The position numbers were made by a program, and so were the translations under genes. Source: Granulicella aggregans (GTDB taxonomy: Bacteria; Acidobacteriota; Terriglobia; Terriglobales; Acidobacteriaceae). From it: a DNA stretch of 64,000 nucleotides. The notes beneath the pieces were generated by a model. That model did no database searches, had not been told where the DNA came from, and saw only the letters and a list, made by a program, of their open reading frames with translations. Shown in pieces: positions 1 through 64,000 of the stretch (the first letter of the stretch is position 1; each line of letters starts with the position of its first letter). The DNA lies in contig NZ_JACHIP010000006.1 of the NCBI RefSeq assembly GCF_014203275.1, positions 248,001 through 312,000 on the forward strand, given 5' to 3'.

Positions 1-1992
1 CAGGACAACTTCACCTCGCAGCCGCAGATCCTGGCGCGGTTCACGGCTTCGAAAAACTTTGCGTGGGTGGCTCGGCGGCTCGATCCGGAGACGGCGAACC
101 GGGTGCGTGAGTTGAACCTGCATGGCATCTATCTGCAGAAGGAGTTCAAGCGGTTTTATCCGAACAATGATCTGGCGGCGCAGGTGCTGGGATATGTCGG
201 CACGGACGACACGGGTCTGGGCGGGCTGGAACGGCAGTTCGATCAGGACATGCACGGCGAGCCGGGACATATGCTGACGGCGCTCGATGCGAAGCGGCAT
301 GTGTTGGGCAGCGAAGAGAGTCAGCCGCAGCCAGGCGAGAATCTTGTCCTGACGATTGATTCGAACATTCAGCACATGGCTGAGGCTGCGCTGGATGCGC
401 AGATGGACAAGGTGAAGGCGCTGCACGGGACTGTGGTGGTGCAGGACCCGCACACCGGGCAGATCCTTGCGCTGGCGATCTCGCCGCGATTCGATCCGAA
501 CGATTCACGGCACATGCAGCCGGGGTCGTTGACGAACCTTGCTGTGAGCGATGTGTATGAGCCGGGGTCGACGTTCAAGCTGGTGGCGTATTCGGCAGCT
601 ATCGACGCGGCGGGGGTGCAGCCGACGGACATGGTGGACTGCCAGGGCGGCGCGATGACGATGTATGGCCGCACGCTGCATGATGACAAGACGGACCACT
701 TTGGCGTGGTGACGGTGCAGTACGCGCTGGAGCACTCGAGCGACGTGGGTGCGGCGAAGATGGCGCTGAAGCTGGGCAACCAGAAGTTCTACGACTACAT
801 GCATAGCTACGGCTTTGGCGATCGCAGCGGCATTGAGCTGCCGAGCGAGACGCGTGGGCTGCTGAGGACACCGAAGCGATGGGGCGCGACTAGCATCCTC
901 TCGATGGCGATTGGGCAGGAGGTCGGCGTGACTCCAGTCCAACTTGTAACCATGGTGAGCACAATTGCCAATGGCGGAGTGTATATGCCGCCGCACGTCC
1001 TGCTGCAATCGACTGACGAGATGAAGGGTGATCCGAGGCTGCAGCCGGCGGCGTTTCGTCCCTCGAACCAGTTGCCGGACAAGCTGCCAGACGGCGCGCA
1101 TCGCGTGATCAAGGAGCTGACCTCCGCGAAGATGCGGATGATGATGGAAGGCATTGTCACGGAAGGCACGGGCAAAGAGGCTAGACTGAACGGCTATAGT
1201 TCTGCGGGCAAGACGGGGACGGCGCAGAAGATCGATGTGGCGACGCATACCTACTCGCACACGAAGCTGGTGGCGAGCTTTGCGGGGTTTGCTCCGGTGA
1301 GCGCTCCGGCGATTGCGGTGACGGTGGTGATCGATAACCCGACCGTGGGCGCGAGCAAGTATGGCGGCGCCGTGAGTGCTCCGGTGTTTGCGCAGGTGGC
1401 GCAGCAGGTGCTCGAGTATTTGGGAGTGCCGCATGACCGGCCGTTGACCCCGCAAAAGGGTGCGAAGGTTGCGAGCGATAAGGAAGTTGCCGATGATTCG
1501 CCGAATGAGAACACGGGCGATCTGGAGGCGATGTTCGCAGATGTGAACAATCTGCCGGCGGATGATCCGCTGCGGGCTTCGGCTACGCAGGAAGCAGCGC
1601 AGTCCCCTGCCCTGGCTCCGACGAGCGTTGCGGCGAACTCGAGTGTGAAGAGTAGCGTCATGCAGCTGTTGCCGAAGAAGGTAGCGGATGCGTTCCGCGC
1701 GAATGGTGGATCGGATACTCCGGCTCCTGACACCGCGAACGCTTCACTGGTCGCGCCGAAGATTGTGCCGGAGTCGCAGACTCGTGGCAACGGGACTGTT
1801 GTTGTCGATTCGGTGAAGCGGGTGGCGGTGCCTTCGTTTGAGGGCGCGGCTTTGCGGACGGTTGTTGAAGAGGCTGGACGTGCGGGGCTGCGGGTGCAAC
1901 CGCTGGGCAGTGGGCTGGCTCGGCAGCAGGTTCCGGTGGCGGGAACGATGGTACCGGAGGGGACGCAGGTGGCGGTGCGGTTTAGCCGGTAA
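1..1992 (+). CDS. ftsI: Peptidoglycan D,D-transpeptidase FtsI/PBP with C-terminal PASTA domain (5' end missing)
   Basis: Class B penicillin-binding protein that cross-links septal peptidoglycan in the periplasm. The reading frame is open from base 1, and the first codons give the FAWVARRLDP stretch typical of the dimerisation region, so the N-terminal membrane anchor lies outside the window. The SxxK motif (EPGSTFK) has its catalytic Ser at codon 568-570, the second motif reads SSD at 736-744 instead of the usual SxN, and the KTG motif lies at 1210-1218. A PASTA-like domain (VPSFEG to VAVRFSR) forms the last 60 or so residues, after a low-complexity linker. murE follows on the same strand, as in division and cell-wall (dcw) clusters. 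The family call is secure; the choice of ftsI over another class B PBP rests on the murE neighbour. Confidence 0.93.
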   Translation, partial: QDNFTSQPQILARFTASKNFAWVARRLDPETANRVRELNLHGIYLQKEFKRFYPNNDLAAQVLGYVGTDDTGLGGLERQFDQDMHGEPGHMLTALDAKRHVLGSEESQPQPGENLVLTIDSNIQHMAEAALDAQMDKVKALHGTVVVQDPHTGQILALAISPRFDPNDSRHMQPGSLTNLAVSDVYEPGSTFKLVAYSAAIDAAGVQPTDMVDCQGGAMTMYGRTLHDDKTDHFGVVTVQYALEHSSDVGAAKMALKLGNQKFYDYMHSYGFGDRSGIELPSETRGLLRTPKRWGATSILSMAIGQEVGVTPVQLVTMVSTIANGGVYMPPHVLLQSTDEMKGDPRLQPAAFRPSNQLPDKLPDGAHRVIKELTSAKMRMMMEGIVTEGTGKEARLNGYSSAGKTGTAQKIDVATHTYSHTKLVASFAGFAPVSAPAIAVTVVIDNPTVGASKYGGAVSAPVFAQVAQQVLEYLGVPHDRPLTPQKGAKVASDKEVADDSPNENTGDLEAMFADVNNLPADDPLRASATQEAAQSPALAPTSVAANSSVKSSVMQLLPKKVADAFRANGGSDTPAPDTANASLVAPKIVPESQTRGNGTVVVDSVKRVAVPSFEGAALRTVVEEAGRAGLRVQPLGSGLARQQVPVAGTMVPEGTQVAVRFSR

Positions 1993-2149
1993 GAGCAGAG
2001 AAAAGCAGCAAAGAAGAGCACGAAGTAGCGAAAAGGCAGGGTAAAGTGGCGCTGCCTCTCTCCTGTTCTTTGCTGTCTTCCGCTGTAGTTCGCTGGCCTC
2101 AGCTGCTTCTCGCTGCCTCTCGCTTTCGTTCGCTATACGATTGTGGTCT
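1993..2149. other. ftsI-murE spacer: purine-rich half followed by pyrimidine-rich half
   Basis: The spacer begins with A/G-rich sequence (to about 2045) and switches to C/T-rich sequence containing repeated CGCT units until the murE start. The two halves are imperfectly complementary, for example AGCAAAGAA in the first and TTCTTTGCT in the second, so the transcript could fold into a long imperfect hairpin. No gene or clear promoter is seen. Confidence 0.4.
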
Positions 2150-3637
2150 ATGAACTCTGAGCAATTATTTCCGGCCTTGAGCTCGGCCGAACGACGTGGC
2201 ACGGGCGTTGAGGTGACGGGCGTTGAGTATGACTCGCGGCGGGTGAAGGCTGGCGATGTCTTTGTTGCTATGCGGGGTGAGACGACCGATGGCAACCGGT
2301 ATATCGATGCGGCGTTGAGCAAAGGCGCGGCGGCCATTGTTACCGATTCGCTTTCGGCTTATGAAGCGTTAGGGCGGGAACGGTCGGATGTTGCTGCCGC
2401 TCTGGTGGAGCATGGGCGGCGAGCGCTGGCTGAGGTGAGCGCAGCGGTGATGGGGCATCCCGAGAAGAGGCTGGCGCTGACCGGCGTGACCGGGACAAAT
2501 GGGAAGACGACGACGGCGTTTCTGGTGGAGTCGCTGCTGAAGAGTGTGGGGCGGACGTGCGTGCTGATTGGGACGATTGAGTACCATGTGGGCGATGAGG
2601 TGCGGGTGTCGGAGCATACGACGCCGGAGTCGCGGGATGTGCTGGCGGTGTTTGCTGATGGCGTGGCGGTCGGAGCGACCGAGGCAGTGATGGAGATGTC
2701 GTCGCACGCTCTGGAGCAGGAGCGGGTGTGGGGGTTACCGGTGGAGGTGGCGATCTTCACCAACCTGACGCAGGATCATCTGGACTATCACGGGACGATG
2801 GAGCGGTACTTCGCGGCAAAGCTTCGGCTGTTTGAGGGCGTGGGGACGGTGCCTCCTCGGGTCGCGGTGGTGAATCTCGACGATGAATATGGTCGGAGGA
2901 TTGCGGAGATGGCGCGGCACTCTCAGGTTGTGACGTATGGGTTTGAGGAGGGTGCGGAGTTTCGGGCGATGGATGTCCGGATGAAGGCTGGAGAGACGCG
3001 ATTCACGATGATGACGCCGAAGGGAGCGGTCGAGATGGTGTCGCCGCTGACGGGGCGGGTGAATGTCTACAACCTGCTGGCGGCTAGTGGGGCGGCGTAT
3101 GAGCGCGGGTTGACGGTAGATGAGATTGTGGCTGGTGCGGCCCAGGTAGGGCAGGTGCCGGGGCGGTTTCAGGTGGTGCCTTCGGACAATGGTGTGACGG
3201 TGGTGGTGGACTATGCGCATACGGATGACGCTCTGCGAAGCCTGATTGCGCTGGCCCGGGAGTTGGTAGCTCCCCACGACGGACGCGTGATTACTCTGTT
3301 TGGGTGTGGTGGGGATCGCGATAAGACGAAGAGGCCGAAGATGGGACGGGCCGCAGGAGAAGGCAGCGATCTGGTGGTGCTGACCAGCGATAATCCGCGG
3401 ACGGAGGAGCCTGGGGCGATCACTGCGGAAGCGCTGGCGGGAGTAGAGGCTACCGGGACTACTTGCATCGTTGAGGAAGACCGGCGCGGGGCGATCGAGA
3501 TTGCCATTCGGGCGGCGAAGGCTGGGGATATTGTGCTGATCGCGGGGAAGGGGCACGAGAAAGTGCAGATACTCGCGGATGGAGTGGTCGCGTTTGATGA
3601 TGCGGCGGTGGCCGGGTCAGTACTTCGGGAGTTGTAG
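2150..3637 (+). CDS. murE: UDP-N-acetylmuramoyl-tripeptide synthetase MurE (meso-DAP type)
   Basis: Cytoplasmic Mur ligase that adds the third stem-peptide residue to UDP-MurNAc-L-Ala-D-Glu using ATP. The ATP-binding loop GTNGKTTT lies near residue 115, the carbamylated-lysine region AAKLRLF near 225, and DNPR with TEEP near 415. DNPR is the signature associated with meso-diaminopimelate selection, so a DAP-type wall is predicted. The length (495 aa) is normal. ATG 2150 (MNSEQLF) was chosen; an in-frame TTG lies three codons upstream, and neither has a convincing ribosome site. It follows ftsI by about 160 bases on the same strand. Confidence 0.95.
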   Translation: MNSEQLFPALSSAERRGTGVEVTGVEYDSRRVKAGDVFVAMRGETTDGNRYIDAALSKGAAAIVTDSLSAYEALGRERSDVAAALVEHGRRALAEVSAAVMGHPEKRLALTGVTGTNGKTTTAFLVESLLKSVGRTCVLIGTIEYHVGDEVRVSEHTTPESRDVLAVFADGVAVGATEAVMEMSSHALEQERVWGLPVEVAIFTNLTQDHLDYHGTMERYFAAKLRLFEGVGTVPPRVAVVNLDDEYGRRIAEMARHSQVVTYGFEEGAEFRAMDVRMKAGETRFTMMTPKGAVEMVSPLTGRVNVYNLLAASGAAYERGLTVDEIVAGAAQVGQVPGRFQVVPSDNGVTVVVDYAHTDDALRSLIALARELVAPHDGRVITLFGCGGDRDKTKRPKMGRAAGEGSDLVVLTSDNPRTEEPGAITAEALAGVEATGTTCIVEEDRRGAIEIAIRAAKAGDIVLIAGKGHEKVQILADGVVAFDDAAVAGSVLREL

Positions 3638-3666
3638 CTTTTAGTGCGGAATCAAGCGGGGTGAAG

Positions 3667-3712
3667 GTTTACATCCCAACCATGGCCAAAGGCTAGCCAT
3701 GGATGGGGCACC
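3667..3712. repeat. REP-like palindromic intergenic repeat, copy 1
   Basis: This is a palindrome of the form TTTACATCCCA, CCATGGC, loop, GCCATGG, ATGGGGCACC. The CCCA/TGGG outer arms and the end GGGGCAC are shared with copies at 3750 and 7854, while the inner stem differs but stays self-complementary. It lies just after murE and may also act as a transcription end. Confidence 0.6.
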
Positions 3713-3749
3713 CCGAACCGAGGTGATGGGAAGATTGGATGGAACAGAG

Positions 3750-3793
3750 TTTACGTCCCACTCATCGCGATAACGCTGCGATGAATGGGGCAC
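3750..3793. repeat. REP-like palindromic intergenic repeat, copy 2
   Basis: Same layout as the copy at 3667: TTTACGTCCCA, TCATCGC, short loop, GCGATGA, ATGGGGCAC. The stem is TCATCGC/GCGATGA inside CCCA/TGGG. It lies 37 bases from copy 1 in the same spacer. The remaining spacer up to 3901 shows no gene. Confidence 0.6.
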
Positions 3794-3901
3794 ATGGATT
3801 TTCCGGTGGTTCGAAAGCAGGTCCTTCGACTCGCGTTGACAGTTCCATCAACCGCTTCACTGGACAGCAGTTCCATAAGCAGGACTGTTCGACCAGCAGG
3901 A

Positions 3902-4303
3902 CTATTCTCCGCCTCCGAAGAAGGGCGACTCATTGGATTCGTCGAATGGGCCGGTGGCGTCTGAGCCCATGCGGAGGCGGTTGCCGTCGGGATCTTCGAT
4001 GTTCATCTCGCGGGTGCCCCAGGGCATGTTGCGGGGTGGCTCGCGGATAATGGCTCCAGATTGCTGGTACTCGGCATAGAGGGCGTCTACGTCATCGAGG
4101 AAGAGGGACATCCAGTTGCCGCGCTGGCCCTGGCCGCCTTCACAGAAGAAGAGGGCGGCCTTGCCACGCTCGACGCAGCCGAAGGTGGGAGGAGTGCCCC
4201 AGTCCCACTTCTTGGTGAAGCCAAGTTTGGTGGTGTAGTAGTCCATGGAGGCGGCGAAGTCGCGGACGTTGAGGATGGGTATGACGCATTCGAAGTGGTT
4301 CAT
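3902..4303 (-). CDS. VOC-family (glyoxalase/bleomycin-resistance-like) protein
   Basis: A 133-residue protein with one vicinal-oxygen-chelate fold module pair. It starts FECVIPILNVRDFAASMDYYTTKLGF, the usual first strand and helix, and ends with the typical EDPDGNRLRMG strand. Members bind a metal and act on diverse small molecules or sequester drugs; the substrate cannot be read from the sequence. It is a stand-alone gene, opposite to its neighbours on both sides. Confidence 0.85.
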   Translation of the reverse strand: MNHFECVIPILNVRDFAASMDYYTTKLGFTKKWDWGTPPTFGCVERGKAALFFCEGGQGQRGNWMSLFLDDVDALYAEYQQSGAIIREPPRNMPWGTREMNIEDPDGNRLRMGSDATGPFDESNESPFFGGGE

Positions 4304-4454
4304 GGGTGGCTCCGAGCGGGGAGTTTCGATGGGAGGATTATCGCTGAAAACGACAAATGCGGGGGGCTCTCCACTCCGCTTCGCCCCGGTCGAGATGACG
4401 GTTCTTTTGGTGACAATGACGGCTCCTTATGGGCCGTGACGGTAAAATGGTGGG

Positions 4455-4709
4455 ATGGACCTGACACTTTACTCCGCTTCGTGGTGCCGCGACTGTCGCG
4501 AGGCCAAGCGCTTTCTGGCCAAGCACAATATTCCTTTCAACGAGATTGATATCGAAGAAGTGCCGGGGGCGGCGGATGCTGTGGTCGCGAACGTAGGCAA
4601 GCGGGCGATTCCGCAATTTGTCATCGATGGCAAGTGGGTGCAGCCGTATAAGCCGGGGCAGGGATTTCTGCATGACGAGATGGCGGAGTTGTTTGGGGTG
4701 AGTGAGTGA
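4455..4709 (+). CDS. Glutaredoxin-family protein
   Basis: An 84-residue thioredoxin-fold protein with the redox motif WCRDC at residues 10-14 and the cis-proline segment RAIPQFVIDGKWV. This is the short NrdH/mycoredoxin-like glutaredoxin type, a cytoplasmic dithiol reductant. Its TGA stop overlaps the GTG start of purB in the string GTGA, so the two are translationally coupled. No functional link to purine synthesis is implied beyond co-expression. Confidence 0.88.
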   Translation: MDLTLYSASWCRDCREAKRFLAKHNIPFNEIDIEEVPGAADAVVANVGKRAIPQFVIDGKWVQPYKPGQGFLHDEMAELFGVSE

Positions 4710-6004
4710 TTGCACGGTATACGCGGCCCGAGATGGGTCGCATCTGGTCGGATGAAAACAAGTACCGCTGCTGGTTGCGGGTGGAGATTGCGGCTTCGCA
4801 GGCGTTGGCCAAGGCAGGGATGGTGCCGCAGGAGGCTGCGGACGCGATTCGCGACAAGGGAGATTTTACCGTCGCGCGGATCAATGAGATCGAGGCGGAG
4901 GTTCGTCACGACGTGATCGCCTTTACGACAACCGTGGCCGAGTATATCGGGCCGGAGTCGCGGTGGCTTCACTATGGGCTGACCTCGACCGATGTCGTCG
5001 ACACGGCGCAGGCGCTGCAGCTGAAGGAAGCTTCGGCGATCATTCGCGCGGGGATCGTGCGACTGGGCGAGGTGCTGAGGGCAAGGGCGCTGGAGTTCAA
5101 GCACACGCCTACGATTGGGCGAACGCATGGGGTCCATGCGGAACCGACCACGTTTGGGTTGAAGCTGCTGCTTTGGTACTCGGAGACGCAGCGGAATCTT
5201 GTGCGCTTCGATGCGGCTGCGGAAGAGCTTCGCGTCGGCAAGTTGTCGGGGGCTGTCGGGACGTTTGGACACCTGAAGCCGGAGCATGAAGAGGCGATCT
5301 GTGCGGAGTTGGGCCTTACGCCTGTCGCGATTGCTACACAGGTGGTTCAGAGGGACCGTCATGCGGCGTATGTGGCTACGCTGGCGGTGTTGGTTTCGAC
5401 GCTGGATAAGATTGCTACCGAAGTGCGGCACTTGCAGCGGACCGAGGTTCGTGAAGCGGAGGAGTTCTTCTCGGAGAAGCAGAAGGGTTCAAGCGCGATG
5501 CCACACAAGCGCAACCCGATTGTGAGCGAGCAGATCAGTGGGCTGGCTCGTGTAGTACGGGGCAATGCGCAGACGGCGTTTGAGAATGTGGCGCTGTGGC
5601 ATGAGCGGGACATCTCGCACTCGTCGGCGGAACGGGTGATTCTGCCGGACTCGACGATACTGGCGGATTATCTGCTGGCGAAGACGGCAACGCTGATCGA
5701 GAAGCTGATGGTGTATCCGGCTCGGATGATGAAGAACCTGGAGTCGACGGGTGGGCTGATCTTTTCGGGGCAGTTGCTGCTCGATCTGGCGGAGTCGGGG
5801 ATGTTGCGCGAGGATGCGTACCGGCTGGTGCAGGGACACGCAATGCGGTCGTGGAAGGAAGAGCTGGTGTTCAAGGATGAGGTGGCGAAGGAGCCTGAGA
5901 TTACGGGACGGTTGAGCCCGGAGAAGCTGGCTCGCGCGTTCGATTATTCGCGGCAACTGGCGAATGTGGATGCGATCTTTGCGCGCGTGTTGGGAGCTTC
6001 CTAA
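4706..6004 (+). CDS. purB: Adenylosuccinate lyase PurB
   Basis: Catalyses two fumarate-releasing steps of purine synthesis (SAICAR to AICAR, and adenylosuccinate to AMP) in the cytoplasm. The fumarase/aspartase superfamily signature GSSAMPHKRNP lies at residues 261-271, with the TSTDVVDT and GRTHGVHAEP motifs upstream. The N-terminus MIARYTRPEMGRIWS matches the family, supporting the GTG start at 4706. The length (432 aa) is standard for the bacterial short form. It overlaps the glutaredoxin gene by 4 bases. Confidence 0.96.
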   Translation: MIARYTRPEMGRIWSDENKYRCWLRVEIAASQALAKAGMVPQEAADAIRDKGDFTVARINEIEAEVRHDVIAFTTTVAEYIGPESRWLHYGLTSTDVVDTAQALQLKEASAIIRAGIVRLGEVLRARALEFKHTPTIGRTHGVHAEPTTFGLKLLLWYSETQRNLVRFDAAAEELRVGKLSGAVGTFGHLKPEHEEAICAELGLTPVAIATQVVQRDRHAAYVATLAVLVSTLDKIATEVRHLQRTEVREAEEFFSEKQKGSSAMPHKRNPIVSEQISGLARVVRGNAQTAFENVALWHERDISHSSAERVILPDSTILADYLLAKTATLIEKLMVYPARMMKNLESTGGLIFSGQLLLDLAESGMLREDAYRLVQGHAMRSWKEELVFKDEVAKEPEITGRLSPEKLARAFDYSRQLANVDAIFARVLGAS

Positions 6005-6083
6005 GAACAGCCGTTATTGCGGAGGATGAGCGCAGGCCAAGCGCGACCGTGTTAGGCTCACTTCTAAAAAAGAGGTGATGCAC

Positions 6084-6536
6084 GTGTCAGGCGGCCTGAG
6101 CTTATCTTCTGCGGTTATGGTTTTTCCCTGCCCGAATTGCAATGAGACGATCAATACCTCCTTGTCGCAATGCACTTACTGCGGCACTCCTGTCGATCGC
6201 TCCGCTGCGCTGCTCTCTGCCGCGGAGACCAGCAGGATCAGCCAGGCGTGTAGCGATGCGAGCTATCTGAAGATCATCGCGTGGGCCCTTCTTGCGTGCC
6301 TTGGGCTGCTCTTTATTCCCTTCTTGAGCCTCGCGGGAGCTGTAGGTTTCTGGTTTCTCCGAATCGCAGTGCCCGTAATGGTAGTGAGATGGTGGATTAA
6401 ATTTGGCGGTATCAAGACGGGTGATCCAGACTTCCCCGGTGCGAAGCGTGCTGCCGTAATTGTGAGCGTTGTGGCGGTGTTCGCTTTATTCGACACGTTG
6501 GTCGCAGTGATAGCCGCACTTCGACCGCACCCGTGA
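6084..6536 (+). CDS. Zinc-ribbon membrane protein of unknown function
   Basis: An approximately 150-residue protein. Its N-terminal zinc ribbon has CPNC and CTYCG pairs about 12 residues apart, and it is followed by two to three hydrophobic segments (around residues 75-105 and 125-145). The family is not recognised; zinc ribbon plus membrane segments is a common layout of small envelope or sensing proteins. GTG 6084 is favoured because AGAGG (6071-6075) sits eight bases upstream; an in-frame ATG at 6117 would still keep the zinc ribbon. Confidence 0.6.
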   Translation: MSGGLSLSSAVMVFPCPNCNETINTSLSQCTYCGTPVDRSAALLSAAETSRISQACSDASYLKIIAWALLACLGLLFIPFLSLAGAVGFWFLRIAVPVMVVRWWIKFGGIKTGDPDFPGAKRAAVIVSVVAVFALFDTLVAVIAALRPHP

Positions 6537-6567
6537 GTTTCGAAGGTGCGACGTATTCTAGTAGTGA

Positions 6568-7188
6568 ATGCAAATACCTTATCAACCAGGCGATCTGATT
6601 CAAATCGTCACGACCGCGATGGCAGATTCTACCGCGCGTAGTGGCGCGTGGCTGAAGTGCGGGCCGGGGTGTTCGCAGTGTTGTGTGGGAGTGTTTCCGA
6701 TTCGGTGGCAGGATGCTGATCGACTGCGGGATGGGTTGGTTGCGCTGAGTGAAGTTGATCCGGAGCGGGCAGAGCGGATCCGCGCTCGGGTGGCTTCGGC
6801 GTTGGGGAGGCTTGATCCGTGGTTTCCGGGCGATGTGGAAACGGGGGTGCTAGGCGAGTCGTATGAGGAGGTGATCTTGTTCGAGGAGTTCGCGAATAAT
6901 GAGCCTTGTCCGGCGCTCAACATCGCAAACGGGCTGGAGCATGGGACTTGCGATTTGTATGAGGCGCGTCCGATTCTTTGCCGGACGTTTGGGCCTCCGA
7001 TGAGGACCGAGGAAGACAACCTGGCGACGTGCGAGCTTTGCTACATCGAGGCGAGCACGGAGGAGATCGAGCGGTGTGAGCTTGATCCGGCGATTCCTGG
7101 ATTGGAAGAAGAGAGCAATGCGGCTTATGAGGCGGCCACCGGCAAGCGGGGCGAGACGCTGATCGCGTATGCTCTGCGCGGATGTTGA
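6568..7188 (+). CDS. YkgJ-family cysteine-cluster protein
   Basis: A 206-residue protein with the CGPGCSQCCVG cluster near residues 31-41, then EPCPALN, RPILCRTFG and a final cysteine pair (TCELCY). This spacing is the zinc or iron-sulfur cysteine cluster of the YkgJ family, whose biochemical role is not settled. It lies upstream of ubiX with a 44-base gap and may be cotranscribed with it. Confidence 0.8.
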   Translation: MQIPYQPGDLIQIVTTAMADSTARSGAWLKCGPGCSQCCVGVFPIRWQDADRLRDGLVALSEVDPERAERIRARVASALGRLDPWFPGDVETGVLGESYEEVILFEEFANNEPCPALNIANGLEHGTCDLYEARPILCRTFGPPMRTEEDNLATCELCYIEASTEEIERCELDPAIPGLEEESNAAYEAATGKRGETLIAYALRGC

Positions 7189-7232
7189 TGGTGCCAACGG
7201 ACGCCAAACTGCTTCGGCGATAATCGATAGCG

Positions 7233-7850
7233 ATGGGTGATGCAATGAAGCTGCGGAATTTGACGCTGGGGATTACGGGGGCCAGTGGGGCGATCTTCGC
7301 TGTCGAGATGCTGAAGATGCTCGAAGCGGATGAGCGCGTGGGTAAGGTGAATCTTGTGGTGTCGGATAGTGCTTTGCGGGTGATGGCGGAGGAGATGGAG
7401 ATCGCAGGGCGGAACGATCTGGTCGAGCGAATTCTAGGTGCGGCTTCAAAGAAGATTCAGCATCATGTGGATGCGAATATCGGGGCGAATATTGCTAGTG
7501 GGAGCTATCCGTCGGATGGGATGGTTGTGCTTCCCTGCTCCATGGGGACTCTGGCGGGGATTGCAAATGGGCTGGCGGACAGCTTGATCGAGCGGGCTGC
7601 GGATGTTTGCTTGAAGGAGCAGAGGCCGCTGGTGCTGTGTGTGCGGGAGACTCCGTTCAATCGGATTCATCTGCGGAATATGCAGCTTGCGTCGGATGCG
7701 GGGGCAACGATCTTTCCAGTGATGCCAACGCTTTATAACAGGCCGCAGAGCACGGCTGAGATGGCGGTGCAGTTTGTGCAGCGAGTGCTGGCGCACATGG
7801 GGCTGCCGCAAGTCGGAGCTTATCAGTGGCAGGCGGACGAGACCGTTTGA
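7233..7850 (+). CDS. ubiX: Flavin prenyltransferase UbiX
   Basis: Makes prenylated FMN, the cofactor of UbiD-type decarboxylases, from FMN and dimethylallyl phosphate. It has the flavin-binding start GITGASGAIFAVEML, the PCSMGTLAGIANGL segment, and the family end motif FPVMPTLYNRPQS. The length (205 aa) fits. ATG 7233 and ATG 7245 (MKLRNLTLG) are both usable starts. No ubiD lies in the window, so the client decarboxylase (menaquinone or aromatic-acid pathway) must be elsewhere. Confidence 0.93.
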   Translation: MGDAMKLRNLTLGITGASGAIFAVEMLKMLEADERVGKVNLVVSDSALRVMAEEMEIAGRNDLVERILGAASKKIQHHVDANIGANIASGSYPSDGMVVLPCSMGTLAGIANGLADSLIERAADVCLKEQRPLVLCVRETPFNRIHLRNMQLASDAGATIFPVMPTLYNRPQSTAEMAVQFVQRVLAHMGLPQVGAYQWQADETV

Positions 7851-7853
7851 GGG

Positions 7854-7897
7854 CTTACCTCCCACTCATCACGATGGCGCCATGATAAATGGGGCAC
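7854..7897. repeat. REP-like palindromic intergenic repeat, copy 3
   Basis: Reads CTTACCTCCCA, CTCATCACGATGGC, GCCATGATAAATGGGGCAC. It shares the TTAC-TCCCA start and ATGGGGCAC end with the copies at 3667 and 3750, with a self-complementary centre GATGGC/GCCAT. It lies between ubiX and the convergent hydrolase gene. Confidence 0.6.
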
Positions 7898-7903
7898 GCG
7901 GGC

Positions 7904-8863
7904 CTAATTGCCGGGAAGCTTCTGTTCGACATCGCGCCAGGGTGGGTTGGACTTGAGGAAGTCCAGGGTTGCTGGCATCACGACGGGTGCGCACTGAACC
8001 GGGGCCAGATGACCGCAGGCTTCGGCGACGACAAAAGATGATCCTGCAATGAGGTGGTGCATGGACTGACCGACGGTGAGCGGGATCAAGGCGTCTTTGC
8101 CGCCCCAAACGACCAAGGTCGGTTTGCGGAGAGCATGCAGGCGGAAGTCGAGGAGATCGCGACCGCTGGTCATAGAGTTGATGGTGCGGCGGATGACCCA
8201 GTAGTTGGACTCGAGGCCGCGAAGCGCATCCTTCGCGGCGAACTCGGGAATCTTTGGCGGATAGGGTTGAAGCATCGCCGTCAGTCTCGCAAGTCCGGCG
8301 GTGTCGCTTGGAGTGAAGAGGCTGGTGTCGAAGGAGCCGAAGTAGATGCCTGCGCTGTCGTAGAGCACGAGACGGCTGACAAGATCTGGATGCTCGAGGG
8401 CGAGTTTAGCGGCGACCCATCCGCCCATCGACCATCCGGCGACATCGGCCTGGGGTAGGCCGACAGCGTTCATGAAGCTGGCGACCATCTTTTCCTGGGA
8501 AGAGATGGCGTAGTCGATGTCGGGATGGTCGGTGCGGCCGTAGCCGAGGAGGTCCGGAGCATAGACGTGGAAGCCATTGGCTGCGAACTGAGGGATCAAG
8601 GAAGCCCAGTCTTCGCCGCGTGAACCGAGGCCGTGAATCAGGACGAGAGGGATGCCGGGGCCGGTTGCCGGTTTCGCTTCGAAGTAGTGGACGCGGTATC
8701 CACCGGCTTCGATGTAGGTGCTCTTCACGCCGTGGTGCCAGAGGGCGAAGCGGGTGTGTTCGTCGTTGAACCAGACGGGATGGAGATAGAAAGCGAGAAG
8801 AAGAACGAGTAAGAGCAAAAGGCAGAGGCCGGAGAGTCGAAGCAAGTTTTTCACGATGTGCAA
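7904..8863 (-). CDS. Membrane-anchored alpha/beta hydrolase
   Basis: A 319-residue serine hydrolase. An N-terminal hydrophobic segment (about residues 8-27) suggests a membrane anchor or signal. The oxyanion region is LIHGLGSRGEDW, the nucleophile elbow is GWSMGG, an acid lies near WGGKDALIP, and a terminal His is in ACGHLAP. The substrate is unknown. The nitroreductase gene ends 18 bases upstream on the same strand, so the two probably form an operon. Confidence 0.85.
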   Translation of the reverse strand: MHIVKNLLRLSGLCLLLLLVLLLAFYLHPVWFNDEHTRFALWHHGVKSTYIEAGGYRVHYFEAKPATGPGIPLVLIHGLGSRGEDWASLIPQFAANGFHVYAPDLLGYGRTDHPDIDYAISSQEKMVASFMNAVGLPQADVAGWSMGGWVAAKLALEHPDLVSRLVLYDSAGIYFGSFDTSLFTPSDTAGLARLTAMLQPYPPKIPEFAAKDALRGLESNYWVIRRTINSMTSGRDLLDFRLHALRKPTLVVWGGKDALIPLTVGQSMHHLIAGSSFVVAEACGHLAPVQCAPVVMPATLDFLKSNPPWRDVEQKLPGN

Positions 8864-8881
8864 CTCTCCAGATTCGCCGTC

Positions 8882-9523
8882 TCAGACCTTCAGCGGCTTG
8901 CCAAACTCTTCTCCGAAGACAGTGTGGGCGATGTTAAAGCGGCCTCCGTCGAACTTCTCGGGTCCCTTAACATGGCCGAGTGCGAGGAGCGCGACGACAC
9001 GGTAGCTGAGGGGCAGCCGCAGGGTCTCGCGAACCTTTTCCTCCTCGAAGCCTTCCATGGGAGCGGTGTCATAGCCGAGGCTTTCGGCGGTAAGCATCAT
9101 GAAGGCGTAGGCGAGCATGACATGCTTGTTGAGCCAGGCGTGCATCTTCTCGCTGGAGAAGCTGGAGAAGTAATTTGGGACGCTGATCTTTGCCTGTTCC
9201 GCGTAGCTTTCAGGCATGCCACCATCTCGGCCCTGCTGAAGCATCAAGTCAAGGTCGCGGCGCCATCCATCGGAGTCACCACACGCCACGATGACTGCAG
9301 AGGCTTCTTCGACCTTGGCCTGGTTGTAGCTCGCTGCGCGGAGGCGTTTTTTCTGCTCCGGCGACTGGACGACGATAAATCGCCATGGCTGCAGGTTGTA
9401 TCCGCTGGGAGCGGCGAGGCCCGCCTCCAGGATCTTTTTCAGGTCGCCGGCGGGGATGGGGCGGCCATCGAAGCTTGGAGTGGCACGACGTCCGGCGATC
9501 GCCTGCGAGAGAGGCTTTTCCAT
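8882..9523 (-). CDS. Nitroreductase-family FMN oxidoreductase
   Basis: A 213-residue NAD(P)H-dependent flavoprotein. The N-terminal RRATPSFDG and the APSGYNLQPWRFIV stretch (FMN binding, about residues 39-52) are typical, and a second FMN-contact region, YDTAPMEGF, lies near residue 150. Family members reduce nitro compounds, quinones or enoates. It is the first gene of a likely two-gene unit with the downstream hydrolase. Confidence 0.9.
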   Translation of the reverse strand: MEKPLSQAIAGRRATPSFDGRPIPAGDLKKILEAGLAAPSGYNLQPWRFIVVQSPEQKKRLRAASYNQAKVEEASAVIVACGDSDGWRRDLDLMLQQGRDGGMPESYAEQAKISVPNYFSSFSSEKMHAWLNKHVMLAYAFMMLTAESLGYDTAPMEGFEEEKVRETLRLPLSYRVVALLALGHVKGPEKFDGGRFNIAHTVFGEEFGKPLKV

Positions 9524-9628
9524 GTTCTTCCTTGTGCTGCTTTGAGGTATCTCAGAGCAGGGGAGCCTGCTTTACCCTGGCGAGTCCCAAGATAGCATTT
9601 TTCACGACGGTTGCAGGGTGGCTGCGGC

Positions 9629-10747
9629 CTACCGAATCTCGGCCATCGGTTGTTCGGTCACAAAGGGGTTCTTGCCCGGGTTGTCGGCAAAGACCCAGAC
9701 CCCGCCGAAGGTGGATTTGAGCTCAGGATACGCCGCCAGCAATGCGACCATGGCGCTGGCATTGCGATCCTTCGGAGATAGCGGTGCGGTTGCGGGAGCA
9801 GGCTTGGGAGTGGCTTTGGCGGGGGGCGTCCCCGGGGTTGTCGCGGGTTCCGGTTCCGGGTCCGGCGCAAGGTGGACGACGACGTAGAGCTTGTCGCCTC
9901 CGATGGAATCGTCCGTGGTGAGATTGGTGAAGCGGAACTCCGCGCCGGTCTGCCCTTTTACGACAAGGGGAGCCTCCGGGCTGATGCCTTCGGAGAGCGC
10001 TGGGGGTGCGGACGCGGATGCCTCCTTGTGCAGCTGTTCGAGGTGAGTGCTGCCGACGAAGCCTACGGGCTGGAGGAGAGACTGGGCCTCCTGATAGAGG
10101 AGGTATCCCGTCCAGAGGTGCTTGTTCTTGATTTGGTCGCGTGCCTGGGTCCAGTACCAGAGGCCATCGTGACTGGCAGCGGTGAGTGACCTAGGATAGA
10201 AGCCGGCCATAGCCCAGTTGCCGGATGCATCCTGTCGGAGGAGATAGGCGAGCCGCCAGGGAGATGTCGCGCTCGGGGCGAGGACCTGGGCGTAGGCGTA
10301 ACGTCCGGGTGGCAGGGCGGGAATGAAGAAGGTCGCTTCCGCGATGGAGTTGTTGAGGGAGCAGAAGAACTGGGAGTCCTGGTTGGTTCCGTCGGCGAGC
10401 GTCTTAAGGTTGGTTGCGTCGAGGAGATAGATCTGATCGACGGCCAAGGGAGCGGCGGCGATCTTTGTAGAGGTTGCGGCGACGAGAGAGGTCATGGACG
10501 CGTAATCTTTTGCAATCTCGGGAACGCTCTGCGTGCGGAGACCGGCGATATCGTTGGTCTGGACTTTCGACGAGAGGATTTTAGCGGCACTGGCAATGAC
10601 GTCCCGGTCGGCGGGCTTCATCTGCGATTGCGTGGTGCAGACCTCGCCATAGGAGTTGACTGCGGCAAAAAGAGCGATCACCAGGAGAAGCGCTCTGAAC
10701 CGCGTTGCGGAGCTGCCATGCCCGTCATTGTTTTCGAGGATTTCCAT
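9629..10747 (-). CDS. Secreted protein of unknown function with Pro/Ala-rich segment
   Basis: A 372-residue protein with a signal-like hydrophobic stretch (RALLLVIALFAAVNSYG, residues 18-34). The body contains no motif I recognise. A Pro/Ala/Thr/Lys-rich linker (PEPEPATTPGTPPAK and following) precedes a C-terminal segment ending in VFADNPGKNPFV. The linker suggests an envelope or periplasmic protein. It is divergent from the gene at 10971, and the 223-base spacer between them probably holds both promoters. Confidence 0.6.
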   Translation of the reverse strand: MEILENNDGHGSSATRFRALLLVIALFAAVNSYGEVCTTQSQMKPADRDVIASAAKILSSKVQTNDIAGLRTQSVPEIAKDYASMTSLVAATSTKIAAAPLAVDQIYLLDATNLKTLADGTNQDSQFFCSLNNSIAEATFFIPALPPGRYAYAQVLAPSATSPWRLAYLLRQDASGNWAMAGFYPRSLTAASHDGLWYWTQARDQIKNKHLWTGYLLYQEAQSLLQPVGFVGSTHLEQLHKEASASAPPALSEGISPEAPLVVKGQTGAEFRFTNLTTDDSIGGDKLYVVVHLAPDPEPEPATTPGTPPAKATPKPAPATAPLSPKDRNASAMVALLAAYPELKSTFGGVWVFADNPGKNPFVTEQPMAEIR

Positions 10748-10970
10748 AGCTCCTTCGATGCGACTCTTTCACTGTCTCAAAATGCGGCAGCGCGATGTTA
10801 GCCCTGACCTCCGCCGAAACGGCTGCGGGAGAGGGGCAAGAGAAGTTTAGTACAAGGACAAGGCCTGGCGGTGGCGCAACTCTTCCCGAGGCAGCAGGGA
10901 GGGTCTAGAATAAGGAGGGATTGTTGCTGCAGTCATAACGTTTGCATCGGTTCTGCGTCCCATCCATGGT

Positions 10971-11726
10971 ATGAGCCGTTCACTGCCAATCCGGGAAGCT
11001 TCGTTCGTGCTGGCATCGATGCTGCTAGGTGCAGGGACAACTTCGGCTGTCGGACAGGTCGCAGCGAATGGGCAATCATCCGTTGCGGGATCCAGCCTTC
11101 CCGCGGCTCAGCCTACCGCGGCGCCCCCGACCGGAGCGGCATCGCAGACCTCCGGTTTTTCGAATGCCGCGGCGAGGCCTCAAACAAAGCTCGAAGTGAC
11201 TTACGCTAACGGAATGCTGACAGTGAGTGCGGCTAATGCCAGCCTCGGCCAGATACTACAGCAGATATCGCAGAAGACTGGGATGAAGATCAGCGGATCG
11301 GCTGGAGAGGACAGCGTCTTCGGACAGTACGGACCGTCGCCGGTCTCCGAAGTGCTCGCTTCCCTGCTGGACGGCAGCGGCAGCAACATGTTGCTGGTGG
11401 ATAACAAGAGTGGCCCAGCGGAGTTGATCCTCACTCCCCGGCGCGGGGGAGCGACGCCGCCCAGCGCAAATGCTGGAAATTACTCACGGAATGACGTTGA
11501 ACCGCAGCAGCAGTATGTTCCGCCGGTGCGACCCTTCCAGCCTCCCACCAATACGGGCAGGGGCCCTGCAAGTGCGAACCCAGACGGCTCTCCGGCATTT
11601 GCGCCGCCGCCTGGCTTCGGGCCTGGTGGCACTTCAGGTGCCGGCGACCAGCAGAAGACTCCGCAACAGATCTATGAGCAGCTACAACTGCAAGGATCGC
11701 AGCAGCAGGCCGCTCCGCAGGAGTAG
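10971..11726 (+). CDS. Secreted STN/secretin-N-like protein
   Basis: A 251-residue exported protein. The N-terminal 30 or so residues are signal-like. Residues about 73-145 (LEVTYANGMLTVSAANASLGQILQQISQKTGMKI to the LLDGSGSNMLLVDN region) resemble the short STN fold found at the start of secretins and TonB-dependent receptors, with the NASLGQIL and TGMKI features. The C-terminal third is Pro/Gly/Gln-rich and likely disordered. No secretin barrel follows, so it may be a free periplasmic partner. Function unknown. Confidence 0.6.
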   Translation: MSRSLPIREASFVLASMLLGAGTTSAVGQVAANGQSSVAGSSLPAAQPTAAPPTGAASQTSGFSNAAARPQTKLEVTYANGMLTVSAANASLGQILQQISQKTGMKISGSAGEDSVFGQYGPSPVSEVLASLLDGSGSNMLLVDNKSGPAELILTPRRGGATPPSANAGNYSRNDVEPQQQYVPPVRPFQPPTNTGRGPASANPDGSPAFAPPPGFGPGGTSGAGDQQKTPQQIYEQLQLQGSQQQAAPQE

Positions 11727-11823
11727 CTGCTGAGATAAATTTCGCTATGAAATGTCGGTGCGGATATTCACTTATGACTTCTACAGGCGGGCGTCGGCGC
11801 GTCCGAAAGAGCTTTCGAGGGGC

Positions 11824-12048
11824 TTAGCCCTGGACCACTCGGGGCGGAGCGACGGGGAGCGGTGCCTGCTCCGCTCTCTGTCTGGCCTGACTGTGGAACA
11901 GGGCGAAGAGTGCCTGACACAGGCCGTAGGAAAGAAGCACTCCGGCGGCCATTGAGGCTAATACTGCACAAACGAGAACAATGGAAGCACTCAAAACACA
12001 CCCCTGGACCAACGATGGCCTAAACACCGACAAGATTGAACGGAACAC
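11824..12048 (-). CDS. Small single-span membrane protein, hypothetical
   Basis: A 74-residue reading frame with a continuous hydrophobic stretch (CVLSASIVLVCAVLASMAAGVLLSYGL, broken here only by small residues) followed by a basic, proline-containing tail. No family is recognised. It is supported only by its membrane-protein composition and its place in an otherwise empty gap; it could be spurious. Confidence 0.35.
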   Translation of the reverse strand: MFRSILSVFRPSLVQGCVLSASIVLVCAVLASMAAGVLLSYGLCQALFALFHSQARQRAEQAPLPVAPPRVVQG

Positions 12049-12294
12049 TGGAGAACAAGCTACGGAGCCCGAATTACAAGTAATGCGATGTACTTCATTG
12101 TCTCAGAGTTTTGTGACCGTTCTGTATATGTACACCGAACGTGTTGCAACTTCTGATACCTGTGACGCGGCAAACGTTGCCCTGGGTGGTTGTGGGTATC
12201 GCTGATGCGATGTTGCTGCGCTTTGCCGCCGTTGCAATTGATTGAGACAAATGCCGTATCCTAGAGACTTGGCCCTGTAGCGGCCACTCTCGCT

Positions 12295-15200
12295 ATGAGC
12301 ATTACCCACATTACGGTTCGCGGTGCGCGCCAGCACAATCTTCGCAACGTCGACGTCAGCATTCCGCGCAACACGCTGACGGTCGTGACCGGCCTGTCCG
12401 GCTCCGGCAAGTCTTCCCTCGCCTTCGACACGATCTACGCCGAGGGGCAACGGCGGTATGTCGAGACGCTGTCGGCGTATGCGCGGCAGTTTCTTGACCA
12501 GATGGAGCGGCCGGACGTCGATGCGATCGATGGATTGTCACCGGCGATCTCGATCGAACAGAAGACGACCAGCCGCAGTCCGCGATCGACCGTGGGGACG
12601 ATCACGGAGATTTACGACTATCTTCGACTGCTGTACGCGAGTGTGGGTCAGCCACATTGCCCGAATTGCGCGTTGCCGATATCGCGGCAGAGTGCGGATC
12701 AGATTGTGGAGCGGATTGTCGCGCTGGCACCGGGTGAGCGGATTACCGTCTACGCGCCGATTGTGCGCGGGCGTAAGGGTGAGTTCCGCGAAGAGCTGGA
12801 GGCGCTTGACCAGCAGGGATTCCGGGCACGCATCGATGGCGAGATGACGGAGCTGACCGAGGGGATGCGGCTGGAAAAGCGCAAGAACCATACGGTTGAG
12901 GCGGTGGTCGACCGGATCATTCTGAAGCTGAATCCCGATGCGGAGACGACGGGAAAGAAGTACGATACGCGGCGGCTGGAGACATCGGTGGCGAAGGCGC
13001 TGCAGATGGCGAACGGGCTGGTGCTGATCGGGATTCATGGCATGGAGGAGACGCTGTACTCGTCCTCGATGGCTTGCCCGGACTGCGGCATCAATGTGCC
13101 GAAGCTGGAGCCGAGGAGCTTCTCGTTCAACTCGAACTACGGGGCATGCCCGGAGTGCCATGGGCTGGGGAGCATCTACGACTTCGACCCTGGCAAGACG
13201 ATCACGGACTGGTCGAAGCCGCTGCTGGATGGAGCGATGGGGCCGGGGTCGGGGTCGGCGTATCTGCTGCGTTTGATTAAGCTGGCGGGCGAGCGGTACA
13301 AGATCAACCTGAAGCTGCCGTTCGCGGAGTTGACGAAGGTTGAGCAGGATCTGCTGATGTATGGGCCGCCGAAGGGCGAGTCGACGCGGACGGGGTTCCA
13401 TGGGATCTTTGCGTATCTGCGTGCGAACCTCGAGGACACGAAGAGCGAGGGCTATCGCGAGTACATGATGCAGTACATGTCGGCGACGACATGCCCTCAA
13501 TGCCAGGGGCGGAGGCTAAGGCCTGAGTCACTGGCGGTGACGGTGCCGATCGGTGTTGCGGACGAGACGAAAGCAGCGTCGATTGCGGACTTTACGGCGC
13601 TGTCTCTGGAGCGGGCGCTGACGGGAGCGCGAAGTATGGCGTTCACCGGGCGCGACCGCATCATTGCGGACAGGCTGCAGCGGGAGATCATCGAGCGGTT
13701 GGAGTTCTTAAATGCAGTAGGGCTGGGGTATCTGTCGCTGGATCGTTCGGCGGCTACCTTGTCGGGTGGAGAGGGCCAGCGGATTCGACTGGCGACGCAG
13801 ATTGGATCGAAGCTGCGCGGGGTGCTGTATGTGCTCGACGAGCCTTCGATTGGGCTGCATCAGCGGGACAATCAGCGCTTGATTACGGCGCTTGAGGCGC
13901 TGCGCGATCTGGGCAATACGGTGCTGGTGGTCGAGCACGATGAAGACACAATTCGCAAGGCGGATTATGTGCTGGATCTGGGGCCGGGCGCTGGGAAAAA
14001 CGGCGGCTACCTGATCGCTAGCGGAACGCCGCAGGAGATCATGGACAACCCGGCTTCGATCACCGGGCAGTATCTTGCGGGCAAGATCGACATTGTGACG
14101 CGGCCTACTCCGGATAAAGCTCCGCGGCCGCTGACCGGCAAGTGGCTGACGGTGGAAGGCGCGCACTCGCATAATTTGAACGAGGTAACGGCTCACTTCC
14201 CTCTCGGCGTGATGACGGTAGTCACGGGTGTGAGTGGGTCGGGCAAGAGCACGCTGGTCAACGATATCCTCTATCGCGCGCTGGCGAAGGAGCTTTACGG
14301 ATCGCGCGAGGAGCCAGGCAAGCATGGAGCGGTGCGTGGGATCGACCAGCTCGACAAAGTGATTCAGATCGACCAGTCGCCGATTGGGCGGACTCCGCGG
14401 TCGAATCCGGCCACGTACACAGGCGTGTTTACGGCGATGCGTGACTTATTCGCTATGCTGCCGGATTCGCGTGAGCGTGGCTACAAGCCGGGACGGTTCT
14501 CGTTCAACGTTCAGGGCGGACGCTGTGAGGCTTGCCAAGGCGAAGGGCAGCGGCGGATCGAGATGAACTTCCTGCCGGATGTCTACGTGCTCTGCGAAGT
14601 ATGTAACGGTCGTCGTTACAATCAGGAGACGCTGGCGGTAAAGTTCAATGGCTACTCGATTGCGGATTTGCTCGATCTGCCGATTGAAGACGCCGTGCCG
14701 ATCCTGAAGGACATTCCCACCGTCAATATCAAGTTGCAGACGCTGGTGGATGTGGGGCTGGGATACATTCACCTCGGGCAGTCGGCGACGACGCTTTCGG
14801 GCGGTGAGGCACAGCGCATGAAGCTCGCGCGGGAGCTCTCGAAGCGGCAGACGGGACGGACGCTTTATTTGCTGGACGAGCCGACGACGGGGCTGCACTT
14901 CGATGACGTGCGCAAACTGCTGGAGGTGCTGCATCGGCTGACGGACCTCGGCAACACAGTGGTCATCATCGAGCACAATCTCGACATCATTCGCAATGCG
15001 GACTACATCCTCGATATGGGCCCGGAGGGTGGCGAGGGCGGCGGCCGTGTGATCGCGCATGGGACACCGGAGCAGGTGTCGACTGTTGCGGGATCGCATA
15101 CGGGCAGCTTTCTGGCCAGGTACTATGCTTCTCTGCCGGGCGGCGTGACGCTGAATGGTGCGCAGAGTCATGCGGGGCCACAGCCGCTGGATATTGTTGC

Positions 15201-15357
15201 GGCGGAGGACAGGAAGAAGGAGCCGCGTGGGAAGTTTGTGGCTCCGGAGAAGAAGACCGGGGTGCCGACGGCTCGCGCCATGCCTGAACCTACAGCGAAG
15301 AAGAAGGCCACAAGGAAAGCGGCGAAGAAGGCTGTGGGAAGGCCGAAGAAGGCATGA
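12295..15357 (+). CDS. uvrA: UvrABC excinuclease subunit A, with lysine-rich C-terminal tail
   Basis: DNA-damage recognition ATPase of nucleotide excision repair. It has two ABC modules: Walker A loops GLSGSGKSS (about residue 32) and GVSGSGKST (about 643), and signatures LSGGEGQR and LSGGEAQR. Zinc-finger cysteines are CPDC with CPEC, and CEAC with CEVC. At 1020 residues it is longer than the usual 940-960. The extra length is a C-terminal tail of Lys/Ala/Arg-rich sequence ([19 protein letters not shown]) resembling histone-H1 or AT-hook tails. The downstream CPBP gene overlaps its stop. Confidence 0.97.
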
Positions 15358-16343
15358 GCGGGGAGTTCAACGAGGACGCGCCGGTATCCGAAGATCTGAA
15401 GCGCGAAGCTTCGCAGGAGGGCCCCGATCTTTGGACGTCTTTCACAGACGACGGTCCTTCATCGAGGGTCCCGCACATTGGCCACGTTCTTCTGCTGCTG
15501 GCGATCACGGTGTTGCTGTTCTTTCTCGCGCAAGTGGTGCTGGCTGCATTTGCACACTCCGCGACGGGGGCCTCGGCAGCAACGCGGCTCATCCAGCCCA
15601 AGCGGCAACTTGTGGCGCAGGCAGGTGTCTACCTGGCTGCGCTGGGCGTGAGCTTTGCGGTCTTCCCGGTGTTCTTCGAGCGTGGGTTTCTTGCAGGGAT
15701 CAATTGGGACGGGCGCACGGCGATGCGCCATGGCTTCCGCCTGGTTCCTCTCGGGCTCGCAGTGGGGCTGGCGGTGCAGGCGGTCTCCAGCCTGATCCCC
15801 ATGCCGAAGTCGCTGCCCATGGACGACTTCTTTCGTACGCCTTCTGATGTGTGGATCGTGGCGTTCTTTGGCACGCTGCTGGCCCCGCTCTTCGAGGAGA
15901 TTGTGTTTCGCGGATTTCTGCTTCCAGCCTTCGCCATCGGCTTCGACTGGATACATGCGACGTTACGATATTCGGCGACGATCTTCGCGGCGAAGCTTGC
16001 AGGAGCAGAGCCTCCACGGCATCTTGCCACGTTTCCGGAGGACGCGCACGCTGGGCTCGATGGAGAGACTGGCAACCTGTTCTTTCGCAGCCAGACGGCA
16101 GTGGTGACGGCCAGCGTCGCGAGCAGTGTGCTGTTCGCTTTGCTGCACGCGGAGCAGATCGCGCATGCGTGGGGCGGGGTCGCTGTCCTGTTCTTCGTGT
16201 CGCTGATATTGACGACGATCCGGGTACGGTCGAAGTCGGTAGCTTGTTCGACGATTGTGCACGCGAGTTACAACCTGTCGGTATTCATCACCATTTTCGT
16301 TGCGACAGGCGGATTTCGACATCTCGATCGGATGGCGAAATGA
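15354..16343 (+). CDS. CPBP-family intramembrane metalloprotease
   Basis: A 329-residue multi-span protein of the CAAX-protease/bacteriocin-processing (Abi) family. The catalytic EExxxR motif appears as [13 protein letters not shown] (about residue 180), with later conserved histidines in LLHAEQ and the HASYN segment. About eight hydrophobic segments are visible. The insertion between the two motif regions is longer than usual. ATG overlaps the uvrA stop in ATGA, so translation is coupled. Its link to repair is unclear. Confidence 0.88.
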
Positions 16344-16481
16344 ACTCCGCTCGCAACGGTTGCAGTGGACTTAGTTCCCTGTTCCCGGTATCTTTGGAGT
16401 AGATCGCGCGTTCTTAGCCAAGAGCCGAATGCATGGGGTTTCGCCACCGGAACGGCGACACCGACTATCGATCGACAGAGT

Positions 16482-16577
<96 letters not shown>

Positions 16578-16622
16578 CCTCTAAGTGTTCAATTTGAGCT
16601 AGTTACAAGGTTGCGAGCCGCT

Positions 16623-16649
16623 CTGCTAACAACCCTGCTACCAAATTTT
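16623..16649 (+). repeat. Left paired CTGCTA repeats (candidate integrase arm-type sites)
   Basis: CTGCTAACAA (16623-16632) and CTGCTACCAA (16635-16644) are direct repeats with a 12-base period, followed by ATTTT. A pair with the same period lies at 44552-44573 near the right end, sharing the 12-mer CTGCTACCAAAT. Placement just inside each att end fits integrase arm sites. Confidence 0.5.
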
Positions 16650-16708
16650 CACGCATAATCGGGAAAGTCGGTTTGATTTGGGTATCAGCCTCCATGAGGG
16701 CGCGATAC

Positions 16709-16975
16709 ATGAAATCACCTGTCCGGCTTTACCTTCGGATCCGTCTCCCAGACGGCTCTTATCCATACGTTGCTGCCGCCTACGCCAATAACGGCCGTAT
16801 TCGGCCCCGCACAGCAATGCATCAGGGAAGTCGCCACTGCCCTGCGTCAACCTATTACCTTCGCTACCAGCAGGACGGCCGCCGCGTCTGGGAGCCCGTC
16901 GGTGCCGATCCGACACTTGCGACTGTCAGTCTTCAGAAGAAGGCACATCAGCTGCAAGCAGCAGCCCTGGGGTTA
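16709..16975 (+). pseudogene. Tyrosine-type site-specific integrase, N-terminal fragment
   Basis: The N-terminal 85-90 residues, MKSPVRLYLRIRLPDGSYPY then TYYLRYQQDGRRVWEPVG, match the start of integrases that lie beside tRNA genes in acidobacteria (recognised from memory of the family). The core-binding and catalytic domains (R-H-R-Y) are absent because the frame runs into IS66 sequence around 16976. ATG 16709 is favoured over the upstream ATG because the motif starts there. This is a dead gene, but it marks the island's integration enzyme. Confidence 0.7.
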
Positions 16976-17405
16976 GTTCAGCCTGCCCCGCCCGCAACAG
17001 TTCCGCGATGCGGTTGATGGGGTGATCTCCGATTCGGGTGAGGACATGGCGAAGATAGATCTCTGGGTTGAGCCCGTTGAGCTTGGCCGATCCGATGAGC
17101 GAGTAGAAGGCGGGGGCGCGTTCGCCTCCCCGGTTGGATCCCGCGAAGAGATAATTTTTCCGACCTACCGCGACGACGCGCAACTCGCGTTCGGCGGCAT
17201 TGTTGTCGATCTCGACTTCTCCATCGTCGAGGTAGCGAGTGAGCGCGGTCCATCGCGAGATCGCATAGCGGATTGCTCCGGCCATGTCGCTCTTGGCCGA
17301 GAGGGTCTGAAGTGTCGCGTCGAACCAAGCTCGTAGAGCTTCCATCACCGGCCTGGCTCTGGCTTGGCGGATGGCGAGCCGTATCTCCGGCGGACTGCCG
17401 CGCAG
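16976..17405 (-). pseudogene. IS66-family transposase, C-terminal fragment
   Basis: About 140 residues of the TnpC C-terminus are intact: LTRYLDDGEVEIDNNAAERELR, then GRKNYLFAGSNRGGERA and GLNPEIYLRHVLTRIGDHP. The N-terminal two thirds and both terminal inverted repeats are missing. The fragment ends inside the integrase remnant at one side and at an IS3-like leader at the other, so both edges are deletion or insertion junctions. Confidence 0.85.
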
Positions 17406-17433
17406 TGGAGTGCCCGTCTTCTTTTGTACCAGT

Positions 17434-17528
17434 GGAGTTGATACAAACTGAGAACAAAGGAGCTGTGTATGGCACGAGGGAAGAAGCATAGTCCAGAGCA
17501 GGTCGTGAACCTGTTGCGCCAGATTGAT
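17434..17528 (+). pseudogene. IS3-family OrfA, leader and first 20 codons
   Basis: After a short leader, the frame from ATG 17469 reads MARGKKHSPEQVVNLLRQID, the well-known start of IS3-family OrfA helix-turn-helix proteins. Similarity stops abruptly at about 17528, where IS110-like sequence begins. Only a splinter of the element remains. Confidence 0.65.
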
Positions 17529-17735
17529 GGGCTACCTTGGCCTGGTTCCGTCCGAGCACTCCAGCGGTGGAACCATCCGTCGCGGTGGCATCACCAAGAC
17601 GGGCAACAGAGAGGCCAGACGTATGCTCATCGAGGCCCCCTTGGAGCTATCAGTATCCAGCGCGCATCGCGGAAGGAGAAGGCGGAGATCCAGTCTTTGA
17701 GTGCAAGACCTCTCGCGATGTCCGGGTATCCAATG
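17527..17735 (+). pseudogene. IS110-family transposase fragment, frameshifted
   Basis: The frame from about 17527 reads YLGLVPSEHSSGGTIRRGGI then TKTGNREARRMLIEAP, the conserved C-terminal (transposase_20) region of IS110/IS116/IS902. Near 17640 a one-base change moves the similarity (WSYQYPARIAEG) into another frame, and further downstream it decays. Both ends are missing. Coordinates are approximate. Confidence 0.7.
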
Positions 17736-17773
17736 CAGCAAGTGAGGCCGTAAGGCAATCTTCCGGGATTTGA

Positions 17774-18619
17774 ATACAGCGCGACAAGAGGACTGGCTAC
17801 GCCTTTTGCCCAAACTGCATCACCGAACAGCCCTATGTCCATGTCCGCTGGGAATGGGCCTTCCCTGCCCTGCTTCGTTGCCGCATCCACGAGTGTCCTC
17901 TCGGACACGGCTGTCCAATCTGCGGTGAAGACGATCCCCTTCCGTTCGGAACCGCGCCAGTCCGGGCGATCCTCTGCCAGAGCTGCGGCGAAAACCTGAC
18001 CGGTGCCGAGATTGGCCGTCATGTCCGGCATCTTGAGGGGGCGCAGGTCTTTATCGAGAGGATCTATCTTGCCGCTTTACGTGGAGCCGCCCCGCGAGCT
18101 GCTTTATTGAGTCAAACCACCGGTATCGAGTTTCGTCGTTTCGTCGACGACCTTCTCCAGCTGCTCGCCTGGTATCCAGACCCGCAACTCTCTACGCGGT
18201 CCACGGACCCGCAGAACCAATATCTTCAGTTCCGAACGGAGATGCTTGCCCTTGTCGGAGCACTCGTTCGGAATGCAGCTCCAGAGTCGAAGCCAACCAG
18301 AATGCAGATCAGATATCGAGAAGGCCTAAGACTGTGGCTCAGCGTCTTATCCCTTCTCTCTCAGCGCGAGGAGGAATGGATCGAGGCAGCCAGCGAACAC
18401 TGGCCGAGCGCTCTTCGCCGACGTCTCCGCGCAGCACTCGATCATCATGAACGCGCCAGCGCACAACGCTCACCATTCCGCAGCACGTTTTTTCGTCCGG
18501 GATTAAAGTACATCAACCGCTTCCAATTCCGGGATTTGAGTGCAGTCCGACAACAGCTCAGAGAGAAACGGAAATACAGCCAGACGCAGTGCTCTACTAC
18601 TTCGATCGGAAAACGATGA
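17774..18619 (+). pseudogene. TniQ-like zinc-finger protein, 5'-truncated
   Basis: An open frame of about 281 codons after a stop at 17771 has no start codon before the conserved region. It begins with GYAFCPNC, then RWEWAFPALLRCRIHECPLGHGCPICG: paired CPxC and H-x5-PL-x3-CPxCG zinc sites as in TniQ/TnsD target-selection proteins. A third CxxC (CQSCGENL) follows, then a largely helical, Arg-rich C-terminus. The missing N-terminus makes it a probable remnant; a shorter product from TTG 18107 would lack the fingers. No TnsB/TniA-type transposase is present. Confidence 0.6.
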
Positions 18620-18840
18620 CGGCGATACCGCTCAGAGCTGCTCACCTCCTCAGCTTCTCACACACGTTAAGTTGACGATGCCGATCGATGCGCTTCGAGG
18701 CATGGCTTTGGTGCAAATAACCAGAGACATTGAAACTATATGAGCTGGAGCATAGCTGGCGTTCGACCATACAGGTTCCGACGCTAGTTTGTACGTGCAA
18801 GGAGCCTGACATGATTGCTTCCTTGCGGCTTTCCCGCGCT

Positions 18841-20664
18841 CTACTGATACGAGATATTGCCTCCGACCTGCGTTTCGGTGCTCCCCGCGAAGCTTCCGGA
18901 CTGGCGCTGCCACATATCGCAATACAGTCCATCACTGGCCAGGAGAGCCTCATGCGTCCCCGACTCGACGATGCGGCCTTTTGCCAAAACGTAGATGCGA
19001 TCAGCGCGGATTACGGTGGCGAGCCGATGCGAGATCACAATGGTGATGATCTGGTTGGCAGTGGCGAGATTGCGGATGGTTCCTCCAATCGCCTGCTCGG
19101 TGATGGAGTCAAGGGCCGAAGTTGCCTCATCGAATAGAATCAGTTGAGGCCTCCGCAGGAGAGCACGCGCGATTGCGAGGCGCTGGCGCTCTCCACCAGA
19201 GAGTTGCAATCCTCCTTCGCCGACCCTGCTGTTGAGACCGTCGCGGCCTCGCTCGAGTAGAGAGGTGACCGCTGCCTGCTGCAGCGCCGTCAGACATTCA
19301 TCTTCAGTCGCGTCCGGGGCTGCAAATATCAGATTGTCGCGGATGGTACCGGAGAATAAATGCGTCTCCTGCGTGACCAGTCCGGTGTAGTTGCGGAGGC
19401 AATTCCAATCAACCTCAGAACTGGAAACTCCATTGAAGAGAATTCTGCCTTCGGATGGAGAGTACAGGCCGGAGAGAAGCTTGATGATCGTGGATTTGCC
19501 TGCACCGGATTGTCCAACAAAGGCGATCGTCTCGCCACGAGAGGCCCGGAAACTGATTGCTTGAGCTGCAGGGCCATGGCCGCATCCCGTGGGTCCATAA
19601 CTGAAACTCACGCCATCGAACTCCAAAGTATCGAGGACGGAGATCGATACAGGCTCGACGGGCCTGGACTCCTTAGGGTGATCCATCAGTTCGCCGAATG
19701 CAATCAGGGACGCTTCTAACTCCCGATATTGGCTGATTACGTTGCCAAGATCCTGCATGGGGCCGAGGATGAAATACGAATAGAGAAAAAGCGAAAAGAA
19801 TTGTCCTACCGTACCCTTGCCCACCGAAAAGAGATACAGGAGCAAGAGGAAAAGAGAGACTCGCACGATATGCACGCCCGCACCATGAAAGAAGCTATAG
19901 ATGCGAGCCTGGCGAATGCGGCGCAATTCAAGCTCGAGTATCCGAGCGCTGCCGGTGCGAAAGCGCGACACTTCGTTTCCGGTCAGGCCGAGGCTCTTGA
20001 CCAACTCCATATTTTTCAACGACTCTCCGGCGGACCCGGCAAGGACGCTGGACTGCTTCACGATCTCTTCCTGTGTTGACCGGACTTTGCGACTAAGCAG
20101 GATGCTGAAGAACATCACCATTGGCGCCGTTACAAGGAGAAAGAGGGGCACCGACCAATGAAGGCGCGACGCGTAGATGATGATGAATGCGAGACCGACG
20201 AGCGAGGTAAACAGAACGTTCACAGCTGAGGTCAGAAAGAGTTCTACTTCGCGGCGCGTTCTCTGCAACTGGCTCATGGTGTCGCCACTGCGTCTCTGCT
20301 CAAGCTCAGCGTAAGAAATCTCGAGAGAATGACTCATGCCATCGCTGTAAATCTGAGTGCTGACTCTCTGGGCCAGACTGCAGACGGACTGGGTCTGAAA
20401 ACCGCGAGCTATCCATGCGATCAACGCTGCCGCTAGAATCAGCGTTAGCCAGAAAATGACACGGAGAAGAAACCCCTGCGGCGAAAAGTCGCTTCGACGC
20501 AATACGTAGTGATCCAGAACGTGGCGCAGGATCAGGGGATCGATCATCAGGAAGATCTGACTGACGAGGGCGAACAGAAGGGCACCAAACAATGCGCGCT
20601 CATGGCCTCTCAGATAGAAGCCGAGAAGCGCCAGAGGCTTACGGGACTGTTCGGTCTCATGCAT
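18841..20664 (-). CDS. ABC exporter, fused membrane-ATPase half transporter (MsbA-like)
   Basis: A 607-residue half-size exporter that works as a homodimer in the inner membrane. The N-terminal six-helix ABC membrane domain covers residues about 20-310. The ATPase has Walker A GQSGAGKST, signature LSGGERQRLAIARAL, and Walker B LILFDEATSALD, followed by the H-loop (ISHRLATV). It lies in the island's glycan module beside a GT4 gene on the same strand, so export of a lipid-linked glycan is plausible but not shown. The substrate is not predictable from motifs. Confidence 0.9.
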   Translation of the reverse strand: MHETEQSRKPLALLGFYLRGHERALFGALLFALVSQIFLMIDPLILRHVLDHYVLRRSDFSPQGFLLRVIFWLTLILAAALIAWIARGFQTQSVCSLAQRVSTQIYSDGMSHSLEISYAELEQRRSGDTMSQLQRTRREVELFLTSAVNVLFTSLVGLAFIIIYASRLHWSVPLFLLVTAPMVMFFSILLSRKVRSTQEEIVKQSSVLAGSAGESLKNMELVKSLGLTGNEVSRFRTGSARILELELRRIRQARIYSFFHGAGVHIVRVSLFLLLLYLFSVGKGTVGQFFSLFLYSYFILGPMQDLGNVISQYRELEASLIAFGELMDHPKESRPVEPVSISVLDTLEFDGVSFSYGPTGCGHGPAAQAISFRASRGETIAFVGQSGAGKSTIIKLLSGLYSPSEGRILFNGVSSSEVDWNCLRNYTGLVTQETHLFSGTIRDNLIFAAPDATEDECLTALQQAAVTSLLERGRDGLNSRVGEGGLQLSGGERQRLAIARALLRRPQLILFDEATSALDSITEQAIGGTIRNLATANQIITIVISHRLATVIRADRIYVLAKGRIVESGTHEALLASDGLYCDMWQRQSGSFAGSTETQVGGNISYQ

Positions 20665-20875
20665 GACTGACTCGTGATGGCGTCATCGTCCGGTCATCCT
20701 GGTGGACTGCGGAGGGGGCTGACTGATTCGACTGCTTTACCGAATCTTACAGGCCGAGATCTTCCGACTCTGAAATTGTGGTGCCTCCCGCATTAGTGAT
20801 GAGTACTGGAAGTAGCGTTGCGTTCCGGGGTTGAGAGCCGCCTCGTGAGATTCAAGCTCGACAGCCCGCCTATCT

Positions 20876-21988
20876 TCACTTTTCAATAATGTCATGGAGA
20901 ACGTGACAGAGCCGATCCAGATGATTCTTCGGAAGAAAGTGAGCAATGGCTCGCGGCGACGGTGAAAGCTGGCGCACTTTCAGAGCGTCATCGGAGTTGA
21001 GAAACTCGATCCACTCGGCGGGCGTATCCCGCAGAACGATCGCCGGATCTGAATCGATTGGGAGTCCACGCATGGCATACCGCGTCGCAATCACCGGAAC
21101 TCCCCGGCAAACGGCTTCCACCAACTTGATTGAAACACCGCCGCCAGCAAAGACCGGGCAGATCATCAAGTGACAGGTGGACCACACGGTATCAAGCTCG
21201 GAAATGTAGCCATGTTTCACGACCCTTGGATGCTCTGTTGCGCTATCCTCGCTGCCCTTTCCGAACAGATGAAGGCGGATGTTGGCATGGAGCTGTGGAA
21301 AGACCTCGTCAAGAAACCACCGCACCCCCTGCTGAACTGGCCACCACCCGAAATTCGCCAGCATCCCGATTTCGAGTCTGGATGCAGTCTCTAAATCTGC
21401 CGGACGCGCGGCAGGCGTGCCGTCAAAAAGTGGCGGGATTGTGACGCAATTCACCTCAGGACATTCCCTGTGCACATAAGCCTCATCCTGAGTAGAAAGA
21501 CACATCACATTGCCGACCGCACGCAATCCTTCAAGCTCATGATGACAAAGGCGTGCATGGTCACGCAGTAGCAATGTCTTCCGTAGACCCTGCCGGGGGT
21601 ACATAACCTGAATCTGGTCAGCATAGAGAAGATGCTCGATGTTATGAGCAATAAGCAGCGTCGCTGTACCCTGCGGCAAGTGCGGAAGCATCCACAGCAG
21701 ATCCGAACCATTCAGCAGAAGAAGATTGAAGTGCTGATCTGCAAGATGCCGCCGCACCGTGTCGAGCATCTGTCGCGAGTACTGAAATTGAAATTTTGCC
21801 GGCAACCCAGATACCAGTGACTGCGCCAGAGCCACATAACGCCTGGCGCGATGAGTCGTCCATGACATTTCAGATGGCATCACTGAAATGATTTCTGCAT
21901 TCAACGGCGGTGCGCTGAGCAGCTTCATGATCCCGCGGGTCACGGTCCAGGCTCCGCCCAACTGTGATCTGGGATCGACAATGCTCGG
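20876..21988 (-). CDS. GT4-type glycosyltransferase
   Basis: A GT-B fold enzyme of about 370 residues. The start at MPSIVDPRSQLGGAW (21988) is preferred because GGAW is the usual N-terminal sugar-nucleotide loop; an upstream in-frame ATG (22066) would add 26 atypical residues. The C-terminal half has the nucleotide-binding pattern GMLANFGWWPVQQGVRWF, LFGKG, HGYISEL and the donor-site acidic region VFAGGGVSIKLVEAVCRGVPVI. It is divergent from the PhyH gene, with less than 100 bases between them. Confidence 0.85.
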   Translation of the reverse strand, partial: PSIVDPRSQLGGAWTVTRGIMKLLSAPPLNAEIISVMPSEMSWTTHRARRYVALAQSLVSGLPAKFQFQYSRQMLDTVRRHLADQHFNLLLLNGSDLLWMLPHLPQGTATLLIAHNIEHLLYADQIQVMYPRQGLRKTLLLRDHARLCHHELEGLRAVGNVMCLSTQDEAYVHRECPEVNCVTIPPLFDGTPAARPADLETASRLEIGMLANFGWWPVQQGVRWFLDEVFPQLHANIRLHLFGKGSEDSATEHPRVVKHGYISELDTVWSTCHLMICPVFAGGGVSIKLVEAVCRGVPVIATRYAMRGLPIDSDPAIVLRDTPAEWIEFLNSDDALKVRQLSPSPRAIAHFLPKNHLDRLCHVLHDIIEK

Positions 21989-22084
21989 CATAAGAATACG
22001 TATTGTCAGAAAGACGCACCCTAAAAACGGAACCCGGGGACAACCGTCCTGGCAAGTTTCCAGCAAGCCGGACTCTGTCGCCTG

Positions 22085-22891
22085 ATGTTATCGGCGGGAT
22101 TTTTCCATGCTACACTCTGCAAGATTCGGGCGAAGCGTTGCCGGAGACCTGATATAGAGACTGCAGACCAATACCGAGCACTGGGCTTTGTAGCGCAGGC
22201 CTGCCCTTTAGCAGACACATCCATTTTGCCCGCGCTCCTAGCGGACGAACCCGTCTTCACAAGCGCGTTGGCATCGTTACGCGCTGAGGGCCGGAATGCA
22301 GTGCCTTATCTTGAAACCGACGCGATCCGGCGCGTTGCCCAGGATTCTGCCATCGTGTCTGTCGTCGAGACCATTCTGGGAACGCAAGACCTGGTTATGT
22401 GGGGTGCCAACATTCGTCGATCCACTCCAAACCAGGCGAGCGCATGGCACGTCGATCTGGAGAGTCTGCTGTGGCCCACGGTCACGGTGGGCATCGGGTT
22501 GGAGGGATGCACGCAGGAGTCAGCGACCTGGTGCCTCCCCGGCACCCATAGGCTGCGACAAGCGCCGCCGTTGACAGATGCAGAGGTTCTCTCCCATGGA
22601 GAGCCAGAGCAGATCGCTGGCTTTGGCGATGGATACTTCTACACCTTCGACGCGCGTGTCTGGCATCGGGGCGATCCCACGACCTCGCAGGAACGGGTGA
22701 TGCTATTCATTCACTATCAGCGAGCCAGTGCCCCTCGCATTCCGATGATGGAAGACTACATACTCCAGACGTTCTCAACAGATGCGGCCCCTTTCTTCAC
22801 CCTCGCAACCCAGGAGGGTCTTAGCACCGGGGTCGCGAAGATCCCTTGGTGGTACCGATGGCAGCGTTGGACGAGCCGTATAAGAGCGTGA
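22085..22891 (+). CDS. Phytanoyl-CoA dioxygenase (PhyH)-family iron/2-oxoglutarate enzyme
   Basis: A 268-residue non-haem iron oxygenase. The HxD iron ligands are in WHVDLE (about residue 120), the distal His is in ARVWHRGD (about residue 197), and an Arg follows shortly after (QERVMLF), which would bind 2-oxoglutarate. It probably hydroxylates a lipid, sugar or peptide made by neighbouring enzymes. The downstream glycosyltransferase overlaps its stop, so they are co-translated. PhyH proteins are frequent in glycan and natural-product clusters; the substrate is unknown. Confidence 0.85.
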   Translation: MLSAGFFHATLCKIRAKRCRRPDIETADQYRALGFVAQACPLADTSILPALLADEPVFTSALASLRAEGRNAVPYLETDAIRRVAQDSAIVSVVETILGTQDLVMWGANIRRSTPNQASAWHVDLESLLWPTVTVGIGLEGCTQESATWCLPGTHRLRQAPPLTDAEVLSHGEPEQIAGFGDGYFYTFDARVWHRGDPTTSQERVMLFIHYQRASAPRIPMMEDYILQTFSTDAAPFFTLATQEGLSTGVAKIPWWYRWQRWTSRIRA

Positions 22892-23775
22892 AAATCAGTT
22901 GCGTGATGGCAGCACACAATGCCGCCACGACCATCGCAGCCTCTGTCGAATCGGTACTGCGACAGAGTTTCCGCGACTTTGAACTGATTGTTGTAGACGA
23001 CGGCTCGACAGACGAGACAGTCAAAGTACTTGCTGAAATCGATGATGGGCGGATAGTCGTTCTGCGCCAGCCGCTGCGCGGCCCGTCGGCGGCGCGCAAC
23101 TTGGCTATAGCTCGCAGCCTCGGCGAGTTTGTGGCGTCCATCGACGCAGACGATATCTGGCTTCCGCGCAAGCTTGAGCTACAGATCGCAGCAATCGAAG
23201 GCTGCACCGATATCGCAGTCGTATACGGCTGGACCGATTTTATGGATGAGAAAATGCGGCCCTCCCATCCCGATGTCCGCGCTACCTTCGAAGGCAATGT
23301 GCAGGAAGCTCTTCTGCGGCAGAACTTTATCGCCTGCGGGTCGAATACACTTCTGCGCCGTTCGGCGGTAGAAGAGGTAGGGCGTTTCGATGAGACTCTC
23401 AATGCCGCCGAAGATTGGGAGTTACATACACGTCTTGCAGCCCGTTATCCGTTCGCGGTGGTGCCGGAGGTGGTGGTATTGTACCGCCAGTCACCTTTCT
23501 CGATCTCCAGCCACTTTCTCTTGATGGAACGTGATTTTCTTGCAGCATGTCGCAAGATTTTCGCCGCAGCTCCTGCTCAGTTTCGCTCTTTAGAGGTGCG
23601 CCAAAAATCCTCTTTCTACCGTTATCTAACGATGCGCACCGCGATGAGCAAGAGTACGAAAGGAAGATGGCGAGCCGTTCCGCGCTATTCCGTACTGGCA
23701 GCATGGCACGATCCCAGGATGTTCCTGAAAGAAGCGTGGCGCCGTACCTCTAAGCTAATGCGCGTGTGGTCGTAG
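22888..23775 (+). CDS. GT2 glycosyltransferase (GT-A fold)
   Basis: About 295 residues. The GTG at 22888 overlaps the previous TGA (GTGA) and yields MKISCVMAAHN, the standard GT2 start; in-frame ATGs at 22846 and 22858 would make longer versions. Motifs: VDDGSTDET, then the metal-binding SIDADDIWLPRKL, and the acceptor-side ED (NAAEDWELHTRL). No membrane segments, so it is cytoplasmic. It is part of the glycan unit with PhyH and the next GT2. Confidence 0.9.
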   Translation: MKISCVMAAHNAATTIAASVESVLRQSFRDFELIVVDDGSTDETVKVLAEIDDGRIVVLRQPLRGPSAARNLAIARSLGEFVASIDADDIWLPRKLELQIAAIEGCTDIAVVYGWTDFMDEKMRPSHPDVRATFEGNVQEALLRQNFIACGSNTLLRRSAVEEVGRFDETLNAAEDWELHTRLAARYPFAVVPEVVVLYRQSPFSISSHFLLMERDFLAACRKIFAAAPAQFRSLEVRQKSSFYRYLTMRTAMSKSTKGRWRAVPRYSVLAAWHDPRMFLKEAWRRTSKLMRVWS

Positions 23776-23922
23776 GTGGCGAGGTTGTCGTCGAGTTCAT
23801 CCATGACCACAGTACGATTGTCATTGATTAATAAACTTGCGCCGCGGCTGGGATGGTGGCAGGCTGGCTTATCACCAATTCATCACATCGAAGAAATCTG
23901 AAGGAACGATCCCTCCGGACTC

Positions 23923-25245
23923 ATGGCTCAGTCGATCTCAGTGGTCATTCCGGCCCTCAATGCAGAACGCTATCTTGATCGATGCCTCGGTGCATTGCAC
24001 GGGGGCACCGTCCGCCCCCACGAAACGATTGTCGTCGACGATGGCTCCGTCGACGGCACAAGACAACTAGCCCTTAATTATGGCGCAATCGTTCTCAGTA
24101 CCGGCAAATCCATGGGCCCTTCATTTGCCCGCAACCTCGGTTCTAAGATGGCGACCGGCAAAGTCCTCCTCTTCATTGACTCCGACGTCCTGGTCGCGGC
24201 CGACACCTTGGAGAAGTTCGGAAACCGATTCGAAAAAGACGCTTCGCTCGACGCTTTGATCGGGGCCTACGACACCGAACCTTACTGCTGGGGTTTTCTC
24301 TCGCAATACAAAAATCTGATGCACTCGTTTGTACACCAGACCGGATCGAAGCACGCCTCGACGTTCTGGAGCGGCTGCGGAGCGATTCGCACCGAGATCT
24401 TCCAGGAGCACGGCGGCTTTGATGAAACCTTCGAGCGCCCGGCAATAGAGGACATAGAACTCGGATACCGCATGGTGCATGCAAATCGGAAAATCGCGCT
24501 CGATGGCTCCATCCAGGTGAAGCACCTGAAATGCTGGACGTTGAAATCGATCATCGAGACCGACATCTTTCACCGCGGCATTCCCTGGACAAGACTGATC
24601 CTGCGCGACCACTTCATGCCCAACGACCTAAATCTGCGAATGGGCCAGCGGGTGAGCGTCTTCCTGGTCTTCGTCCTGCTCGCGCTGGGGTTCCGGATGG
24701 CTGCCGTGCATGGTCTGCCGCTCATGTTTCCGCTGTTCGCCATCGTCTTCTGGATGCTCGCTCGATGGTGGGGCGAACTGGTCTTCTACTCAAAACCGCG
24801 GAGAGCCCATCTGTTGATGGCTGCGTTGCTGACGGGCCTTGCCGCGACCGCATACTTCTTCAAGATGTATGGCCTGATCGTCCCTTTGCTTCTGACTCCA
24901 GCACTGCTGCTCGTTCGACATCGATACAGAAAGAACGACTCCATCCAGGATTGGCACCGGCTGGTTGCTCTCGCTTATATCGCAGTTTCATTGGGTATCT
25001 CGATATTTTATATCCGGTCCAGTCCTCTTCTCTACGCCTGTGTTGGCGTCTCAGCAGCACTCATTATCTTGAATCTCAGGTTCTATGCCTTCTTGTTTGA
25101 TAACCGTGGTATCGCCTTTATGCTTTCGGCTATCCTCTTCAACTTTCTTTATCATTTCTACAGTGGTATTTCATTCATCATCGGGATCACCAATCACTTC
25201 TGGGACCTTCAATCAAGAAAACAATCCAACCAATCGTCCGCATAG
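23923..25245 (+). CDS. GT2 glycosyltransferase with C-terminal membrane domain
   Basis: 440 residues. The GT-A domain covers residues 1-240: SVVIPALNAERYLDRCL, VDDGSVDGT, LFIDSDVLV (DxD) and PAIEDIELGYRM (ED general base). About six hydrophobic segments between residues 240 and 430 anchor it in the inner membrane. This layout suits transfer of a sugar onto a polyprenyl-phosphate or lipid acceptor. It follows the previous GT2 by 147 bases. Confidence 0.9.
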   Translation: MAQSISVVIPALNAERYLDRCLGALHGGTVRPHETIVVDDGSVDGTRQLALNYGAIVLSTGKSMGPSFARNLGSKMATGKVLLFIDSDVLVAADTLEKFGNRFEKDASLDALIGAYDTEPYCWGFLSQYKNLMHSFVHQTGSKHASTFWSGCGAIRTEIFQEHGGFDETFERPAIEDIELGYRMVHANRKIALDGSIQVKHLKCWTLKSIIETDIFHRGIPWTRLILRDHFMPNDLNLRMGQRVSVFLVFVLLALGFRMAAVHGLPLMFPLFAIVFWMLARWWGELVFYSKPRRAHLLMAALLTGLAATAYFFKMYGLIVPLLLTPALLLVRHRYRKNDSIQDWHRLVALAYIAVSLGISIFYIRSSPLLYACVGVSAALIILNLRFYAFLFDNRGIAFMLSAILFNFLYHFYSGISFIIGITNHFWDLQSRKQSNQSSA

Positions 25246-25338
25246 CTTCGTCTGAAAGTGATCTCCCACAATGATCTGGGCGCAACAACTGAAGGCACCG
25301 GGCATCACGCACCTCCCCCTCTCCACCTATCCGCCTAG

Positions 25339-25608
25339 AGTGGATCGCGGGCCGCGCAATGGATTGCCTTTGTCGATGCAGATGATCTGTGGGCGCGATC
25401 AAAGATTGAACGCCAGTTACAACTTATTGCGAATGCCGGCGAAAGAGTCGGTCTCGTCTACACGTGGTACTCCCATATTGACGATCAGAGCAGGATCCTA
25501 CCGCGCGTTGCCCAGCGAAACGTTCGTGGCAATGTACTCGTGTCAGGATGCAATTGTGTTCAATCAGGGTCGGGTCGTCAGCGCAGGCCCCATCTCCTCT
25601 GTCTCTGA
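25339..25608 (+). pseudogene. GT2 glycosyltransferase fragment
   Basis: The frame between stops at 25336 and 25606 reads AAQWIAFVDADDLWARSK then IERQLQLI, VGLVYTWYSHID: the DxD-containing central segment of a GT-A enzyme, followed by loss of similarity. The N-terminal sugar-nucleotide loop and the C-terminal half are absent. It fills the 445-base gap between the membrane GT2 and the GT39-like gene and marks a deletion inside the glycan module. Confidence 0.65.
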
Positions 25609-25689
25609 ACTGGGCGACATAACTGCTTAAGTCAGGCTGGCAGACTAGATCTCGCATCAAATGGCAGCTTCCTGATGAATCTACTCCAC

Positions 25690-27378
25690 TCACTTCCAGC
25701 GATACTCCAGGATGCGCCGTCCGCCAATAGATCCGAGCCTCGTTTGCACCACGTCTGGATGGCGGTCCCGCCCCGCCGGATTCTCATAAATCCGTAGCTC
25801 GTGCAGGATCGTGCCGGAAGGCCTTACCACGATTGGGACTTGAGCCACTAGATGGAAGTCCTGGGGATCGCCCGCGACTGCTGCGTCGATCAGTGCCTGA
25901 AACGAATATTGATAGGGCGGACTGCTCAGCACAACAAATCGCACCGGCATTTGCAGCAGATAGTTCCGGACGGCGTCGGCGCTGTCGAAGAGCGGTTCCT
26001 CTCCCATCTCCTCCAGGCTAAGGTCGGCAAGCACATGAGAGCCGCGCAGAATGACATCCTTGTGCGCCCTATCGTGCGACAGCCGCTCAGAAATCAGTTC
26101 TTCCTCACCGCCCCATTTGTTGGTAGCAACCAGGATTAGAGCTCCATCCGAGGGATATGGCATAGCATCCGCTGCCCGGCGAAACCCATCCACGCGATAG
26201 GTTCCGGCTGAGAGCGAGCCAGCCAGGATAATTCCGCCGAGAATCGCGGGAACAACCGCCGCAAACACTGGTTCCTGCCGTACCACACGCTGCAGCGAAC
26301 GCATCGTCCCAGCCGCGAGCACAGCCAGAGGAGCCAGCGCAGGGAGCATCACTCGTGGCTCGCGAGTCATGGGGAGAATCGCAAGAAAAACGATCTGCGA
26401 AGCCACCCAGGCTGCTGCCACAAGTGACAGGCTTGTCCGGTGCGTCTGGTCGTTCAGCCACCATCGCGCATGGATCGCAATCAGCGCTCCGATGACCCCG
26501 ATCACAAGCATCGAGGCCGGGGCAAAGGCAAGCACCTGTTCGACGGTCAACCATCGCGTTTTTATCCCGAGGCTTAGGAAATAGGAAAGGAACATCGGGT
26601 AGCCAATCCCAAGTCTCGCCGCAAACAGATAAAATGCGGAGCCAAAGAGAACCACAATCACGATTGTGCCCATGAACCAGCGGCTTCGGAAGAAGCCAGC
26701 GCGCCGGGAGAGAATCGGAGCAAACAGGAAGAATGGCGCGAGCGCCCACGCCGAACCTTTGCTAAGAATGGCCGCTACCGCATAAGCAGCGAAAGCAAGT
26801 GCCGACATCTTGTTGCCCGGCGCATCGAGCACCTTCGCAAACGCGGCGATGGCCAGATAAACAAACAGTCCGGTCAGAAGGTCCGACATCACCTGCCAAG
26901 CAGCTCCCTGCATAAGTGGAGCAGCGAGAAACACGCCCGCAGCGATCAACGCAACTCTGACACCAACATCCGCCTTTAGTCCTAGAAATATCAGCGACGC
27001 GAAAGTTACAGCCATTAGAGCACTTAGCACCTGGGCGCTCCGAATAAAGGGTCCTGCCACAAAGTAGAAGACCGCTTGGATCGCGTAATACATCGGTGGC
27101 CACTGCCCGATGGCGACAAGCGGATAGCGCACCTCAAATTGTTCCGCGAAAGGAATAGGCTTCAAGGTAAAACCCGAACGAAGGTAATCGTAGACCATTA
27201 CTCCACTGGTAAAGTGTTTCGCCTCATCGCCCTGGAGGCTGCTGCCGAGAAGCAGCGAAGCGGCGTGCCATTGCAGTGCAACAACTCCGATCAACACAAG
27301 CAAAGTCGTTGTCCACGCAAGTCGTAGCGCCGTCGCTCCATTGCTGGGCATGAGTTTGTTCGTATCCTGAGGTGCCAT
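25690..27378 (-). CDS. GT39-like polyprenyl-phosphate-dependent membrane glycosyltransferase
   Basis: A 562-residue protein with about ten transmembrane segments over residues 1-400 and a soluble C-terminal part (about 400-562). The first periplasmic loop holds an Asp-Glu pair (SLQGDEAKHF), the position of catalytic acid residues in GT39/ArnT-type GT-C enzymes. A GT-C enzyme would move a sugar from a lipid phosphate carrier to an envelope acceptor, in keeping with the GT2 genes nearby. The family level is inferred. Confidence 0.75.
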   Translation of the reverse strand: MAPQDTNKLMPSNGATALRLAWTTTLLVLIGVVALQWHAASLLLGSSLQGDEAKHFTSGVMVYDYLRSGFTLKPIPFAEQFEVRYPLVAIGQWPPMYYAIQAVFYFVAGPFIRSAQVLSALMAVTFASLIFLGLKADVGVRVALIAAGVFLAAPLMQGAAWQVMSDLLTGLFVYLAIAAFAKVLDAPGNKMSALAFAAYAVAAILSKGSAWALAPFFLFAPILSRRAGFFRSRWFMGTIVIVVLFGSAFYLFAARLGIGYPMFLSYFLSLGIKTRWLTVEQVLAFAPASMLVIGVIGALIAIHARWWLNDQTHRTSLSLVAAAWVASQIVFLAILPMTREPRVMLPALAPLAVLAAGTMRSLQRVVRQEPVFAAVVPAILGGIILAGSLSAGTYRVDGFRRAADAMPYPSDGALILVATNKWGGEEELISERLSHDRAHKDVILRGSHVLADLSLEEMGEEPLFDSADAVRNYLLQMPVRFVVLSSPPYQYSFQALIDAAVAGDPQDFHLVAQVPIVVRPSGTILHELRIYENPAGRDRHPDVVQTRLGSIGGRRILEYRWK

Positions 27379-27668
27379 CTTTTTGGGCCAGTTTTAAGGA
27401 TACATAACCGCCTGTCTGATCGCGCCTAAAAACGCCGTCCCGAGGAGGGTATCTCTAAAGACAGCATTCATGACTGATCCTATTCGTTCCATGGCGAATC
27501 GCTCGATTCGTCGGCCACGCACTCAGAGATGACATGACTGCCAAACTTGGGCCACGAAGCTCTCGACTGCAAGCCGCAACTCTGATAAACACGACATCAG
27601 CACGCAAGCGGTCATAGTCCTTCGCTCTGTGATGAAGGCACAGTCATGAGATTCCTTCATGGACGCTC

Positions 27669-29231
27669 TTAGTGTCGTTGAGGAGCACCCATTGACGTTT
27701 GCCTGCTTTCGAGCATCGCGAAACCGATCAATGAGCCTGCCAGGGCGCACCCCATAGCGGTCAGCAGAACAGCCCTGAAGCCGGACGAGAACGCATCGTC
27801 AAGCGCTCGGCGAACTTGTGGGGTCGATGCTTCCGCAGCGGCCAATCGTGGGCGCTGCTCGTTCACTTGATAGCGTTGATCCGGCGACAGTGAAAAGCCT
27901 TGCAGCTCACGGTCCAGTACAGTGTTGAATCTCACATACAAGATCAGCCCAAAGATCGCGATCGCCATCAGGCCGGCCACTCGCGACACAGCGTTGTTTA
28001 CGCCCGAGGCAACACCCGCCTCACTGACAGGTACGGAATTCATTACGGTCGTGGTAAGCGGAGCAACGCTTATAGCCATGCCAAGACCGAGAACAACAAC
28101 CGCAGGAAAAAGCGTGATCCAATAGGAGCCTCCCGACCCAACCCTCAGAAACAGTCCAAAGCCTAGTCCCGCCACGCAAGAGCCTATGACGAGCGGCATT
28201 CTTGAACCATACCGAGCAATAAGGCCACCCGACCATCGCGATAGAAGAAAGATGATGAGAATCAGCGGCAACAGAGCCGATCCTGCAGCCGTGGCCGAGT
28301 AATGTTGCACTTGAATCAGATCGAGGGGAAGGAAGAAGAGCATACCGCCAAACGCTGCGTAGAGAAAGAACGTGATGAGATTTGCCGCTGTGAAGTCTCG
28401 TGAGCGAAAGAGCTTCGGCGAGACCATCGGGGATGAGGAATGTGCCTCTACAAATGGAAAGCAGATCAGGGCGAGCACGCCCGCTACCGTTGCTAGCTTT
28501 ACGGGTAGTCCGCCATGCGGCGCTTCGATTAGCGCAAATGTGACTGCGCACAGACCAATGGTGGCGAGAGCGGCTCCGGGCCAGTCCAGCGTCCTTCCTA
28601 CGGCCTCATTTCGAGACTCTGGAACTCGCCAGAGACTGAGGACAACTACAACGACCGCGATTGGCACATTAACAAAGAACACCCACCGCCAGGACCTGTG
28701 ATCCACAAGCCACCCACCGAAGACAGGACCAATGGCCGTTGTAATCGCAGTGAACCCGGACCACGTCCCGATTGCCTTCCCCCGCTCGGCGCTTGAGAAG
28801 GAGGCGCTGATGAGGGCGAGGCTTCCTGGGATCAGCATGGCTCCTCCAAGACCCTGCACGCCACGAGCAAGGATCAAGGACGTGATGGAATGCGAAAGTC
28901 CGCACCAAGTGGACCCCGCCGCGAACACAACGACGCCCCAGACGAAGATCCTGCGACGCCCGTAGATGTCCCCCATCGCTCCACCGACCAGAAGTAGGGC
29001 CGCGAGAATTAAGGCATAGGACTCAACGATCCACTGGGCATCGCTGACCGTCGCGTGCAGTGAGACTTGCATGGCTGGTATCGCGACGTTCACTACGGTG
29101 CCGTCGATGAACGCCATGCTTGTGCCAAGGATCGTGCAGACCAATACCCATGTTCCACCTCGCTGACCATGTGTCGCAGTTGTGCTGCTCAGAATGGCTG
29201 CTTCGTCGCAAGGCGGCTTGAGCGTAAACAT
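27669..29231 (-). CDS. MFS drug efflux transporter, DHA2 (EmrB/QacA) type
   Basis: A 520-residue inner-membrane antiporter with 14 predicted helices. Motif AFIDGTVVNVAIP in helix 1 and GDIYGRRRIF in loop 2-3 are DHA2 hallmarks, followed by motif C-like GPVFGGWLVDHRSWRWVF. It probably exports organic compounds using the proton gradient. No membrane-fusion partner (EmrA) is adjacent. The 290-base gap to the GT39-like gene contains nothing I can call. Confidence 0.92.
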   Translation of the reverse strand: MFTLKPPCDEAAILSSTTATHGQRGGTWVLVCTILGTSMAFIDGTVVNVAIPAMQVSLHATVSDAQWIVESYALILAALLLVGGAMGDIYGRRRIFVWGVVVFAAGSTWCGLSHSITSLILARGVQGLGGAMLIPGSLALISASFSSAERGKAIGTWSGFTAITTAIGPVFGGWLVDHRSWRWVFFVNVPIAVVVVVLSLWRVPESRNEAVGRTLDWPGAALATIGLCAVTFALIEAPHGGLPVKLATVAGVLALICFPFVEAHSSSPMVSPKLFRSRDFTAANLITFFLYAAFGGMLFFLPLDLIQVQHYSATAAGSALLPLILIIFLLSRWSGGLIARYGSRMPLVIGSCVAGLGFGLFLRVGSGGSYWITLFPAVVVLGLGMAISVAPLTTTVMNSVPVSEAGVASGVNNAVSRVAGLMAIAIFGLILYVRFNTVLDRELQGFSLSPDQRYQVNEQRPRLAAAEASTPQVRRALDDAFSSGFRAVLLTAMGCALAGSLIGFAMLESRQTSMGAPQRH

Positions 29232-29286
29232 AGGCAGTCAGTTCCAGGGATTGGTTGCGGTTTGAACGGAATCAGGTTCAAGGGGA

Positions 29287-29979
29287 TCAGGCACCCGCTG
29301 CTCCCTCTGGAGATGAGCCCCGCGACCAAAGCTGTCGCAGAGAGAGGATGTGGGCGGTATAGGCGATCGGGACAAGCACTGCCGGCAGATAGATAAACGG
29401 AAAGTGCGTTAGAAGCGTGTTCGCGGGGCCGTCGGTGAAGTAACGGAGTTTGCCCGGCATCGACAGGATCGCGACTACAACTATATTCCCAAGTAGACCC
29501 AGGCCTGCGACATTCCAAAGAGTGGCGAGCAGTCGACTCTTGCTGCGTTGATAGAGCCATCCGGCGATCGGAGCCGTCAGGCCCGCGATGATGTCGAAAT
29601 TCCTGCCCTCGAAGGTCATCTGAACTGGAATGTTGCCCATCTTGTACGCCCGAAATAGAAGGACCTCAACAACAACCCGAAATACCTGGAGATAGATCAG
29701 TACAGCGATGGGTGTCGCAGCGAGGGACTCTCTCAGAGAGTTGCTCCGGATGACTATGGCAAGTGCGACGGCCGGGGTCACCAGGGCGAGGAGGAGGCGG
29801 GGAGGCGTTACGGCAAAGTTGCTGAAGAAGCCCGCCTCCGCCAACATTCCAGTGACAGCGAACCAAGCTACGGCCATGACCGTAAGAAGGATGGCTTGCC
29901 TGATCGAACGGTGGAGGATGACGATCAGAATTGCCGCACAAACGACAGCCAGGGCGCTTATGAGAAAGGCAGGCATCAC
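29287..29979 (-). CDS. Multi-span membrane protein of unknown function
   Basis: A 230-residue protein with about seven hydrophobic segments spread over its length, and conserved-looking charged loops (LFRAYKMGNIPVQMTFEGRNFD). I do not recognise the family by motif. It lies 55 bases upstream of the MFS gene on the same strand and may be cotranscribed with it. Confidence 0.65.
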   Translation of the reverse strand: MMPAFLISALAVVCAAILIVILHRSIRQAILLTVMAVAWFAVTGMLAEAGFFSNFAVTPPRLLLALVTPAVALAIVIRSNSLRESLAATPIAVLIYLQVFRVVVEVLLFRAYKMGNIPVQMTFEGRNFDIIAGLTAPIAGWLYQRSKSRLLATLWNVAGLGLLGNIVVVAILSMPGKLRYFTDGPANTLLTHFPFIYLPAVLVPIAYTAHILSLRQLWSRGSSPEGAAGA

Positions 29980-30054
29980 GTTAACCTCGTCTTGCGGAAA
30001 GGGCTTCTATTCAGCTTCGCACGCGTAGAAAATGGTCCGTAGTCCCAACCGAGG

Positions 30055-30438
30055 TTATGAAGTCTTCTCCAGGACGCTCACGCCCCATGCGTTATCGATC
30101 GCGATGAGCCACGATCCATCCGCCTGCTTCCGCAAGACATCTGTGGTGATGCCTCCGAGTTCCTGCGCTTGCCCTGCCTCATCCACGCTGCTGCTCGTCC
30201 AGGCGGAATAATGAAGCGCGATGGTGTCGCTCTCTATGACATCTCGCGTTGTGAACACCACTGGAAGGCTCATTGCGAATTGTATGAAGTCGCGGAGGGC
30301 TTGTTGTCCGACCCCGATCTTGCCTGGTCCAAAGACTATGCTGGCCTCATCTTCGTAGCAACCCAGGGCGGTCTCTATATCGCCGTGCTTCCGTGCCTCA
30401 ACCAAGGTCAACATTGTGTGTAGCGGTGTGTCTTTCAT
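30055..30438 (-). CDS. SnoaL/DUF4440-like NTF2-fold protein
   Basis: 127 residues with the cone-shaped NTF2 pattern: an N-terminal helix (HTMLTLVEARKHGDIETALGCYEDEA), a central FGPGKIGVGQQALRDFIQ turn, and C-terminal strands ending in SWLIAIDNAWG. Such proteins are small isomerases, lyases or binding proteins; the function is not readable. It sits 43 bases downstream of the NmrA-like gene on the same strand. Confidence 0.75.
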   Translation of the reverse strand: MKDTPLHTMLTLVEARKHGDIETALGCYEDEASIVFGPGKIGVGQQALRDFIQFAMSLPVVFTTRDVIESDTIALHYSAWTSSSVDEAGQAQELGGITTDVLRKQADGSWLIAIDNAWGVSVLEKTS

Positions 30439-30481
30439 GTCTGCGACCTCTGTTCATCTTGCAATCGTTCACCGTATCTGT

Positions 30482-31378
30482 TTAAGACGCTGATACTTCG
30501 AACGACGCCTGGTGTTTCTGTACGAACTCCTGGATCGTCATCCCCGGTCGGCCGGTCAGATCTTCCATTGCGCTACTTGTTCCGCCCGTGATGCCGTTCT
30601 GTGCATCCAGGGCTACCGCTCCAATGTGTTGCAGGAAGAATGGTGAAGAGAACTGCGGCATCTTAGCCAGACTCGCCACAAACTCATCGACGCTGACCGG
30701 AGTATAGGTGATCGTGCGCTCGAGAACTTCGCTCATTGCGGCGGCGATGCCATACCAGTCGAGTTCAGCCGGACCGAGTAGCTTGTAAAGTTTGCCTGCA
30801 TGCTTTGCTGGCTCTGAAAGGACGGACGCGATTGCGTGCCCCTGATCTTCGGCGGCAATGAGGCCAACCTTTCCATTTCCAAATGGGAGCGCAAGCGTGT
30901 CTCTCCTGGCATAGTCTTTCCATGCAAACGGGTAGAGGAGCCACTCCGCGAAAAGAGTCGGGCGCAGAATCGTCACCGGGACGCCACACCATTGAAGTAC
31001 CTGCTCTGCGAGCCAATGATCCTTCGCCGCGTGGCTGAGAGAGTCGCGGCGAGCCGTCATCTGTGACAGGTTGACGATCGCACTCACCGCCGCTTCCTTT
31101 GCAGCCTGAGCAAAATTTACAGTCCCAGCTAAAAGTCCTGGTCCGAGTGGGTAGACGAAGTACGCCGCACTCACGCCTTCCATGGCAGACCGGACACTGT
31201 CGATGTCGAGAAGATCGCCTGTGACGACTTCAACCCCGGATGCCCTCAGTGCTTCCGAACGCTTGTCTTCTTCGTGAACAAGCGCACGTACCTGATGCCC
31301 ACGTGCAACAAGGGAAGAAACCGCGCTGCCACCAGTCGCCCCTGAAGCGCCTGTCACCAGAATGATGGAATTTGTCAT
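30482..31378 (-). CDS. NmrA-like atypical short-chain dehydrogenase (NAD(P)H-binding)
   Basis: A 298-residue Rossmann protein with the glycine-rich loop VTGASGATGGSAVSSL at the N-terminus, then VVTGDLLDIDSVRSAM and a catalytic-region replacement typical of the NmrA/quinone-reductase-2-like group (no YxxxK). Members act as NAD(P)H-dependent quinone reductases or redox sensors. It is the first gene of a likely two-gene unit with the SnoaL-like gene. Confidence 0.88.
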   Translation of the reverse strand: MTNSIILVTGASGATGGSAVSSLVARGHQVRALVHEEDKRSEALRASGVEVVTGDLLDIDSVRSAMEGVSAAYFVYPLGPGLLAGTVNFAQAAKEAAVSAIVNLSQMTARRDSLSHAAKDHWLAEQVLQWCGVPVTILRPTLFAEWLLYPFAWKDYARRDTLALPFGNGKVGLIAAEDQGHAIASVLSEPAKHAGKLYKLLGPAELDWYGIAAAMSEVLERTITYTPVSVDEFVASLAKMPQFSSPFFLQHIGAVALDAQNGITGGTSSAMEDLTGRPGMTIQEFVQKHQASFEVSAS

Positions 31379-31610
31379 AGGAAACTCCGACCCGCTCTGC
31401 GGATAGATCTGACGTTACGAGCAACGGAATGATCAGGTATTGGCCGAAAACACTCTCGTTTCACATTTTCCGCCTGATGCAGCGTGACGCTGATTTCAGT
31501 CAAAGTGCGCACGTTTGGGTCCAGACTCGAGCGCGTGCTCCCCAATAGCCTGAGAGTCTGATTCATTGGCGAAGCGCAGACGACCGCTGCCAGCTACTCA
31601 GGAGGCAATC

Positions 31611-32501
31611 TTGTCAGAGACTTCGCACAACCAGGCAATATCGTTTCGTGAGCTTTCGATTCCGCGAGAGGGAAACCACCTCTACGCTAGAGAGTACCCC
31701 GGTGCAGGTCCAACGTTTGTGTTGCTCCATGGCTTTCCCGACAACCTGCAAATCTATGACCTCCTCATACCCTTCCTGGTCAAAGCTGGGCGCCACGTCG
31801 TGGCGTTCGACTTCCTCGGTTTTGGGGCTTCGGATAAACCTGCAGGCTTCGACTACAACTTTCAACAGCAGCTTGGAGATCTTGAAGCCGTTGCCTCATT
31901 TCTTCACCTCGAAAAGATCGCCTGCGTTGGCCACGATGCAGGCGGTGTTACTGCAATCGACTGTGCGCTCGCGCACCCGGAGCTCGTCAGCAATCTCTTT
32001 CTGCTCAATATGTTCTACGGCAACAGTCCAACGCTGCGATTTCCCGAACTCGTAGAGCTATTTGCCGTCCCCGAACTGACAGAATTGGCTATGGCGATGG
32101 CAATGTCTGCCGAGCAGTTTGGATTTCTATTGTCCTTTCAACAAGGCCAGCTGAAGAAGGGCGTGTCGGCTGCACAGCGCGACATCATCGACAGTGTCGT
32201 CCGCCCGATCCTTGTGGCGAACTTCACGCAAGTGCCGAGTGCCGGACCAGCCTTTGCAGGTCTTGCCTCGAAGCTGAGAGATCAGATGGAACGCAACAAT
32301 GCTCACCTACTTTTATTGAAAGGGCTGTCTGCGACCTCTACGCTTGTTTGGGGCGAGAGTGACGCGTACCTCAACGTAGGCGTCGCAAAGGATATTGCGG
32401 CTCACCTCGGGGACGCATCCTTGCATGTGTTGGACGCTGGGCATTGGCCCCAGCTTGACTTGCCAGAGGAAGTCGCTGCCATCTTGCTGGCGGCGATGTG
32501 A
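31611..32501 (+). CDS. Alpha/beta hydrolase, epoxide-hydrolase/haloalkane-dehalogenase-like
   Basis: About 296 residues. HGFPDN forms the oxyanion region; the nucleophile position is Asp in GHDAGG, as in epoxide hydrolases and dehalogenases rather than serine esterases; the terminal His is in DAGHWPQLD. The start is set at TTG 31611 because AGGAGG (31600-31605) lies five bases upstream; the upstream in-frame TTG at 31566 lacks such a site. It heads a same-strand run with the Tat protein and nitrilase. Confidence 0.85.
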   Translation: MSETSHNQAISFRELSIPREGNHLYAREYPGAGPTFVLLHGFPDNLQIYDLLIPFLVKAGRHVVAFDFLGFGASDKPAGFDYNFQQQLGDLEAVASFLHLEKIACVGHDAGGVTAIDCALAHPELVSNLFLLNMFYGNSPTLRFPELVELFAVPELTELAMAMAMSAEQFGFLLSFQQGQLKKGVSAAQRDIIDSVVRPILVANFTQVPSAGPAFAGLASKLRDQMERNNAHLLLLKGLSATSTLVWGESDAYLNVGVAKDIAAHLGDASLHVLDAGHWPQLDLPEEVAAILLAAM

Positions 32502-32597
32502 TCTTCCGTTACGCCACTACGCTACGAGGAAAGCTGGCGCGACTTTGGAGCGGTAGCGTCCGAGAGAAGAACTTGAGACGGTTTCAAGGAGACAGTC

Positions 32598-33266
32598 TTG
32601 TCCACACGCAGAGGATTCATTGCATCATCGCTCGCTGCAGCGGCCACACTCAACAGTTCAATGGCCTTTGGATCGAGCATCGTTCTCGAGGAGGAAGTAG
32701 ATTACATGGACAGTCAAAGCAGGGGAGATAAAGCAGAAGACCCTAGGATCACTCGGGCCCGCCTTTCCGGTCCTGAACAAGTGACCAAAGATGCGACCGT
32801 CGCCATCCTGGGGCACGACGGCACGATGACCGTTCTGTCTAAAGGAACCAACGATTGGGTTTGTGTTCCTGGCGATGAAAACAAAATTGGGCAGCCTCCC
32901 ATGTGCATGAACCCAATGGGAATGAAATGGATGATGGATGCCATGCAGGGGAAGGCTAGGCCCACCAACACCGAGCCCGGAACGATCTATATGCTGTGCG
33001 GCGCTACTCAGCGCAGCAATACCGACCCCTCCGACATGACAAGTCGGGCGATCCCAATCGGTCCTCACTGGATGGTGACGTGGCCTTTTGACGCGGCCGC
33101 GACCGGCCTGCCCACAACGGTGCGGGACAAAGGAGCCTGGGTCATGTTCGCTGGAACGCCATACTCCTATCTGCACGTTTGCGGATCTCCATGGGAAGGG
33201 AATGAGTATCACGAAGGCGACAAGGCGGTATGGACAATGAATTACGTTTCCCCTGCGCACTCATAA
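32598..33266 (+). CDS. Tat-exported, Met-rich protein of unknown function
   Basis: 222 residues. TTG start 32598 with AAGGAGA about five bases upstream. The N-terminus [17 protein letters not shown] is a twin-arginine signal. The mature part has a striking methionine cluster ([16 protein letters not shown], around residues 97-112) and a second Cys-containing strand (YLHVCGSPW). Tat export and clustered Met/Cys/His suggest a cofactor or metal site, but no family is identified. It lies 46 bases upstream of the nitrilase gene. Confidence 0.7.
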
Positions 33267-33312
33267 GTTAGGCGTTATCACCCATCTGTCCCTCACCAGG
33301 AGGACTTCGAAC

Positions 33313-34287
33313 ATGCACATCGTCAAGGCTGCGGCAGTACAGTTTCGCCCTGTGCTCTACAACCGCGAAGCTACCGTTGAGAAGGTCTGTCAGCAGATCC
33401 TCAGCCTCGGCGAACAGGGTGTTCAATATGCCGTGTTCCCGGAGACGGTCATCCCAAACTACCCCTACTATTCCTTCGTACAGTCCCCCTACTTAATGGG
33501 CAAAGAGCACTACAAGCAGCTTGATCAGTCCGTTACCATCCCATCTTCCGCAACTCAAGCCATCGGAGAAGCCTGCAAGCAGGCACGCATGGTTGTTTCG
33601 ATCGGCGTCAACGAACGGGATGGCGGAACGATCTACAACGCTCAGTTGCTCTTCGATTCGGATGGCACCTTGATTCAGCATCGCCGGAAGATATCTCCTA
33701 CCTACCACGAACGAATGGTGTGGGGACAAGGCGACGGCTCTGGCTTGAGAGCGGTCGACAGTGCTGTGGGCCGCATCGGTTCGCTCGCTTGCTGGGAACA
33801 CTACAATCCGCTCGCTCGTTATGCCCTGATTGCGGATGGAGAACAAATCCATGCCGCAATGTATCCCGGCTCTTTCGCCGGCGACACGTTCTCGGAACAG
33901 ATCTCGGTGAACATCCGGCAGCACGCGCTCGAATCTGGCGCATTCGTGGTGAACGCAACTGCTTGGCTGGACCCTGACCAGCAGGCCCAAATTATGAAGG
34001 ACACCGGGTGCGACCTCGTGCCGATCTCTAGCGGCTGCTACACCGCGATTATCTCTCCTGAAGGTGAGCTGATGGGCGAAGCCCTACGGTCTGGAGAAGG
34101 AGTCGTCATCGCGGACCTGGATTTTGGAATGATCGACAAGCGAAAGAGGATGATGGACGCCGTGGGCCACTACAGTCGGCCGGAGTTGCTTAGCCTGCTG
34201 ATCGACCGGAGGGCAACCTCACACTTTCATGAACGAAAGACACATCCGATGTCTGTGGTAACGGAGCAGTTCGACATCGTTAGTTAG
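33313..34287 (+). CDS. Nitrilase (carbon-nitrogen hydrolase family)
   Basis: Hydrolyses nitriles to carboxylic acid and ammonia. The catalytic triad is visible: Glu44 in [10 protein letters not shown], Lys126 in [12 protein letters not shown], and Cys160 in [16 protein letters not shown]. The Cys context CWEHYNPL is that of true nitrilases rather than amidases. The length (324 aa) is normal. AGGAGG lies about nine bases before ATG 33313. The gene follows the Tat protein gene and ends at a strong hairpin. Confidence 0.92.
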
Positions 34288-34327
34288 CTCTAAACCTGTA
34301 ATCGCATCCCGAGGCCAACTCTCAAAT

Positions 34328-34362
34328 TAGCTCGCCAGGTAACCAAAGAGTCTGGCGAGCTA
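34328..34362. terminator. Bidirectional terminator-like hairpin
   Basis: TAGCTCGCCAG (34328-34338) pairs perfectly with CTGGCGAGCTA (34352-34362) around a 13-base loop. It separates the convergent nitrilase and response-regulator genes and includes the latter's stop codon. No long T run follows on either strand. Confidence 0.65.
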
Positions 34363-34992
34363 CTTGTCTAGAAATCCTCTACTGATTGCCAATGTGACGG
34401 CGTGAGTTCGGTCATTAGCACCAAGCTTAGCCATGATGCTGCTCATGTGGTTCTTGACCGTATCCTCTGCGATTGAAAGCTGCTGGCCGGCAATCTTGTT
34501 CGAAAATCCGTTCGAGATCAATCGAAGCACCTCAAGTTCCCGGCCTGTCAGTTCATCCGCGTCATAATGCTCCATGATCCGAGCCGTGATCTCCGGCGGC
34601 ACGTAACGCTTTCCAGCATGGACCATTCTGATGGTCTCGAGAAGTTCCTGTCGCGGCGTGCTCTTGAGCAGATAACCGGAGGCGCCTGCTCGCAAAGCTC
34701 TCACCGCCTGCACGTCGCCCCCGTAAGTTGTGAGCACGATGAAAAGCGCCGACGGGAATTCTTTGCGGATCGCAACGATTGCATCGGTTCCACTCATACC
34801 TTTCATTTGAAGGTCCATGATCGTTACGTCAGGGCGCAGGGACTTCCAGGCGAGGATCGCTTCTTCTCCGCTCGCGGCCTCTCCCACAAGGGTCATATCC
34901 GTTTCTTCGCGGATTGCGCCTGCGATGCCCTCGCGAACGATCGGATGGTCGTCGACGCAAAGAACCTTGATCATGGCTGGCTTATCGTTCAT
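34360..34992 (-). CDS. NarL/FixJ-type response regulator
   Basis: 210 residues. The receiver domain begins VLCVDDHPIVREG, with the phosphoacceptor Asp in VTIMDLQMKG and a Lys in LLKSTPRQE. The C-terminal LuxR-type helix-turn-helix is LTGRELEVLRLISNGFSNK to TVKNHMSSIMAKLG. ATG 34992 (MNDKPAM) is preferred; longer in-frame starts add 70 non-homologous residues. No kinase is adjacent; the HisKA_3 propeller kinase at 39470, also in the island, is the natural candidate partner. Confidence 0.93.
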   Translation of the reverse strand: MNDKPAMIKVLCVDDHPIVREGIAGAIREETDMTLVGEAASGEEAILAWKSLRPDVTIMDLQMKGMSGTDAIVAIRKEFPSALFIVLTTYGGDVQAVRALRAGASGYLLKSTPRQELLETIRMVHAGKRYVPPEITARIMEHYDADELTGRELEVLRLISNGFSNKIAGQQLSIAEDTVKNHMSSIMAKLGANDRTHAVTLAISRGFLDK

Positions 34993-35177
34993 CGTCTCCG
35001 AATCAATCTGACAGGGAAGAGTGCCTGAGTAGGGCCTCTGACTTCTCGGTTGAAAGAGATGCGTCCTGGGCAATACGCCGGTCGATAAGTCGGGGTGTCG
35101 ACATCGCTCACCTCCGTAAAACTGGCCCCTCTTAGAGTATCTGTTTAGAGCCTTGGACAGAAGCAAACCGGAGAGAC

Positions 35178-36116
35178 TCAAGCTTGGTAGAGACGCCGCC
35201 ACGCGCCGGGGCTGGTGCCAACTTCGCGCTTGAATGTACGACTGAAGGTCGCTTGCTCAGAAAATCCGCACTCAAGAGCGATATCGGCAAGAGCCAGCTC
35301 TCTTTTGCTCAAAAGGACCTTCGATCTCCCCACTCGTTGCTCGATCAACCAACGATGGGGAGATTTTCCTGTACTCCCTTTGAACGCCCGCGCAAAATGA
35401 CTAGCGGAAAGTTGACACTCGGCTGCGAGTTCAGCGAGTGAGATGTCTCCGTCGATGTTCGCCATGAGCAACTCAGTCGCTCGCCGAACCTGCCATGGCG
35501 CAAGCCGTCCTCGGACAGAATCATGAGACAAGGCCACACCCCCGTAAGCTCTAGACAGGTGCCATGCAAGGGCCACCAGCAGTGATTCGCGGAGGATCTT
35601 GCACCCGCTGGCTCCTGTGCCGAGTGCGTTGAGTAACATATTCCCCATGCAGTTCACGGTTTCGTCAACTGTCCCCCGAGGACACTTCATCGTTTGAACC
35701 CGCGACGCGTTTTGCTGATGAGCGAACGCATCAATTGCCTTTCGAGATAGATAGAAATGGACGCAATCGAAGGGCGTGTCTAGGTCAGCCACCGGGTCAC
35801 ATTCTAGATTGACTACGTTTAACGTTCCCTGACGGGCATAAGAAGTCGGCCGTGTTGATCCACGTGATCGCAGCTCGTGCCCTGAATGAGGCCCAAGCTG
35901 CCACTCAAACACGAAGGCCCTTTCCTGAGGAATGATCGTCGTTTGGTGGCCGGGCGCAGTTCTCGAAACCAGCCGCGTGATCGCAATCGGTGACTCCGGG
36001 ACCGCCTCTGTGACAAATGAAGGCACGTCGGCCAAATGAAAGTGGCCGGCCATTTTCGTACCGAATGCTCCGCCTGGTATCACGCTATCCTCCGATCTCA
36101 GGTCGAAGCGCGACAA
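35178..36116 (-). CDS. AraC-family transcriptional regulator
   Basis: 312 residues. The C-terminal double helix-turn-helix reads ISLAELAAECQLSASHFARAFK and then LADIALECGFSEQATFSRTFKREVG, the AraC/XylS signature. The N-terminal 200 residues are a ligand-sensing domain without clear motifs. It lies upstream of the response-regulator gene on the same strand and downstream of the SDR gene; it may control the SDR or hydrolase genes at 36279-38491. Confidence 0.92.
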   Translation of the reverse strand: MSRFDLRSEDSVIPGGAFGTKMAGHFHLADVPSFVTEAVPESPIAITRLVSRTAPGHQTTIIPQERAFVFEWQLGPHSGHELRSRGSTRPTSYARQGTLNVVNLECDPVADLDTPFDCVHFYLSRKAIDAFAHQQNASRVQTMKCPRGTVDETVNCMGNMLLNALGTGASGCKILRESLLVALAWHLSRAYGGVALSHDSVRGRLAPWQVRRATELLMANIDGDISLAELAAECQLSASHFARAFKGSTGKSPHRWLIEQRVGRSKVLLSKRELALADIALECGFSEQATFSRTFKREVGTSPGAWRRLYQA

Positions 36117-36278
36117 CTGGGTTGAAGGCGCTTCCTACCTATCGCGAGGTTAGGGTTGGAAACGAGCGAGCGCTAGCCCCGAACCGGCCAGCTTCGAGTA
36201 GGAATTTTAGGGGGTGGGTTAGAGCAGTCACCTGCTGAGGCATCGCGTCATAGATTGCTGGAGTATTCAATGGTTGAA

Positions 36279-37031
36279 CTACCGCAAGCCGCCTGACGCC
36301 TGGATGTGCTGGCCAGTGACCCAACGAGCACTGTCTGTAGCAAGGAAGACAACCACGTCGGCGATGTCCTCCGGATTTCCTATCCTGCCGAGCGGTGTCC
36401 TCCCGGTCAGGTTCACGACAAAGTCCGTCTCCGTAGTCATGCCCATCGACGTGACACCTTCAGTGAAGGCGATGCCTGCGTTGACCGAATTCACGCGAAT
36501 CTTTTTCGGCCCCAGCTCGTTTGCCAATACTCGTGTGATCGAATCGAGCGCTCCCTTCGTCGCGGTGTAAAGGACAGTTCCCGACAGGTTCAGAGTAGTG
36601 CCCGCCGTCCCAATATTGATCACGGTCCCGCCACCTTCTCCAAGGAGTGGAAGACACGCCCGCGTTACAAGAAGGCAGCCCAAGACATTCGTACTGAACT
36701 GGCGATGGAACTCCGATTCCTCAAACTCCTCGAGCGGGCCGAAGGTATAGACGCCGGCATTGTTCACTAAGATGTCGAGTTTTTCAAACGATGACGCGAC
36801 AACCTCTATAAGACGCTTCACGTCGTTTGTATTGCTCACAGAAGCTTGGACTGCGACTGCTCTGCCACCGACCCCTGTGATCTCAGCGACGGTCCTATCA
36901 GCTCCCGCCTTGTCCGAGGAATAGTTCACAACAACCGCTGCGCCCTCGGCTGCGAGCCCCTTCGCAATCGCCGCCCCAAATCCCTTGGAGGCACCTGTAA
37001 CCAACGCCACTCTTCCAGCCAGCTTGCTCAT
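36279..37031 (-). CDS. Short-chain dehydrogenase/reductase (classical SDR), catalytic Ser replaced
   Basis: A 250-residue NAD(P)-dependent oxidoreductase. It has the cofactor loop TGASKGFGAAIA, the NNAG motif (LVNNAGVYTF), and catalytic YTATK. The residue 13 positions before the Tyr, where classical SDRs have Ser, is Thr here (INIGTAG), which may still support catalysis. The C-terminus WVTGQHIQASGG is typical. The substrate is unknown. Confidence 0.92.
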   Translation of the reverse strand: MSKLAGRVALVTGASKGFGAAIAKGLAAEGAAVVVNYSSDKAGADRTVAEITGVGGRAVAVQASVSNTNDVKRLIEVVASSFEKLDILVNNAGVYTFGPLEEFEESEFHRQFSTNVLGCLLVTRACLPLLGEGGGTVINIGTAGTTLNLSGTVLYTATKGALDSITRVLANELGPKKIRVNSVNAGIAFTEGVTSMGMTTETDFVVNLTGRTPLGRIGNPEDIADVVVFLATDSARWVTGQHIQASGGLR

Positions 37032-37465
37032 TGAGTTGTCTCCTCACAGACGAAGCCTACAGAACAGAGCCTCAGCCCATCTTTGCTTTTCACGCGATCA
37101 ATTGGCGAAAACGGCTTCAGTTCTCGCAACCATCGGGTCGTACAGCTTCGAGCTGATAAGCCGATCGGTTTGATCAAAAAATCACTTCTTCAGCCAAGCA
37201 ATCCGACACAACCACCGCTACTCTCGCAGTGGATCATGATCTCTTCAGCGCATCGCAGCTCCCGCTGCATGTGCATGTTGGCTGGCCTCACTGCAATCCG
37301 CCTGAGGCTCGCGGAATGAGACTCACTGAACGGTTTTCGATCCTTGCTCCCATTCGTCGTTTCAGCTCGTGGCCACAATCCACGCTGAAGTTGATGCCTT
37401 CGCGACAACGCCAGCGCCACTTGTAGCCTCCCGTGTCTCTCTAAATCAATTCCGAAAGGATCATT
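37032..37465. other. Divergent intergenic region, no gene seen
   Basis: A 434-base spacer between the SDR gene (minus) and the hydrolase gene (plus). It must hold both promoters. No protein-like frame, RNA structure or clear repeat was recognised. Confidence 0.5.
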
Positions 37466-38491
37466 ATGAAGCAGGTAAGCAGCAGGTCACACGAAGAGCA
37501 ATCACCGCAACCGGGCGTAGTAAACCCCCAAGCGACTTACACACGCCGGAATGCTCTATACGGGAGCGCAGCTCTGATCGCGGCGGTTGCGTTGCCCTCT
37601 GAATCATTCGCAACACCGCCGGGAGCTGGCGACAAACACTCCGGAGTAGAACCGGCAAAAGGGAAAGCCATGAACACGATTACGGTCAAGGACGGAACTT
37701 CTATCTACTTTAAGGACTGGGGAACCGGACAGCCGATCGTATTCTGCCACGGATGGCCACTCAGCGCCGACGCATGGGACGCTCAGATGCTGTTCTTCGG
37801 TCAACACGGCTATCGCGTCATTGCCCATGACCGTCGCGGCCATGGACGTTCAGGGCAGCCGTGGACTGGCAACGACATGGATACCTACGCGGATGATCTC
37901 GCAGAAATCTTTGAAAAACTCGATCTAAAGAACGTCGTCCTTGTCGGACATTCGACGGGTGGAGGAGAGGTCGCCCGCTATATAGGCCGTCACGGGACCA
38001 AGCGTGTTAGCAAAGCTGTACTGATCTCAGCTGTTACCCCATTCATGCTCCAGACCGAAACGAATCCTCACGGCGCACCCATGTCTGTTTTTGATGGCCT
38101 TCGCGCTGGTGTCTCCAGCAACCGGGCCCAGTTCTACAAAGATCTCTCCATGCCGTTCTACGGTTACAACAAGCCTGATGCCAAGGTTTCGGAAGGCATC
38201 CGAGATGCCTTCTTTCTCGAAGGAATGGAGGGATCACTCCAAGGCCAGTACGAGTGCATCAAAGCGTTCTCTGAAACTGACTTTCGCGGCGACCTGAAGA
38301 AATTCGACGTGCCCACACTCATCCTTCAGGGCGAAGCAGATCAGATAGTCCCTTTAGGGATCTCGTCTCCAATCACGGCCACACTGGTAAAGAACTCAAC
38401 GCTGAAGACCTACCCCGGTCAACCACACGGTCTTTGCACGACGTTCGCCGACACTATCAACTCCGACCTCTTAGCGTTCATTAAGAGGTAG
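37466..38491 (+). CDS. Exported alpha/beta hydrolase of the cofactor-free haloperoxidase type
   Basis: 341 residues. The C-terminal 270 residues match non-haem chloroperoxidase/esterase proteins: [28 protein letters not shown], nucleophile [12 protein letters not shown], acid in QGEADQIVP, and His in [10 protein letters not shown]. The N-terminal 50 residues contain a Tat-like signal ([18 protein letters not shown]), so the enzyme is probably periplasmic. ATG 37466 has AAAGGA upstream; the internal ATG 37670 would give a cytoplasmic form. Confidence 0.88.
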
Positions 38492-38500
38492 ATGCCATGA

Positions 38501-38533
38501 GGAGTGGGGCCACGAAGTTCTGGAGCCCACTCC
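38501..38533. terminator. Weak terminator-like hairpin
   Basis: GGAGTGGG (38501-38508) pairs with CCCACTCC (38526-38533) just downstream of the hydrolase stop. The following TTC lacks a true T run. Confidence 0.35.
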
Positions 38534-38602
38534 TTCACTTCGAAAAGCATAAGCCGAGCTAATCAGGCACCGGCGAAGATGGCAGATAGAGGCTTCAACT
38601 CC

Positions 38603-39163
38603 CTACAAGTGATTTGCGAGCATCGTCGCCATCTCCCGAAGCGCCTCGTCTACGTCTGCTTCGTGGTCTTTCAAAGCTACGTGCGGATCGCGGAGCAGGC
38701 CGCCCGGGGTGTGCATCATGGCCGATATCATGATCTTGGGCTGCAGCGTCAACGGCTTCATCCCTAAACGCTTCAACACGGGAGCCAGCTGGGCGGCTGA
38801 CTTCTGACCGCCGTGATAACCATAGCTGATGGTCAATGCAGGCTTCCCGCTCCATTCGCGAAAGAGATGGTCTAGCGCATTTTTGAGAGGGGCTGGGTAA
38901 CCCCAGTTGTACTGCGGAGTAACGAAGACGAAACCGCAACAATCGGCGATCTTCTCGCTCCACGCTTTTGTATGCGGCTGGATGTAGATTCCATCAACCG
39001 GTAGCCCAGGCTCGTCATCCATAGGCAACAGCCAAGATGCCAGGTCGACCACTTCCGTTTTGAGGAGATGTTGGTCGTCTGCTCGCTCTTTGACCCACGC
39101 AGCCACCTGTGGCCCAATCCGGATCGCCCTGACACTCCCAATGATGATTGCAACAGGCCGCAT
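38603..39163 (-). CDS. NADPH-dependent FMN reductase (flavodoxin-like fold)
   Basis: 186 residues. GSVRAIRIGPQVAAWV is the phosphate-binding loop for FMN, and TPQYNWGYPAPLKNALDHLF is the family's central signature. Members reduce FMN, quinones or azo and chromate compounds in the cytoplasm. It fits the redox-rich content of this part of the island. Confidence 0.92.
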   Translation of the reverse strand: MRPVAIIIGSVRAIRIGPQVAAWVKERADDQHLLKTEVVDLASWLLPMDDEPGLPVDGIYIQPHTKAWSEKIADCCGFVFVTPQYNWGYPAPLKNALDHLFREWSGKPALTISYGYHGGQKSAAQLAPVLKRLGMKPLTLQPKIMISAMMHTPGGLLRDPHVALKDHEADVDEALREMATMLANHL

Positions 39164-39469
39164 CCTTAGATCTCCACATGTTGGTAACGCTTTTGGGTTC
39201 GCTTAGATTGAGACGAACGAGGGTTGCGTCATCTTCCAAATCTGAAACATTGGGAGGAGACTCGCGCCGAAGGTCGTTCATGTGTCGGCCGGACCCGCGA
39301 AGGTCGGGGCTACAAGCGCAGATATCCGGCGTCTCCGATCACACGGCCGGACGGCCAGAGCGACTTCGCGCCCTTCGTGACTTCGTGGTGTCATCGGACT
39401 GACGATAGCTGTTGGAGCCAAGAACCTCTTTGCCGATCATGCTGCGTTTTGGCATTTTGAACTCAGACC
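39164..39469. other. Intergenic region, no gene seen
   Basis: 306 bases between two minus-strand genes. It would carry the FMN reductase promoter. No protein-like frame or repeat was recognised. Confidence 0.5.
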
Positions 39470-42400
39470 CTACCTTGCTACGATGACCCTCTCAGGGACA
39501 GTCAAGGTCACTTTTGTGCCTGTAGGCGAAGAAGCTTCTATAGAGAGTTCCGCCTCAATTCGCGCAGCTCTTTCCTTCATGCCTTGCACCCCGTAGTGGC
39601 CACTCCGTCCGTCTCTTGCAAGGGCTTCAGTTATGCCTAGACCGTTATCGCGGATGCTGAGCACCACATCGTTCGAAAAGACAAGCCTCACCTCAATACG
39701 TGTTCCATGGGAGTGAGTGCAGGCATTTCGAATTGCCTCATGAGCGATCCGATAAACCTCGTCAGTTACGGCGGCATGCAGAGGCTTAGCCTCTCCAGCT
39801 TGAGTGAATACGCCCTCTATACCGCTGCCATCTGTAGCGTCTTGCAAAAGCTTATCGATGGTCGTGCTGAGTGACCCAGCCTGATCTGGCGAGGTTCGTA
39901 AGGACTCAACTGCTACTCGGCCTTCTCTGGTGGCCTGCCCCAGCCACGCGGAGATACGCTCTACTGCCCTACGCATTTGGAGAGGATCCGAGGTATGCAG
40001 TGCGTTGTCTGCGGCCATCTTACTGCCCTGTATTGTCTGTAGCAGAGTGTCGTGCAAGTCTCGCGCGATACGCGTTCTTTCGCCTAGGCGTTCCTCCAGC
40101 TTCATCTTGAACTCGGCTTCTTGCGCTTCGAGACGATGCCGATAGGCCCAATACAGCGCTACTGCGAACAAGATGGCGATCATGGTCCTGAAAGGCCAGC
40201 TATTCCACCAAGCTGGAGCGATGATGATCTTGAGCGCGGCACCAGGCTCAATCCAGAGACCACGGCTCGCCGCAGTTTCGACTCGGAACGTATAGGTGCC
40301 CGCCGGAAGAGTTGTGTAGCTGGCTGTGCGCTTCGTGCCGCTGACTTCGTTCCAATCTCGATCTAGACCGTCTAGTTTGTATCGATACCTCAGTTTGTCG
40401 CTGTTTCGATAGTTTAGCCCTGCGAACGTGAAGGAGAAGATCGATTGAGAGTGATTCAACCTCAGTAGGGACGTGTAGTCAATAGCTTGCTCCAGGAATG
40501 TGTTTGCAGCCGGTGCGATCGACTTCCCGCTGAGTTGAAAGTCAGTAAGTCTGACGCTCGGACGGGATAAGGTCTCAGATACCGTGCGTGGTTGGAACGC
40601 GACTGCGCCGCTGAAGCCTCCAAAGAACATCTCTCCGTCGTCATGTCTTGAACAGGCACCCCAACCTGTAAGATCTTCGCCCGGCAATCCGTCGATCTGT
40701 GCATAAACTTTGAGTGTCCTCGCCGTCGGATCGAACCGGGACAGTCCTCTGTTCGTGCTCATCCATAAAGATCCCGCATCGTCGCTTTGAATGCAGCTGA
40801 TTACATTTCCGGATAGGTCATCGTTCTGGGAAAAATGCTCAAAGCTTTTGCGGTCTTCTTTGAGGCGGTCCAGGCCGTTCTGGGTGCCGACCCAAACGTG
40901 CTTGGAAGCGTCGATATAAATCGTGTTTACTCGGTTGTCGCTTAATGAGGCGGCGTCTTCTGAGTGATGAGTTAAGGTCGTGAATTCTTTCGTCAAAGGA
41001 TCGAAGAAGTCCAACCCTCTATTGCTACCGAGCCACAGCGCTCCGGAGCTGTCTTCAGCGATCGCATAGTAGTTTGTGCTTCCGCGCTCAGGCTTGGATG
41101 TATATGATTCAAAAGAGTGATTGTTCGCGTTAAAATGGCTGATGCCATCCCAGGTAGCCGCCCAAAGTGATCCGGAATGGTCGACTAAGATGCGTTCGAC
41201 GGTGTCGCCAATGATAGCGGACGGATCAGATGGCCTATGACGGTACTGATGCCACCCTGCGGTTTGCGGATCCATACTGAACAGGCCAAAATCCGCTGTT
41301 CCAAACCAAAGAGTTCCGCTGCTGTCTTCGATAATGGATAGCACGTCCGTTCCGTCAAACCGGTGAACGCGTCGGTATGAACCAGTTTTGTGATCAATCA
41401 CCTGAAGAGCGCCGGTCGTGCCGATCCAGATATCTCCGTTGCGATCTTTATAAATTGAGCTGACGAGCGAAGAGACGAGATTGTTGCTCGAGCCCGCCTG
41501 CCGGGAGAAGCTTCGGAAGGAAGAACTGTCCAGCACAAAGAAATCGGGCGAATCCTGATGGAGTCCTACCCAGAATCGGTGTCCGGTGTCCTCGAAGACT
41601 GTGTTGACTCGATTCGAAGCGAGGCTGTTTGAATCACCGATTTCGTTTTGATAGCGAGTAAAGTAAGTGGCCTTTTTATCGAGGCGAAGTAGGCCGAGTC
41701 CCGCAGTGGCGAACCACATCGCTTCCTCGTGGTCCTCCATCATGGAGAAGATCGTGCCCGCTGTTTGGCTTTTGGAGGTTCCGAGATTGGGTTGGATCGG
41801 TGTGAGTTTGCCGGAATTTCGATCCAGGAGACCGAGGCTATTTACGGGACCGTAGGTAACCCAGAAGCGTCCCTGAGAATCTTCGTGAAAAGCGGCACTC
41901 GCGTATATGACGGGAAGCGGAATGTACTTTTCTACGCGACCGCTCGCCAAGTTGAGCTTGTTCAGGCCATTCCGAGTCGCAACCCAGAAGTCGTTATGCC
42001 GGTCCAAGCCTGAGGACTGCACATCATTGCTGCTTATGCTTGAGGGATCTGAGTCCTGATGAACATAGCGATGTACCCGGTGATCAGACTTCGTGATCCC
42101 GTACAGGCCAGCCGAAGTGGAAAGCCAGATAGTTCCGCTCAAATCCTGGCTGATTTGAGCGACAGTCGGTTCTGCTACTCCGGACGGCACGGTGTTGCCA
42201 AGCCGATAATGAGTGAACCGTTCAGTGACTGGATCGTAGTTGTCGAGCGTCTGATCGCACGCAATCCAGAGGGTGCCATTTGCATCTTTGAAAAGCGCTC
42301 TTATGTAAACGCCGCCGAGGCTGTTCGGATTGCTGTTGTCGTGGACGAATACCCGATAGCTATAACCATCAAAGCGGTTGAGGCCATACTGTGTTCCGAA

Positions 42401-42649
42401 CCAGATGAAGCCGTGATCATCCTCAACGATCTGTTCAACTCGCGTTTGCGATAGACCGGCATCGAGCGACAAATGATTGAAGCGAATGTCGGTGCCGCTG
42501 CGAAGCGGAAGCTCAATAGCAGGAATGCTAAGTGCTGGTGACGCGAGACAGCGGAATCGTGATCCAAGCACCAGCAAGATCGCCATGACGACCAGTTTCC
42601 GGTGAATTAGAACGTACAATTCATTCCCCTCACAGCTTTCGGCAGTCAA
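39470..42649 (-). CDS. Hybrid beta-propeller sensor histidine kinase (HisKA_3)
   Basis: 1059 residues. After a signal-like segment (about residues 19-37) come about a dozen propeller repeats of the pattern DxxGxxWxGT, a Y_Y_Y domain (FTFAGLNYRNSDKLRYRYKLDGLDRDW), one transmembrane helix (about residue 835), then a HisKA_3 box with the phospho-His in RIARDLHDTLLQT. The ATPase domain has NACTHS and IRDNGLGI. The periplasmic propeller likely senses a polymer or envelope signal. HisKA_3 kinases pair with NarL-type regulators; the one at 34360 is the candidate. Confidence 0.93.
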   Translation of the reverse strand: MTAESCEGNELYVLIHRKLVVMAILLVLGSRFRCLASPALSIPAIELPLRSGTDIRFNHLSLDAGLSQTRVEQIVEDDHGFIWFGTQYGLNRFDGYSYRVFVHDNSNPNSLGGVYIRALFKDANGTLWIACDQTLDNYDPVTERFTHYRLGNTVPSGVAEPTVAQISQDLSGTIWLSTSAGLYGITKSDHRVHRYVHQDSDPSSISSNDVQSSGLDRHNDFWVATRNGLNKLNLASGRVEKYIPLPVIYASAAFHEDSQGRFWVTYGPVNSLGLLDRNSGKLTPIQPNLGTSKSQTAGTIFSMMEDHEEAMWFATAGLGLLRLDKKATYFTRYQNEIGDSNSLASNRVNTVFEDTGHRFWVGLHQDSPDFFVLDSSSFRSFSRQAGSSNNLVSSLVSSIYKDRNGDIWIGTTGALQVIDHKTGSYRRVHRFDGTDVLSIIEDSSGTLWFGTADFGLFSMDPQTAGWHQYRHRPSDPSAIIGDTVERILVDHSGSLWAATWDGISHFNANNHSFESYTSKPERGSTNYYAIAEDSSGALWLGSNRGLDFFDPLTKEFTTLTHHSEDAASLSDNRVNTIYIDASKHVWVGTQNGLDRLKEDRKSFEHFSQNDDLSGNVISCIQSDDAGSLWMSTNRGLSRFDPTARTLKVYAQIDGLPGEDLTGWGACSRHDDGEMFFGGFSGAVAFQPRTVSETLSRPSVRLTDFQLSGKSIAPAANTFLEQAIDYTSLLRLNHSQSIFSFTFAGLNYRNSDKLRYRYKLDGLDRDWNEVSGTKRTASYTTLPAGTYTFRVETAASRGLWIEPGAALKIIIAPAWWNSWPFRTMIAILFAVALYWAYRHRLEAQEAEFKMKLEERLGERTRIARDLHDTLLQTIQGSKMAADNALHTSDPLQMRRAVERISAWLGQATREGRVAVESLRTSPDQAGSLSTTIDKLLQDATDGSGIEGVFTQAGEAKPLHAAVTDEVYRIAHEAIRNACTHSHGTRIEVRLVFSNDVVLSIRDNGLGITEALARDGRSGHYGVQGMKERAARIEAELSIEASSPTGTKVTLTVPERVIVAR

Positions 42650-42933
42650 ACTGAGTCAAGAACAGCGATGCGAGCACGCACGCGCCAAGAGCGGTCGGCT
42701 CTCGTTGCAGTTCCCAATGGGCAGAAGCCAAGTCTGGTATGGTCTCGCGTCAAAGTTTGGTGATGAGCCTATTGTCCCACGATGAGAGAGGGAGAGGTGG
42801 ATCTGAAGAGGGCAACCCTTTCGGCCAAAATGTCGTGTGTTCGGCAAAGAAGGCTTACGTCGAGCCCCTGTAGCGTCGAAGTGTTGCGAGCTTCGGATTC
42901 CGGGGCGAACGCGATGTCGAAATTTATATTGAG

Positions 42934-43791
42934 GTGTTCCGCATGTCTTCAAAGACCCAAGAAACAATCAAGAACGTTGATGGGCAGGCGATTTTCTTTC
43001 GCTCGTGGCGTCCGGAACTTGGTGCCCGTGCGACGTTGATCATCATTCCCGGCTTCAACGCTCACAGCGCATACTACGAGTGGGTGGCCGAACGTTTTGT
43101 AGCCGATGGCCTGGCAGTCTATGCGATCGACTTGCAGGGTCGCGGTCAGTCTGAGGGGGAACGCTTCTTCGTTGAAACCTTCGAAGACTATGTGGGAGAT
43201 GTCGAAGCGGTCAAGACGGTTGTCGACGCAAGAGATCCGGGTAATCCAGTGATTTTGCTCGGGCATAGCGCCGGCGGCGTCGTAGCCTGCCTGTATGCGC
43301 TCGACCATCCTTCACAACTGACCGGGCTGATCTCTGAAAGTTTCGCTCATGAATTGCCAGCTCCAGATTTTGTTCTGTCTGTGTTCAAAGGATTGAGTCA
43401 TATCGCGCCCCACACACATCTCCTCCATCTGCCGAATGAGAAATTTTCTCGTGATCCAGCGGCCGTAGAGACGATGAATGAGGATCCCCTGATCGAGAAG
43501 GAGACCCAGCCCGTACAGACCATGGCTGCATTGGTTCGAGCGGACGAGCGCCTGAAGAAAGAATTTCCGGAGATCACGCTACCTGTTCTCATCCTTCACG
43601 GCACGGCGGACGAAAACACAAGGCCGAGCGGTAGCCAGCATTTTCACGACGCAGTGGGATCGGTTGACAAGACGCTCAAGCTCTACGAAGGCGGCTATCA
43701 CGATCTCCTTAACGATCTCGACAAAGAAACCGTCCTTAGCGACATCATGTCCTGGATCGATGCTCACTTGCCGACTGTTGTAACGCCATAG
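42934..43791 (+). CDS. Alpha/beta hydrolase of the monoacylglycerol lipase/lysophospholipase type
   Basis: 285 residues. The N-terminal IIPGFNAHSAYYEW and YAIDLQGRGQSEGER precede the nucleophile GHSAGG, the acid in HGTADENTRP and the His in GGYHDLLND. This is the Hydrolase_4 (PldB-like) layout, acting on lipid esters. No signal peptide. It is followed 60 bases later by the carbonic anhydrase gene on the same strand, so they may be cotranscribed. Confidence 0.9.
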   Translation: MFRMSSKTQETIKNVDGQAIFFRSWRPELGARATLIIIPGFNAHSAYYEWVAERFVADGLAVYAIDLQGRGQSEGERFFVETFEDYVGDVEAVKTVVDARDPGNPVILLGHSAGGVVACLYALDHPSQLTGLISESFAHELPAPDFVLSVFKGLSHIAPHTHLLHLPNEKFSRDPAAVETMNEDPLIEKETQPVQTMAALVRADERLKKEFPEITLPVLILHGTADENTRPSGSQHFHDAVGSVDKTLKLYEGGYHDLLNDLDKETVLSDIMSWIDAHLPTVVTP

Positions 43792-43851
43792 GCCCGAGCA
43801 TGGCTGAAACGTCTGTCGACCGATCGCTCAAGTTTGGATGGCAGGAGAAGA

Positions 43852-44400
43852 ATGACATTCATCGAAACGTTACAGCAACGCAATGATGCTTTCGCCGCGA
43901 ATGGATTCTCGGCGAATCTGAAGATCATCCCGTCCACGAAGACTCTGATCATCGGGTGTCTGGATCCACGTGTCGATCCGATGGATGTTCTGGGGCTGAA
44001 GCCCGGAGAGGCCGCCATCATTCGCAACATCGGGGGAAGGATCAACCCAGCGCTCGTTGAAACGATGATTTTGCTGCCGGTGGTGACGAAGGCGGCTGGT
44101 CAAGACATGGGCCCCGGTTGGAACCTGATCATCCTTCACCACACTGACTGTGGGATCAAGGGCTGCTACAAGTTCGCTCCCGATCTTCTTGCGAGCCACT
44201 TGGGAGTGAGCCGGGAGGAGCTCGATTTGATGGCGATCACTGATCCCCATAAGGCCGTCGCAATGGACATTGCCGCCTACCGGGCGAACACAGCGATTCC
44301 GGGCGGTTACATGGTGTCCGGTCTGGTCTACGACGTTCTAACTGGAAAGATTGAAGTTGTTGTGCAGCCGTGCCTGCTGCGGGAAGCGGTGGAATCCTAA
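43852..44400 (+). CDS. Beta-class carbonic anhydrase
   Basis: About 182 residues. Zinc and catalytic residues are visible as GCLDPRVDP (Cys, Asp-Arg dyad) and HHTDCG (His, Cys). It interconverts CO2 and bicarbonate in the cytoplasm. ATG 43852 is preferred because AGGAG lies five bases upstream; a TTG at 43834 adds six residues. It is the last intact gene of the island before the right attachment site. Confidence 0.92.
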   Translation: MTFIETLQQRNDAFAANGFSANLKIIPSTKTLIIGCLDPRVDPMDVLGLKPGEAAIIRNIGGRINPALVETMILLPVVTKAAGQDMGPGWNLIILHHTDCGIKGCYKFAPDLLASHLGVSREELDLMAITDPHKAVAMDIAAYRANTAIPGGYMVSGLVYDVLTGKIEVVVQPCLLREAVES

Positions 44401-44551
44401 GACATTGGGTACCCCTCTCAAATTTCGGCTTGAGCCCCCGGGGTCCGTACTCAATCAGGTTCCGCTGAGATGACGGCCGCAAAGAGTCAAATGGGCGATA
44501 TCACTGACGGCAGCTATACCGACTGGCGCGATGCTCATCGTGGGTAGTCGT

Positions 44552-44573
44552 CTGCTACCAAATCTGCTAAATT
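44552..44573 (+). repeat. Right paired CTGCTA repeats (candidate integrase arm-type sites)
   Basis: CTGCTACCAA (44552-44561) and CTGCTAAATT (44564-44573) repeat with a 12-base period, the same period as the pair at 16623-16644. The 12-mer CTGCTACCAAAT is identical at both ends. Confidence 0.5.
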
Positions 44574-44696
44574 TTAGCGGTATCGGATGACATCGAACGA
44601 TATGCTCCGACACATCAGATAACGCTGATGCTCTCGTCGACATTGACGAATCCTGTTTATGCGACTCATTTAGCGGCACTTACGATAGGGAAGCAT

Positions 44697-44722
44697 TTCG
44701 AATTCCGCCTCTCCGCCATAAA
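44697..44722 (+). other. attR: partial copy of the tRNA-Ser 3' end
   Basis: TTCGAAT (44697-44703), a 4-base difference block, then CCTCTCCGCCATAAA (44708-44722), identical to 16563-16577. The sequence upstream of the T loop does not fold as a tRNA, so this is a 3'-end duplicate, not a second tRNA gene. Confidence 0.8.
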
Positions 44723-44764
44723 GCTTCCAGCCCCATCCCAAGAAATCCCAAAGACGTGTTCACG

Positions 44765-44790
44765 CCCCAGCCAATGCTGGGGTTTCGTGT
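44765..44790 (+). terminator. Hairpin, probable original terminator of tRNA-Ser
   Basis: CCCCAGC (44765-44771), loop CAAT, GCTGGGG (44776-44782), then TTTCGTGT. It lies about 40 bases beyond attR, where a tRNA terminator would have been before island insertion. Confidence 0.55.
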
Positions 44791-45262
44791 CAGTAGCGTC
44801 CTACGTCGTCCTTTGGAAGCGCAGCACAGGCGGAGTATCTGTGGGTATATGCAAGTTCTAAGTTTTGAGGCCCGCGGCGCGAAGGGCATTGCGAAGCTCG
44901 CCCTCGAAACAACTGGCTAGTCCGGCCGGTGCGCCCTTAGTGCTTTGGCACGTAGGCGTCTGCTACGGGAAAAAGCCCACGAGAAGCAGGTCCACCTCAA
45001 GAGAGAAAAGATCTCGCAGGAGAAGCAGACCTATAAGATCATCGTCGGCGAGCTACCCACCCGCGGGCCTTGATCCTTACAACAAGCTCATCGACTGCGT
45101 TTCCAGTGATAACAAAATCAATGTAACGAAGCCCTGGCGGTCGCATTTAAATAGCCGGACATGGCCGAATGCGAAGAATGTCGAACAGCAAAAGTCGCTC
45201 CAGAGACTAGTCGAAGTCGAGCGCGATCGCGGGATTTTTCTGTGATAAGTCCGCGAGCATGG
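44791..45262. other. Intergenic region without a clear gene
   Basis: About 470 bases. One frame around 44945-45070 reads a Lys/Glu-rich string ending KQTYKIIVGELPTRGP but has no start or homology I can name. It may be a decayed gene fragment. Confidence 0.4.
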
Positions 45263-45733
45263 CTATTCTGGCAACGGCTTTGAACTGCGTCTTTCGATTA
45301 GCGCGTCAAGAGAGAAGAGACCGGCTCCGAAGATCAGCACGATCACAGAGGCGAACAAAAACGTGAATGGGTCGGCCACATAAAACTTGCCAGGGTCGGA
45401 GAAGATCGCGGTCAGGGCTTCATGGTCGGCGGTCCAATAGGCGACAAACATGTTGATCGCCATCAGAAGACCGACCAGGCGGGTGCCCAGACCAACGATG
45501 AGAAGGATGCCCCCGAAAAACTCCAGTCCAGCGACGAAGTGCGCATTGAAGCCTGGGAAAGGGATATTGAGGGAGGCGAAGAACTCGGTGATTTTAGGGA
45601 TGCCGTGCAGCTTGCCCCAGCCGGTCTGGACGAGCTGCCAGCCCCAGTAGAGCCGAATGACCAGGAGAAAGGGTGACTGCAGCACCGATGCTGCCGCAGC
45701 GAAGCGTGAGTACAGATTGACCAGGGCTTTCAT
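45263..45733 (-). CDS. DoxX-family membrane protein
   Basis: 156 residues with four transmembrane segments. The LVIRLYWGWQLVQTGWGKL opening and FVAGLEFFGGILLIVGLGTRLVGLLMAINM region are the DoxX core. DoxX-like proteins accompany DUF692/DUF2063 bufferin operons in other bacteria, and one such operon begins 1.4 kb away here, though on the other strand and with a gene between. Its role is likely quinone or thiol redox in the inner membrane. Confidence 0.88.
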   Translation of the reverse strand: MKALVNLYSRFAAAASVLQSPFLLVIRLYWGWQLVQTGWGKLHGIPKITEFFASLNIPFPGFNAHFVAGLEFFGGILLIVGLGTRLVGLLMAINMFVAYWTADHEALTAIFSDPGKFYVADPFTFLFASVIVLIFGAGLFSLDALIERRSSKPLPE

Positions 45734-45955
45734 TCATCCTCTTTCAATTCTTTTTTTGAGCGCAGTTCGTAGACCGAAACTGACGCACTGACTTCGATTA
45801 GAGGTTGGCTTGAATAAAACGTTACACCCGAAGAATTGAAGGCGGCGAATTGCGGGAAGCAGAGGCTATTCGTCTTCTCGTACGTCAATAGCTCAGGAAC
45901 GTCAGGCATCATCTAATCTTGCAAGGCTGGTCGCATCGCCAAAGGAGAAGCAGAC

Positions 45956-46915
45956 GTGACATCCGTTTCGCGACTCCTGACCTGCGGTCTACTAGTCGCC
46001 GCAAGCGTCACAGCCTTCCCCCAACAGGAGAGAAGAACCTCCAGGGTTACGTCGTCCCAGTCGATCCACTGCGGAAAAGCACTTCTTCAGGTCGACTTCG
46101 GCGAAGGAAGTTTCGATCTGCCAACCAGCCGGATCGTTCAGCGCGTCCAGGATGTCGCCAATGCCTTGGCAAGGTTTTATGGTGTCTTCCCCGTTGCACG
46201 CACTCGGATTCTCATTCTCCCCGTTGCTGGCCGGCATGGTGTTCTGCAGGGAACAACCTGGGGCGACCGCGACGGCTTCTCCGCCTTTCTCCGCATCCGT
46301 ATTGGCAGTGCGACCACAGCCGAAGAGCTGGTGGATGACTGGATCCTCACGCACGAACTGGTTCATACCGCGCTCGCTTCCCTTCCCGACGACCAAAGCT
46401 GGCTCGAAGAGGGGCTGGCGAGCTACATCGAACCATTCATCCGGATGGAGGCTGGGGAGATCACCCCGGAAACGATGTGGGCAGGCATGGTGCGAGGCAT
46501 GCCGAACGGCGAGCCCGAAGGCGGCGACAAGGGAATGAACAATACTCATACCTGGGGACGGACCTATTGGGGTGGGGCGCTCTTCTGCCTGGAAGCTGAC
46601 GTGCGAATCCGCCGCGCTACTGGAAATCGAATGGGGCTACCCGATGCGCTCCGAGGTATCGTCGCAGCCGGGGCCACGATCGACCGAGAGATGCCACCGG
46701 CGAAGGTTCTCGCGATCGGAGACGCGGCCACGAAGACCAGTGTTCTTGAAGAGATGTACGGTGAGTGGTCGAAGTCGCCGGTGATGGTCGACCTCCCCAC
46801 CTTGTGGAACGACCTGGGAGTGCAGTTGAGCGGACGCACCGTCGTACTCAGCCCAAAGGCTCCGCTCGCGTCCGTTCGCGTGGCCATGTCCGCTTCTGGA
46901 CACTTACCGGGGTGA
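45956..46915 (+). CDS. Exported HExxH (peptidase MA-like) putative metalloprotease
   Basis: 319 residues. GTG 45956 has AAAGGAG about nine bases upstream; the first 21 residues (LLTCGLLVAASVTAFPQ) form a signal peptide. The zinc-binding HELVH lies near residue 137, followed by WLEEGLASYIEP, where the second Glu would be the third ligand: a gluzincin/peptidase-MA layout. The substrate is unknown. It lies upstream of the bufferin-like operon but separated from it by a 233-base spacer with its own operator-like site. Confidence 0.75.
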   Translation: MTSVSRLLTCGLLVAASVTAFPQQERRTSRVTSSQSIHCGKALLQVDFGEGSFDLPTSRIVQRVQDVANALARFYGVFPVARTRILILPVAGRHGVLQGTTWGDRDGFSAFLRIRIGSATTAEELVDDWILTHELVHTALASLPDDQSWLEEGLASYIEPFIRMEAGEITPETMWAGMVRGMPNGEPEGGDKGMNNTHTWGRTYWGGALFCLEADVRIRRATGNRMGLPDALRGIVAAGATIDREMPPAKVLAIGDAATKTSVLEEMYGEWSKSPVMVDLPTLWNDLGVQLSGRTVVLSPKAPLASVRVAMSASGHLPG

Positions 46916-47001
46916 GTTGCTCCATGTCGCTCAAGGGATGAGCCTTAGGAATTTCTTGGAGGACGTTGTAACCAATCTCCGGGTTGCTGCTCCAATGTGA
47001 A

Positions 47002-47063
47002 GTAACGAGCCTCGTGAAAATGTTCCGTTACTTTTTAATCCGCACAGCGAACATTTTCGTTAT
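47002..47063. promoter_or_regulatory. Nested inverted repeats upstream of the bufferin-like operon (operator candidate)
   Basis: GAAAATGTTC (47016-47025) and GAACATTTTC (47049-47058) form a perfect 10-base inverted repeat, centres 33 bases apart, about three helical turns. GTAACG (47002-47007) and CGTTAC (47026-47031) form a second, nested repeat, and CGTTAT again follows the right arm. It lies 90 bases before the precursor start. Confidence 0.55.
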
Positions 47064-47148
47064 CTTGGTACCTGCAATTTAGCGAGTCGTTTCCGATCAA
47101 CGTCCTGCGTACGATGTGCGCGGCCCAACCATAGAAAGGTTCACGTAC

Positions 47149-47430
47149 ATGAAGAACTCCACAAAGTCTCTCGCTCTGGCCGCCGCATTCGCTGGCCTCG
47201 TTGGTGGTACCGCTGTCCGTGCCCAGGTTCAGCCGACACAGCAGGCGACCTCCTCAGTACATGCCGGCGTTATGGTCGCATCGGCTGCAACCGAGCCAGC
47301 AAAGCACGCCTGTAAGGGCAAGAACGATTGCAAGGGCCAGGGCGGCGGCGATGCCAAGCACGCTGGCAAGAACAGCTGCAAGGGCAAGGGTGCTTGCGCC
47401 ACCGATGGTTCCAAGCCGTCGTTCGTCTAG
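47149..47430 (+). CDS. Bufferin-like RiPP precursor with two C-K-G repeats
   Basis: 93 residues. ATG 47149 has GAAAGG nine bases upstream. Residues 1-25 are a Sec signal (SLALAAAFAGLVGGTAVRA). The C-terminal core has four cysteines at 55, 61, 77 and 83, in two similar units: HACKGKNDCKGQGG and KNSCKGKGACATDG. Small exported Cys-rich proteins upstream of DUF692 and DUF2063 genes are bufferin/HvfA-type precursors whose Cys are oxidatively modified and bind copper or other soft metals. The usual EGKCG motif is absent; CKGxxxC replaces it, so this is a variant class. Modification is inferred. Confidence 0.82.
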   Translation: MKNSTKSLALAAAFAGLVGGTAVRAQVQPTQQATSSVHAGVMVASAATEPAKHACKGKNDCKGQGGGDAKHAGKNSCKGKGACATDGSKPSFV

Positions 47431-47444
47431 TCTTACCGTAACCC

Positions 47445-47472
47445 TGGGGCCTGAAGCCGCTTTCAGGCCCCA
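47445..47472 (+). terminator. Hairpin between precursor and maturase genes (attenuator candidate)
   Basis: TGGGGCCTGAA (47445-47455), loop GCCGCT, TTCAGGCCCCA (47462-47472): an 11-bp perfect stem with no T run after it. Its place suggests partial termination or mRNA 3'-end protection that gives more precursor than enzyme. Confidence 0.6.
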
Positions 47473-47505
47473 TCACTACTTAACACCGCTTTAGACAGAG
47501 GAACG

Positions 47506-48387
47506 ATGCCGGCCAATCGCTTTAATGGATTCACGGACTACGGCGTGGGTATCGGGCTGCGCGTCCCGCACTACGAACACATCTTTGCCGAAAAGCCAGT
47601 GGTGGACTGGTTCGAGATCATCTCGGAAAACTACATGGTCGACGGCGGCCGGGCGCTGAAGGTGCTCGACCAGATTCTTGACCAGTACCGAGTGGTGCAG
47701 CACGGCGTCTCGATGTACTTTGGTTCCGCTCAGCCGCTGAATCGCGAGCACCTGAAGCGACTGAAGACTCTGACGAAGCGCACCAAAACTCCGTGGCTCT
47801 CCGACCATCTCTGCTGGGGTAGCGTGGACGGCCGCTACACGCACGATCTACTTCCCCTTCCTTACACGTGGGAGGCTGTCGAGACGACCGCACTACGGAT
47901 CCGCGAGGTGCAGGACTTCCTCGAAATTCCGGTCGCGGTAGAAAACGTCAGCAGCTACGCCGAGTTTCACGAGTCGGAGATGACGGAGTGGGAGTTTCTG
48001 AATGAGGTTGTTCATCGCGCTGACTGCGGCATCCTGCTCGACGTGAATAATATCTACGTCTCCTCGCAAAACCACAGCTTCGATCCGATGGTTTATGTCA
48101 ACGCCGTCCCCGCCGAGCGCGTGGCCCAGATACACGTTGCGGGTCACTCCAAGTTTGAGAAGTACACGCTCGATACGCACGATCATCCCGTGCTCGACCC
48201 GGTGTGGAAGATGTATGCGCGCGCGATTGAGCGGGTTGGACCGACGGCGACGCTGCTGGAGTGGGACGACAGTATTCCTTCGTTCGACGAGGTCCACAAT
48301 GAGGCGCTCAAAGCGAACCGGTATCTCGTTGGTGCCGAAGCGTCCGTTGCGATTGCATCGCAGGAGCTCGAAGAGGTTCACGCATGA
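47506..48387 (+). CDS. DUF692 multinuclear non-haem iron oxidase (BufB/MbnB-type maturase)
   Basis: 293 residues, a TIM-barrel iron enzyme (MNIO) that rewrites Cys residues of a precursor peptide. Conserved ligand segments are visible: GLRVPHY, QHGVSMYFG, SDHLCWG, AVENVSSY, LLDVNNIYVSSQNHSFD, HVAGHS, DTHDHPV and EWDDSIPSF, supplying His, Asp and Glu ligands for two or three irons. AGAGGAACG precedes ATG 47506. The stop overlaps the start of the DUF2063 gene (ATGA), so the two are made together. Assignment to the bufferin branch rests on that partner and the precursor. Confidence 0.93.
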   Translation: MPANRFNGFTDYGVGIGLRVPHYEHIFAEKPVVDWFEIISENYMVDGGRALKVLDQILDQYRVVQHGVSMYFGSAQPLNREHLKRLKTLTKRTKTPWLSDHLCWGSVDGRYTHDLLPLPYTWEAVETTALRIREVQDFLEIPVAVENVSSYAEFHESEMTEWEFLNEVVHRADCGILLDVNNIYVSSQNHSFDPMVYVNAVPAERVAQIHVAGHSKFEKYTLDTHDHPVLDPVWKMYARAIERVGPTATLLEWDDSIPSFDEVHNEALKANRYLVGAEASVAIASQELEEVHA

Positions 48388-49280
48388 CGCTGCTGGAGCT
48401 GCAACGACGCATGTCCGACGATGTCCGTCGACCGCTCACGCCGGAGATGGCGATGCAGACAGAAGCAGCCGATGGCGCGTCGGTACATACGCTCGCAGAG
48501 ACCTACATCAAGCCCAATGACCGGCTGACCTCGTTCGATCGGCTCGAGATCTACAACCGGCAGTACTGGTTCCGGGTGATCACGGCGGTGTCGGAAGATT
48601 ACCCGGCGTTGAATGCGCTGCTCCGCGAGAAGAAGTTCGATGCGTTGGTGCTGGCCTATCTCAAGGAGCACGCTTCGACGTCGTGGACGCTGCGTGATCT
48701 CGGTGCGAAGCTGCCGCAATGGCTGGAGGCTCATCCGGAGTTCGGTCCGAAGAAGCACAAGTTGATGGTCGATGTGGCCCGCCTCGAGTGGGCGTATATC
48801 GAGTCTTATGATGGCACGGCGCTTCCTCCGCTTGCAGAGGAGGACTTTCGTTATCTCGCGGAGGACTCGACGCTGACGCTTCAGCCTCATCTGCAATTGC
48901 TTGCCCTGCGCTATCCCGTGGATGAACTCGTGCTGGCGGTCCACAAGGCGACGCCGGAGACCGACATCGTAAGCAACGCCGTATCCGAGCGTAAGAAGAC
49001 GAGTGGCATGGCGCTGCCGGAGATGTTGCGCGCGAAGGTCTTCCTCGCTGTGCATCGGTACGACAGCTCCGTGTACTATCGCCGGATCGAGCCCGAGGCG
49101 TTCGCTCTGCTGGCGGCATTGAAGGCTCAGCAGACTTTGGGTGAAGCTATTGAGAACACGTTCTCGGGCAGCCGCCTCTCCCCCGAAGAGCAGGCGCAGA
49201 AGATTCAGGCGTGCTTCGCACACGCAGCAGAGCTTGGCTGGTTCTGTCGCGAGCAGACTGGTCCAGCCAGCATTCAATAG
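48384..49280 (+). CDS. DUF2063 partner protein (BufC/HvfC-type)
   Basis: 298 residues. The N-terminal LLELQRRMSDDVRRPL and the ETYIKPNDRLTSFDRLEIYNRQYWFRV segment are the DUF2063 hallmark; a helical C-terminal region follows. In characterised MNIO systems the partner binds the precursor and delivers it to the iron oxidase. It overlaps the oxidase gene by four bases and is followed four bases later by the DUF255 gene. No cysteine motif of its own. Confidence 0.9.
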   Translation: MTLLELQRRMSDDVRRPLTPEMAMQTEAADGASVHTLAETYIKPNDRLTSFDRLEIYNRQYWFRVITAVSEDYPALNALLREKKFDALVLAYLKEHASTSWTLRDLGAKLPQWLEAHPEFGPKKHKLMVDVARLEWAYIESYDGTALPPLAEEDFRYLAEDSTLTLQPHLQLLALRYPVDELVLAVHKATPETDIVSNAVSERKKTSGMALPEMLRAKVFLAVHRYDSSVYYRRIEPEAFALLAALKAQQTLGEAIENTFSGSRLSPEEQAQKIQACFAHAAELGWFCREQTGPASIQ

Positions 49281-49283
49281 CCG

Positions 49284-51056
49284 ATGAAAACTTCTCTCTC
49301 CATGGCGCGTACCGCGATCTGGGCTGTCGCTCTCTTCGCTGCGCCGCTGGCGCAGGGACAGGCGCCTAAGCCGATCGAATGGCATCCGTGGTCGGACGAA
49401 GTGTTTGCGCAAGCCGCTCGCGAGCACAAGTATGTGCTGCTCGATCTTGAAGCCGTGTGGTGTCACTGGTGCCATGTGATGGACCAGACAACCTATCGAG
49501 ACGCAGCCGTTCGTAAGCTGATGGGCAAGAGCTATATCGCGGTGAAGGTCGATCAGGACTCGCGGCCGGACATCTCCAACCGGTACGAAGACTTCGGATG
49601 GCCAGCCACGGTCATCTTCAATCCGAACGGAGGCGAGATCGTGAAGCGGCAGGGCTACTTGCCTCCCATACAGATGGCGTCCATCCTGCAAGCGGTCATC
49701 GACGACCCAACGCCAGGACCCTCTGTTGAAGCCGAGAAGACGATCACCTACGCGACGAATCCGTACTTCCCGGCGGCTCTTGTCTCGAAGGTCAACCAGG
49801 AGTTTGCGAAGCAGTATGACGTTGAGGGCAAGGGCTGGGCCTTCGGGCATAAGTATCTCGACGCGGATTCGGTGGAGTACGCTAACATCCTTGCGCGCAA
49901 CGGAGACAAGCTCGAGGCGCAGCGGGTTCGCGACACGCTGGTCGCGGCGAAGAAGCTGCTCGACCCGGTGTGGGGCGGAGCTTATCAGTACTCGACTGGT
50001 GGAAATTGGGATGAGCCGCACTACGAGAAGCTGCTCTACATCCAGGCACAGACCATGCGCGCCTACGCGCAATCGTATGCGCAGTGGCACTCGCAGGAGT
50101 ATCTTGACGCGGCGCAGAACGTACATCGCTATGTACATACATTCTTGACCAGCCCCGAAGGTGCTTTCTATGTCAGCCAGGATGCTGACCTGGTCGAAGG
50201 CAAGCATGGCGGAACGTACTTCGCTCTTAGTGATGCGAAGCGCCGAGCGCTCGGCATACCGCGCGTGGACAAGAATTTATATGCGCGAGAGAACGGCTGG
50301 ATGATCCGCTCACTCTGCGCTCTGTACGCTGCGACCGGAGATTCGAGTGTGTTGCAGGAGGCGGAGAAATCCGCTCATTGGGCGATCGATCACCGCTCGC
50401 TTCCAGGGGGTGGTTTTCGGCATGGAGAGCACGATGCGGCGGGGCCGTTTCTGGGCGACTCGCTTGCGATGGGGCAGGCCCTTCTCGCGCTCTACGAGGC
50501 GACCGCCGATCGCGATTGGTTGAAGCGTGCCGAGGGTGCGCGACGTTTCATCTCCGCGAACTTCGCGCTTGCATCAAGCCCAGGCTTTGGGACATCGAAG
50601 ACATCGACAGACCATGCCTACCAGCCGCATCCGGAGCGCGACGAGAATGTGGCCGTCGCGAGGTTCGCGAACCTTCTCTATCAGTACACCGGCGACGCGG
50701 GGGACCCGGACACGTCGAAGCGAGCGATGCGCTATCTTGCAACGCCGGAGGTAGCGGTGGGGTGGCTCTCGGCGCCTGTGCTTCTTGCGGAGAGCCAGTT
50801 CACCCAGCCTGCGGTCCATATCACGGTCGTTGGGCCGAAGCAGGATGCATCGGCGAAGCTGCTCTTCGCTACTGCGTTGAAGTCGGGGCCACTTTATAAG
50901 CGGCTGGAGTGGTGGGACCGATCCGAAGGCGCGCTGCCAAGAAACGATATCGAATATCCCGCGCTGCCGAAGCCGGCTGCGTTTCTCTGCACCGCCTCCG
51001 CATGCTCTTCGCCGATCACCGATCCCCAGGTTCTTCAGAAGAAGCTAGGCCTTTGA
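49284..51056 (+). CDS. Exported DUF255 thioredoxin-fold/(alpha/alpha)6-barrel protein
   Basis: 590 residues. A signal peptide (AIWAVALFAAPLAQGQA) is followed by a thioredoxin-like domain with WCHWCHVM (CxxC, about residue 61) and the cis-Pro region FGWPATVIFNPNG, then a long helical barrel as in YyaL/SSP411 proteins. Unlike typical cytoplasmic YyaL it carries a secretion signal. Only three bases separate it from the DUF2063 gene, so it belongs to the RiPP operon and could reduce, oxidise or otherwise process the exported Cys-rich peptide (inference). Confidence 0.85.
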   Translation: MKTSLSMARTAIWAVALFAAPLAQGQAPKPIEWHPWSDEVFAQAAREHKYVLLDLEAVWCHWCHVMDQTTYRDAAVRKLMGKSYIAVKVDQDSRPDISNRYEDFGWPATVIFNPNGGEIVKRQGYLPPIQMASILQAVIDDPTPGPSVEAEKTITYATNPYFPAALVSKVNQEFAKQYDVEGKGWAFGHKYLDADSVEYANILARNGDKLEAQRVRDTLVAAKKLLDPVWGGAYQYSTGGNWDEPHYEKLLYIQAQTMRAYAQSYAQWHSQEYLDAAQNVHRYVHTFLTSPEGAFYVSQDADLVEGKHGGTYFALSDAKRRALGIPRVDKNLYARENGWMIRSLCALYAATGDSSVLQEAEKSAHWAIDHRSLPGGGFRHGEHDAAGPFLGDSLAMGQALLALYEATADRDWLKRAEGARRFISANFALASSPGFGTSKTSTDHAYQPHPERDENVAVARFANLLYQYTGDAGDPDTSKRAMRYLATPEVAVGWLSAPVLLAESQFTQPAVHITVVGPKQDASAKLLFATALKSGPLYKRLEWWDRSEGALPRNDIEYPALPKPAAFLCTASACSSPITDPQVLQKKLGL

Positions 51057-51069
51057 TCCCGTCCTAAGA

Positions 51070-53400
51070 TCAGGACACCTTCCACTTTGTGGACAGCATG
51101 GCGAGCTTTTCGCTGAGGCTCACCTCAGGTGGAGGGATGGTCCGAGCAGCCTGTCTCGGAGGCGGGAAGTTCCGATTCTTCTGCGGCGAGACCGCGCCAG
51201 CCTTGGCCACCGCAGCGGTTGGCATAGTGACACGCGTGCCTCCCATCAGTGCCTTCATCGATAAAGCGATGCGCTTGGTCTTTACGTCGGCGCTGAGGAC
51301 TTTGACCTTTACAATTTGTCCCGCTTTGACGGCTTCGGATGGATCTTTGATGTATCGGTTGGAGAGCTCGCTGATGTGAACCAGGCCGTCCTGGTGAACT
51401 CCGATATCGACAAATGCGCCGAACTTCGTGACGTTGGTCACAACGCCTTCGAGGATCATCTCTGGCTGAACATCAGCAAATTCGCGAACCTGCTCATTGA
51501 AGCTCGGCGCGATGAACTGTTCGCGTGGATCGCGGCCGGGCTTGCGCAACTCTTCGAGAATGTCTTTGACGGTGAAAGTGCCGGCATCGATCTGGCGAGC
51601 GTCGACTTTGGTGAGGAGCGCCGGGTTGGCGACCAGCTCGCCGATAGGAGTGCCGAGCGAGCGGGCGATCTGCTCCACCACACGGTAAGACTCAGGGTGA
51701 ACGGCGGTGCCATCGAGAGGGTCTTCCCCGTTGCGGATACGCAGGAATCCAGCGGCCTGCTCGAAGGTCTTGGCCCCGATACCGGGAACTTTGTTGAGTT
51801 GCTTACGGGAGCGGAAACGTCCGTGCTCGTCGCGATAGGCAACGATGTTCAGGGCGACCCGTTCGGTCACTCCGGCAACGTAACGCAGCAGTGTCCAGGA
51901 AGAGGTATTGAGGTCGACGCCTACCCGGTTGACGCAGCTCTCGATGGCAGTCTCAAGCGATTGCTGAAGCTGACGCTGATCGACATCGTGCTGGTACTGG
52001 CCAACGCCGATCGACTTGGGATCGACCTTGACGAGCTCGGAGAGCGGGTCCTGTAGGCGGCGGGCGATGGAGATCGCCCCGCGCACGGTTAGATCGAGAT
52101 CCGGAAACTCCTGTCGCGCGATGTCAGATGCGGAGTAGATGCTGGCGCCGGACTCGCTGACTGTGACCGAGAAGATGTTGTCGAGGTGATTGTCGCGGAG
52201 CGTGTCGCGAACAAAGGAGTCTGTCTCGCGCGAGGCAGTGCCGTTGCCGATGGCGATGGCGCGGACGTTGTACTTCGCGAGCATGGCGACCAAGCGCTCA
52301 GCGGCTCCGGTGGCTGCGCTCTTTGAGCTGCTGAGGTAGAGAACATCGTGCGCGAGAAACTTACCCGTCTCATCGACTACAGCGACCTTGCATCCGGTGC
52401 GGAGGCCGGGATCGATGCCCAGGACGGAGATGGGGCCAGCAGGCGCGGCGAGCAGAAGATTCTGCAGGTTGTCGCGGAAGACCTGGATCGCGTCGGCGTC
52501 GGATCGCTTCTTTAGTTCGAGGCGGATCTCGCCCTGGACGGATGGGTTGAGGAGACGCTTCCAGCAATCGTCGATCGCAAGTTCAAGCTGTGGGGTCCAA
52601 TCGCCTTCAGTGCGCAGGATGCGAGAGCGAAGCTGCGCGGTGACACGAAGCGGATCGAGCTCGATGAGGAAGTAGAGGACCGACTCTTCCTCGCCGCGAC
52701 GAATGGCGAGCATTCGGTGCGAAGGGATGGTTTTCACCGGCTCGCTGTACTCGTAGTACATCTTGAACTTTTCCTGCTCGTCGACGCTGTCGAGGGCTCG
52801 GCGGCTCTGGATGATGCCTTCTTCAAACATCAGGTGCCGAGTCAGCTTACGCAAATCCGCGTCTTCGCTGATGCGCTCGGCGATGATATGGCGCGCTCCC
52901 TCGAGGGCGTCGGCGACGGTGGCCACTTCCTTCTCCGGGCTGACGAATGTCGCGGCTAAGTCATGCAGGGAGAGCTCTACAGGCTGCTGGTTCCAAAGGT
53001 AATCGGCCAACGGTTCAAGCCCTTTGTCGCGAGCGATCGTTGCCTTGGTGCGGCGCTTGGGGCGATAGGGGAGGTAGAGATCTTCCAACTCGGACCGATC
53101 AAAGGTGGCTTCGATTCTGGCCTTCAGTTCGTCGGTCAGTTTGCCTTGCTCCAAGATGGAAGCGAGGACGGTCGTGCGCCGGCTGAGAAGATCGCGGAGG
53201 TAGGCAAGCTTCTCTTCGATAGCGCGAATCTGTACCTCGTCGAGATTGCCCGTCACCTCTTTGCGGTAGCGCGCAATGAAAGGAACGGTGCCGCCTTCGT
53301 CAAGAAGAGCTATGACGGCGACGAGCGAGTGCATGGAGATATTGAGTGAGGTAGTAATTTGCAGCAGAGCTTCGGTGGGGAGTGTCTTCGCGTCAATCAT
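51070..53400 (-). CDS. tex: Tex-type transcription accessory protein with S1 RNA-binding domain
   Basis: About 776 residues. Order: Tex N-terminal helical domain (VPFIARYRKEVTGNLDEVQ), YqgF/RNase H-like domain (SVLGIDPGLRTGCKVAVVD), helix-hairpin-helix (KVPGIGAKTFEQAAGFLRI), and S1 domain (LEGVVTNVTKFGAFVDIGVHQDGLVHISEL), with a short basic tail. It binds nucleic acid and affects transcription in the cytoplasm. Start ATG 53400 (MIDAKTLPTEALL) chosen; upstream frame is non-homologous. Confidence 0.95.
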   Translation of the reverse strand: MIDAKTLPTEALLQITTSLNISMHSLVAVIALLDEGGTVPFIARYRKEVTGNLDEVQIRAIEEKLAYLRDLLSRRTTVLASILEQGKLTDELKARIEATFDRSELEDLYLPYRPKRRTKATIARDKGLEPLADYLWNQQPVELSLHDLAATFVSPEKEVATVADALEGARHIIAERISEDADLRKLTRHLMFEEGIIQSRRALDSVDEQEKFKMYYEYSEPVKTIPSHRMLAIRRGEEESVLYFLIELDPLRVTAQLRSRILRTEGDWTPQLELAIDDCWKRLLNPSVQGEIRLELKKRSDADAIQVFRDNLQNLLLAAPAGPISVLGIDPGLRTGCKVAVVDETGKFLAHDVLYLSSSKSAATGAAERLVAMLAKYNVRAIAIGNGTASRETDSFVRDTLRDNHLDNIFSVTVSESGASIYSASDIARQEFPDLDLTVRGAISIARRLQDPLSELVKVDPKSIGVGQYQHDVDQRQLQQSLETAIESCVNRVGVDLNTSSWTLLRYVAGVTERVALNIVAYRDEHGRFRSRKQLNKVPGIGAKTFEQAAGFLRIRNGEDPLDGTAVHPESYRVVEQIARSLGTPIGELVANPALLTKVDARQIDAGTFTVKDILEELRKPGRDPREQFIAPSFNEQVREFADVQPEMILEGVVTNVTKFGAFVDIGVHQDGLVHISELSNRYIKDPSEAVKAGQIVKVKVLSADVKTKRIALSMKALMGGTRVTMPTAAVAKAGAVSPQKNRNFPPPRQAARTIPPPEVSLSEKLAMLSTKWKVS

Positions 53401-53509
53401 TCTCTTCCATCGTATCGGGATCGCGTCTGGAAAACGCGGCAGTTCGAGACTGCGATCACCGTCGCATCGGGAAGGCCACGATTCGACGATGCGATGATGG
53501 AGGTTCCTG

Positions 53510-56500
53510 ATGATCTTTCGAAGGAAAACTCGACAGTCCGAGGTCGGCACTCAACATGAGCGGGCCTGCTTGTCTCGGTTTGGAGCTGCCTTAGCCGCTG
53601 CACTCACACTCTTTGCAATCGTTCAACCTGCCTCTTCTGGTGCCGAACTCCGAGACCTGCGGCACAAAGTCTTGACGACATGGACCACGGAGCAAGGCCT
53701 TCCGCAGGATTTTGTGACTGCGATCGCACAGACTCCGGATGGATTTCTCTGGGTGGGGACGAATGGCGGACTAGCTCGGTTCGATGGGTTGAAGTTTCGG
53801 ACGTTTTTGCAGGCTCCCGCGGCACTGCGGCATCGGATTACCAATCTTGGGGTTGATGCCAGAGGGACGCTTTGGATTGGTACCTCTACGGGACTGTTTA
53901 AGTATGAGAGTCATACTTTCAGCGCCGTTCCGCTTGAGAAAAAGGCCTCGGCTATAGAGCAGATCTTATGTCGAAGCGACGAACCATTTGCGTGGGTACG
54001 GACCAAGTCAGAGCTGTATCGAGCTGGAGTTACGGGTGATGAGTTCGTCAAGGTCCCGGTGCTCCTCGAAAAAGTCAGAAGCTTTACTGTGGATGACAAA
54101 GAGGAGCAGTGGCTCGCGGATGGCGAAGCTGTTACGCAGGTGCGAGAGGGACGTGTGGTGCAGGTATATCCGATGCCTGGCGTAAACCTCGTCTACTTTG
54201 GGCCGGATAAGCGGCTCTACGCAGCGGATGGACATCACCTTTTTGTCTACGCGAATGGCGGGTTCAGGAAGACGGAGAAAGAAGGGCCGGAGGAGCTGGT
54301 GACTGTGATGGTCGATCGCTCGGGGGCCATTTGGATGGCGAGCGGTGGCCTTGAAGGGATCAGCAGATTCGCGGCTGGGAAGCTCGAGATCCTCGGTGCG
54401 CGAGATGGCCTGGCGAGCAATGACGCCCGGGAGATCTTTGAAGACAAGAGCGGAGATATCTGGGTGGGAACGATCTCCGGATTGCAGCAACTTCATGATG
54501 GGACGTTTGTGAGCTACACCGAACGCGACGGACTGCCATCAGGTCATGTGCAGTACGACGCCATCTTTGAAGACAATGCGAAAGCGATTTGGGTAGGCAC
54601 GCTCGAGTCAGGCGTGGCGCAACTGACCGGGGATCGTTGGCAGAGTTACGGCATAGCGCAGGGAGTCAGGCGAGGACAGGTTCGCGGCCTGGCCGAGGAC
54701 GGGGCACACCCAGTGATCGCAATCTCCGACTACGGGCTCTATTGGTATCGAAGCGGGAGGTACCGGAAGATCGGCGGCGTGCCTGAAGGCTATATCTCTT
54801 CTCCGATAACGACAGCGGATGGAAGCCTCTGGTTCAGCGTGCTGCGCAAGGGCGTGTACCGACTGCGAGAGGGTGTGCTGACCTCGTTCGGCGCAGCCCA
54901 GGGACTCGGTGACACACAGGTGTGGGCGCTGGCTGAAGATGGCCGAGGCGCGCTGTGGGCAGGCGCAAGCAACGGAGCATACCGGTGGGACGGGAACCGA
55001 TGGAAGCAGGAATATGTGACCGCGAGTGCCGTAGATGGCATTGCCTTCTCGCATGACGGCGGGATCTATCTTGGGACATCGAATGGGTTGGTGTATCACA
55101 ACGATGCGAAGAGCTGGGTCCTGACGCAGGAAGATGGCTTGCCGGGGGACGCTGTGTTCTCGTTAGTGGAGGACGCGCGGGGAGACCTGTGGCTGGCGAC
55201 TGCACGAGGCGTGTGCCGGATATCTCGGGCGCAAGTGGATGCGATGCTGGCTGGAACGAAGCAGGTCGCGCCTGAGGTGTTTACGGAAGCAGATGGCCTG
55301 CGAAGCCGCGCGACGCTGCCCCTGGGACAAGTGACATCGCTTCGGGCGAAAGATGGCCGACTGTGGTTTGCCACCGCCGCTGGACCTGCGGTTGCAGAAC
55401 CCGGTACGACGGTGAGTGAGTTGCCTCGGGCGATGCTGGACGACGTTGCAGTCGATGAGGAACACTTCGGGGCCGGGCCTTTGGTCGTGAAGCCGGGGAG
55501 ACATCGGCTGACGTTTTCCTTTACCGCGCCGGTCTTCGTCGCACCGGAGCAGGTGCATTTTCGTTATCGATTGCTGGGATGGGAGAGCGACTGGGTCAAT
55601 GGCGGCGATGTGCGCGAGGCCTCCTACGTGGGCATTCCGCCGGGGCAGTATCACTTCGAGGTGCAGGCGCTGAGTCGCGATGGGCAAGCGGGCCCGGTCA
55701 CCTACACCGTCGGCGTGCGGCTGCAGCCATTCTTCTGGCAGACACGATGGTTTGTGCTTCTCATGATCGCGCTGCTCGTAGCTGTGGTGATTGAAGTGAC
55801 GAGGAGGAGAACGCTGCGAAGGGCGGAGAGTCTGAACCTGAGATTTCAGGAACGATCGGCGGAGCGTGAACGTTTGGCGTCGCACATCCACGACACGTTT
55901 ATCCAAGACCTGACGGGAACTGCGCTACAGCTTGAGTTATTGGGTCTGCAGTTGGAAGAAGACCCCGATGTGGCGCGGCGCTCGTTGAGTCATCTTGCGG
56001 CACGGATGCGGGAGATGATCGGGCGGAGTCGCGACATCGTTTCGAATCTGCACTCCATGGCAGGAACGCAGTACAGCCTGTTGGAGTTACTAAGCCATGT
56101 TGAGACAGAGTTTCGGTTGGGAGAGAGCCCGGCGTTCGTCCTGCAAAGCAAGGAAGAGCCGCGCGAGCTTCATCCATTTTTGCGTGATGAGGTTTACAGC
56201 ATCTGTCGGGAAGCGGTGGCGAACGCCTTTCGTCACGCGGGGGCGAGTGTGATTGAAGTCAAAATCGTCTATCAAGCAAATAAGCTGCTGGTGCAGATCC
56301 AGGACGACGGAGTCGGCATGAGCGACGAGATGCGAGTGAAGGGACGCCCGGGGCACTTCGGGTTGCCCGGGATGCAAGCCCATGCGCAGCGCATCGACGC
56401 GGTACTCGCGGTCGAAAGCAAGGTCGGCGTGGGAACGAAGATCACTCTCGAAACTGCGCTGCGCCCTCTTGAGGCACGGTGGTGGAGCTTACCTTGGCGG

Positions 56501-56545
56501 CGCAACTCGCAACGCGAGCGATCGTTCGACCAGCACACGCAGTAG
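53510..56545 (+). CDS. Beta-propeller sensor histidine kinase (HisKA_3)
   Basis: 1011 residues. A signal or anchor segment at about residues 24-44 is followed by propeller repeats (TPDGFLWVGTNGGLARFDG and others), a Y_Y_Y domain (VHFRYRLLGWESDW), a transmembrane helix (FVLLMIALLVAVVIEV), and a HisKA_3 kinase with the phospho-His in LASHIHDTFIQD, then ANAFRHAG and IQDDGVGM ATPase motifs. It is divergent from tex and followed 17 bases later by its response regulator. It is paralogous in layout to the island kinase at 39470. Confidence 0.95.
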   Translation: MIFRRKTRQSEVGTQHERACLSRFGAALAAALTLFAIVQPASSGAELRDLRHKVLTTWTTEQGLPQDFVTAIAQTPDGFLWVGTNGGLARFDGLKFRTFLQAPAALRHRITNLGVDARGTLWIGTSTGLFKYESHTFSAVPLEKKASAIEQILCRSDEPFAWVRTKSELYRAGVTGDEFVKVPVLLEKVRSFTVDDKEEQWLADGEAVTQVREGRVVQVYPMPGVNLVYFGPDKRLYAADGHHLFVYANGGFRKTEKEGPEELVTVMVDRSGAIWMASGGLEGISRFAAGKLEILGARDGLASNDAREIFEDKSGDIWVGTISGLQQLHDGTFVSYTERDGLPSGHVQYDAIFEDNAKAIWVGTLESGVAQLTGDRWQSYGIAQGVRRGQVRGLAEDGAHPVIAISDYGLYWYRSGRYRKIGGVPEGYISSPITTADGSLWFSVLRKGVYRLREGVLTSFGAAQGLGDTQVWALAEDGRGALWAGASNGAYRWDGNRWKQEYVTASAVDGIAFSHDGGIYLGTSNGLVYHNDAKSWVLTQEDGLPGDAVFSLVEDARGDLWLATARGVCRISRAQVDAMLAGTKQVAPEVFTEADGLRSRATLPLGQVTSLRAKDGRLWFATAAGPAVAEPGTTVSELPRAMLDDVAVDEEHFGAGPLVVKPGRHRLTFSFTAPVFVAPEQVHFRYRLLGWESDWVNGGDVREASYVGIPPGQYHFEVQALSRDGQAGPVTYTVGVRLQPFFWQTRWFVLLMIALLVAVVIEVTRRRTLRRAESLNLRFQERSAERERLASHIHDTFIQDLTGTALQLELLGLQLEEDPDVARRSLSHLAARMREMIGRSRDIVSNLHSMAGTQYSLLELLSHVETEFRLGESPAFVLQSKEEPRELHPFLRDEVYSICREAVANAFRHAGASVIEVKIVYQANKLLVQIQDDGVGMSDEMRVKGRPGHFGLPGMQAHAQRIDAVLAVESKVGVGTKITLETALRPLEARWWSLPWRRNSQRERSFDQHTQ

Positions 56546-56562
56546 GGGAAATGTGATGGAGC

Positions 56563-57204
56563 GTGATACTTTCTGAAGCTGTGCATACGGCAACGCTCAA
56601 GGTACTTATCGTCGATGATCACCCCATGGTCCGGGAAGGGCTTGCCGGCATCTTCGCGCGGTACAACATCAGCGTCACTGGCCTCGCGTCCAATGGACAG
56701 TCGGCCATCGAGATGTTTCGGGCCGAGAGGCCGGATGTAGTGCTGCTGGACCTGCGACTCCCAGACCAGAGTGGGATCGAAGTATTGCGGGCGTTATTGG
56801 CAATAGATCCGCAGACGCGCGTGGTCATGTTGACGTCTGCCCAAGGCGATGCGTCGGTGTATGAAGCGATCAGCGCGGGAGCTTGTGGATACCTACTGAA
56901 GGGTATCGAGGGCGGAGCGCTAGCAGAGCAGCTAAGACGCGTCGCGGCAGGCGGAAAGGCGCTTCCAGCCGAGACGACCGAGAAGCTGGCGACCTACATC
57001 GGATCGCGAAAGCTGAGCGAGCGCGAGGTTGAGGTGCTCACATTGATTTCGCGTGGGAAGAGCAACAAAGAGGCCGCACAGTTGTTGTTCATCACGGAAG
57101 ACACGGTAAAGATGCACGTGAAGAACATTCTGCAGAAGCTGCAGGCGAGCGATCGTACGCAGGCGGTCGTTATAGCTTTGCAACGCGGCTTCCTGAACCT
57201 GTAA
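56563..57204 (+). CDS. NarL/FixJ-type response regulator, partner of the upstream kinase
   Basis: 213 residues. Receiver domain: VLIVDDHPMVREGLAG, phospho-Asp in VVLLDLRLPDQSG, and Lys in LLKGIEGG. The DNA-binding domain is LSEREVEVLTLISRGKSNKEA, then EDTVKMHVKNILQKLQ. Start is GTG 56563; GTG 56581 would also keep the whole receiver. It sits 17 bases after the kinase gene and upstream of the S53 peptidase gene, a possible target. Confidence 0.94.
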   Translation: MILSEAVHTATLKVLIVDDHPMVREGLAGIFARYNISVTGLASNGQSAIEMFRAERPDVVLLDLRLPDQSGIEVLRALLAIDPQTRVVMLTSAQGDASVYEAISAGACGYLLKGIEGGALAEQLRRVAAGGKALPAETTEKLATYIGSRKLSEREVEVLTLISRGKSNKEAAQLLFITEDTVKMHVKNILQKLQASDRTQAVVIALQRGFLNL

Positions 57205-57455
57205 AGAGCGACACCTACTCTTTCGGGTAGGTCGAAATCTACTCTTAGCAGAAATTTTTCTTTGAGCTTTGTTTGCTAGGCTCAACGCAAGCACCAATCG
57301 ACAAGAGATTTTCATTTCCAGTTCATTCAAGGTTCACCTTCGAAGGCTGCGGATCCTCTGCGCCTTTTCGAGAGCTGACCCGTTGAGTGGGCGTTTCGAC
57401 GCGCTCCTGGAGCGACTACTTCTTGCAACGACGACCGAGCTTTCTGGAGACCAGC

Positions 57456-60400
57456 ATGATGAACAAGACACTTCGCGGCATGTTCCGTTTCGCAGTTGCA
57501 CTTACTGGTTTGAGCGCGATGGGCGCGATAGCACAAAGCAATACGACGATTGCGCCGCAGATCACGCAGGCGATCGACCCAGCGGTCCGGCATACGTTGA
57601 CGCATAGCGTTCCGGCGCGCGTGCGAGCGGCTGCCGACCAGGGAAGAGCTTCCGCGTCGCTGCCGATGAAGGACATCCTTCTGCGTTTGAAGCCGAGCGG
57701 GGCTCAGACGAAAGCGCTGACACAGTTTATGGCGGATGTGCAGAATCCGCAGTCGGCGAGCTATCACAAGTGGGTGACGCCGGCGGAGTTCGGCGCGAAG
57801 TTCGGTGTCTCCGATGCTGATGTGAAGACGGTGAGCAATTGGCTCACTACGAACGACTTCACGATCAGCGAGGTCGCGCATAGCAAGGGCTGGATCCGCT
57901 TCTCGGGAAGCTCCGCGCAGGTCGAGCGCGCATTCGGCACGGAGATTCACAGCTATACCCTGGCGGGCGCAAAGCAATATTCGAATGCGACGGAGCTCTC
58001 GATTCCAAGTGCGCTGGCCCCTGCTGTCGAAGGCCTGGTGAGTTTGAACAGCTTCACCAAAGCTCCTCAGCATACGAAATTGACGCAGTTGAATCGCGAT
58101 GCAAATGGCAAGATGCTGCGGACGGATGCGAAGGTGACCGCCGCGCAGATTGCGGCAGGAGCTTCTGCCGGAACGAATGGCAAACTGCTGGTGCATCCCA
58201 ACTTCACATCGCAAGGACTTCCGGAAGAGACGTTTCTTGCACCCGGTGATTTCGCAAAGATCTACAACACAACGCCGTTGATTGCTGCGGGGACAGATGG
58301 AACGGGAGTTGCGATCGCGATCGTCGGACGCTCGGACATCAGCCTGTCGGATGTCGAAGCGTTCCGCACGGTGTTCAACCTGCCTTATAACGATCCAACC
58401 TTCATCCACGCGAATGACGACCCGGGAGTGGTGGTTGGCGATGACGAAGAGGCGGTGCTCGATGTGGAATGGTCAGGCGCGGTAGCTCCAAAGGCAAAGA
58501 TCAACTACGTGATTGGCGGCAGCACGTACTCGACCGATGGCGTGGACATCTCGGCTTCGTACATCGTCGATAACGTCGTTGCGCCGATCATGTCGGTAAG
58601 CTTCGGCGAATGCGAGCAGGCGATTCCGCAACCGGAACTGGACTTCTATCGTGACCTCTGGCAGCAGGCTTCAGCCGAAGGAATCTCCGTATTGATCTCC
58701 TCAGGGGATGCGGGGTCAAGCACCTGCGATGTGCCGAACGAGTATCTCGCGACGCCGTATGGGCTGGGAGTGAACGGCCTTGCGTCGACGCCCTACGACA
58801 CGGCTGTCGGCGGAACCGAGTTTGCGGATGCGGACCCGAATGCCTACTGGAACCAGACCATCAATGCTGATCAGTCATCGGTGAAGGGCTACGTTCCGGA
58901 AGCGGTATGGAACGAAGCCTGCAATCCAAACATTCCGGTCACGTCGAGCAACTGCTTTTACAGCACGATCAATGAAGGGACCTATGCGACTGGAGGAGGA
59001 GCGAGCAACTGCTCGGTTCATCCGGCCGACGATACAACACGCAACCTCTTGACGGGCCTGTTTGATTGCGAGAGCGGGTACTTGAAGCCTTCGTGGCAGA
59101 CCGGACCTGGCGTTCCGCAGGATGGCGCGCGTGACGTGCCGGACGTGGCGCTGGCAGCGGCAGCAGCGCATGACGGCTATATGTTCTGCTATGACGGATC
59201 GTGCCAATGGACAGCGAACAGCGACGGAAGCATCTCGCTACAATCCGCGTCGATCATCGGAGGAACATCGGCGGCGTCACCTTCGATGGCTGGCGTGATG
59301 GCACTCGTCGAACAGAAGAACGGGACGTTCCAGGGGCTTGCAAACTATCAGCTGTACAAGCTTGCGGCACAGCAGACAACAGGCTCGTGCGATTCTTCGA
59401 CACAGACTGACCCAACGCAATCGAATAGCTGCGTGTTCCATGACGTGACGGCGGGCAGTAATGCGTTGAGTTGCGGATTAGGTAACACGGATTGCACGGT
59501 CGCGATCGATGGCAACTCGGACTTTGGGTATCTGACAGGCTATTCCGCTGGTGCGGGCTATGATCCTGCGAGCGGACTTGGGTCGGTGAATGCGGCGAAC
59601 CTGGTCGCGGCCTGGGGATCGACGGCAACGCTTCCGACCGGAACCACGTTGACGGTTTCGAAGACCACGTTTGCACACGGAACTCCGATCGACGTGACCT
59701 CGGTGGTTAGCCCCCCGACTGGCACGGGCGTACCTTCGGGCGACATCGTACTGAAGGCTACTGGAACGAATGTGACGACGGCACCGATCGTTGCCGGGAC
59801 GCTCAGTGCCGGGCAGTATGCAGCTTCGCTGACCAGCCTGCCGGGCGGGACCTATAACCTCACCTCGACATACGGTGGTGATGGAACGTACGGCAGCAGC
59901 ACCTCCGCACCCGTTGCCCTGACCGTCACGCCGGAAGACAGCGTACTGACACCGGGCACCTTTGTGAAGAGCCGCTTCTTCATTCTTGGGCGGCAGCCGA
60001 TCGTATCCGGAGCCACCACCGCGCTCGGAAACAACTTCTTTGTGCAGGTCGCGGTCGCAGGTAACTCGCAGGGCGGCATTCCGACTGGAACGGTGGCGCT
60101 GAGCACAGGAGCGACTGCCTTCGGCACCTATAAGCTCGATCAGACTGGCTCGATCTATATTCCGTGCGGGCCGGGAACGGACTGTGACCTGGGACTTGGC
60201 GACTATATGTTTACGGCGACGTACTCGGGCGACAGCAGCTTCAACAAGTCGACGGTGACGTTCCCCTTCAGTGTCACGAAGGGCAAGATAAAATACGCCA
60301 TCGGACTTAGCTCGTCCACGCCTCCGGCAGGTTCCACGGTGATTGCAACCGTCTACTTTGACTATGATCCGGCGGCAATACCGACCGGAACCGTGACCAT

Positions 60401-61958
60401 CACACGCGACGATACCGGGGCCGCGCTCGCAACCGGAACGATCGGCGGCGATGGCACTGCATCAATTCCTTTCATCGCGTCAGCGGGCGACTACAACGTA
60501 ATCCCAACCTGGGCGGGCGATAGCAATTACTCGCCGGGAATTCTTGAGTCGTATCAGGAACTAATTACGACCGGAAATGGACTTATCTCGACGACGACGA
60601 CGATGGTTACGAGTTCGACCGCCAGCGTCGGAACCAGGACCCAGTTCAACGTCACGGTAACTCCATCGAAGACCACATCGACTGCACAGATCGCTTCAGG
60701 AACGGTAACGTTGCATACATCCGACGGCGGCCAGACCGCTCCGGTGACTCTGGTTGCGGGACATGGGGTCGCCTATATCCCCTGGAACGGCGCGGGCGTC
60801 GAAAAGATCTATGCGACGTACGACGGCGATGCGAACTTCAACGGCAGCAACAGCGCGCTGGCAACGATCACGATCAGCCAGGCCACGCCTACGCTTCAGT
60901 TGTCGACGACGTCCGCCTATGTAGCGGCCGGAGGACAGATCAGCGTGACGGCTGCGGTGGTAAGCGCGTTCTCGGCCTCGCAGGCCTTGACGCCAACCGG
61001 GACCGTGCAGTTCTATGACTCAGTGGGAGGCGCGGCGGCAGTGGCAATCGGTGCGGCGCAGCCGCTGAATACGGGCAATGGGGGCAGCACGATCGCGGTG
61101 CTTGCACCCGTGTTAACGGCAGGAATGCACAGCATCACGGCGAAGTACTCCGGCGATGCGAACTGGACGGTGGCGACATCGGGAGCGGTAGCGATCGATG
61201 CAACGACACCGGACTTCAACGTAACAGCGACACCGAATTCACTGATTCTGAGTGCGGGCCAGACGACCTCAGTCTCGATCACGAGCCAGAGCATTCTGGG
61301 TTATGACGCTTCGATCACGGTAAGCTGCGGAACGCTGCCAGTTGGTGTCAGCTGCAACTCTGCGCAGATAGCATCTGGAGCCACGGGGTCGATCACGCTG
61401 AGTTCTACAGCTCCCGGAACTACAACCGCGACCGCCGCGCTTGACTCGCCGAAGGCGTTCACAACGTATGCGTCGATCTCGGTGGCGGGGCTTCTTCTGC
61501 TGATGCTGCCGAAGCGACGCAGGCCTATCCAGTTGCTCTCAACATTCCTGATTGCGGGAATCGTAGGTAGCCTGATGGGATGCGGTGGCTCTTCGGCACC
61601 CACGTCGACGAACCTGAGCCTGACCTCTTCAGCGACGAAGGTGGCATCGGGGTCGAGCGTGACGTTGCAGGCGACCGCAAGCTCAGAAAAGAAGCTGACC
61701 GGAAGCGTGACGTTCTACGCAGACGGCTCGGCGCTGGGAGAATCGGCACTCATCAACGGGGTAGCGACACTGAGCTCTACGTCCATGGCTGTAGGCACTC
61801 ATGCGATTACAGCGAAGTACTCGGGCGATGACAGCAACTCTCCTAGCACGAGCGCTGACACCATCGAACAGACCATCACCGGTGCCTTTACGCTCACATT
61901 GAATGCAACCTCTGGCTCGCTGAATCACTCGACTTCGGTGCCTGCAACGCTGCAGTAA
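57456..61958 (+). CDS. Pro-kumamolisin/sedolisin (S53) peptidase with Ig-like repeats
   Basis: 1500 residues. A signal peptide is followed by a pro-kumamolisin domain (residues about 60-200) and the S53 catalytic domain: EAVLDVEW (Glu/Asp), oxyanion Asp in SSGDAGS, nucleophile Ser in GGTSAASPSMAG, and C-terminal calcium site GYDPASGLGSVNAANL. After residue 720 come several Ig-like beta repeats (GTVTFYADGS, KYSGDD patterns). A hydrophobic arginine-flanked segment then GCGG near residue 1365 precedes a final Ig repeat. It is likely an acid-active secreted protease. Start ATG 57456 (MMNKTLRGM) fits the signal. Confidence 0.93.
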   Translation: MMNKTLRGMFRFAVALTGLSAMGAIAQSNTTIAPQITQAIDPAVRHTLTHSVPARVRAAADQGRASASLPMKDILLRLKPSGAQTKALTQFMADVQNPQSASYHKWVTPAEFGAKFGVSDADVKTVSNWLTTNDFTISEVAHSKGWIRFSGSSAQVERAFGTEIHSYTLAGAKQYSNATELSIPSALAPAVEGLVSLNSFTKAPQHTKLTQLNRDANGKMLRTDAKVTAAQIAAGASAGTNGKLLVHPNFTSQGLPEETFLAPGDFAKIYNTTPLIAAGTDGTGVAIAIVGRSDISLSDVEAFRTVFNLPYNDPTFIHANDDPGVVVGDDEEAVLDVEWSGAVAPKAKINYVIGGSTYSTDGVDISASYIVDNVVAPIMSVSFGECEQAIPQPELDFYRDLWQQASAEGISVLISSGDAGSSTCDVPNEYLATPYGLGVNGLASTPYDTAVGGTEFADADPNAYWNQTINADQSSVKGYVPEAVWNEACNPNIPVTSSNCFYSTINEGTYATGGGASNCSVHPADDTTRNLLTGLFDCESGYLKPSWQTGPGVPQDGARDVPDVALAAAAAHDGYMFCYDGSCQWTANSDGSISLQSASIIGGTSAASPSMAGVMALVEQKNGTFQGLANYQLYKLAAQQTTGSCDSSTQTDPTQSNSCVFHDVTAGSNALSCGLGNTDCTVAIDGNSDFGYLTGYSAGAGYDPASGLGSVNAANLVAAWGSTATLPTGTTLTVSKTTFAHGTPIDVTSVVSPPTGTGVPSGDIVLKATGTNVTTAPIVAGTLSAGQYAASLTSLPGGTYNLTSTYGGDGTYGSSTSAPVALTVTPEDSVLTPGTFVKSRFFILGRQPIVSGATTALGNNFFVQVAVAGNSQGGIPTGTVALSTGATAFGTYKLDQTGSIYIPCGPGTDCDLGLGDYMFTATYSGDSSFNKSTVTFPFSVTKGKIKYAIGLSSSTPPAGSTVIATVYFDYDPAAIPTGTVTITRDDTGAALATGTIGGDGTASIPFIASAGDYNVIPTWAGDSNYSPGILESYQELITTGNGLISTTTTMVTSSTASVGTRTQFNVTVTPSKTTSTAQIASGTVTLHTSDGGQTAPVTLVAGHGVAYIPWNGAGVEKIYATYDGDANFNGSNSALATITISQATPTLQLSTTSAYVAAGGQISVTAAVVSAFSASQALTPTGTVQFYDSVGGAAAVAIGAAQPLNTGNGGSTIAVLAPVLTAGMHSITAKYSGDANWTVATSGAVAIDATTPDFNVTATPNSLILSAGQTTSVSITSQSILGYDASITVSCGTLPVGVSCNSAQIASGATGSITLSSTAPGTTTATAALDSPKAFTTYASISVAGLLLLMLPKRRRPIQLLSTFLIAGIVGSLMGCGGSSAPTSTNLSLTSSATKVASGSSVTLQATASSEKKLTGSVTFYADGSALGESALINGVATLSSTSMAVGTHAITAKYSGDDSNSPSTSADTIEQTITGAFTLTLNATSGSLNHSTSVPATLQ

Positions 61959-61979
61959 GGTACTCCCAACTCGCTCTAC

Positions 61980-62016
61980 CTGATGGCCGCATCTGTATCT
62001 CAGATGCGGCCATCAG
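61980..62016. terminator. 16-bp perfect hairpin after the S53 gene
   Basis: CTGATGGCCGCATCTG (61980-61995), five-base loop, CAGATGCGGCCATCAG (62001-62016). It is a very stable stem 21 bases after the stop but lacks a T run; it serves as a terminator or mRNA-end structure for this gene or the convergent GT2. Confidence 0.65.
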
Positions 62017-62263
62017 TGCGTTACTTCCCTGCCCCGGGCCATCGATAGGTCACAGGATGATCCACACGTATCTGTTTCTCCTCTAGATCGCAGTCGCAAT
62101 CTTCCCGGGTTGGCGTTCCACCTTGTAACCAGGCGTCGACGCACACCGCCGTTCCGCCGCATCGGCGCGAACTCCCACCTCGTACGAGTCCAGGCATTGC
62201 CTATTGTCAATTGCAGAACTATCATGCACGCCGGAACAGAGGTAGACGCGGCGTGCGGTGGTG

Positions 62264-63448
62264 CTATCGCCGCCGAAGTCCCATCATGCTGAGAAAGAAG
62301 CTGGCGAAGCAGGTCTCCATACCGAAGACCATGCCTGTTGCCGAGGGCAGGGTGATGCGAAGCATCTGTTCCACACGGAGTGGCCCGTAGCCAGAATGCT
62401 CCCAATAGGCGACGGACCATACGGCAGCGAGCAAGCTGACTATGAAAGTCAGACCGCCGACGATGAGGCCTGTCTCGAGTTTGATAAGACGGAACCAGCG
62501 CGAGAATGATGGGTTGTTCGGAAGCAGGCCCGTGGTCACGGCAAAGACCTTCGCGCTTACCGCGAAGAAGACGGTGTGATATCCGAGTAGGAGGCAAGCG
62601 GTTGCGTAGACGAGGGTGTTGACGTCGAAACGTACCTCTCCCACCATTCGCGCATGGGGCAGCAACCAGATGGTTCCTGCGAGTCCGAGAAACGTAAGCA
62701 CCAAGCCGGGATAGAGAAAGAGCCAGCGCGGGCTATACATCATCAGGAAGCGGAGATGCCTCCAGCCGTCGGGCCACGTACGCAGATGAGGCGCGCGGCT
62801 TCGGCCATCGGGCTTCAGCGTCGTCGGAACTTCAGCGATCGGTATGCCGAGCAGTGATGCCTTGACGACCATCTCGCTGGCAAACTCCATGCCTGTCGTG
62901 TGGAGGTCCATCTGCTCAAAGGCGTCCTTTGAGAAGGCACGAATGCCGCAGTGGAAGTCACGTGCAGGCGAAGGAAAGAAGACCCTTCCAATGAGACTTA
63001 GGACTGGATTCCCAAGATACTTATGGAGGAAAGGCATGGCACCGGGCTCGATACCACCACGGAAGCGGTTCCCCATTACCAGGCCCGCTCCATTTTGCAA
63101 CTCAGCGAGAAAGCGCGGAGCGTGACTGAAGTTGTAACTGTCGTCCGCATCGATCATCAAAATGTAGGGAGTAGTGGCGGCTTTAATTCCCGCCATCAAG
63201 GCGGCACCATAGCCCCTTACGGGAACAGGAACGACGCGCGCGCCATTCTCGACGGCGATAGTCTGCGAGCCGTCCGTACTGCCGTTGTCGGCCACGATCA
63301 CCTCGCCGGGAATGCCGTTTTCACGAAGCGCAAGCAACGACTTCTGCACACAGATAGCGAGCGTCTCTGCTTCGTTCAGACATGGCATGACGATGGTGAG
63401 CACACCGCCGGTTGTGTTGTGGGATGAAGCTTCGGAGTTTGGGGTCAT
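62264..63448 (-). CDS. GT2 polyprenyl-phosphate glycosyltransferase (DPM/DPG-like)
   Basis: 394 residues. The GT-A domain has TIVMPCLNEAETL, VADNGSTDGS, LMIDADDSYNF (DxD) and FHCGIRAFSKDA; four membrane helices fill the C-terminal part (LFLYPGLVLTFLGLAGTIW and others). It transfers a sugar from a nucleotide donor to polyprenyl phosphate at the inner membrane. The next gene upstream encodes a membrane protein tail, so a lipid-linked sugar donor for it is plausible. The 245 bases between the hairpin and this gene show nothing else. Confidence 0.92.
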   Translation of the reverse strand: MTPNSEASSHNTTGGVLTIVMPCLNEAETLAICVQKSLLALRENGIPGEVIVADNGSTDGSQTIAVENGARVVPVPVRGYGAALMAGIKAATTPYILMIDADDSYNFSHAPRFLAELQNGAGLVMGNRFRGGIEPGAMPFLHKYLGNPVLSLIGRVFFPSPARDFHCGIRAFSKDAFEQMDLHTTGMEFASEMVVKASLLGIPIAEVPTTLKPDGRSRAPHLRTWPDGWRHLRFLMMYSPRWLFLYPGLVLTFLGLAGTIWLLPHARMVGEVRFDVNTLVYATACLLLGYHTVFFAVSAKVFAVTTGLLPNNPSFSRWFRLIKLETGLIVGGLTFIVSLLAAVWSVAYWEHSGYGPLRVEQMLRITLPSATGMVFGMETCFASFFLSMMGLRRR

Positions 63449-63495
63449 TGCCTCTTCGCCTGGCAGAGTACCGAGAATGTTAGTACAGCCTGTGG

Positions 63496-64000
63496 CTAAA
63501 ACGGCTGCGCCTTTTGCGTTACAGGAAGGTTTAAAGCAACTGCGCTCATGGCGGTGGAAACGGGGTCGCTGAAGACCAGAATATCGCCGAAGGTCTCCAT
63601 GGTTTTAAATTGCTTCCGATATTGTTCTTCCTCCGGCTTGAGGGCACAGCTTAGGCAGACCACCGTGCAAGGGGCAACCCGGCCGTGGCGCTCGTAGGCG
63701 ATCGTCGAATTGTGAACGCCCACGTAGCTTATGGTTCGCAGGTGTCCATCGCGGTTGAGTAGCGCCATCAAGGGGTACTCGAAGTGATTCTCGTTGGCAT
63801 CGATGCCAATCGATTCGCAGGTCTTTCCGCTGGCGGCTTTGGCTGCCTGAATGAACGAGTCTGCCGAGTCCCAGTGATGGTCAAAAAAATAGGTTCGCTC
63901 CCGGGGAGAAGTAATCACGCTGTACTGGCGATCGATCAGTGGGCGGGAAGAGTTTTTGATAGACAGAGCGAGTCCGAGGAGCAATACACATGCCGCCACC
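63496..64000 (-). CDS. C-terminal part of a membrane protein, probably GT39-like (5' end missing)
   Basis: The frame runs off the window end. The visible 167 residues start with a hydrophobic segment (ACVLLLGLALSI) and then a soluble domain (SFIQAAKAASGKTC, DILVFSDPVSTAMSAV) like the periplasmic tails of polyprenyl-phosphate glycosyltransferases. This tail resembles in layout that of the 25690 gene. The neighbour is the polyprenyl GT2, which would supply the donor. The call is tentative. Confidence 0.5.
   Translation of the reverse strand, partial: VAACVLLLGLALSIKNSSRPLIDRQYSVITSPRERTYFFDHHWDSADSFIQAAKAASGKTCESIGIDANENHFEYPLMALLNRDGHLRTISYVGVHNSTIAYERHGRVAPCTVVCLSCALKPEEEQYRKQFKTMETFGDILVFSDPVSTAMSAVALNLPVTQKAQPF

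Follow-up and report, generated by a model that had tools for sequence, protein, structure and literature searches.

The stretch of DNA analysed here, 64,000 nucleotides from Granulicella aggregans (the window), carries an operon that we assign with good confidence to the Buf2-derived bufferins (Cys-Lys captophorins), its precursor lacking the central cysteine pair of six-Cys relatives. The operon is a slimmed-down form of a known peptide system that probably soaks up excess copper. The unusual trait of the precursor is its number of cysteines, not its C-K-G motif. Direct support was obtained for the gene content, the MNIO family and its active-site residues, the resemblance to Buf2, the recurrent lack of the third and fourth cysteines (C3, C4), a promoter-like motif and a hairpin.

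The operon lies on the forward strand and contains a bufA-like precursor ORF with an ATG start (47149..47430; 93 aa, four Cys), a BufB-type MNIO gene (47506..48387; PF05114, DUF692; 293 aa) identified by Pfam and NCBIfam profiles, a gene for a PME1/BufC-like DUF2063 partner protein (48384..49280; 298 aa) identified by profiles and a DUF2063 tree, and a gene for a DUF255/DsbH-type thioredoxin-fold protein (49284..51056; PF03190; 590 aa) with WCHWC and, by inspection, a signal-like N-terminus. The three genes that a preliminary description had placed downstream of the precursor were all recovered above cut-off (PF05114, 361 bits; PF09836, 58.7 bits against a cut-off of 27.2; PF03190, 98.7 bits). 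The gaps of a few bases that it gave apply to the DUF2063 gene, which directly follows the MNIO gene with a 4-base overlap and lies 3 nt from the DUF255 gene, but not to the precursor and MNIO genes, which are 75 nt apart with a strong hairpin between them. The DUF255 protein is a short form, distinct from a widespread paralogue of about 700 aa, and DUF255 matches also occur near the MNIO at L037, L051, L067, L085, L101, L117, L124 and L146. Two further relevant genes lie beyond the segment first described: one on the forward strand for an HExxH protein (45956..46915), and one on the reverse strand, divergent from the operon, for an HvfX-like DoxX family protein (45263..45733; PF07681, 74.7 bits) that scored 61.6 bits against NF050144, below the cut-off of 80. 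No copper gene was present among the eight neighbouring genes scanned, which counts against the copper reading, and an Rfam search of 45000-51500 gave no match.

The MNIO scored 353.6 bits against the BufB model NF050167, above the curated cut-off of 310, in agreement with the bufferin-type operon first described. Its scores against the HvfB model (258.8 bits, cut-off 360) and the MbnB model TIGR04159 (40.3 bits, cut-off 325) were below and far below threshold, respectively, and on the latter value a methanobactin identity was rejected. Nine residues (H66, H101, E146, D179, N182, H210, D223, H225 and E252) were invariant in 14 MNIO homologues and align with solved MNIOs where profile matches cover the positions. 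By motif, N182, D223 and H225 are taken as equivalents of HvfB N175, D242 and H244; the remaining invariant His, Glu and Asp residues we take to be iron ligands. The preliminary description had regarded a DUF692 protein without iron ligands as evidence against its reading; the His, Glu, Asp and Asn residues taken for the iron site are invariant. The enzyme carries D254-D255 at the position of D-F in 3BWW, which is closely related to HvfB. D255 occupies the FonB-Phe250 site, aligned with the Phe of 3BWW, and among loci L001-L050 all Buf2-type MNIOs long enough to include this motif have EWDD. According to the available text of PMC13097082, Asp at this site marks Cys-Lys MNIOs.

The precursor was confirmed to carry Cys55, Cys61, Cys77 and Cys83 in two C-x5-C units. 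Its N-terminus, examined by inspection and alignment, has a basic start, a hydrophobic stretch and a possible A-x-A-like site, and appears by eye to be of the Sec type. The CKGK units reported earlier hold in part: Lys-Gly follows C55, C61 and C77 (CKGK, CKGQ and CKGK), but C83 sits in GACAT. Against the BufA2 model NF050166 the precursor scored 27.2 bits (E 3.3e-6), below the cut-off of 60, which counts against the Buf2 assignment; four six-Cys relatives likewise fell below it, at 36-44 bits. Aligning 29 precursors left exactly four invariant cysteines, C55, C61, C77 and C83. The precursor had no DUF2282 match at E <= 1 and a Buf1 identity was rejected on this absence; its sequence contains no EGKCG repeats, on which an EGKCG/oxazolin captophorin identity was also rejected.

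The description of the precursor as non-canonical was not sustained, because CKG precursors correspond to the published Buf2/Cys-Lys group and the MNIO both passes the BufB cut-off and carries the Cys-Lys Asp. Nor does the lack of EGKCG separate it from described members, as had been suggested; that motif defines only the oxazolin group, and the described Buf2 and Cys-Lys groups are of the same type as the window precursor. NACKG is among the commonly occurring 5-mers tested for the Cys-Lys captophorin group (PMC13097082, available text), and Buf2 bufferins have been described with 6 or 12 Cys (PMC12452194, available text). New product chemistry, also proposed earlier, found no support: the group with C-K-G is already published, and the characterised MNIO and DUF2063 cases in the accessible part of PMC13097082 all install 5-thiooxazoles, whether other such systems do more being left open there. 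Caulobacter Buf2 loses as much mass per Cys as Buf1 does and resembles it in its 305 nm maximum and its function, and the accessible portion of PMC12452194 does not identify the Buf2 modifications. On two proteobacterial plasmids, Buf2-like precursors contain CKG motifs and space their Cys as the six-Cys relatives do (5-5-6-5), and on a Pseudomonas plasmid a Buf2-like cluster lies amid heavy-metal P-type ATPase, MerR-family and TolC genes.

We then compared precursors across related loci. Omitting L001, L012, L047-L050, L086, L104 and repeats of identical MNIOs before tree building left 115 rows, 111 of them with a precursor label. A Cys-rich precursor of the same type lies upstream of the MNIO at 111 of these 115 distinct loci, so the pairing is not due to chance; of the others, L109 is at a contig edge, the precursor of L087, a MAG locus, is broken across two frames, and none was found at L038 and L041. 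Automatic classification gave 81 six-Cys, 23 four-Cys, 5 C4-lacking and 2 three-Cys rows. By eye, L006 (an aberrant five-Cys array) was removed from the four-Cys class, and L116, which lacks C4 and has two additional Cys in its tail, was moved from the six-Cys to the C4-lacking class, giving 80, 22, 6, 2 and 1 aberrant. Thus 80/111 precursors have a 3+3 layout, 22/111 (the window and 21 others) lack exactly C3 and C4, the central pair, and 6/111 lack C4 alone, these being counts of loci rather than independent lineages, as several loci share a genome and near-copies remain after merging of identical MNIOs. C1, C2, C5 and C6 are kept in all precursors of these three classes. Seventeen four-Cys rows form one Granulicella/Edaphobacter clade (SH-aLRT 97, MNIO tree), and the other four-Cys rows appear separate from it; among them L098 lies outside the clade on long branches, with unsure placement. 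Loss of C3 and C4 is the simplest reading of these trees, which have no inferred root.

Among the four kept cysteines, the N-x-C-K-G context occurs only at C2 and C5 (C61 and C77 here). C4 of most six-Cys relatives also sits in N-G-C-K-G (NG before it in 72/81, KG after it in 61/81, as with all per-position counts in the automatic classes, with L006 and L116 as first placed), so this context alone is insufficient to single out C2 and C5, and loss of C3/C4 may have removed a modifiable Cys. The four-Cys lineages amount to a natural deletion experiment in which, within the sample, C3 and C4 are dispensable and C1, C2, C5 and C6 persist. This gives a direct prediction for the mass spectrometry of Buf2-type peptides.

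Upstream of the precursor, a pattern search located an ECF-sigma-type promoter-like site, TGTAACC-N16-CTC (46967..46992, forward strand), found once in the window against 0.23 expected and ending 156 nt before the ATG. GTAAC[CT] occurs within 350 nt upstream at 64/111 loci (control mean 7.9, maximum 15). The exact pattern was not enriched genome-wide (26 sites, control 25), and a broad regulon was rejected. One of the other 25 genome sites precedes a redoxin-like gene (L156, judged by eye). Two Caulobacter DUF692 operons are transcribed from a sigma-F promoter, GTAACC-N16-CGAA, when the cells are under dichromate stress (PMC3511200, available text). No sigma-70-type promoter was found at 45600-51400, and the inverted repeat GAAAATGTTC/GAACATTTTC that precedes the precursor gene had no counterpart in the upstream stretches of the other loci. 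Between the precursor and MNIO genes, a 12-bp stem-loop (47445..47472, forward strand) gave z -3.3 against dinucleotide shuffles; 85/108 corresponding gaps had z < -2, with a mean z of -3.3. It is a probable attenuator or mRNA stabiliser.

From these data we propose how the operon may work. Envelope stress, probably excess copper, would switch on the ECF-type promoter, and the hairpin behind the precursor gene may keep the precursor abundant. The DUF2063 protein would bind the precursor through its signal-peptide leader, and the di-iron MNIO would oxidise the Cys of N-x-C-K-G, putatively C61 and C77, to 5-thiooxazoles, with Asp255 contacting the Lys after the modified Cys. After Sec export and signal cleavage, C55 and C83 could form a disulfide, perhaps with help from the DUF255 protein and its thioredoxin fold; AlphaFold modelling of the precursor was uninformative (pLDDT 50) and gave this bond no structural support. 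The mature peptide would sequester a metal, presumably Cu(I), in the periplasm. By analogy with Buf1, we infer a Buf2-derived thiooxazole peptide that buffers copper, its two inner Cys being modified and its outer pair joined by a disulfide.

The HExxH protein has a signal-like N-terminus and was identified by motif and predicted fold. H133, E134, H137 and E152 were invariant in 17 rows, and its predicted model matched 4fgm (Z 22.0, 280 residues, rmsd 4.2) and the M61 structure 8j9c (Z 19.6, 273 residues, rmsd 3.5). It thus resembles M1/M61 metallopeptidases in predicted fold and in the invariant HExxH and downstream Glu, but differs in that sequence searches of Pfam (E up to 10) and of the PDB (E up to 1) returned nothing, its peptidase role being a predicted one. 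No match was found in PHROGs or in the plasmid collection. The protein is probably a secreted enzyme, predicted to cut proteins, and as a candidate processing peptidase it may act on the bufferin peptide, a link not found in the bufferin/captophorin literature cited. The gene was present in 27/149 other genomes of the family, all 27 with a Buf2-type MNIO (8.3 expected), whereas a decoy gene, chosen after a first one proved too rare (3/150 genomes), accompanied such an MNIO in 23/71 genomes (21.9 expected). The two also occurred together in 15/15 cases in a 297-genome phylum draw, which overlaps the family draw (e.g. G000, G050) and is not an independent test; the statistics are uncorrected for kinship. 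Whether the peptides stay whole or are cut was raised as an open question for EGKCG products (PMC13097082, available text), and PMC12538549 reports no protease in the vicinity of its EGKCG clusters; the strict co-occurrence makes this question testable. We tentatively suggest, as a reading that is more doubtful than probable, that in Acidobacteriota and Verrucomicrobiota the protein is a peptidase dedicated to Buf2 maturation, which either trims the exported thiooxazole peptide or releases it. Bufferins there would be processed metallophores rather than whole periplasmic proteins, and the four-Cys precursors a minimal two-module Buf2 core that reached the Buf1 layout independently.

Other fates of the four cysteines were considered. 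All four might become thiooxazoles without a disulfide, so that the peptide, like those with EGKCG, would be a small and unordered sponge for Cu(I); Lys-Gly does follow three of them, each fontiphorin repeat loses 4 H (four H per modified Cys), and stochastic copper binding is suspected for EGKCG products. We judge this unlikely: the residue after C83 is Ala, Lys-Gly stands behind the equivalents of C83 in just 2/109 precursors, and Buf1 bufferin has an outer disulfide. Decay of the precursor in the four-Cys form, with a product that has lost its function, would fit the absence of two of six conserved Cys and the low BufA2 score, but it is very improbable given that the 17 clade rows keep the identical four Cys in intact frames, that the MNIO active-site motif is retained in the clade rows checked and that rows outside the clade lack the identical pair.

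The inducer was weighed in the same way. In Caulobacter, sigma-F mediates the response of related operons to chromium and cadmium (PMC3511200, available text), a thioredoxin-fold protein and DoxX adjoin the operon, and the neighbours scanned held no copper gene; these points favour another metal or thiol/oxidative stress. Against this, captophorin products generally bind Cu (PMC13097082) and bufferins enhance growth under copper stress (PMC12452194), both from the available text, and a response to something other than copper is in our view improbable.

Compared with known systems, the operon shares with the oxazolin/fontiphorin captophorins (HvfA, EGKCG) the MNIO and DUF2063 pair and a Cys-rich precursor, here with a signal-like N-terminus, but it has no EGKCG repeats, its substrate-selecting site holds Asp where theirs has Phe, and its MNIO falls below the HvfB cut-off. 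With Buf1 (DUF2282) it shares four Cys, in an outer and an inner pair as proposed for the window peptide, a -35 element resembling GTAACC of the Caulobacter sigma-F promoters and, according to the available text of PMC12452194, an MNIO in the same large cluster; it differs in the missing DUF2282 match and in having no sigma/NrsF gene in the operon. Buf2 (BufA2B2C2; Cys-Lys captophorins) has six (90%) or twelve conserved Cys, a published hallmark, whereas the window precursor has four, without C3 and C4, and scores below the BufA2 cut-off; the locus also adds genes for DUF255 and HExxH proteins, and its DoxX gene is divergent. The likeness to Buf2 covers the order precursor-MNIO-DUF2063, a nearby DoxX gene, a BufB-type MNIO with the Cys-Lys Asp, the CKG motifs and the signal-like N-terminus.

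The operon is an ordinary Buf2-type bufferin operon, and the variation in its precursor is real but modest. The precursor gene (47149-47430, 93 aa) is followed in the same direction by genes for the MNIO (47506-48387), a DUF2063 protein (48384-49280) and a short DsbH-type DUF255 protein (49284-51056). The MNIO passed the NCBIfam BufB model (353.6; cut-off 310) and fell below the cut-offs of the HvfB, ApyH, ChrH and MbnB models. It is the only PF05114 match in the window genome, and its nearest named relatives, among the matches listed, are from Granulicella and Edaphobacter, which makes an Acidobacteriaceae host probable. The putative iron-site residues are invariant across 14 homologues and align with solved MNIOs in the stretches that profile hits cover; the individual ligands are putative assignments from motif alignment. 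HvfB N175, D242 and H244 served as comparison residues for this site (available text of PMC13419390). At the site selecting the residue after Cys, a position that is Phe in the close HvfB relative 3BWW, the window MNIO carries Asp255; PMC13097082 describes this Phe-to-Asp change in Cys-Lys MNIOs, modelled as a contact to the substrate Lys. Two large Reg_prop-propeller sensor histidine kinases lie on either side of the region (39470-42649 and 53510-56545), and a LuxR-type response regulator (56563-57204) comes after the second.

Loci were collected from 150 genomes of the same family, 58 of which carry an MNIO of any kind, and the best 80 of at least 567 confirmed named relatives, and ORFs ahead of the MNIO were inspected for precursors. 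Merging identical MNIOs and dropping fragments left 115 rows. Of these, 111 have a precursor, whose Cys class was set by position, with three groups adjusted by eye (L006, L116). The results revealed a 3+3 layout, C-x5-C-x5-C ... C-x5-C-x5-C, in 80 of the 111, including one with a seventh Cys (L046). C3 and C4 were both absent from 22 and C4 alone from six, among them L116 with two extra tail Cys; two consisted of a single three-Cys unit, and L006 was aberrant. The window precursor retains its four Cys where the preliminary description placed them, at 55, 61, 77 and 83, the CKG context proposed there holding for three only. These four are exactly the invariant Cys in an alignment of 29 precursors. 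KG follows C2 in 107/109 and C5 in 106/109 precursors, with N-x before each in at least 107/109, and follows C6 in 2/109. Two Buf2-like precursors from proteobacterial plasmids have the 5-5-6-5 spacing and INxCKG motif in common with these precursors, which identifies the type as Buf2. Against the BufA2 model, whose cut-off is 60 bits, the window precursor reached a weak 27.2 bits (E 3.3e-6); the four six-Cys relatives tested likewise stayed under the cut-off (36-44 bits). This lineage is therefore broader than what the curated model captures. The only exact match to a degenerate CxGxNxCKG pattern in the window genome was the precursor itself. Upstream of the MNIO, L126 and L097 have one three-Cys unit of the CKGKNTCKGKGGC type, a possible minimal Buf2 module. 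The six-Cys-type precursor of L087, a Verrucomicrobiota MAG, lies in two frames, through sequencing error or as a pseudogene. In L178, a Pseudomonas mandelii JR-1 plasmid, Buf2-like precursor-MNIO-DUF2063 genes sit in a heavy-metal island with a P-type ATPase, a MerR-family regulator, DUF2933 and TolC.

One clade of the MNIO tree (SH-aLRT 97) comprised 17 four-Cys rows, including the window, with six-Cys rows L010 and L017 beside it. The four-Cys label required at least five changes on this tree, two of them forced by starred branches, and four on the DUF2063 tree (110 rows, 21 four-Cys), all so forced. The wording also differed where the central pair is absent: GQGGGKHPGKNSC, GQGADGKNSC and GNGGGDEKQFGKNAC. 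The simplest reading is repeated loss of this one central pair, the trees being unrooted and the direction unproven. DUF2063 identity to the window was 54-67% within the clade vs 35-52% in other rows, whereas MNIO identities overlapped (82-90% vs 69-86%); judged from these sequences, the recognition partner therefore seems to have drifted together with the precursor.

A DUF255 match occurred in 142/150 family genomes. In most cases it was a paralogue of ~700 aa, about 29-50% identical and often matching within the thioredoxin domain alone. Identity above 50% over at least 500 residues was found in three other family genomes only, in two of them ~1.6 kb upstream of the MNIO and in the third on a separate contig. 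DUF255 lay nearby in 6/80 named loci (best 80 of at least 567), in varied positions; two Verrucomicrobiota loci (L117 and L124) had the run MNIO-DUF2063-DoxX-DUF255-HExxH. The short window DUF255 is distinct from the widespread paralogue and adjoins Buf2 clusters in several arrangements.

The HExxH protein (45956-46915, plus strand), outside the coordinates first described, is a lead worth a bench test. It matched no Pfam family; its model (pLDDT 90) resembles M61/M1 peptidases (4fgm, Z 22.0, rmsd 4.2, 280 aligned; 8j9c, Z 19.6), and all 17 rows compared share HExxH and a downstream Glu. Among the best 80 of at least 567 named loci, 18 had it within 5 kb: directly after DoxX on the same strand in nine, after DoxX and DUF255 in two, after DUF2063 in one (L087), and upstream on the same strand in three (including L088, a partial ORF without the motif) or the opposite strand in three. 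All 27 other family genomes with HExxH had a Buf2-type MNIO (8.3 expected; 46/149 carry one; p 1e-17, uncorrected for kinship), the gene often lying far from the MNIO or on another contig. Of the 58 MNIO genomes, 11 were classed as not Buf2-type because their matches were weak or different; against all 58, co-occurrence was again 27/27 (p 4e-14). For a decoy gene taken from the window, the count was 23/71 vs 21.9 expected. In the phylum draw (297 genomes, overlapping the family draw), the 15 HExxH genomes, window genome included, spanned five families, and every one belonged to the 42 that exceeded the BufB cut-off. No HExxH match was found in 19/46 Buf2-type family genomes or 27/42 in the phylum draw, so the protein is not required for the operon.

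The 75-nt precursor-MNIO gap holds a strong 12-bp hairpin (47445-47472), and gaps at this place were structured in 85/108 loci folded (z < -2; mean z -3.3). TGTAACC-N16-CTC ends 156 nt ahead of the precursor ATG. In 64/111 loci, GTAACC/T stood no more than 350 nt from the precursor start (control mean 7.9, max 15); for GTAACC-N15..18-CTC the figure was 31/111 (control mean 1.5, max 4), the controls being 100 draws from the same loci. Genome-wide, TGTAACC-N16-CTC was not enriched (26 sites vs control 25). Caulobacter sigma-F recognizes GTAACC-N16-CGAA ahead of its two DUF692 operons (available text of PMC3511200), with the same -35 and a different -10. Sigma genes are said to be missing from Buf2 clusters, and none lies in the window operon. 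Elsewhere in this genome (L156; sequence C3, ~186607), a TGTAACC-N16-CTC site lies ahead of a redoxin-like gene whose product starts with a signal-like stretch, possibly a second member of the same regulon.

Among freely available main texts, no paper was found that combines DUF692 with DUF255 or MNIO with Acidobacteri. In a term search, DUF255 and thioredoxin were absent from PMC12452194, and peptidase, protease and thioredoxin from PMC13097082. PMC12452194 brings up HExxH proteins solely for another cluster, adjamnio-III, which has MNIO/nitroreductase fusions, and PMC12538549 reports its own cluster to have no protease nearby. The Buf2-type operon is a kind already known from PMC12452194 and PMC13097082. 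The accessible text of neither notes four-Cys Buf2; PMC12452194 mentions a supplement with small Cys-bearing precursors, unclassified and numbering in the hundreds, so four-Cys forms may be listed among them. Where present, C4 has NG before it in 72/81 and KG after it in 61/81 precursors; because C4 too is thus often in an N-x-C-K-G context, losing the central pair may have cost the precursor a modifiable Cys. The four-Cys pattern is read here as module one without its last Cys and module two without its first, which would leave an outer-inner-inner-outer layout, in common with Buf1, where modification falls on the central Cys pair and the outer two form a disulfide.
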